The notes under the pieces: generated by a model
The model's input: the letters and a program-made list of their open reading frames with translations, nothing else
Told to the model about the DNA's origin: nothing
The model's database searches: none
In this document: positions 1 through 22,957 of the stretch, piece by piece
Layout: the number at the start of each line of letters is the position of its first letter
How positions within the stretch are numbered: the first letter of the stretch is position 1
Virus record (IMG/VR): IMGVR_UViG_3300044630_001740
Location: 1-22,957 of that record
Origin: a virus
Reading direction: 5' to 3' (one strand)
DNA length: 22,957 nt
Translations under genes and position numbers: made by a program

Positions 1-1
1 A

Positions 2-820
2 TCCAAACAGAATAGGGTTATTTGGATACAAAACCCATCAACAAGGGAACACTTCATTTATAAGCGTTGGTTAGAAAATAGCACAAAGCAAATCGAAATA
101 GAGGGGTATAATGTAACGGTCAGTGACAAACCCGAAATTACTCACATTCATTCATGGTACGGAATAGCAAAGCATTATCTATCTCACGATTGGTTAGCTA
201 AAGCAAACAAGGCAAAAGAGCAACAGCCTAAATGGTATTATCACAATTACATTGGGGGTTGGTTAGAACGTGCGGAAGGCGCAATCTTCACGAATTGGAC
301 GCAGGGAGATTTTGATAACTCACTCCCCTACGTTTACGGACAGGATTACGGCTTTAGTGTTGACCCGACAACTTTAGTCAAAGTGGCGGTTGACAATAAC
401 CAAAAGGTTATATATTTGCATGAAGAGTATTATGGAGTTGATAAACTAGGTACTGATGACCTTTTCAAACTTAATAGCCAATTAATCCAAAAGCCGACTG
501 ATATAATCGTGGGTGATAGTCACGGTCAACAAAATAGGTTAGTCGAGGATTTGAGGCGAAAGGGATTGAATATAAAACCGTGTACCGACTATTGTAGAGG
601 TGCATCCGAAATGATACCAAGTGCAACGAACTATAAAATAATGATAACACCAACAAGCCACAATTTGAGAAAGGAATTAAGTAACTACATTTGGAATGAT
701 AAGAAAGCAGGAATACCAGTTGACGCATTTAATCACGCACTTGACGGTTTCCTTTATGGCTTTGCGTTTTTAACCAAGCACAAAACAAGCACAGGCATAA
801 AAAAGAACTCATTGATATGA
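2..820 (+). CDS. Phage terminase large subunit, C-terminal part (5' end outside window)
   Basis: This is the nuclease half of the ATP-driven DNA packaging motor that fills proheads. The reading frame is open from base 2, so the start and the Walker A and B ATPase motifs lie outside the window. Visible family features are an NPSTREHFIYKRW segment at the ATPase end, then GQDYGFSVDPT, whose Asp residues fit the first metal ligand of the RNase H-like nuclease domain. Next come IIVGDSHGQQNRLVEDLRRKG, matching the second acidic strand, and DAFNHALDGFLYG, matching the last D-x-x-N-H-x-x-D acidic motif. This order is that of Terminase_3/Terminase_6C-type enzymes. The stop overlaps the next ATG (ATGA). 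In many phages the portal follows directly, but here it lies about 14.6 kb downstream. Family assignment is firm; the subtype is less sure. Confidence 0.9.
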   Translation, partial: SKQNRVIWIQNPSTREHFIYKRWLENSTKQIEIEGYNVTVSDKPEITHIHSWYGIAKHYLSHDWLAKANKAKEQQPKWYYHNYIGGWLERAEGAIFTNWTQGDFDNSLPYVYGQDYGFSVDPTTLVKVAVDNNQKVIYLHEEYYGVDKLGTDDLFKLNSQLIQKPTDIIVGDSHGQQNRLVEDLRRKGLNIKPCTDYCRGASEMIPSATNYKIMITPTSHNLRKELSNYIWNDKKAGIPVDAFNHALDGFLYGFAFLTKHKTSTGIKKNSLI

Positions 821-1263
821 TACAAGGGAAAATAAACGAGGAACTAATAAACATCCCAACTAATTGGGGCGATGTACCGTTTAAGAAGTACATCGAATTT
901 TTAAACCATGAAACAGCACTTGACCAAGCTAGTTGTTTACTAGGTGTACCCACGACCACGTTAAACAAGCTAAACAGCGAAGCATTGGGAGCGTTATTTA
1001 CGGCATTGCAGTTTATGCACGAGCCTCCAAACGCTTATTTGGAAAAGGATAAACAAATAGACATCGGGCGTGAAAGCTACGGCAAATTAGAAATGGCGAA
1101 GTCTTTACTCCTGCAGCATGACAAACCGAAGGACGCTTTGATAGGCATTGCGAAAATATACACCGAGATTGACTTCAGCGAAGTGGCTACGGATGAGGCG
1201 AACCCGATATGCGCTTTTTTTTTTCTGCAATCAAACAATTCTTTGAGCGTTATAAAAGATTGA
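817..1263 (+). CDS. Tail assembly chaperone, short form (gpG-like)
   Basis: 148 residues. The likely role is to coat the tape measure protein during siphovirus tail assembly, as lambda gpG does. The N-terminus (IPTNWGDVPFKKYIEF) followed by a helical body and a short leucine-rich stretch resembles chaperones of Bacteroidota phages. The strongest evidence is architectural: near its end the gene runs into ten T residues, and a -1 slip there leads into a 90-codon extension (to 1499), the G/GT pattern. Without slipping, only 12 more codons follow (LQSNNSLSVIKD). The start overlaps the terminase stop by four bases (ATGA). The chaperone normally sits directly before the tape measure gene; here that gene begins 5.4 kb downstream, which weakens the assignment. 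The alternative is a two-gene structural pair of unknown role. Confidence 0.6.
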   Translation: MIQGKINEELINIPTNWGDVPFKKYIEFLNHETALDQASCLLGVPTTTLNKLNSEALGALFTALQFMHEPPNAYLEKDKQIDIGRESYGKLEMAKSLLLQHDKPKDALIGIAKIYTEIDFSEVATDEANPICAFFFLQSNNSLSVIKD

Positions 1264-1499
1264 ACGACTACAAACCAAGCCAAGCGGAGGCGATAGCGAA
1301 TGTGGATAGGTTCAAAAAGTTCGGAGCGAAAGCCACTATCTTTGCCATGATGGACAGATGGGGCAAGACTATTGAAGAAGTCACAAATATGCAGGCGACT
1401 TTGATTTACGATATTCTCCTTCACGACTTTGAAAAGTCGATGTATCAAAAAGATTTACAAGCCGCACAACAGCAACAGCAGAAAATGTTAAAAAAATAA
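1209..1499 (+). CDS. Tail assembly chaperone extension (T domain), probably reached by -1 frameshift
   Basis: The frame is -1 relative to the upstream gene. It has an ATG at 1209, but that lies only two codons before the T10 run and inside the upstream gene, so independent initiation is doubtful. A -1 shift gives a product of about 227 residues ending A-FFF-SAIKQFFERY and then this domain. The domain contains RFKKFGAKATIFAMMDRWGK and a helical YDILLHDFEKSMYQKDL stretch, and ends in a Gln-rich, Lys-rich tail (QQQQQKMLKK). In the family, the T domain of the long form contacts the tail tube while the G part binds the tape measure. Alternatives are a separate overlapping gene, or one gene split by a homopolymer length error. 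Confidence 0.55.
   Translation: MRFFFSAIKQFFERYKRLNDYKPSQAEAIANVDRFKKFGAKATIFAMMDRWGKTIEEVTNMQATLIYDILLHDFEKSMYQKDLQAAQQQQQKMLKK
1215..1224 (+). other. T10 slippery run, candidate -1 frameshift site
   Basis: Ten T residues. In the upstream frame the codons are GCT TTT TTT TTT CTG, which includes the slippery heptamer T_TTT_TTT. A -1 slip moves reading to TCT GCA ATC and on into the downstream domain. A run of ten could also cause RNA polymerase slippage. Only a weak AT-rich hairpin (TCAAA/TTTGA, 1231-1246) follows, so a strong stimulator is not evident. Confidence 0.55.
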
Positions 1500-1523
1500 A
1501 CTTTAAAAAAAGTTGAATAAAAG

Positions 1524-1556
1524 TTTGGAAGTGTAAAAAATGTTTAGCTATATTTG
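1524..1556 (+). promoter_or_regulatory. Bacteroidota-type promoter
   Basis: TTTG at 1524-1527, a 21-base spacer, then TATATTTG at 1549-1556. This matches the -33/-7 consensus of the Bacteroidota housekeeping sigma factor. It lies 30 bases before the ATG at 1586, after the chaperone gene ends at 1499. The leader between contains AACCAACCAACCT. Confidence 0.8.
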
Positions 1557-1585
1557 CATATCATTTAACCAAAACCAACCAACCT

Positions 1586-1846
1586 ATGACAACTACAATC
1601 AACAAAACATGGTTTAAGAACCAACTAAAAAAAGGCAATCTATTAGTTAAATGCACTGGCAAGTACACTGATGACTATGCTTATGATAATGCTACAAATT
1701 TCTCAAGAGAAGAAGAATTTACTAAAGCTGAGGCAAATATGTTTAGCGACTGGTATTTAAGTGTGTTAAAAGTTTGGGGCGATAAGCAAGGCATAATTCA
1801 TGCGGCATTTGCGAACTGCGAATATTACACGTTCAAAGTGGCTTAA
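1586..1846 (+). CDS. Hypothetical 86-residue protein, moron-like
   Basis: No family recognised. The protein is soluble-looking, rich in Lys, Thr and aromatic residues, with no membrane segment or signal peptide. The start is the ATG right after an AACCAACCAACCT leader also seen in variant form before 21962 and 22206. Its position is informative: it has its own promoter at 1524-1556 and its own terminator at 1867-1894, between two virion gene blocks. That is the layout of a moron, an extra gene expressed independently of late transcription, often from a prophage and often affecting the host. Its function cannot be read from the sequence. The leader resemblance to the small genes at the right end suggests shared expression with that set rather than with the virion genes. 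Confidence 0.7.
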   Translation: MTTTINKTWFKNQLKKGNLLVKCTGKYTDDYAYDNATNFSREEEFTKAEANMFSDWYLSVLKVWGDKQGIIHAAFANCEYYTFKVA

Positions 1847-1866
1847 TAAGCCAAACCCAATAAACT

Positions 1867-1894
1867 AAAGCCACCCTCAAAAGTGGCTTTTTTT
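1867..1894 (+). terminator. Intrinsic terminator
   Basis: Perfect 8-bp stem AAAGCCAC (1867-1874) / GTGGCTTT (1883-1890), loop CCTCAAAA, then a T run to 1894. It closes the 1586 gene. The downstream promoter element begins only four bases later. Confidence 0.85.
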
Positions 1895-1897
1895 ATT

Positions 1898-1905
1898 TAC
1901 TTTTG
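1898..1905 (+). promoter_or_regulatory. Leaderless promoter element TACTTTTG
   Basis: TACTTTTG matches TAnnTTTG exactly and lies four bases (CTTT) before the ATG at 1910. No TTTG is visible 19-21 bases upstream, where the terminator stem lies, so the match is to the -7 element only. The spacing implies an mRNA starting at or very near the ATG. Confidence 0.55.
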
Positions 1906-1909
1906 CTTT

Positions 1910-2332
1910 ATGTACTTAGACACCGTAAACTTCATTAAAGGCATTTGCCAAACCATTAACCCGAATGGCACGTTCTATCATGGGCGTGTTAGCGATGCTA
2001 ATTTAGCCATCAAGGACAATCCCATGCCACAAATACATCTTTATCCGTTTCGTGTGCAAAACCCGACCAATATGGGCGTAGACGTGAACCCTAACATATT
2101 AATGGCGTTTCTGTTTGACGGTTCACCTCACGATGGTGCAGATGATTTGTTAAACAGCACAGACGAAGCCGACACGATGCAAAGGCGGTTTCACGTAGCT
2201 TTACAGGGTAGCGGAAAGATAGTGAGCAACTATGAAGCAGAACCATTTTACAAGCAGTTTAGCGGTGTGACAAACGGAATGTTCGTTAGATTTCAACTTC
2301 AAATCAAATCGAGTAAAGTTTGTGAGGTATGA
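1910..2332 (+). CDS. Probable tail completion / tail terminator protein
   Basis: 140 residues. An upstream in-frame GTG at 1883 was rejected because it falls inside the terminator stem; the ATG at 1910 sits four bases after a promoter element. The protein is acidic and mixed alpha/beta, with QIHLYPF, a central GSPHDGADDLLNSTDEADTM segment, and a C-terminal MFVRFQLQIKSS strand. Size and position, before an HK97 gp10-like gene, suit a tail terminator or head-tail completion protein that caps the tail tube. No decisive motif is visible, so this rests mainly on context. The stop overlaps the next start (ATGA). Confidence 0.4.
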   Translation: MYLDTVNFIKGICQTINPNGTFYHGRVSDANLAIKDNPMPQIHLYPFRVQNPTNMGVDVNPNILMAFLFDGSPHDGADDLLNSTDEADTMQRRFHVALQGSGKIVSNYEAEPFYKQFSGVTNGMFVRFQLQIKSSKVCEV

Positions 2333-2823
2333 TAAACCTAGAAGCACGATTAAAGGAATTAGGCGTTAAATTAACCGAGCAGTTGGTGAATGACATCCAA
2401 ACCAAGCTAATAGAGCGCAGGGGTGCAAATGGCACATTTGATAGCGTTGTAAACGCAAGTGGAAAGTTAGCTAAGTCAATACGGTTTGAAGTAACCAACG
2501 GAACGGTTCTAAGCATTTACGGCAATGATTACATTCAGTTTTTGGAGAATGGAAGAAGACCAGGCAAAAGACCACCGATTAGTGTAATTAGAGAATGGAT
2601 TGACGCAAAGAATATAATCCCCGATGGAATTAGCAAAGATAGTTTAGCGTTTCTAATTGCTCGTAGAATGGGCGAAGAGGGTTCTACCATTTACCAAGCA
2701 GGTGGAAGCGATTTAATAAGCGGCATATTTAACGAAGCATTACAGCGAAGCATCGAAGCCGAGTTTGCACAATTATTGGTGACCGAAATCCAATCCGAGA
2801 TTTTTGAATTATTAGCGGCATAA
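2329..2823 (+). CDS. HK97 gp10-like head-tail joining / virion morphogenesis protein
   Basis: 164 residues. The pattern is that of gp10-like neck proteins: an N-terminal helix, then SGKLAKSIRFEV, a beta-hairpin with YIQFLENGRRPGKRPP (the typical Y-x-x-F-x-E-x-G-R segment), then ISVIREWIDAKNI and LAFLIARRMGEEGSTIYQ, and a C-terminal helix. These proteins fill the interface between connector and tail. It overlaps the upstream gene by four bases. A gap of 51 bases with a separate promoter element follows, so it probably ends this short transcription unit or reads through to the next. Confidence 0.7.
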   Translation: MINLEARLKELGVKLTEQLVNDIQTKLIERRGANGTFDSVVNASGKLAKSIRFEVTNGTVLSIYGNDYIQFLENGRRPGKRPPISVIREWIDAKNIIPDGISKDSLAFLIARRMGEEGSTIYQAGGSDLISGIFNEALQRSIEAEFAQLLVTEIQSEIFELLAA

Positions 2824-2862
2824 ATAAATAGGACACGAAAATAATAACGGCTTAGAGTTGTT

Positions 2863-2870
2863 TAAATTTG
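2863..2870 (+). promoter_or_regulatory. Leaderless promoter element TAAATTTG
   Basis: TAAATTTG fits TAnnTTTG exactly and is followed by CACT and then the ATG at 2875, the same four-base spacing as at 1910 and 12828. No convincing TTTG is found 19-21 bases upstream, so strength is uncertain. Confidence 0.5.
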
Positions 2871-2874
2871 CACT

Positions 2875-3645
2875 ATGAGCCGAGCCAACGACTATTTACT
2901 TTTCCAACGTCCTTACAAGTGGGTTAGCGCACATCGAGAGTTCACATGGATATACGCTTTACCTACTCGACCATTCTTTTATTTTGAAACTGATGGATTA
3001 ATTGAAGTTCTTTTAACATCCTCGTTTAGTGCTGACTTAGAAGTCGGAAGCCGTATCTACTTTAGAAACTTTGGGGCGTTAACTGGATTTCACGTGGTGA
3101 AGTCAATCACAAGCCAAAGCAACTTTACTTTACAAACAGCCTATCCGTCAACTTTTATAAGCCCAGCGAGTGCAGGTTGTGAGTTTGTGGACTTGCCTAG
3201 CGTAACCGTTTATAGCGGTTGGAACGTAGGTGAATTGATTATTGGTGGCGTGGATATGTCAACGGTGCAACCTTATAAGCTAATCGCTACATTCAGACCA
3301 GAGGCAGACCTAAACGGGCGATTAAGGTTTAATCTAAGCGGTTATGCACAAGCGGCATTTCCTACGCCTTACAAAATACAATACAATTTAGACGAAGTCA
3401 ATTACAACATATTTACAGGAACGATAACTGTTGGTGGCAAAGAGTACATTTATCTGCGTCACTTTTTTAACGGTTCACTAAAGGGTGAAAATTATGTAGC
3501 TAATAGTGGGTTAACGGTTGAAGATTTGAACCGATATTATGTGAAAGCCAACTCGATTAGCGAGTGCGGTTTTACTAAGTTATTTATTGATGGAAGTAGA
3601 GAAGAAACAAGACTAATAAACGAAAATCAAATACAATGGCAGTAA
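2875..3645 (+). CDS. Hypothetical virion protein, 256 residues
   Basis: No family recognised with confidence. The sequence is rich in aromatic residues and predicted beta strands, without membrane segments, as expected of a tail or baseplate component. It reads as two beta domains: residues about 1-110, with a GSRIYFRNFGALTGFHVV segment, and residues about 125-256, with a repeated strand pattern including YKIQYNLDEVNYNIFTGT. It starts four bases after a promoter element and overlaps the fibre-like gene by ten bases. It lies in a run of tail genes that ends with the tape measure, so a tail-tip or accessory tail role is likely, but this is inferred from position. Confidence 0.65.
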   Translation: MSRANDYLLFQRPYKWVSAHREFTWIYALPTRPFFYFETDGLIEVLLTSSFSADLEVGSRIYFRNFGALTGFHVVKSITSQSNFTLQTAYPSTFISPASAGCEFVDLPSVTVYSGWNVGELIIGGVDMSTVQPYKLIATFRPEADLNGRLRFNLSGYAQAAFPTPYKIQYNLDEVNYNIFTGTITVGGKEYIYLRHFFNGSLKGENYVANSGLTVEDLNRYYVKANSISECGFTKLFIDGSREETRLINENQIQWQ

Positions 3646-4274
3646 AAAGTAAAACACAATTAGCTTCCGACATTGCAGGGAGTACATTTAGCGCACCTCA
3701 GCAAGTTATCTTGGATGACATGGTTGACAGCTATCAAGACTTAGCTATTCAGCTAACAACGGCACAACGTGACGCAATCGCTACACCAGCGAGTGGGTTA
3801 CTAATTTACAATACTGATAATAGTCAGTTTGAATATTACAACGGTTCAGCATGGGCAACTATGTCGAGCGGTTTGGGAAGTACGCAATCCGTAACCGTAG
3901 CGATTAGTAGCGCACAGATATTGGCAGGTAACACAACACCAGTTCAATTAATTGCTGCGGCAGGTGCAGGATTGGCAATCATACCTATTTCAGCAGTTGT
4001 AAAATATACATACATCACAGCGGCTTATGCAACAAACACAACTCAATCAATATACTTTGACACATTAGATATTGAGGATAATCGTTTGATTTCTATATCC
4101 ACTATTTTAGAGCAAACAGCAAATAAAAGTGCAATAGTTTCAGCAAGTTCGCCAACGAATGGGAATAGCATTATAGCAAACAAGGCTTTAATGTGGGCAA
4201 TTCAAAACGGAAACCCGACAGCAGGGAGTGGAAGATTAGATATAACCGTTATTTACACGACAATACCTTACTAA
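3636..4274 (+). CDS. Tail fibre-like protein, 212 residues
   Basis: The N-terminal part holds LTTAQRDAIATPASGLLIYNTDNSQFEYYNGSAW (residues about 39-72), a module common in tail fibres and collar fibres of Bacteroidota phages. The rest is Ala-, Thr- and Ser-rich with alternating strand patterns and ends in LDITVIYTTIPY, typical of trimeric fibre tips. Its likely role is a surface appendage or receptor-contacting protein. It is short for a main receptor-binding fibre; the longer candidate is at 17598. The start overlaps the upstream gene by ten bases and the stop overlaps the next start (TAATG). Confidence 0.6.
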   Translation: MAVKSKTQLASDIAGSTFSAPQQVILDDMVDSYQDLAIQLTTAQRDAIATPASGLLIYNTDNSQFEYYNGSAWATMSSGLGSTQSVTVAISSAQILAGNTTPVQLIAAAGAGLAIIPISAVVKYTYITAAYATNTTQSIYFDTLDIEDNRLISISTILEQTANKSAIVSASSPTNGNSIIANKALMWAIQNGNPTAGSGRLDITVIYTTIPY

Positions 4275-4984
4275 TGATTAAGAAAGTCAAGACCTACGTT
4301 AAAGACAGCACCGATAGCGGAGTAATTACTGATTACTTCGATGCGGCTATTATGCAAGGCGTGACGGCATACACATTTAACGGTTTAGGTATTGCAGGGA
4401 ACTATGTGACTGAACCTGCATGGTTTATTCCATTCGGTTCGTTTCCTTTTAGTTTAGGTTGGTATATTGATTTAGACGTTGCAGATATTGGGTTCTATTC
4501 CTTTAGTTACACACTAAGCTACGGAGCAACTGATGTTGAATATATTGTTGAGTTAAACCTACAAGCATACAATCAAATTGACTTACCAACTAATTGCAAC
4601 ACTAAATTTTTAGGGTGGTTAACAAGGCAAGGCGGTTGGGCAAAATTCCCATTTAATGGTAACACGACTTTTGAAACGGAGATACCCGATGCTGAAACAT
4701 ACCAAACGCCACAATTTATAACAGGCGTGAGTGAGCGTAGAGGCGTAACCGATAGCGAGATACTCACAACTGGCGATATTCCACAAGAGGCATTGTCTTA
4801 CATGGAAAGTTTAAAGCAAACTACACAGGCGTACATCGCAAACTTTTTACAAGATGGAACGCTTGAAATAGTGCCAGTCTTGATTGAGGCAGGTACATTC
4901 ACCAAGCGAAACACAAACGACAAATTTTTTGATGTGAGCGTGAGAATTATTTACGCTACTGAAATAACTATGCAAAATGGCTAG
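4274..4984 (+). CDS. Hypothetical tail protein, 236 residues
   Basis: The ATG at 4274 is chosen because it overlaps the previous stop (TAATG); an in-frame ATG at 4193 would overlap the fibre-like gene by 82 bases for no gain. No family is recognised. The first two thirds look beta-rich with many aromatics (SFPFSLGWYIDLD). The C-terminal part is helical (ALSYMESLKQTTQAYIANFLQDG) and ends in strands, EIVPVLIEAGTFTKRN and VSVRIIYATEI. It lies between a fibre-like gene and a large tail protein, overlapping the latter by eight bases, so a baseplate or tail-tip function is likely. This is contextual. Confidence 0.6.
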   Translation: MIKKVKTYVKDSTDSGVITDYFDAAIMQGVTAYTFNGLGIAGNYVTEPAWFIPFGSFPFSLGWYIDLDVADIGFYSFSYTLSYGATDVEYIVELNLQAYNQIDLPTNCNTKFLGWLTRQGGWAKFPFNGNTTFETEIPDAETYQTPQFITGVSERRGVTDSEILTTGDIPQEALSYMESLKQTTQAYIANFLQDGTLEIVPVLIEAGTFTKRNTNDKFFDVSVRIIYATEITMQNG

Positions 4985-6893
4985 TGAACTTTACATCGAA
5001 GATAAATTAGTTGACTTGCCTACTGATGCCGACATTAGTATAGAATACGCCATAGCGAAGATTGGTGAAATTGAAAAGCGAAGCGGAGTAAGGTCGGCAG
5101 AGTTTACCGTTCCGAAAACGGCAAAGAACAAAGCTATCTTTGAAAATCCCGATGATGTAAATAACATAGGCACTAAGCCATACAGAAGGCTAAAAGCACG
5201 TTACTATTCAAACGGTATTGACCAGCAGATTTCATTTGCTACGCTAAAGGAAAGCGCACAAGGTTATAATGTAAATATTTACGGTGGCAATAGCGACTTC
5301 TTTGCGGCTTTAAAGGATGGCAATTTAACTGATATTGATTTTAGTGCGTATGACTATTATCACACGTTGACTAACTACGTTGCAACGAGAACCGATTTAG
5401 ACGTGCCACGTTCAATCGCTTTGAATGTTGAGCAACCTAGTGCAATAGCTTTGGGTAATATTGCTTACCAACCTCCAAGTGTTTCGATTGAGTTCCTTTT
5501 AGAACAAATGGCGGCTTCACAAGGTTACACCATAAACAACGAAACGAAATTAAAATACGGCTACCCAAATCAGTTAATGGTTTTGCCGTTATGCAAAGAA
5601 TGGTTAAGAGATTTTAACGGTGATAAATATAATTGCGAGTTCTTTGGTAATACTTTGGTTTTACCAGCACCAGCAGCAGCAAATAAAATAATGATGCTTA
5701 CTAAAATTAGTGGCAGCGATATTTATTTTGACCCGACTTCAATAGCAACTTGGGATGGTAGCGTTATTCTAAATGATATAATAACCGTAACTTATAACAT
5801 TGTAATAAATATAACCGTTACAACCGTAGGCAATATTACGATAGACGTTAATTCAATAGGCATATCCGATACAAGATTAGCGGCTAATGTGGTAGTAGGC
5901 GTAAACACTTTTACTTATTCGGGAACGGCAACACTTACACCGTCAGCATTAACAGATGATGCAAACGCAATTACCATTTCTTTTTTAACGGCTGCAATTT
6001 ACACCGTTGCTGATGCTTCATTAACCATTACAGATACGGTTGTAGTTACTCCAACTGAAGTAAATGCTTTACCGTCAGTTAACTTTATAAGCCGTCAATT
6101 TACAACCGTCAATAGTTTAGTGCCCGACTTAAAGCAAAGCGATTTATTAGTCACTTATTTGAAGTTGACTTGCTCACTAATCCAAGTTGATGAGGTAAAT
6201 AAAAACATTAAGATAATTCCGTTTGAAAAGCTAAATGATAACATTGCAAACGCTTTAGATTGGTCAAACAAATTAGACTTAACCGATACGCCACAGATAA
6301 CATTTGCGGTTGATGGCTACGCTCAAAGAAATCTTTGCACATGGCAATACGATGAAATATTAACAAAACGACCTTTAGCTAATGGGGTTATTCAATTAGA
6401 TGACCAGAACTTAGATGATGAGCAAGATTTGATTGACATTGATTTTAGCGCAACTCCACAAGCTTTAAAAAGTGGCTTTAATATTTCATTCTTACCAATA
6501 TTCAATAGCGGTGGCACGTTTAGAGATGCGATAGACCAGCGTATTTTATTTGCCAAGTTTAATGATGTAGCGTTTACCTACACAGATGGCACAACTAATA
6601 GCGCACAGACCACCGATATTTTATTAACTCACTTCCAAAAGAGTGGAGAAATCAATTTAGGGTTTGATGATAATTTAATCCCGACTTTCTATCAAGCGTT
6701 TATTGATGTATTGGATAAGGCTAAAATAGTCACTTGCTTACTAAGATTAAACGCCTCCGACATTAATCAACTTGACTTGACTATTCCTGTTTACATCGAA
6801 TACTTCAATAGCTATTTTTATGTGAGCAAGATAAGCGGATACAACCCTAACAGGAACGTGAGTACATTGGTTGAACTTGTAAAACTTTATTAA
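4977..6893 (+). CDS. Large tail protein, 638 residues (tail-tip or baseplate candidate)
   Basis: The N-terminus (ELYIEDKLVDLPTDADISIEYAIAKIGEIEKRSG, then SAEFTVPKTAKN) is a recurrent start in large tail proteins of Bacteroidota phages, where a segment describing a beta domain precedes a variable middle. Residues about 255-350 form a Thr-, Val- and Ile-rich stretch of short strands that looks like an inserted beta-sandwich. The C-terminus returns to an alpha/beta pattern. It lies directly upstream of the tape measure with one base between stop and start. Dit and Tal-type proteins usually follow the tape measure, so this order is inverted relative to common siphoviruses. A distal tail or tail-associated role is inferred; no enzymatic motif was seen. 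Confidence 0.6.
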   Translation: MASELYIEDKLVDLPTDADISIEYAIAKIGEIEKRSGVRSAEFTVPKTAKNKAIFENPDDVNNIGTKPYRRLKARYYSNGIDQQISFATLKESAQGYNVNIYGGNSDFFAALKDGNLTDIDFSAYDYYHTLTNYVATRTDLDVPRSIALNVEQPSAIALGNIAYQPPSVSIEFLLEQMAASQGYTINNETKLKYGYPNQLMVLPLCKEWLRDFNGDKYNCEFFGNTLVLPAPAAANKIMMLTKISGSDIYFDPTSIATWDGSVILNDIITVTYNIVINITVTTVGNITIDVNSIGISDTRLAANVVVGVNTFTYSGTATLTPSALTDDANAITISFLTAAIYTVADASLTITDTVVVTPTEVNALPSVNFISRQFTTVNSLVPDLKQSDLLVTYLKLTCSLIQVDEVNKNIKIIPFEKLNDNIANALDWSNKLDLTDTPQITFAVDGYAQRNLCTWQYDEILTKRPLANGVIQLDDQNLDDEQDLIDIDFSATPQALKSGFNISFLPIFNSGGTFRDAIDQRILFAKFNDVAFTYTDGTTNSAQTTDILLTHFQKSGEINLGFDDNLIPTFYQAFIDVLDKAKIVTCLLRLNASDINQLDLTIPVYIEYFNSYFYVSKISGYNPNRNVSTLVELVKLY

Positions 6894-6894
6894 G

Positions 6895-9510
6895 ATGGCA
6901 GACACACTAATATTTAAGATAGACACCACTCCAACCGTTTCGGCATTGCAGGACGTTAACGACTTATTGACGCAATCAAAGACTAAGCTAAAGGAATTAA
7001 CTGATGCAGGGAAGCAACAGACCAATGAATACATTGCACAAAATGCGGAAGTAAAGGCATTAGAGAAAGAGCAACGGGCGTTAAACAATGTTTTGGTGCA
7101 ACAGACTAGTGCAACAAAGATAATGACCCAAGCCACTGAAGATAACATAAAAGCAGGAAAGGCTCAGGAAAACAGCATTGCGGAAAATCGTAAAGCCTAC
7201 AACGCTTTATACAATCAATTAATCCAAACAGCGAAGCCAACACAAGAGCAAATTAAAACGGCTAAAGAATTAAATAAAACTTTAAAGGAACAAGAGGCGG
7301 CATTAGGTAACACTACTCGCAACGTGGGTAACTACGGTCAAGGGTTTAGTGAAGCAGGGAAGCAAATAAACTTATTTGGCGTAAACATTGGCGAGGTTTC
7401 TAAAGGATTAGAGGCTGCTAAAGCAGGTTTCACAGCCGCAGGTGGTGGCGTTAAGGGATTTAGTGCGGCATTAGCTACGACAGGTTTACCGTTGATTATA
7501 ATGGCTTTCTCGCAACTTACAAATGTATTAGAAGCATTTAAGCCAGTAGCTGACGCAGTAGAAACAGTTGTTACAGCTATTGGTGCAGGATTTAAAGCAT
7601 TATTGGACGGTGGGAATATTGCAGAAGCAGGTAGACAAGCCACAGCTTATTTAGAAATTCTTAGGGATTTAGAGGACACCGAAAACGGTGTGCAAATAGC
7701 GCAAGAAAAAAGGAATAATGAAGTTAGATTTTTGATTACATCTGCAAGAGATTTAGGCAAATCAACAAAGGAAAGAAATGAACTTTTAGCCGAAGCAGAA
7801 AAGTTACAAAAACAAAACTTCAAAGCAGATTTGGAGCGAAACAAAATTAAAAAAGATGGATTAGCTGAGTTGTTGAAAAGCCAAACAGGACTTACCCAAA
7901 AAGAATTAGATTACTTAGCAACATCAACTGATGCAACTGATGAATATTTTTTAAAATACAAAGCACAAGCCGAAAGCAGAACATCATTTGATGAGAAAAA
8001 ACTAAAAGAATATCAAAATGTTTTATTAGAAGAGGAGAAATTAAGAGGCAATAATGTAGTAGACTTAGAAAAGATTATTAGTGCAGGTAATAAACTAATT
8101 GAGAAACGTCAAGCCGCAGAAGAAAAAGCAGCAGCCGCAGCCAAAGCCGCAAAAGATAAAGCAGACCAAGCAGAGGCGGCAAGAATAAAAAATTTGGAAA
8201 CACTAGAAATAGAGTTTCAACTTAGTGAACGTGAAAGATTAAACAAATCATTTGAAGATAAATTAAAAACCGTTAAAGGCAAGGGTGAACGTGAGACGTT
8301 ATTAAGGTTAGATATTGTAGCGGCACAAGAAGCGGCATTAAAAAAGTTTGATGAAGATGCTAAAGCTAAAAAGAAAGCAAAAGATGACGCTGATGCATTA
8401 AATGAGAAAGCAAAACAAGACAAAGAGTTCAACGATAAAATTGCTTTCAATCAAAAGCAATTACAATTAGACTTAAATGCAGTTGATTTATCGGTTGCAA
8501 CAGAAAAAGAAAAGGAAAGACGTAAAGCCGAAATACAATTAGCGGCATTAGAGGAACAACTAAAATTAACTAAGAAATTTTTAGGTCCAGAAGGTTCGTT
8601 AACTAAAGAGCAGTTGCAAGGCATTACAGCTATTGAACAAGCTATTGCAAAAGCTAAAGAAGGATTGAAGCCTAAAGCAGAAGACCCAACCGTAGCAGAT
8701 GCTTTAGGGATAAACGAAGAAGGCATAGAAAAAGCGCAAGAAACATTATCTCAAGTCAGTAAAGCATTACAAGCCGTAACGGATATTGTGAACATGGGGT
8801 TTGAAACTAGGTTAAACAACATAGACGCTACAAAGAATGCCGAGATAGATGCGATTAACCAAAGCACAGCAAGTGAGGAAGACAAAGCAAAGAAGATACA
8901 AGAAATTGAGCGTGAAGCGGCAATGGCTAGGTATGACATTGAGTTAAAACAATTCCAAGCGAATAAAGCAACGTCAATAATTCAAACCATAATTAACACA
9001 GCACAAGCGGTGATGGCTCAATTATTAGCACCACCACCAGCAGGATTTATATTCGCAGGATTAGCGGCTGCAACAGGTGCGGCACAATTAGCACTCATAG
9101 CTTCACAGCCACCACCACCAAGACCAGCATTTGCCACAGGCGTTATCGGGTTAGACGGTGCAGGAACAGCAACGAGCGACAGCATAGACGCAAGGTTATC
9201 ACGAGGCGAAAGTGTAATGACAGCCAAAGCAACCGAGCGATTTGCACCAGTATTAGCGCAGATGGAGATGGCAGTAGGTAATAGACCAAACTTCCAATTA
9301 GGCAATAGAAAATTCGCCACAGGATACATACCTACAACGGACGGGGGGTATAGCGATAGGGCAATGAGTAATGAGGTGAACAACGCTAGTACGATGGCGA
9401 AGATGTTTAGCGATAGCATAGCTAAGATGCCACAGCCGAAACTCGTTTACGATGAGTTCACTAATTTTGTGAACAATCGCAATCAGTCGGTTAATTTATC
9501 GGAGTTGTAA
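6895..9510 (+). CDS. Tail tape measure protein
   Basis: 871 residues. This protein sets tail length and enters the cell during DNA ejection. Residues 1-155 form a long coiled coil with ENRKAYNALYNQLIQ and a segment ending NTTRNVGNYGQGF, familiar in tape measures of Bacteroidota phages. A hydrophobic Gly/Ala-rich region follows at about 160-240, including PLIIMAFSQLTNVL. There is a very long Lys/Glu/Ala coiled coil at about 250-700, with AAEEKAAAAAKAAKDKAD. A second hydrophobic segment, GFIFAGLAAATGAAQLALIA, precedes the Pro-rich PPPPRP and the common FATGVIGLDGAGT...RGESVMTAKAT ending. At roughly 1.5 angstrom per residue the tail would be about 130 nm. Its last 28 bases overlap the end of a reverse-strand gene. 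Confidence 0.9.
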   Translation: MADTLIFKIDTTPTVSALQDVNDLLTQSKTKLKELTDAGKQQTNEYIAQNAEVKALEKEQRALNNVLVQQTSATKIMTQATEDNIKAGKAQENSIAENRKAYNALYNQLIQTAKPTQEQIKTAKELNKTLKEQEAALGNTTRNVGNYGQGFSEAGKQINLFGVNIGEVSKGLEAAKAGFTAAGGGVKGFSAALATTGLPLIIMAFSQLTNVLEAFKPVADAVETVVTAIGAGFKALLDGGNIAEAGRQATAYLEILRDLEDTENGVQIAQEKRNNEVRFLITSARDLGKSTKERNELLAEAEKLQKQNFKADLERNKIKKDGLAELLKSQTGLTQKELDYLATSTDATDEYFLKYKAQAESRTSFDEKKLKEYQNVLLEEEKLRGNNVVDLEKIISAGNKLIEKRQAAEEKAAAAAKAAKDKADQAEAARIKNLETLEIEFQLSERERLNKSFEDKLKTVKGKGERETLLRLDIVAAQEAALKKFDEDAKAKKKAKDDADALNEKAKQDKEFNDKIAFNQKQLQLDLNAVDLSVATEKEKERRKAEIQLAALEEQLKLTKKFLGPEGSLTKEQLQGITAIEQAIAKAKEGLKPKAEDPTVADALGINEEGIEKAQETLSQVSKALQAVTDIVNMGFETRLNNIDATKNAEIDAINQSTASEEDKAKKIQEIEREAAMARYDIELKQFQANKATSIIQTIINTAQAVMAQLLAPPPAGFIFAGLAAATGAAQLALIASQPPPPRPAFATGVIGLDGAGTATSDSIDARLSRGESVMTAKATERFAPVLAQMEMAVGNRPNFQLGNRKFATGYIPTTDGGYSDRAMSNEVNNASTMAKMFSDSIAKMPQPKLVYDEFTNFVNNRNQSVNLSEL

Positions 9511-9674
9511 ATTTCATTATACTTCTCAATAGCCGCTTCACGAACGAACTTCGCCACACTTGTATTTGACTGCGGAAGTTGGCAATGGCTTTCTAAGCGT
9601 TTCCACCAATAAGGCGTGAACTGCGTTTTGAGTTGTTTTGAATACTTTTCTGCTTCGTCTTTTTTACTTGCCAT
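9483..9674 (-). CDS. Small ribbon-helix-helix-like DNA-binding protein
   Basis: 63 residues from the ATG at 9674; a TTG two codons upstream is less likely. The layout is that of a ribbon-helix-helix protein: a basic start (MASKKDEAEKYSK), a short strand (LKTQFTP), helix A (YWWKRLESHCQL), a turn with QSNTS, then helix B (VAKFVREAAIEKYNE). Such proteins bind DNA as dimers and often repress their own operon; similar small proteins also occur in plasmid mobilisation. The gene is second in a reverse-strand operon, overlapping the membrane protein gene by 11 bases. Two direct repeats at the operon's promoter are candidate binding sites. Its stop overlaps the tape measure gene's 3' end by 28 bases on the other strand. 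The fold assignment is by eye. Confidence 0.6.
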   Translation of the reverse strand: MASKKDEAEKYSKQLKTQFTPYWWKRLESHCQLPQSNTSVAKFVREAAIEKYNEIYNSDKLTD

Positions 9675-9843
9675 CTGCAATAGTTTTGGTTAGTTGACGT
9701 GGAATGAACAAGGCTATAATGAAGAACAATCTAACCCATTCAGACCATTGCAAAGGGTTAAGGTTTGCACCAATAAAGGCACAAAGTAAATAGCATAGTA
9801 CGAACGTAACTGATGCGCTGATGTATTTGTTTCGGATTGACAT
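9664..9843 (-). CDS. Small two-helix membrane protein
   Basis: 59 residues from the ATG at 9843. An in-frame ATG at 9867 lies within the promoter region and before the predicted transcription start, so it was rejected. Two hydrophobic segments are visible, about residues 9-28 (ASVTFVLCYLLCAFIGA) and 40-52 (VRLFFIIALFIP), with a basic C-terminus. No family is recognised. It is the first gene of a two-gene reverse operon placed between the tape measure and protease genes. Being on the opposite strand to every other gene here, it is likely expressed at another time, for example in lysogeny or early infection. A superinfection-exclusion or membrane-defence role is one possibility, without direct support. 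Confidence 0.6.
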   Translation of the reverse strand: MSIRNKYISASVTFVLCYLLCAFIGANLNPLQWSEWVRLFFIIALFIPRQLTKTIADGK

Positions 9844-9853
9844 GGTTAAAAAG

Positions 9854-9886
9854 TTTAGGACAAACATACTTTGATTTTAGGACAAA
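9854..9886. repeat. Pair of 11-bp direct repeats, candidate operator
   Basis: TTTAGGACAAA occurs at 9854-9864 and again at 9876-9886, 22 bases apart start to start, or about two helical turns. One copy overlaps the reverse promoter's -7 element and the other lies between its -33 and -7 elements, the placement expected of repressor sites. Confidence 0.6.
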
Positions 9887-9892
9887 AACAAA
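9861..9892 (-). promoter_or_regulatory. Bacteroidota-type promoter for the reverse operon
   Basis: On the reverse strand TTTG (9892-9889) is followed by a 20-base spacer and TATGTTTG (9868-9861), a full consensus match. It lies 17 bases upstream of the ATG at 9843. Two direct repeats overlap it. Confidence 0.75.
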
Positions 9893-9911
9893 TTCGCTTT
9901 ACTATTCTACG

Positions 9912-9919
9912 TTTTTTTG
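9912..9919 (+). promoter_or_regulatory. Possible weak leaderless promoter before the protease gene
   Basis: TTTTTTTG ends four bases before the ATG at 9924 (TTTG-TACT-ATG), the same spacing as at three better sites. The TA of TAnnTTTG is missing and no TTTG sits at the right upstream distance, so this is weak. Confidence 0.35.
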
Positions 9920-9923
9920 TACT

Positions 9924-11081
9924 ATGAACAGCGCAACGCTTTACATTAACGGTTATATCGGTCAGCAAGGTTTCTTCGATGAAGCGTCTTTTGACTTGAC
10001 TACGTTAAACAATTTCCTTGACCAGCACCAAGATATTGAAGAACTAAATGTGTTTATCAATAGCGGTGGCGGTTCAGTAACAGAAGGCTTTGCAATTCAT
10101 GACCGTTTAATGGCTTTGCCATTTACCGTTAACACAATAGTAAACGGAATGTGTGGCAGTATAGCAACCGTAATATTCCAAGCAGGTAAAAAGGGCAAAC
10201 GTAAGATGTACGCCAATAGCGAGTTCTTCGTTCACAATCCTTTTTGGATGCCCGATGCACCAAACGCAATGGAAGCAAAAGACTTGGAAGCATTAGCCGA
10301 AGATTTGAAACGTGCGGAAAATAAGATAGTTAACTTCTATTCTACAATCACTGGCAAATCAACCGAAGATTTGAAACCAATCTTAGACCGTCAAACAACA
10401 CTAACAGCAAGTGAAGCAATAGAACTAGGGTTTGCAGATGAAATCATGGGCGGTGAAATTAAGGCGTTCACCAAGTACAAAATAGCAGCGTATTTATCTA
10501 ATCAAAATAAAACAATTAACATGGCAGAACAAACCGAAATTAAAGCCGAGTTGACAGGAATAAAATCTTTCCTTGCAAAACTCACATCAAAACTTTTTAA
10601 GGCAGCAATGACCGAAACTATTGACGGCAAAGTAATTCACTTTGATGGCTCAACACTTACCGAAGGCACTTTGGTATTTGAAGACGAAACAATGTTGACA
10701 CCTTTGGCAGATGGTGATTACATTGTAGACACAGCTACTTACACCGTAGTTGGTGGTGTGGTTACAGCAGTAACAGAAGTTGAAGTTGAAGTTGAAGTTG
10801 AAGATGCAAAGCTAAAAGAAGCAAACGCACAAATCGAAGATTTGAAAGCACAACTTGCCGCTAAAGAAGAAATCGTAAACGAAAAAGAAACTTTGATTAA
10901 CGACACCAAAACCGAAATCGTTGCACTTGCAACAAAGGTGAAGTCTTTTGAAGCGTTACTTGTAACTGGTAAGAACTTCAAAGCAGAAGCAGGACAATCA
11001 AACAACACTAACCAAGATGCGCCTAAACTTTCAGCAATGGAAGTAATCGCAAAACGTAGAGCCGAAAAGGAAAACAAATAA
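9924..11081 (+). CDS. ClpP-type prohead (head maturation) protease fused to scaffold-like tail
   Basis: 385 residues from the ATG at 9924. An in-frame start at 9837 would run through the divergent promoter and adds a stretch unlike the family. Residues 1-190 are a ClpP/S49-like serine protease: strand NVFINSGGGSVTEGFAIHD (about 42-60), catalytic Ser79 in GMCGSIATVI, and His104 in EFFVHNPFW. The third catalytic residue is probably Asp133 or nearby. It ends with ASEAIELGFADEI, the usual end of the protease fold. The rest is a small beta domain, an Asp/Glu/Val-rich linker, and a coiled coil (about 295-350) as in scaffolding proteins, which the protease removes during maturation. It directly precedes the capsid gene. 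An internal ATG (MAEQTEIKAEL) could give a separate scaffold. Confidence 0.85.
   Translation: MNSATLYINGYIGQQGFFDEASFDLTTLNNFLDQHQDIEELNVFINSGGGSVTEGFAIHDRLMALPFTVNTIVNGMCGSIATVIFQAGKKGKRKMYANSEFFVHNPFWMPDAPNAMEAKDLEALAEDLKRAENKIVNFYSTITGKSTEDLKPILDRQTTLTASEAIELGFADEIMGGEIKAFTKYKIAAYLSNQNKTINMAEQTEIKAELTGIKSFLAKLTSKLFKAAMTETIDGKVIHFDGSTLTEGTLVFEDETMLTPLADGDYIVDTATYTVVGGVVTAVTEVEVEVEVEDAKLKEANAQIEDLKAQLAAKEEIVNEKETLINDTKTEIVALATKVKSFEALLVTGKNFKAEAGQSNNTNQDAPKLSAMEVIAKRRAEKENK
10776..10799 (+). repeat. In-frame (GAAGTT)4 hexamer repeat
   Basis: Four exact GAAGTT units, with a partial fifth, encode alternating Glu-Val in the protease-scaffold linker. Unit gain or loss would keep the frame, so linker length could vary between isolates. 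Confidence 0.8.
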
Positions 11082-11112
11082 ATTAATAAACTAAAAACAA
11101 AAACAATAAGAC

Positions 11113-12114
11113 ATGGCAAACGCAGTAACAGCACTACCAGCAAACGGTTCGATACCATATGAGGTATTCTATAAACCGCTATTGAACGACCCAAAGATTA
11201 ACGCTTTACCGTTCACAATTCACTTTGGAAAAATCGGCAAAGAATTATACTTTGATGCTGAATTTACCGATGCACCAACTATCAAGGCAACTTGTGGATG
11301 GGATTACAAAACAGGAACTCCAATCACTAAAAAGGCTCTTGACCCTTATGAGTTGGATTTCTCTTTTGAGCAATGTTATACCGACTTCGTTAAATCAATT
11401 TGGGGCGATAGCCTTCCAGATGGTTGGAGAAAAGGCGAACTTACTCCAGAGATTGTTGACCGTATCGTAACTAAGCAATCAAACGCTTTCAATACTAACT
11501 TACTTTACGCTTTATTCCTTGCTGACACTTCGTCTACTACTAACTTCCTTAGCGGTATGGATGGAGTTTATCAAAAACTTTTAGCAGGTGTTGCAGGTAA
11601 TGACGGAACGGTTGATGCAGGTGCAATCACTGACAGCGATTTGTCGTTGACAAACATCGAAGGTACACTTTACGGTATCTACACAGCGCAAAGCGATTTG
11701 CTTAAAACTTTTGACAACGGAACTAAGGCGTTCATCGTTACTCAAAAAGTTTACGAAGCATGGAGCCGTTTCTTACAAGTAAATACTGCGGTAGGTGGTA
11801 ACTTGATTGACAGAGCATCTATCCAAAACGGTGTTACTGGTATCTCTTATCAAGGCATCCCAATGATTAACGCTAACTACGTTGACAGAGGTTTAGCACT
11901 TTACGGAACAGCAGGTTCACCTCCAAGTGTAACTGACCCGAACCGTGTTATCTTGACTTTGCCTACAAACCACCACATCATGATTGATGGAAGCGGTTTT
12001 GAAAGCATCGAACCATTCTACGACCGTAAAGAGGACAAAGTATTTTCACCAGCTAGTGCCATGATTGACTACCAATACGGCTACGGTGACTTGAACGTAA
12101 TCGCAGGTTTCTAA
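11113..12114 (+). CDS. Major capsid protein
   Basis: 333 residues, forming the icosahedral shell. It follows the protease-scaffold gene by 31 bases and its codon use is biased to C-ending codons (AAC, TAC, TTC, GAC), as expected for the most abundant virion protein. The N-terminus (PYEVFYKPLLNDPKINALPF) and the later TKAFIVTQKVYEAWSRFLQ, GISYQGIPMINANYVDRG and NRVILTLPTNHHI segments are the recognised order of an HK97-like capsid: an A-domain with a long spine helix, then the P-domain strands. The protein is short for the family, consistent with a separate scaffold located in the upstream protease protein. An alternative role is very unlikely given the neighbours. Confidence 0.85.
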   Translation: MANAVTALPANGSIPYEVFYKPLLNDPKINALPFTIHFGKIGKELYFDAEFTDAPTIKATCGWDYKTGTPITKKALDPYELDFSFEQCYTDFVKSIWGDSLPDGWRKGELTPEIVDRIVTKQSNAFNTNLLYALFLADTSSTTNFLSGMDGVYQKLLAGVAGNDGTVDAGAITDSDLSLTNIEGTLYGIYTAQSDLLKTFDNGTKAFIVTQKVYEAWSRFLQVNTAVGGNLIDRASIQNGVTGISYQGIPMINANYVDRGLALYGTAGSPPSVTDPNRVILTLPTNHHIMIDGSGFESIEPFYDRKEDKVFSPASAMIDYQYGYGDLNVIAGF

Positions 12115-12167
12115 AAAAAATTAAGGGGGTGCAAATCCACCTTTTAATATTCAAAAAATAAAACAAA

Positions 12168-12743
12168 ATGGCAGATTGCATAGACATATTAGAAAGCATC
12201 GGACAAGGATGCGAAAAAGAAAACCAAGTGGGCGGTGTAAACCGTAGAGTTTGGGTAACGCAAAAGAGCCAAGTCGTAAGCACTACAACTGACGCTAACG
12301 GATACGTTAACACCATTACAATGGGCGTTGACAATTCGAGCGATGCTTATAAGTTGATTACGGTTACAGGCAAAGACTACACTCACAACGGTGTTATTGA
12401 AGGCGTGATTGGTGATAATACCAACACATTCAACCACAGCGCAGCGATTAAGATTTTCACAGCTACACCTGCTGAACGTGAAGCAGTTGAGACTTTGTTT
12501 AAAGCAAAGGACTTGATTGTTATCTTCCAAAACGAAAACGACCAAGTTGAAGTTTACGGATTAGACAAAGGATTGAAAGCATCGGCATTCGCAGGTGGTA
12601 CTGGAACGGCTTTACAAGATGACACAGGAATGTTATTGACTTTGAGTGGCGAACAACGCTACTTGCCTAAATACTTCTTAAACGGAGGTTCTTTGGCTAC
12701 GTCAATCGCTTACTTGGACAACATCAGCAAAGCAGTAGTTTAA
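12168..12743 (+). CDS. Probable major tail (tube) protein
   Basis: 191 residues, placed after the capsid gene and closing the block with a terminator. It is beta-rich with short helices. Features are VWVTQKSQVVSTTT near the start, a central helix AEREAVETLFKAKDLIVIFQN, and EVYGLDKGLKASAFAGGTG followed by MLLTLSGEQRYLPKYF. That last stretch resembles the tube-forming hairpin region and the closing strands of siphovirus tail tube proteins. Codon use is capsid-like, indicating high expression. The main alternative is a head decoration protein, since no head-tail connectors stand between it and the capsid. Family identity needs structure-based comparison. Confidence 0.5.
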   Translation: MADCIDILESIGQGCEKENQVGGVNRRVWVTQKSQVVSTTTDANGYVNTITMGVDNSSDAYKLITVTGKDYTHNGVIEGVIGDNTNTFNHSAAIKIFTATPAEREAVETLFKAKDLIVIFQNENDQVEVYGLDKGLKASAFAGGTGTALQDDTGMLLTLSGEQRYLPKYFLNGGSLATSIAYLDNISKAVV

Positions 12744-12773
12744 TTCTTCTCGCTCCCTTAGTTGCATAAACTT

Positions 12774-12802
12774 TAGCCACTTTCGAGTGGCTATTGTTTT
12801 TT
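12774..12802 (+). terminator. Strong intrinsic terminator
   Basis: Perfect 8-bp stem TAGCCACT (12774-12781) / AGTGGCTA (12786-12793) with a TTCG tetraloop and a TTGTTTTTT tract. It ends the capsid block. The stem core AGCCAC/GTGGCT is the same as in the terminator at 1867, and its T tract overlaps the next promoter's -33 element. Confidence 0.9.
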
Positions 12803-12823
12803 AAATACGTTTGTCTATATTTG
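12794..12823 (+). promoter_or_regulatory. Bacteroidota-type promoter of the glycosyltransferase island
   Basis: TTG (12794-12796), a 19-base spacer, then TATATTTG (12816-12823): a good consensus match. The ATG at 12828 follows after four bases (TACA), predicting a leaderless mRNA. The -33 element lies inside the T tract of the preceding terminator. Confidence 0.8.
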
Positions 12824-12827
12824 TACA

Positions 12828-13169
12828 ATGGAAGTGAGAAGCCTATCTTTTTTAAATGAGTTAAACGAGAATGTAATCTCAAAAGGTAGCGTAAACAATG
12901 TAAGCGGAGTTACTATCCGATACTACTACACACTAATTTTCAATAAGAAATTAAAAGGTAATTGCAGTTCATGTTTGGTTGATGCGATGGTTTCAATGCG
13001 GAAATATTATACGACTAACATAGCGAAGTACAATAGTAGCGATGCCGAAATTTTAAAGGTAAATAAATACGCTTTGACTAAAGCATTGATTGAGTTTAAG
13101 GCATTAGAGAAATATGAATTATGCGAGTTTATTAAAAGTCGGATTGATATTTATAAAAAACTACTATGA
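12828..13169 (+). CDS. Hypothetical protein, 113 residues, first gene of the sugar-transfer island
   Basis: No family recognised. The protein is mostly helical after a beta-like first third (VTIRYYYTLIFNKKLKGN), with a CSSC motif (residues about 46-49) in GNCSSCLVDAMVSMRKYY that could bind metal or form a disulfide, though two cysteines alone are not decisive. The C-terminal half is a charged helix pair (ALTKALIEFKALEKYELCEFIKSRIDIYKKLL). The start is placed four bases after the promoter element. Its stop overlaps the next start by four bases, so it is probably co-expressed with the three sugar-transfer genes, but its role in that is unknown. Confidence 0.6.
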   Translation: MEVRSLSFLNELNENVISKGSVNNVSGVTIRYYYTLIFNKKLKGNCSSCLVDAMVSMRKYYTTNIAKYNSSDAEILKVNKYALTKALIEFKALEKYELCEFIKSRIDIYKKLL

Positions 13170-13366
13170 GCGAAATAGAAAAGTATAGACATTGGTTGCT
13201 TTGTATTGCTAGGTTAGCCAAGCTAAAACATTATCACGGATTTGATATAAACTACAAGGATTGTGGGTTTAATGACTTTTGTAACAAGCCAAATGGACAC
13301 GGTGAAACCGAGTTAGAACGTAGCGTAAAACTATTTAGCAATGAAGTAAAACAGATATTTGCATGA
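13166..13366 (+). CDS. Hypothetical protein, 66 residues
   Basis: No family recognised. The protein is small and soluble, rich in aromatics and Cys (three cysteines: LLCIARLAK, KDCGFNDF, FCNKPNG), with a C-terminal charged helix. It overlaps both neighbours by ATGA junctions, so it is made with the 12828 gene and the glycosyltransferase genes. Coding potential rests on the coupled position and on a composition like its neighbours. Function unknown. Confidence 0.55.
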   Translation: MSEIEKYRHWLLCIARLAKLKHYHGFDINYKDCGFNDFCNKPNGHGETELERSVKLFSNEVKQIFA

Positions 13367-14004
13367 AGAAAACAATAGTTACCCGAAGCGCAAACGATAA
13401 ACTTTACAACCTATCAAAATCATTATGGCGTGATGACAATACCTTTGTAAGGTTGCAACAATTCACAGGCTTTCATGGTGCGCTGACTTATCTGCTTCAC
13501 ATTCTCGAAAACTACAACGGCATAATCGTAAACGCTGACGAAGATTTCTTTGTTACCAATGAGAACTTAATTGACCAAGTAATTGCTGACATGATTAAGA
13601 ATGATTTTGCGTATTGTGGTGTTCCAGATAAAGGAATTATATCGCACCGTGATAAGTCTTTCTTCCACGTCAATCCGTTCTTTAATGTATTTAATGTGGA
13701 CATCATTAAAACTAAGTTGCCAAAATTTGACAACTCAAAAGTTTATGACTACGCAAACCAGTGCGAAAAGAATGGCAATGTAGATGAGCCGTTTGCAGGG
13801 TTATTTTATTGGCTACATTTGAACTTCAAACACGCTAACTTCACCAAGATAACTTCAACAGATGGCACAAGTACGGTGATAAATATAAATGACAAACCGA
13901 TTGGCATCCATTCATGGTATAGTCGTGAGTATGGCAAGGACGTGAAGCAGACCGAGCGAATTGATAAGTGCCTAGAGTGGGCAATAATTAACCGAAATCA
14001 ATGA
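13363..14004 (+). CDS. Putative glycosyltransferase (GT-A type)
   Basis: 213 residues, no signal peptide or membrane segment. A hydrophobic strand (GIIVNADEDFFV, residues 53-64) places an Asp-x-Glu-Asp cluster (D59, E60, D61) where GT-A enzymes have their metal-binding DxD. It is followed by the acceptor-side helix (NENLIDQVIADMI) and by HVNPFFNVFNVDIIK, seen in several phage and capsule sugar transferases. A C-terminal HSWYSREYGKD would suit donor or metal binding by its His. It is the first of three consecutive sugar-transfer-like genes, joined by ATGA overlaps. The likely job is adding sugars to virion proteins or to host surface glycans. The GT-A call is by motif; donor, acceptor and family number cannot be read. 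Confidence 0.5.
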   Translation: MKKTIVTRSANDKLYNLSKSLWRDDNTFVRLQQFTGFHGALTYLLHILENYNGIIVNADEDFFVTNENLIDQVIADMIKNDFAYCGVPDKGIISHRDKSFFHVNPFFNVFNVDIIKTKLPKFDNSKVYDYANQCEKNGNVDEPFAGLFYWLHLNFKHANFTKITSTDGTSTVININDKPIGIHSWYSREYGKDVKQTERIDKCLEWAIINRNQ

Positions 14005-14609
14005 AGTTAATAGTACCATATCGAAATAGACTTGAACACCTTAAACAATTTGTAGAACATTACAAAGGGTTTGACATTTTAGTAGTCGAACAAGCGAATA
14101 ACGAGTTATTTAATCGTGGTAAATTGCTCAATATAGGCTTTAATGAGTGCAATGATAAAACGGTTTGCTTTCATGATGTGGATTTATTAGCCGAAAGCCT
14201 AGCGCATTACAAGCAACCTATTGATGGAGCGGTTCACTTCAGCGGTTTATGTGAGCAGTTCAATTACAAAGTACCTTACGATACTTGTTTTGGTGGCGTA
14301 ACGGCTTTTAATGCCGAAAGTTTTTTGAAGTGCAATGGATTTTCAAATAACTATTGGGGTTGGGGTGGCGAAGATGATGACTTATATACCCGAACAAAGC
14401 TAAACAACATCCGTACTAAATTCGAGTTACACAGATACAAGTCTTTGAAACACGAAAAACAACCCATTACAAGCGAATATAAGGCGAATAAAGAGCGATT
14501 GAATAGAACACAGCACACATGGGCGTTTGACGGCTTAAACAGCCTTAGATACAAGATAGTGGAACGTGGCGATATTTGTGGAGTGGAATTAATTAAAGTA
14601 GATTTGTAA
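14001..14609 (+). CDS. Beta-1,4-galactosyltransferase-like glycosyltransferase (GT7)
   Basis: 202 residues, close to a minimal catalytic domain with no membrane anchor. The motif series matches the animal beta4GalT family in order: VPYRNR (5-10), VVEQ (28-31), FNRGKLLNIGF (37-47), HDVDLL (58-63, metal-binding DVD), FGGVTAFN (97-104), NGFSNNYWGWGGEDDDLY (112-129), then H151 in the position of the second metal ligand, and DGLNSLRY (177-184). The known reaction is transfer of Gal (or GalNAc) from UDP-sugar to GlcNAc-type acceptors with Mn. The residue before FGG, which sets Gal versus GalNAc donor choice (Tyr289 in bovine enzyme), is Cys96 here. It overlaps the upstream gene by ATGA. Family assignment is strong; substrate is inference. 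Confidence 0.85.
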   Translation: MKLIVPYRNRLEHLKQFVEHYKGFDILVVEQANNELFNRGKLLNIGFNECNDKTVCFHDVDLLAESLAHYKQPIDGAVHFSGLCEQFNYKVPYDTCFGGVTAFNAESFLKCNGFSNNYWGWGGEDDDLYTRTKLNNIRTKFELHRYKSLKHEKQPITSEYKANKERLNRTQHTWAFDGLNSLRYKIVERGDICGVELIKVDL

Positions 14610-14625
14610 ACAATTAAATATAAAT

Positions 14626-14961
14626 ATGATACCTCAAAAATTTAAACTAAAAAAAGACGTTGGTTCTATCGTATTCCGAGCAGGAACGCAAATTGTTTCT
14701 ATCACTAAAGAAACGCAAATCAGCGAAGAACTTTACAATTTATGCTGCAAGTTTGGCAAGTCGCATTGCTTTGACATTATGGGCGAAGAAAAGGGTCAAA
14801 AAAAAAACCAATTAGCCTCCCAGTTCCCAGCGTCTTTATCAACCTTGAACGAAGTGTTGACAGACGAGAGCGATTTACCGTTAGTGCCAAACAAGAGGCT
14901 AGAGGATGTTTCTATTCCACAGCCAAAGAAAAGGGGAAGACCCTTCAAGTCGAAAGACTAA
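14626..14961 (+). CDS. Hypothetical protein with AT-hook-like C-terminus; upstream part of a frameshift fusion
   Basis: 111 residues in its own frame. The N-terminal domain (residues 1-55: KFKLKKDVGSIVFRAGTQI, ELYNLCCKFGKSHCFDI) looks like a small beta-rich domain with three cysteines. After a run of ten A (residues about 58-61) the frame continues through a Ser/Leu/Pro-rich linker to PKKRGRPFKSKD, an AT-hook-like motif with core GRP. The last 50 codons overlap a family 25 glycosyltransferase in the -1 frame. Thus one start may make two proteins: this one, or a 275-residue fusion with the enzyme. Function of the N-terminal domain is unknown. Some chance exists that the AT-hook-like frame is only an accidental extension, with the fusion the sole product. 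Confidence 0.6.
   Translation: MIPQKFKLKKDVGSIVFRAGTQIVSITKETQISEELYNLCCKFGKSHCFDIMGEEKGQKKNQLASQFPASLSTLNEVLTDESDLPLVPNKRLEDVSIPQPKKRGRPFKSKD
14798..14807 (+). other. A10 slippery run, candidate -1 frameshift site
   Basis: Ten A residues read CAA AAA AAA AAC in the upstream frame, giving canonical slippery heptamers A_AAA_AAA (14799-14805) and A_AAA_AAC (14802-14808). A -1 slip continues as CCA ATT AGC into the glycosyltransferase. RNA polymerase slippage on the run could have the same effect. A long hairpin begins 22 bases after the heptamer, farther than the usual 5-9. Confidence 0.7.
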
Positions 14962-15452
14962 TTGCCGTTGATGGCAAAGAAATAGTTTCACCGATTGCAG
15001 GTGTAACAAATAATGAATATGCTTGTATTCAAAGCCACTTGAACGCTATTAAACTAGCTAAAGAAAGAGGTTATGAGTGCATCGCTATTTTCGAGGATGA
15101 CATAACTTTCGTAAAAGATTTTAAGCCTAAGTTTGAAAAGTATTTAAACCAGTTACCAAAAGATTGGCATATACTTTATTTAGGCGGTTCGTTTGGGCGT
15201 AATCCTTTTTATTTTAATCAATACTTTACACAGCAAAATCAAACGTGGGGAGCGTTTGCGTACATCGTACACAAGAGAGCGTACAACAATTTAATAGAAA
15301 TCCTTTCGTGTCCTAAAAAAATAGTTGATGGTCACTATATTGACTATCAAAAAGTGCACCTTTGCATTAAGCCAAACGAACGGTTAGTGATACATCCAAA
15401 AGGGTTTAGCACTATCAAAGAAATCGAGGTAAATTATAAAGGCATACAATGA
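14808..15452 (+). CDS. Family 25 (LPS-type) glycosyltransferase domain without its own start codon
   Basis: Read in the -1 frame, the domain begins VPSVFINLERSVDRRERF, the typical N-terminal strand and arginine motif of family 25. It continues LIAVDGKE, then NNEYACIQSHLNAIKLAKERG, then IAIFEDDITF (metal-binding EDD), DWHILYLGG and GAFAYIVHKRAYNNLIE, all in the family's order. The frame is open only from 14775, after a TGA at 14772-14774, and has no ATG, GTG or TTG before the first ATG at 15039. That ATG lies beyond the donor-binding N-terminus, in HLNAIKLAK, and would give a truncated protein. So a shift at A10 from the upstream gene is the likely way to make it: about 275 residues in total. 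The stop overlaps the portal start (ATGA). Enzyme donor and acceptor are unknown. Confidence 0.75.
   Translation, partial: PISLPVPSVFINLERSVDRRERFTVSAKQEARGCFYSTAKEKGKTLQVERLIAVDGKEIVSPIAGVTNNEYACIQSHLNAIKLAKERGYECIAIFEDDITFVKDFKPKFEKYLNQLPKDWHILYLGGSFGRNPFYFNQYFTQQNQTWGAFAYIVHKRAYNNLIEILSCPKKIVDGHYIDYQKVHLCIKPNERLVIHPKGFSTIKEIEVNYKGIQ
14831..14866 (+). other. Candidate RNA hairpin downstream of A10
   Basis: Nested arms: CGTCT (14831-14835)/AGACG (14862-14866), TCAAC (14839-14843)/GTTGA (14856-14860), and CTT (14844-14846)/AAG (14852-14854), loop GAACG. Together 13 pairs with one internal loop and one bulge. It could stimulate frameshifting, though the distance is long. The pairing was found by eye and no energy was computed. 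Confidence 0.4.
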
Positions 15453-16585
15453 GCAAACATACACGAACATTCAAAAACATTTTGCCAGTCACTACTGAAA
15501 AGAAAGGTGATGGATATTTTCGTTATGGATGGAATGACAATTTGCCTTTAGAATTAATTGAGGCAATCAACAATAGTGGCGTAGCGAAGAAAGCCGCAAA
15601 GAAATATGCGGAGTATATTCAAGCGGATGGTTTTGTTTCACCAGTTGCTTCAAGTTTCAAAGTAAACTCAAAGCAAACAGCAGATAAGTTTGTTGGAATA
15701 TTTGCGACTTCGTGGTCGTATTTTAATGCGGTTGTTATCCATGTTTCAAGACTTGGGAATGGTAGAGTTGGAAAATCGGAGGTGATGCCGTTGCAGAAAT
15801 TTAGACGTGGAATAAATGGCACTTGGTTTTATAACCCGACAATCCAAACGGATAAATACAGACGAGATGCGTGGGTTGAGTTGCAAGACTTTCAGGGCGA
15901 AGTAGCTACATTTGAAGCGATGGATATAAATGTCAATCACTTTGGTGGGCGTGGCGAGATACTATACGTTTACAATGGCAATCCGTTTGATAGTGGGCAT
16001 TATGGACTTCCCGATTATTTAGCGGCATTTGAAGATTTGAAAACGTCAAGTGAGTTGAGTAAAATGGATTATGAAGCCGTATTGAATGGCTTTGTTTTGG
16101 GCGGTATCATGACGTTTAGCGGAGTAAATGAAACAACCGAAGGCGAAGATGGATTAACAGACCGTCAGCGTGTAGAAGAAGCAATGACGCAGTTCACAGG
16201 CTTACAGAAGAATAAAGATGGATTGACTTCACGTTTTGGAGTTTTGGCACACTTTGTAGAAACACCCGAACAAGCACCAACGTACACAGCAACAGACCCG
16301 AAGCCAATACTAGAAGCGTCAAACACGAAGCGTGATATAATCGAGCGTTCAATATGCCGTTTATTTGGCGTTCATCCAGTGTTATTAGGTTATAGCGAAG
16401 CCGCAGTTTTAGGAAACACAAATGCAATAGAACAAGCACGAAAAGAATTAAGAGAAGCCGTTAAACCAGTGCAGGGGTTAATTCAAGAAACAATGGCTAC
16501 AATGTACGGCAGTAGTATAGATTGGACTTTGAGCGAGTATGGTATTGTTAACACTCAAATAAATATGCCAAATGTTCCCGAATAA
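15449..16585 (+). CDS. Portal protein
   Basis: 378 residues. It forms the dodecameric ring at the head vertex through which DNA is packaged and leaves. It matches phage portals of this host group in order: an N-terminal section with DGYFRYGWNDNLPLELIEAI, a helical wing with KKAAKKYAEYIQADGF, a central beta section with NVNHFGGRGEILYVYNGNPF and YGLPDYLAAFEDLKTSSELSKMD, and the stem/crown ending with DIIERSICRLFGVHPVLLGYSEAAVLGN. The I-x-R-x-I-C-R-L-F-G-V-H-P-V-L-L-G stretch is the hallmark. It is short for portals (often 400-500 residues), mainly at the C-terminus. It is separated from the terminase by about 14.6 kb and follows directly after the family 25 enzyme, overlapping it by four bases. 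Confidence 0.9.
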   Translation: MSKHTRTFKNILPVTTEKKGDGYFRYGWNDNLPLELIEAINNSGVAKKAAKKYAEYIQADGFVSPVASSFKVNSKQTADKFVGIFATSWSYFNAVVIHVSRLGNGRVGKSEVMPLQKFRRGINGTWFYNPTIQTDKYRRDAWVELQDFQGEVATFEAMDINVNHFGGRGEILYVYNGNPFDSGHYGLPDYLAAFEDLKTSSELSKMDYEAVLNGFVLGGIMTFSGVNETTEGEDGLTDRQRVEEAMTQFTGLQKNKDGLTSRFGVLAHFVETPEQAPTYTATDPKPILEASNTKRDIIERSICRLFGVHPVLLGYSEAAVLGNTNAIEQARKELREAVKPVQGLIQETMATMYGSSIDWTLSEYGIVNTQINMPNVPE

Positions 16586-17261
16586 TAAAGCATGGATTTC
16601 AGTTGTAGATATTACACCGTTCTTTGCGGTGTTAAGTCCGAATACACCAACAGCACAGATAGAGCAACAAGTGATATTAGCGCAGACGTTGGACGTTAAG
16701 AACGAACTACCTAAAGAATTAATCGAAGATATTAATAACGCCATACTAGCAAACCCACAGCAATACAGAACGAATAGAACTTATGTTGAGGGTGATAAAG
16801 TATTTTATAATGGCGTTTATTATATTGCTTTAGATGCCATAGCAGTAAATGAAGCACCACCAAGCGCAGATTGGGGCGATTATGAGTTGATGAACTTCTA
16901 TAATGTGTTTGTGAAACGTTGGTTAGCAGGTTGCACCATGAAAAGATATATGCCTTATTTAGGTTTGCACGGTACACAATGGGGATTAGAGCAGTTTCAA
17001 CAAGAGGGATTTGGACAAGTAAGCGACAAAAGACGTGCCGAGTTGCTTAATTCAATAGCAGGACAAACAAGCGCATACGCAAACGAAATGATTAACTATT
17101 TAAACGATGTTAATTGGACACTTGACGGTGTGGTTTATGAGCGTGATACACTTTGCAAACAAGTCAAAACTAAATTGCCATTCAGCATTATTGGCGCAGG
17201 GGTGAAGAATAGAAAATATTACTTTGACGAAAACAACAGACGCATAATATGGGAGCAGTAA
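16572..17261 (+). CDS. Connector-like protein with carbohydrate-binding-like insert
   Basis: 229 residues, following the portal with a 14-base overlap, so probably a head-tail adaptor or head completion protein. The helical ends (PTAQIEQQVILAQTL; LLNSIAGQTSAYANEMINYL) suit such an adaptor, and the overall layout is that of a protein family placed after the portal in Bacteroidota phages. Residues 70-101 hold TYVEGDKVFYNGVYYIALDAI...PPSADW, matching the CBM5/12 chitin-binding-type pattern (Y-x-x-G-D-x-V-x-Y-x-G-x-x-Y...N-x-x-P...W). The insert may bind sugars on the capsid neck or on the host surface, or simply reflect the fold's reuse. Ends overlap both neighbours, indicating coupled translation. 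Confidence 0.65.
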   Translation: MFPNNKAWISVVDITPFFAVLSPNTPTAQIEQQVILAQTLDVKNELPKELIEDINNAILANPQQYRTNRTYVEGDKVFYNGVYYIALDAIAVNEAPPSADWGDYELMNFYNVFVKRWLAGCTMKRYMPYLGLHGTQWGLEQFQQEGFGQVSDKRRAELLNSIAGQTSAYANEMINYLNDVNWTLDGVVYERDTLCKQVKTKLPFSIIGAGVKNRKYYFDENNRRIIWEQ

Positions 17262-17608
17262 AACAATTAGTGCAGGGTGAAGACTTGACCATTAACATTC
17301 AGTTAGTTGATGAAGATGGCAACCCTATCCAAATAAGCAACTGCGAAGATGTTATTTTGTACCTATACCAAAGACGTGAAAACATTTTAGTTGAAATAGC
17401 ACTAAATGAAATGGAAGTTGTGAGCAGTTTATTGGGTAAGGTCAAAGCGATTGTTTTGGGTGCAAGTTCTAATTTTATAGCAGGTCGTGTTTATGCCGAA
17501 GTAGTGGCAAAAGTAAATGATGCCGACTTTGATGCAGGATTTAAGGTCAACAAGATAACCGACATTGTATTATGTGATGTAGTAAACTCGGTTAGCAATG
17601 ATAATTGA
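17249..17608 (+). CDS. Small beta-rich virion protein, 119 residues
   Basis: The sequence has a strand-rich pattern throughout: EDLTINIQLVDEDGNPIQISNCEDVILYLYQ, then a series of VVSSLLGKVKAIVLGAS and GRVYAEVVAKV segments. This resembles the N-terminal immunoglobulin-like domain of some receptor-binding/baseplate proteins (BppU type). It lies between the connector-like gene and the long fibre, with overlaps of 13 and 11 bases, so it probably anchors or accompanies the fibre. Assignment is by layout and composition, not by a diagnostic motif. Confidence 0.55.
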   Translation: MGAVKQLVQGEDLTINIQLVDEDGNPIQISNCEDVILYLYQRRENILVEIALNEMEVVSSLLGKVKAIVLGASSNFIAGRVYAEVVAKVNDADFDAGFKVNKITDIVLCDVVNSVSNDN

Positions 17609-19865
17609 CATAGTTTGTACCTTTAGCGCAACAACTATCCAAGCGGAAACAAAAAGCGTTTCACTTGTGTTGACGTTTCCAGCTACTCAACTACCTAGTA
17701 ATATTTGCGAAGAAGTACAAGATTGTTTAGGTATCTCACCAAGTGGCGAAGATGATTACTTTCTAAACGAGCAAGGCGATTGGGTGCAGGTGCAAGGCGG
17801 TGGAGGTGGAAATCAAACGCTAAATGAAGTTTTAGTCGAGGGCAATACTACAGATGGAGAAGATATATTGATTTCAGATGGCGACCAAATACAATTTGAT
17901 AATTACTCCAGAATAAGAAAGGGCGTAACCGATGCAGGAAATGGGGGTGCAAAAGGAGTTGCGCTAGTTTGTTCATTAGACTATGAATTGAAATGGGAAG
18001 CAGGGCGTTTATACACGATGCAACAAGATGGCTTCACCATTCGAGAAGTAAGCCATAACTTCAACATAACACCAACGGCAAATGATGACATTACTAAAGG
18101 ATTTGTTATTGGTAGCAGATGGATATTAGACAACGGTGATGTGTATGTTTGTAGTGATGAAACAGCAAGTGCGGCAGTTTGGGCGTTGCAAGTTGCTAGT
18201 GTTCCAACACTTCAAGAAGTAACAGACGAGGGGAGTATAACAACGAATGTAATAACCGTAGGTGATACGGCAGGGATTTATAGCGAAGTTGCAGATAGCT
18301 ATGTTGGAACGGCAAACGATGCAAATGACACTTATGCTTACATAGGTAATGACGGTTCTTTAGGATTAGGCAACGGAACACACGAAAGTAATTTAAAGAA
18401 CACAAACGCAACTACTACTGGCATTATATTAGAGTTCCCGAATAAAGCGGTTGGAAGCTATACCATAGCCACAACGGATGAAATTACAAATGGAACAGTA
18501 ACATCAGTAGGTTTAACAATGCCAAGTGCATTTACCGTTTCAAATAGTCCTATAACTTCAAATGGAGATATAGCGGTTACAGGTGCAGGGTTAGTCAGTC
18601 AATATGTAAGGGGCGATGGTACGTTGGCTAATTTTCCAGCGTCAACAGGCGGTGGTGCTTCACAATCATTTTATTTGAATGGTTCGGTTTCGCAAGGTAC
18701 TTTTGGAGGAATAGCATTTAAAGAAATGGACAGAGTACCAATATTAGGCGCAGGTACTGATTTCACTATAAACACCAACGGATACATTCAATCTTTTATT
18801 ACGGATGCAAATATTCCAAATCTTTTAGAGATACCAGCGGGTAATTGGAACTTTGAAACCTATTTTAGCGCATCAAGTGGCGGGGGTAGTCCTTCATTTT
18901 ATTTAGAATTATACAAATGGAACGGAACGACATTATCTTTAATTGCATCTAATTCAGCAACTCCCGAAGGCATAACAAATGGTACAGTTACTGATTTATA
19001 TGTAAGTGCTTTAGCAGTTCCACAAACAGCATTATTAGCAACCGATAGGTTAGCAGTTAGGATATATGTAAACAATAGCGGTCGCACGATTAAATTGCAT
19101 ACAGAAAATAATCACCTTTCTCAAATCATAACTACTTTCTCAACAGGAATAACTGCATTAAATGGATTAACTGACCAAGTGCAAAATTTAGCAGTTGGTA
19201 CAAGTGGAACTGATTTTGCAATTAATTCAGCAACGGGAACACATACGTTCAATTTACCAACTGCAAGTGCATTAAATAGAGGTGCTTTAAGTAGTGCAGA
19301 TTGGTCAACTTTTTATGGGAAACAAAACGCTTTAGGATTTACCCCCGAAAACGTAGCGAACAAACAAAGCGCAGTAAGTACAGACGCAAACCACTACTAC
19401 AATGCACCTTACATTAATTCTATTTTAGTAGCACGCATATTTATCGCATCAGACCAAGCCACAACATCAAACGTAGCCGCAAATATTACAGGGTTAGTGA
19501 CTGCAACATTAGGAGCAAATAAAACATACATAGTTCGTGGTGTAATTGCTGTCACATCGGCAGTTGGTGCAACAGGTGGTATAAAAATAGGAGCAACATT
19601 GCCAACAGGTGCGACCAGTCTTATTTTTTTAAGTGGCAGAGGTTCTAACACAACTATGACACAAGAATTGTCAATAGATGGTGCATTGCAAGGAACGGCA
19701 TCAAACAGAATATCAGCTGCCTCAAGTGATTTAATTGTTAGTGGCAATATAACAACATCATCAACAGCAGGGACGGTTCAATTTAGATTTGCAAGTGGCA
19801 CGAATGGACAAAGCAATTCAGTGATAGCCGCAAGAACTTACATCGAAATATTTGAGAAGTTATGA
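17598..19865 (+). CDS. Tail fibre / receptor-binding protein, 755 residues
   Basis: A modular fibre with few charges and many Gly, Thr, Ser and Asn. The N-terminal part (1-75) leads into a Gly-rich hinge (QGGGGG, about 72-76) and TLNEVLVEGNTTDGED. Then there are repeated short-strand modules, NGTVTSVGLTMPSAFTVS with SPITSNGDIAVTGAGLV, and later LTDQVQNLAVGTSGTDF with SATGTHTFNLPTAS and NRGALSSADWSTFYGKQNALGFTP, all widespread in tail fibres of this phage group. The last 150 residues are a beta-rich domain, AARTYIEIFEKL at the end, probably the receptor-binding tip. No intramolecular chaperone motif was seen. It lies before a small tail-associated gene and the holin, as main fibres often do. 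Confidence 0.8.
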   Translation: MIIDIVCTFSATTIQAETKSVSLVLTFPATQLPSNICEEVQDCLGISPSGEDDYFLNEQGDWVQVQGGGGGNQTLNEVLVEGNTTDGEDILISDGDQIQFDNYSRIRKGVTDAGNGGAKGVALVCSLDYELKWEAGRLYTMQQDGFTIREVSHNFNITPTANDDITKGFVIGSRWILDNGDVYVCSDETASAAVWALQVASVPTLQEVTDEGSITTNVITVGDTAGIYSEVADSYVGTANDANDTYAYIGNDGSLGLGNGTHESNLKNTNATTTGIILEFPNKAVGSYTIATTDEITNGTVTSVGLTMPSAFTVSNSPITSNGDIAVTGAGLVSQYVRGDGTLANFPASTGGGASQSFYLNGSVSQGTFGGIAFKEMDRVPILGAGTDFTINTNGYIQSFITDANIPNLLEIPAGNWNFETYFSASSGGGSPSFYLELYKWNGTTLSLIASNSATPEGITNGTVTDLYVSALAVPQTALLATDRLAVRIYVNNSGRTIKLHTENNHLSQIITTFSTGITALNGLTDQVQNLAVGTSGTDFAINSATGTHTFNLPTASALNRGALSSADWSTFYGKQNALGFTPENVANKQSAVSTDANHYYNAPYINSILVARIFIASDQATTSNVAANITGLVTATLGANKTYIVRGVIAVTSAVGATGGIKIGATLPTGATSLIFLSGRGSNTTMTQELSIDGALQGTASNRISAASSDLIVSGNITTSSTAGTVQFRFASGTNGQSNSVIAARTYIEIFEKL

Positions 19866-20266
19866 TAGTAGTCACAGCAATAGAAACAAATGGTGGATTT
19901 GCACCCGAAACAATACCGAGTAATTTTGTTAGTAGCTTATTTGATGGCACTAACTTTATTTATTTTGAAATAGCACAAGAGCAAATAGACTATTTGGCTA
20001 GTTTGCAAGTATGGAACAAAGAAGCGCACATTGCTGAAATAAACGCTTTGCATGAAGAAGAATTTAAACGTAGATTATTTAATGCAGATTATGTAGCTGA
20101 GTGGGAACTAAATGCAGTTTTAGCAGATAGCGAAAACGAATATTTTGACGAAGCGGTTTTAATTATAAACTATTGGTGGAACGGATGGGATGCGATAAAG
20201 GCATACAGCGAAACGGTAACAGAAGAAAACTTTATTGACCCTCAAACATTCGTAGATAACTTATGA
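19862..20266 (+). CDS. Small tail-associated protein, 134 residues
   Basis: No family recognised. The N-terminal third is strand-like (TAIETNGGFAPETIPSNF), the middle is a helix (EIAQEQIDYLASLQVWNKEAHIAEINALHEEEF), and the C-terminus is aromatic-rich (YWWNGWDAIKAY). It is acidic and without membrane segments. It follows the long fibre gene by a four-base overlap and precedes the holin. Fibre assembly chaperones commonly sit here, so that role is possible but unsupported by motif. Confidence 0.6.
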   Translation: MIVVTAIETNGGFAPETIPSNFVSSLFDGTNFIYFEIAQEQIDYLASLQVWNKEAHIAEINALHEEEFKRRLFNADYVAEWELNAVLADSENEYFDEAVLIINYWWNGWDAIKAYSETVTEENFIDPQTFVDNL

Positions 20267-20658
20267 TAGATTTTAAACTACTTTCTTCTAAATACGGTGG
20301 ACTGGCTTTAGCGGCAGTATTGACTTATTTAGCACCATTACAATCAACATTGTTCGTTGTGGGTGCAATTAGTTTAATTGACTTTATTACAGGCATTATG
20401 TCAGCAAAGACAAAGGCAGAGTTAATTACATCCAATAAAATGATTAGAAAGTTTTATGCGGTCCTATCTTACTTTTTAGCCATACTAATCGCTCACGTGA
20501 TTGGCGGTTATTATGGCGATGCCGACTTTATGGTCAAAGCGGTTGTGGCTATTATTGCGGTGAGTGAATTGCAAAGCGTGAGAGAGAATATAAAGGGCGT
20601 TACTAACTTGGATATATTGAAGCCTTTGATTAATATGCTAGAACGCAAATCAGAATAG
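20263..20658 (+). CDS. Phage holin (holin family 4-like)
   Basis: 131 residues with four hydrophobic segments, about residues 11-26, 29-47, 65-83 and 90-103. It shows the family's features: the loop after TM2 (SAKTKAELITSNKMIRKF), then YFLAILIAHVIGG and the following AVVAIIAVSELQSVRENI, where E-x-x-S-x-x-E-N is typical of pfam Phage_holin_4_1. Holins of this class form membrane lesions that let the endolysin reach the peptidoglycan. It overlaps the gene before (ATGA), and the endolysin gene follows two bases after its stop. Confidence 0.85.
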   Translation: MIDFKLLSSKYGGLALAAVLTYLAPLQSTLFVVGAISLIDFITGIMSAKTKAELITSNKMIRKFYAVLSYFLAILIAHVIGGYYGDADFMVKAVVAIIAVSELQSVRENIKGVTNLDILKPLINMLERKSE

Positions 20659-20660
20659 TT

Positions 20661-21125
20661 ATGCAGATAAGCAAATATGTAAGCCTAAAAGAAGCAACGA
20701 AAAGCGATTACGCTATACGTAAACAGATTAACAACATCCCAGATGATGGGCAGTTGGTAGCCATGAAGAATATAGCCACAAATGTATTTGATAAAGTTCG
20801 TGAGCACTTTGGCAAACCGATTGGTATTAGTTCTTTTTTTCGTTCCAAAGAAATAAACAAAGCGATTGGCGGTTCAATTAATAGCGACCATTGCAATGGA
20901 TGCGCCATTGATATTGATGCTGACATTTTCGGAGGCGTAACAAATAAACAAATCTTTGAATACATCAAAAACAATTTAGATTTCGACCAGTTGATTTGGG
21001 AGTTTGGAGATAGCAACGAACCTGCATGGGTTCACGTTTCTTTGAGATCAAACGGTGTTAATCGCAGACAAGTATTAGAAGCCGTAAAGATTGGCGGTAA
21101 AACACACTACAGAAATAAACAATGA
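20661..21125 (+). CDS. Endolysin, M15-type peptidase
   Basis: 154 residues, a zinc D-Ala-D-Ala-type peptidase that cuts cell-wall cross-bridges. The zinc-binding pattern is visible: IGISSFFRSKEINKAIGGS, then H77 in SDHCNGCAIDID with H-x6-D to D84, and H125 in WVHVSLR as the third ligand. A likely catalytic Glu lies at 114 in LIWEFG. No signal peptide is present, which fits release through the holin. The gene follows the holin directly and overlaps the next gene by ATGA. The family call (Peptidase_M15_3/4) is well supported by motif order; the cut bond is inferred. Confidence 0.85.
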   Translation: MQISKYVSLKEATKSDYAIRKQINNIPDDGQLVAMKNIATNVFDKVREHFGKPIGISSFFRSKEINKAIGGSINSDHCNGCAIDIDADIFGGVTNKQIFEYIKNNLDFDQLIWEFGDSNEPAWVHVSLRSNGVNRRQVLEAVKIGGKTHYRNKQ

Positions 21126-21466
21126 GAGAGCACCCTTGGATAGTGGCAATTTACGCCATGTTTCTTTTGATATTAGTATTGACCAGCCTATCCTATTGCG
21201 GTGGGCAAACAGACGCTAAAATGGATGCTAGAGATATTTTAATCGAAGAACAAGCGGAGTACATAGAACGGTTAGAAAGTGCGATTGATGTAAGCCAAGC
21301 TAATGAACTAAAAGCGATTAAGAAAGCAACAGGATTAAAGCACGATTTAGAACTAAAAACATATTCTTATGACAGCCTACGAAAAGTCAAGCCGAAAGTT
21401 ATTTATCGTAACCTTAATGTTAGTGATGACAGCCTCACAACTATTTGGGCAAGTCAAATCAGATAG
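21122..21466 (+). CDS. Spanin-like membrane protein (i-spanin candidate)
   Basis: 114 residues. One N-terminal hydrophobic segment (residues 6-25, IVAIYAMFLLILVLTSLSY) is followed by a long charged helix (EEQAEYIERLESAIDVSQANELKAIKK), then a beta-like RKVKPKVIYRNLNVSDDS. This is the shape of an inner-membrane spanin subunit: membrane anchor plus periplasmic coiled coil. A Cys directly after the hydrophobic part gives SLSYCGG, which is not a clean lipobox, though lipid anchoring cannot be ruled out. It is coupled to the endolysin gene and overlaps the next gene by 98 bases in another frame, like Rz/Rz1. Confidence 0.5.
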   Translation: MREHPWIVAIYAMFLLILVLTSLSYCGGQTDAKMDARDILIEEQAEYIERLESAIDVSQANELKAIKKATGLKHDLELKTYSYDSLRKVKPKVIYRNLNVSDDSLTTIWASQIR

Positions 21467-21806
21467 CATACTTGTAAGTCGTATTGACTTGATTATACAA
21501 ATCGAATTAAATGATAGAAACAAAGCGGAACTAAACCACTTGAATAAAGTCATTAGCGTGGCAGATAGCGTTGTTTTGGCTTCACGTAGGTATATTGCTT
21601 CACTTGATACTGTTATCGCCTTAAAAGACGAAACAATAAGCCTACTGACTTTAGCAAAGGATGTGGCTATTGATAACCGAAACGAGTTGAAGAAACAACT
21701 AAAGCTACAAAAGCGGAAAACATTAATAAAATCGGTTGGATGGGGTGTTGGTGGTGTAGGTTTGGGCGTTATTTTAGGCGTGACTGCGGTTATTTTAGCC
21801 AAATAA
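21369..21806 (+). CDS. Spanin partner-like exported protein, 145 residues
   Basis: The N-terminus looks like a signal peptide (residues 10-27, ending SQLFGQ, where many Bacteroidota signal peptides are cut). A long amphipathic coiled coil follows, about 35-120 (including VVLASRRYIASLDTVIALKDE and ELKKQLKLQKRKT). A Gly-rich C-terminal membrane segment closes it (WGVGGVGLGVILGVTAVIL). It overlaps the previous gene by 98 bases, in the embedded layout of lambda Rz1 in Rz. Classical o-spanins are short lipoproteins; this is longer and ends in a membrane segment, so it may be a variant partner or a one-piece spanin. ATG codons at 17 and 20 could be later starts. Confidence 0.5.
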   Translation: MTAYEKSSRKLFIVTLMLVMTASQLFGQVKSDSILVSRIDLIIQIELNDRNKAELNHLNKVISVADSVVLASRRYIASLDTVIALKDETISLLTLAKDVAIDNRNELKKQLKLQKRKTLIKSVGWGVGGVGLGVILGVTAVILAK

Positions 21807-21883
21807 TTATTTTTTTTAGGGTATTTTTTTAGTCGTTTTTCATTGTGTGATTGCCTTTTTCGCAAAAAAAAGTTTAAAAAAAG

Positions 21884-21925
21884 TTTGGAAAAAGTTTTTT
21901 TATACAGAAAACCTTTTTAGATTTG
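21884..21925 (+). promoter_or_regulatory. Bacteroidota-type promoter for the small-gene cluster
   Basis: TAGATTTG at 21918-21925 matches TAnnTTTG exactly and lies 36 bases before the ATG at 21962. TTTG at 21884-21887 is 30 bases away, too far for a normal -33, so the upstream element is uncertain. TTTGCATATC here equals that at 1553-1562. Confidence 0.6.
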
Positions 21926-21961
21926 CATATCGAAATTAAGTAACCAACTAAAAAACCAACT

Positions 21962-22150
21962 ATGAAAACTCAATTAACAATCAAAGATTTAAAACAAGCA
22001 ATTACGAATCAAGATGAATTAAATATTATCGCTAAAGAAATTTGGTTTATGAATTTTACAAGACTTATTAAATTAAAATTTTCAGTAGATTTTGCAACAA
22101 AAAAAGCAACTGAAATATCTGAAAGACAAATTTCATTATTAATTAATTAA
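21962..22150 (+). CDS. Hypothetical protein, 62 residues
   Basis: No family recognised. The protein is basic, mostly helical (IKDLKQAITNQDELNIIAKEIWFMNF and KKATEISERQISLLIN), with no membrane segment. It follows a promoter and a leader with CCAACT, the same kind as before 1586 and 22206. It starts the small-gene cluster at the right end of the window. Function unknown; an early or regulatory role is suggested by the change from virion to small regulatory-type genes. Confidence 0.65.
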   Translation: MKTQLTIKDLKQAITNQDELNIIAKEIWFMNFTRLIKLKFSVDFATKKATEISERQISLLIN

Positions 22151-22205
22151 ATAAACCAAAAGGGGCGAGGCATCCTATCAACCTCACAAACCAAACCAAT
22201 CAACT

Positions 22206-22376
22206 ATGAGCCAATTACAATCAAGGCGTGACAAAGTGCAACGCCTAACAAACCAAGCACTAAAAGACAAGATGCACCACAAATACATTCAAGGGGTGTA
22301 CATCCTAAACCAAATCGCAATTCGCGAACTGCAAATATTTTCTAACCGTATAAACAAACTAAACAATGCTAACTAA
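22206..22376 (+). CDS. Small basic protein, 56 residues
   Basis: The ATG at 22206 follows an AAACCAAACCAATCAACT leader. The product starts MSQLQSRRDKVQRLTNQALKD and is basic and helical throughout, with many Gln and Asn and no hydrophobic stretch. No family recognised. The stop lies 11 bases inside the next gene, which suggests translational coupling with the helix-turn-helix protein at 22366. It may be a small DNA- or RNA-binding or regulatory protein, by composition only. Confidence 0.5.
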   Translation: MSQLQSRRDKVQRLTNQALKDKMHHKYIQGVYILNQIAIRELQIFSNRINKLNNAN

Positions 22377-22584
22377 CAAACAACTAAAAGAACTTTGGTC
22401 AGACTTGACCAAGTACAACGTCACAATCGCACAAGTAGCGAAATCATTAGGCGTGAGCGAAACAGCCGTGTATAACATACTAAACGGCAAAACAAAGAAA
22501 GCGCACGAAGCAATCAAGCAAATGATTGAGATGCGCAACGAGGCGAAGACAGCATGGTTAAACTTCTTAAATTCTACAAAATGA
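22366..22584 (+). CDS. Helix-turn-helix regulator, 72 residues
   Basis: Residues about 20-41 form a helix-turn-helix: TIAQVAKSLGVSETAVYNILN, with the AKSLGVS turn and AVYNIL recognition helix. This is typical of Cro/CI-type or resolvase-type DNA binders. A helical tail follows (AHEAIKQMIEMRNEAKTAWLNFL). The protein is short for a phage repressor and has no oligomerisation domain, so Cro-like control of early genes is more likely. It overlaps both neighbours (11 bases upstream; ATGA downstream). The binding site is not identified. Confidence 0.7.
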   Translation: MLTNKQLKELWSDLTKYNVTIAQVAKSLGVSETAVYNILNGKTKKAHEAIKQMIEMRNEAKTAWLNFLNSTK

Positions 22585-22790
22585 GCAATACAATCGAAGC
22601 ATACAGCTACCTAAAAGACAGAACAGAAAGCGAAGTCGAAATGGCTTTGACTTATTTTAATAGCCGAATACTAGCGGCTAAAAAGCATCGCACAGGCAAC
22701 GCATGGCTACCCGAAACACTCCCAATGATGGAGCAAGGCGCACGAATAGCGATGGAGATATTAGCTAACTTTAAAAAATCAAATCTATGA
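22581..22790 (+). CDS. Hypothetical protein, 69 residues
   Basis: The ATG at 22581 is chosen because it overlaps the previous stop (ATGA); an in-frame ATG at 22554 would overlap the upstream gene by 31 bases. No family recognised. The protein is helical, with EVEMALTYFNSRILAAKKHRTG and MMEQGARIAMEILANFKK segments and no membrane region. It ends in an ATGA junction with the small membrane gene. Function unknown. Confidence 0.6.
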   Translation: MSNTIEAYSYLKDRTESEVEMALTYFNSRILAAKKHRTGNAWLPETLPMMEQGARIAMEILANFKKSNL

Positions 22791-22909
22791 AGTTTATCCT
22801 GCACATCATCAAGAATTGGAACGAGGTTAACCCAGTCATTCAGTTGCTTATTTATGCTACAATAACAAGCGGAGGAATTGCTTTGCTTTGTTGGCTGAAA
22901 GGCATATAA
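22787..22909 (+). CDS. Small membrane protein, 40 residues
   Basis: A short reading frame starting at the ATGA overlap with the previous gene. After MKFILHIIKNWNEVN it has one hydrophobic segment (PVIQLLIYATITSGGIALLCWL, about residues 16-37). Its single-segment form recalls small phage membrane peptides. Coding status rests on the coupled start and the hydrophobic pattern. Confidence 0.45.
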   Translation: MKFILHIIKNWNEVNPVIQLLIYATITSGGIALLCWLKGI

Positions 22910-22916
22910 AAAAAGA

Positions 22917-22940
22917 GGACGGTAACCAGCCGTCCAAGTT
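22917..22940 (+). terminator. Possible intrinsic terminator
   Basis: Stem GGACGG (22917-22922)/CCGTCC (22930-22935), loop TAACCAG, followed by AAGTTTT. The stem is GC-rich and sits just after the last small gene. The short, A-interrupted T tract makes it less certain than the terminators at 1867 and 12774. Confidence 0.5.
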
Positions 22941-22957
22941 TTAACCAAATACCCTAT

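Follow-up and report, generated by a model that had tools for sequence, protein, structure and literature searches.

A probable self-repressing ribbon-helix-helix and membrane-protein operon between the tape-measure and protease genes of a phage

The closest described analogue of the locus analyzed here is the immI region of phage P22, which contains the ribbon-helix-helix (RHH) repressors Arc and Mnt and the superinfection-exclusion gene sieA. Autoregulated operons are likewise known for the RHH proteins CopG, ParD and Arc; members of the RHH (MetJ/Arc) superfamily share a beta-alpha-alpha fold of about 45–60 residues, and in autoregulated operons the binding sites overlap the operon's own promoter. 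To our knowledge, few phage regulators have been characterized among phages with Bacteroidota-type promoters. The Bacteroidota -33/-7 promoter consensus is TTTG/TANNTTTG, and Flavobacterium data refine the -7 element to TAHHTTTG, with G almost absent at -10 and -9 (PMC6847099; Flavobacterium johnsoniae promoters).

In the window, by which we mean the whole 22,957-nucleotide stretch of virus DNA that was analyzed, only two non-overlapping genes are oriented leftward, as a sequence-only reading of the same DNA had stated, and the remainder of the record reads rightward (Table 1). The pair is flanked by the tape-measure gene on one side and the head-maturation protease gene on the other. Elsewhere in the window, a galactosyltransferase-7-like gene is found among the structural genes (14001–14609), and its neighbor (13363–14004) carries no assignment.

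Table 1. Positions of the leftward operon, its candidate control elements and its neighbors in the window.
Feature	Positions	Strand	Remarks
-33 element, TTTG	9889–9892	-	Promoter match
-7 element, TATGTTTG	9861–9868	-	20-bp spacer from -33; consensus from PMC6847099
Upstream candidate operator copy, TTTGTCCTAAA	9876–9886	-	Spans -30 to -20; type B retains its TGTCCTA core
Downstream candidate operator copy, TTTGTCCTAAA	9854–9864	-	Spans -8 to +3; shares bases with -7 element and covers predicted start at 9856
Membrane protein gene	9664–9843	-	59 aa; first gene of the operon
RHH gene, presumed autorepressor	9483–9674	-	63 aa; starts MASKKDEAEKYSKQLKTQFTPYWW
Reading-frame overlap	9664–9674	-	11 nt; start of RHH gene within end of membrane gene
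Tape measure protein gene	6895–9510	+	Convergent; 28 nt at its end shared with the RHH gene
ClpP-type head-maturation protease gene	9924–11081	+	Divergent; ATG at 9924

The second leftward gene had been read as encoding an RHH protein, and structural comparison makes this assignment very likely. The AlphaFold2 model (pLDDT 80) consists of an extended segment followed by helices at residues 21–31 and 40–57, with the beta strand at approximately residues 15–20 (KTQFT). Every one of the ten Foldseek matches of this model in the PDB is an RHH protein, among them ParD, NikR and operator-bound Arc, at E-values that are individually weak (best 2.4); the predicted model, with these weak-E matches, conforms to the superfamily fold. 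A profile from the alignment of 15 family members matches NikR and CopG-family chains (E 0.0035–0.0054). Pfam RHH_1 matches two of the 15 members weakly (best E 0.002) and does not match the window protein, for which Pfam returned a sub-threshold NikA-like match only. No match to the RHH proteins of types A, C, D and F (described below) was found in 50,697 phage records. By analogy with Arc, residues K16, Q18 and T20 of the strand would presumably face the DNA.

The leftward promoter, TTTG-N20-TATGTTTG, is one of eight matches to TTTG-N17-22-TAnnTTTG in the window, where 1.5 are expected. Its earlier description as a full consensus match is correct for TAnnTTTG but not for the refined TAHHTTTG, as it carries G at -9, a base rare there in Flavobacterium promoters; given this base, the promoter may be weaker than first stated. 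A scan for Escherichia coli sigma-70 promoters returned no match at this site, as expected of a Bacteroidota-type promoter. The rule that the G of the -7 element lies at -5 (PMC6847099) gives the predicted start in Table 1 and a leader of 13 nt. The distance of 31 bases between the protease ATG and the -33 element was as reported earlier.

Two exact copies of TTTGTCCTAAA (TTTAGGACAAA on the plus strand) lie 22 bp apart at this promoter, and the window contains no further perfect copies. The repeats had been described as overlapping the -7 element and the spacer, which they do, and the second copy also covers the start site; the candidate binding sites thus overlap the promoter of their own operon. 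Of 3000 dinucleotide shuffles of the intergenic sequence, 4 gave a perfect direct repeat of 11 bp or longer, and for the 11-mer taken singly the window shows no excess of near-matches (9 found, 17 expected). Statistically, it is the paired arrangement of the repeat alone that is significant. Each of seven related records (23–36 kb) has exactly one perfect pair, with one-mismatch sites occurring singly and scattered, which points away from a regulator acting across the phage and towards a dedicated autorepressor.

The gene pair was found at 13 IMG/VR loci, designated type A (L002–L012, n=11) and type B (L013 and L014, two short contigs); no relatives were found in the genome contigs searched. 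The type-A operator and RHH protein are common to 12 sequences, the window and L002–L012. Among type-A relatives pN/pS is 0.06 for the RHH gene and 0.09 for the membrane gene, values that indicate purifying selection and from which we conclude that both small genes are real. When type A is compared with type B, identity is 61–67% in the operator island and 56–62% in RHH codons 1–41, against 87–92% in the membrane gene, 92–95% in the protease and 88–96% in the RHH tail. Operator and RHH domain thus diverge together, as expected of a repressor that co-evolves with its operator, in a comparison that includes two type-B sequences. These two are only 76% identical in the tape-measure gene, L013 resembling L002 and L008 and L014 resembling the window and L003, yet they share 97% identity in the operator and 94% in the RHH gene, which suggests that operator and repressor travel together while their neighbors recombine.

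Despite its diverged promoter, type B keeps TGTCCTA twice, 22 bp apart. Within the 20-bp promoter spacer, the core is kept at 7 of 7 positions between A and B versus 2 of 13 other positions (P 0.0005, for a core chosen after the repeat had been seen), and the presumed DNA-contact strand KTQFT is identical in both types within an otherwise diverged domain. The upstream type-B copy, CGTGTCCTA, has lost TTTG, so what is conserved here is something other than a promoter element.

More distant loci were reached through searches with the protease, in phages 54–62% identical in that protein. The pair is kept at the same place in every type-C (L039–L045) and type-D (L077–L081) phage seen, with RHH strands RTVLN and KTTLP, respectively. 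Perfect 11-bp repeats precede the pair in both types, as ATGGCTAAAAA 23 bp apart in type C and ATTAAGGCTAA 25 bp apart in type D, so operator sequence and spacing change together with the RHH protein. Both sets of repeats are on the membrane-gene side of the leftward promoter, downstream of it, and those of type C cover the start codon of the membrane gene. The earlier rule of two helical turns on the same face of the DNA does not survive this comparison, since the 22-bp spacing is found only in types A and B. The sequence-only reading had also held that relatives with the pair but without repeats would count against it: repeats accompany the pair in types A to D, but in type E (L089, L093, L095) the pair is present without clear direct repeats, so the objection holds in part.

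Other distant arrangements vary further. In L094, the place of direct repeats is taken by an 18-bp palindrome lying across the -7 element. Type-F phages (L096, L098, L100) keep the RHH protein without the membrane protein, and in L096 GGGCTAAATTAGCCC directly follows TATATTTG. The L099 contig has the membrane gene with TTAGCCC twice, and ends before an RHH gene could be seen. The motif GGCTAA is present in five of five distant operator regions, 9 times versus 0.28 expected, an enrichment that is suggestive given that the regions were picked after inspection; its consensus does not reach type E or L098. Separately, L096 and L098 share a 21-bp palindrome, ATGTAACAAATATTGTTACAT, beside the protease start codon, a possible second operator.

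Taken together, we consider it quite likely that the pair is a self-contained, self-limiting accessory operon in which the RHH protein represses its own transcription through the promoter repeats. The earlier proposal of autoregulation is strengthened by the correlated divergence of operator and RHH protein, by the single operator pair per genome and by the repeats before the same pair in distant phages, and autorepression through the repeats is, on sequence grounds, well supported. We infer binding, repression and timing as follows. The leftward promoter would be read by a Bacteroidota host polymerase, and the mRNA, with its leader of about 13 nt, would yield the membrane hairpin protein and, through the overlapping frames, the RHH protein. 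RHH dimers would then insert their two-stranded beta ribbon (K16, Q18 and T20 by the Arc analogy) into two sites centered on TGTCCTA, one between -33 and -7 and one over -7/+1, and so block the polymerase and turn the operon off. The predicted outcome is that the membrane protein is made in a pulse that is brief or weak, and that the late genes meet little opposing leftward transcription.

Two further readings of the repressor are unlikely, to about the same degree. In one, the operator/RHH alleles would be matched specificities, such that in a mixed infection by closely related phages each RHH protein silences its own type only, in a minimal heteroimmunity-like system of phages with no known lysogeny module. 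In the other, the RHH protein, bound at 9854–9886, would act as a timing switch chiefly for the divergent protease/capsid block, repressing or activating late rightward transcription besides its own operon; the sequence-only reading had raised an effect on late transcription. The divergent layout is indeed kept in all types, and only 37 bp separate the operator from the start codon of the protease. However, the intergenic sequence contains no host-type TTTG/TAnnTTTG promoter on the plus strand from which the protease could be read, same-direction genes upstream allow read-through into the protease, and the repeats track the leftward start, not the protease, being found on the downstream side of the leftward promoter in types C and D. 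Nor does any of the seven records hold a second perfect operator pair elsewhere. The proposed effect on late genes is thus unsupported, and autorepression remains the preferred reading.

The 59-aa membrane protein has two hydrophobic helices (residues 3–24 and 35–57) joined by a loop with a conserved NPLxW (NP-x-x-W) motif. It has no informative family match or homology to known proteins, and the membrane proteins of types A and E have no match in 50,697 phage records. We rejected the idea that it is the main holin for lysis, since a separate holin_4_1/M15 lysis pair is encoded at 20263–21125 of the window. Our guess is that its activity is directed at the envelope, possibly in exclusion. No tyrosine integrase, serine recombinase/resolvase or rve-type transposase was found in 12–15 related contigs of 23–38 kb, which may be incomplete, so an exclusion role based on lysogens finds no support here. 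Small membrane toxins exist, and the membrane protein could be a toxin with the RHH protein as its autorepressing antitoxin; RHH antitoxins autoregulate their operons, and the ParD family is among the top structural matches. We regard this as improbable, as the RHH protein consists of the domain alone, with no obvious toxin-binding tail, the type-F phages retain it without the membrane protein, and no notable defense or toxin-antitoxin family match was obtained apart from one weak match to a GajA fragment. Least probable of all is that the repeats are duplications of the promoter (two overlapping -33/-7 elements) and not protein sites, for although each copy includes TTTG, part of both promoter elements, the upstream type-B copy lacks it while keeping TGTCCTA at the 22-bp distance, and the type-C and type-D repeats lie outside the promoter.

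The gap between tape-measure and protease genes is a recurrent site for leftward accessory genes in this phage group. Cargo downstream of the RHH gene varies, with a 276-aa protein in L010 and a short extra frame in L012; the former (L010:4199–5029), encoded just after the RHH gene, joins a sigma-70 region 4 to a C-terminal domain of RNA-polymerase alpha and is a possible phage transcription factor. In the remoter phages L121–L142 the leftward slot upstream of the protease holds a protein of about 170 aa (IGVNDIG.., IGVNDC..), and in L089–L095 it holds methyltransferase and glycosyltransferase-like genes. A T5orf172/MUG113-domain gene, possibly of GIY-YIG homing type, is inserted beside the pair in L039 (2219–2710), and in a remote phage another leftward gene, for a CopG-like protein of 53 aa, precedes the protease gene (L135:3427–3588). 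The operon resembles phage morons in having its own promoter, opposite orientation, variable cargo and a fixed position among the structural genes. Descriptions of morons usually concern prophages, whereas the integrase, resolvase and rve transposase searched for were not found here.

As a compact regulator-operator pair with allelic variants and diverged types, the locus could show which residues recognize which bases. By analogy, the leftward unit may work like a stripped-down P22 immI region, from which it differs in having no ant gene, one membrane gene and one RHH gene, two sites 22 bp apart, no detected sequence homology and no sign of temperate life in the contigs searched. With the operons of CopG, ParD and Arc it shares a small, predicted beta-alpha-alpha protein and repeated sites at the operon's own promoter; unlike these, it is paired with an unnamed membrane hairpin protein and belongs to a sequence family of its own. 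The unit is probably an RHH-autoregulated accessory operon, a known kind of system represented by new family members.

Follow-up and report, generated by a model that had tools for sequence, protein, structure and literature searches.

In tailed phages, the known cases of programmed frameshifting mainly concern the tail chaperones. In the lambda G/GT tail assembly chaperone system, overlapping frames and a programmed slip within the structural gene cluster give a short and a long product with a common N-terminus. In dnaX, frameshifting or slippage at an A-rich heptamer or an A9-A10 run likewise yields two products from one gene, the shift leading to the shorter product in the classic cases, and in the orfA/orfB pairs of IS elements a shift at an A run adds a catalytic domain, part of a mobile-element transposase, to a small upstream protein. 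The nearest precedent that we found for a phage enzyme predicted to need frameshifting is the DGR reverse transcriptase of Quimbyvirus, predicted from two frameshifts (PMC8008677). A frameshifted glycosyltransferase was not found among open papers, a body of literature with subscription journals largely outside it.

The locus described here belongs to an uncultured virus and was analyzed within a window of 22,957 nt, positions 1 to 22,957 of the IMG/VR record IMGVR_UViG_3300044630_001740; all coordinates given below are + strand positions of this window. A small gene, termed gene A, overlaps a family 25 glycosyltransferase (GT25) frame that lies in -1 register to it and would be entered by a slip at an A run. 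In contrast to lambda G/GT, the predicted long product carries an enzyme domain and adjoins the portal gene, and the frames share about 150 nt of true dual coding; whereas tail chaperones stand ahead of the tape measure gene, the frame in question encodes GT25 and lies between a GT7-type gene and the portal gene. Unlike in the classic dnaX cases, the shift would add a whole catalytic domain, and no conserved stem-loop or Shine-Dalgarno element accompanies the run. The resemblance to IS elements extends to the arrangement but not to the enzyme, which is a phage glycosyltransferase rather than a transposase, and the Quimbyvirus case involves another enzyme and another arrangement, in which no small head-cluster protein is part of the product. 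A programmed frame transition is a known kind of process; it is the product, a predicted GT25 fusion, that is unusual.

Results

The portal protein (15449..16585; Pfam Phage_portal, E 3.6e-11) belongs to the head gene cluster, and its ATG overlaps the GT25 stop codon by 4 nt. A search for portal relatives in cultivated phages and cellular genomes found none. A GT7-type galactosyltransferase (14001..14609; Pfam Glyco_transf_7C, E 5.1e-25) is encoded immediately 5' of gene A. It is preceded by a possible third glycosyltransferase (13363..14004) that has a DED motif and no family match itself, while its homolog in L094 gave a weak GT2 match (E 0.0077) below the cut-off. Two glycosyltransferase-like genes thus stand in tandem upstream of gene A (13363-14609). 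The host is likely to be a member of the Bacteroidota, because the terminase fragment finds its closest counterpart in Riemerella phages (48%) and has Flavobacterium and Bacteroides phages among its further matches.

The arrangement was compared in 27 sequences from 26 records of uncultured phages, which fall into four lineages: the window group, made up of the window and 13 close IMG/VR loci from 12 records, and three further lineages retrieved when the search was widened with the portal, GT7, GT25 and gene A as queries (L040/L041; L056-L060; L094-L098 together with L140). Alignment of the 13 close loci to the window is free of indels throughout the region, contig ends excepted. The window and the three other lineages share 55-62% identity in GT25 and 39-43% in gene A. 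The gene order GT7, gene A/GT25, portal is common to all lineages, and every gene A locus detected falls within these four. One contig, IMGVR_UViG_3300034061_002014, carries two different versions of the locus, one at either end (L007, L012), which suggests an assembly joining two strains.

Gene A (14626..14961) is a 111-aa ORF in the 0 frame, running from ATG 14626 to TAA 14959-14961. It consists of a small N-terminal domain (residues 1-55), modeled with moderate confidence as a beta-alpha domain (pLDDT about 72-86), and a basic, unstructured, AT-hook-like tail ending in KKRGRPFKSKD. Searches against Pfam and PHROGs gave no significant match, nor did a fold search with the N-terminal domain against the PDB; the viral hits of the same fold search were all weak, consisting of unnamed proteins and one DUF7443 protein. 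Among cultivated phages, gene A gave only weak, chance-level matches, inside a helicase. The AT-hook-like KKxGRPxKSK ending (14926-14958) is found in every lineage in the alignment; the Pfam AT_hook match to the tail was not significant.

The GT25 domain (14805..15452; about 215 aa) is encoded in the -1 frame relative to gene A, as the first-pass annotation had proposed. This frame is open from 14775, after a TGA at 14772-14774, to the TGA at 15450-15452, and it matches PF01755 with an E value of 5.6e-12 and 46.4 bits against a curated cut-off of 24; the other lineages score 49.5-61.2 bits. The family motifs INLERS.DRR, AVDG and EDD (FEDD here) are conserved in GT25 of all lineages, and among solved chains procollagen galactosyltransferase 1 comes nearest in sequence (E 5e-7). 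The AlphaFold model of this part is poor (mean pLDDT 40), and the domain boundary is therefore taken from sequence.

No ATG, GTG or TTG occurs in this frame between 14775 and 15038, in agreement with the earlier claim, although the first such codon, at 15039, is a TTG and not the ATG that had been reported. It lies downstream of the INLERS.DRR and AVDG motifs, so a start there would give a truncated enzyme. Homologs with a start codon of their own were sought, since they would speak against a frame transition: between the preceding stop and the INLER motif, ATG, GTG and TTG are absent in 26 of the 27 sequences, the exception being L060, with an in-frame TTG upstream of the A run. The TGA that closes the -1 frame 5' of the run bars upstream starts from reaching GT25. 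In L040/L041 its equivalent shares the first A of the run, and in L094-L098 it ends 3 nt short of the run; in these sequences, the GT25 frame is therefore accessible only near the run or beyond it. Distant phage members of the family (L141-L148; 26-32% identity) differ in this respect: each begins at an ATG of its own, and runs of 8 or more are absent from its vicinity.

The proposed slip site is a run of ten A (14798..14807), in which both heptamers named by the first-pass annotation are present in frame, A_AAA_AAA at 14799-14805 and A_AAA_AAC at 14802-14808. An A9 or A10 run occupies the homologous place in 27/27 sequences, none with an indel in it, and an in-frame A_AAA_AAA or A_AAA_AAG is common to all. 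The window and L004 have A10 and the rest of the window group A9 followed by G, the length changing by substitution only. In gene A codons, the run reads CAA AAA AAA AAC/AGC, GAA AAA AAA AAT, ATC/GTC AAA AAA AAA AGC/GAC, and TTA AAA AAA AAG across the four lineages. The comparison of homologs that had been suggested earlier thus found the run and both frames kept throughout. Exactly two runs of at least nine A or T occur in the window, this one and a T10 run at 1215-1224. As this total does not exceed the expectation from shuffled sequences, position and conservation are what count; in the relatives' stretches, nearly all runs of at least nine sit at the gene A site.

A -1 slip at A_AAA_AAA is predicted to give a fusion of 275 aa, comprising 60 aa of gene A and about 215 aa of GT25. 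The N-terminal part of 60 residues thus agrees with the first-pass annotation, whereas the length of about 275 that it had assigned to GT25 is that of the whole fusion. The predicted junction contains one residue more than the GQKK-PISLP given there: GQKKK-PISLP after a slip at A_AAA_AAA or an inserted A, and GQKKN-PISLP after a slip at A_AAA_AAC. Candidate junction peptides of an expressed locus would be GQKKKPISLPVPSVF or GQKKNPISLPVPSVF.

Elements that could stimulate a slip were not conserved among the relatives: the consensus fold downstream of the run was empty, the Shine-Dalgarno-like AAAGGG upstream of it in the window is missing in the other lineages, and Rfam gave no match. A downstream stem-loop was rejected as a stimulator, with z about -2 to -3 in the window alone and not in its relatives. 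Without a conserved 3' structure or Shine-Dalgarno-like stimulator, slip efficiency may be low.

Variation within the window group was used to ask how the stretch read in both frames (14808..14961) evolves. Variable sites fall mostly at gene A third positions in the gene A-only part (29/38) and at GT25 third positions in the GT25-only part (63/80), and are spread 3/8/9 over the positions in the overlap. Among the overlap alleles, 21 of 22 leave the protein of at least one frame unchanged (P 7e-7; 45% by chance). Alleles silent only in the gene A frame make up 10/22 in the overlap versus 2/84 in the GT25-only part (P 1e-6), and those silent only in the GT25 frame 9/22 versus 1/47 in the gene A-only part (P 7e-5); these P values are guides, as they count alleles and not independent events. 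Synonymous change per possible change drops in the overlap from 0.34 to 0.12 in the gene A frame (about 3-fold) and from 0.24 to 0.10 in the GT25 frame (about 2-fold), and synonymous changes dominate the GT25-only part (68/84 alleles). Indels between lineages in the overlap are multiples of 3 in the alignment, and when gene A was recoded synonymously 20000 times, the GT25 frame stayed open over the overlap in only 37 cases. Because alleles silent in a single frame are enriched for each frame in the overlap, this pattern indicates that both proteins are constrained there and that the gene A tail is not a mere shadow of GT25. Comparative analysis shows the dual coding as well as the conserved arrangement.

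A stretch of about 24 nt within the overlap (14838-14861, ATCAACCTTGAACGAAGTGTTGAC) is nearly invariant over the four lineages in the alignment, more so than the sequence around it. That INLERSADR and STLNEVPT are both encoded there, in different frames, may be sufficient reason for this invariance.

The T10 run (1215..1224) probably marks a second -1 frame transition. It would join an ORF at 817-1263 to one at 1209-1499 in the -1 frame, a pair that closely follows the terminase gene. All 18 sequences, which come from all four lineages (the window and L099-L115), retain T9 or T10, and in six records (L108-L113) the second frame has no ATG, GTG or TTG. The pair (817-1499) resembles the tail-chaperone frameshift arrangement in form, but that name is not claimed for it, since neither ORF matched a family of known function.

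Discussion

We propose that the GT25 enzyme is the product of a -1 frame transition within gene A, fused to the N-terminal part of the gene A protein, and assign this reading a probability of roughly 0.87. Most readings of gene A would give the 111-residue small protein with its basic tail, while a fraction would pass into the -1 frame at the A9/A10 run, yielding the 275-residue fusion of gene A residues 1-60 and a complete GT25. We infer that the enzyme is expressed as this fusion because no alternative start is conserved.

How the shift would come about is more evenly balanced. A slip of the ribosome at A_AAA_AAA is the route we favor, at about even odds. Only somewhat less probable is that RNA polymerase slips and that transcripts with one extra A (or an extra U at T9/T10) are translated normally into the fusion. 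At neither site is the run ever shorter than nine, although a ribosomal heptamer needs only seven, and no 3' stimulator is conserved; the threshold for polymerase slippage is about nine in many bacteria (PMC1088944), and dnaX genes with A9-A10 are thought to use transcriptional slippage (PMC3711429). Part of the run length can, however, be explained by coding constraint alone, Lys-Lys being encoded in both frames, and the direction is -1 in every sequence, a constancy taken as favoring ribosomal shifting (PMC3711429). The latter argument carries little weight in the present case, in which the direction is locked by dual coding.

Explanations that dispense with a frame transition fare less well. 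Translation of GT25 alone, by internal initiation at a non-AUG codon (ATT/ATC near 14811) within gene A, is improbable: three of the four lineages have such a codon 24 nt ahead of INLER and the domain beginning there would be nearly complete, but the L056-L060 lineage has GTT or TTA in its place, which disfavors initiation at this site, and the retention of the A9/A10 run would be left unexplained. ATT and ATC start codons are, moreover, very rare in bacteria. Still less probable is an assembly error or phase variation, whereby the true run, or that of part of the population, would have 8 or 11 A and form one continuous gene. Homopolymers mutate and are error-prone, and homopolymer phase variation is known, yet a frame-joining length occurs in none of the 27 sequences from 26 records, the A9 and A10 runs of the window group differ only by substitution, and the gene A tail is under protein constraint, unexpected for a permanently fused gene. 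An error in run length had been raised by the first-pass annotation as a possible refutation; the run is free of indels across independent assemblies, and the arrangement is therefore not explained by sequencing error. That GT25 is a decayed gene, no longer expressed after losing its start, would account for the missing start codon and is very improbable indeed, as the frame is open with motifs conserved across lineages at 55-62% identity, and the predominance of synonymous alleles in the GT25-only part contradicts it.

The likely use of the proposed frame transition would be to put a sugar transferase on a small, fixed share of the gene A protein, and the enzyme would thereby be held at the partner of the small protein during particle assembly. 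Alongside the two glycosyltransferase-like genes upstream, GT25 might then modify a virion or cell-surface glycan. We regard such tethering, and an action on these glycans, as plausible. More tentatively, and rather doubtful in our own estimate, a set minority of the small head-cluster protein could carry the complete glycosyltransferase, the enzyme being incorporated into the assembling particle, or docked on it, and glycosylating it there; if true, this would be a virion-tethered sugar transferase with its dose set by recoding.

For gene annotation, the locus means that start-codon-based gene callers miss or truncate the GT25 enzyme, which would begin at TTG 15039, past the N-terminal motifs. 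As a conserved case of a predicted GT25 fusion, it would broaden the repertoire of phage proteins that recoding produces, and it offers a testable way in which a phage may fix the ratio of a plain to an enzyme-bearing protein.
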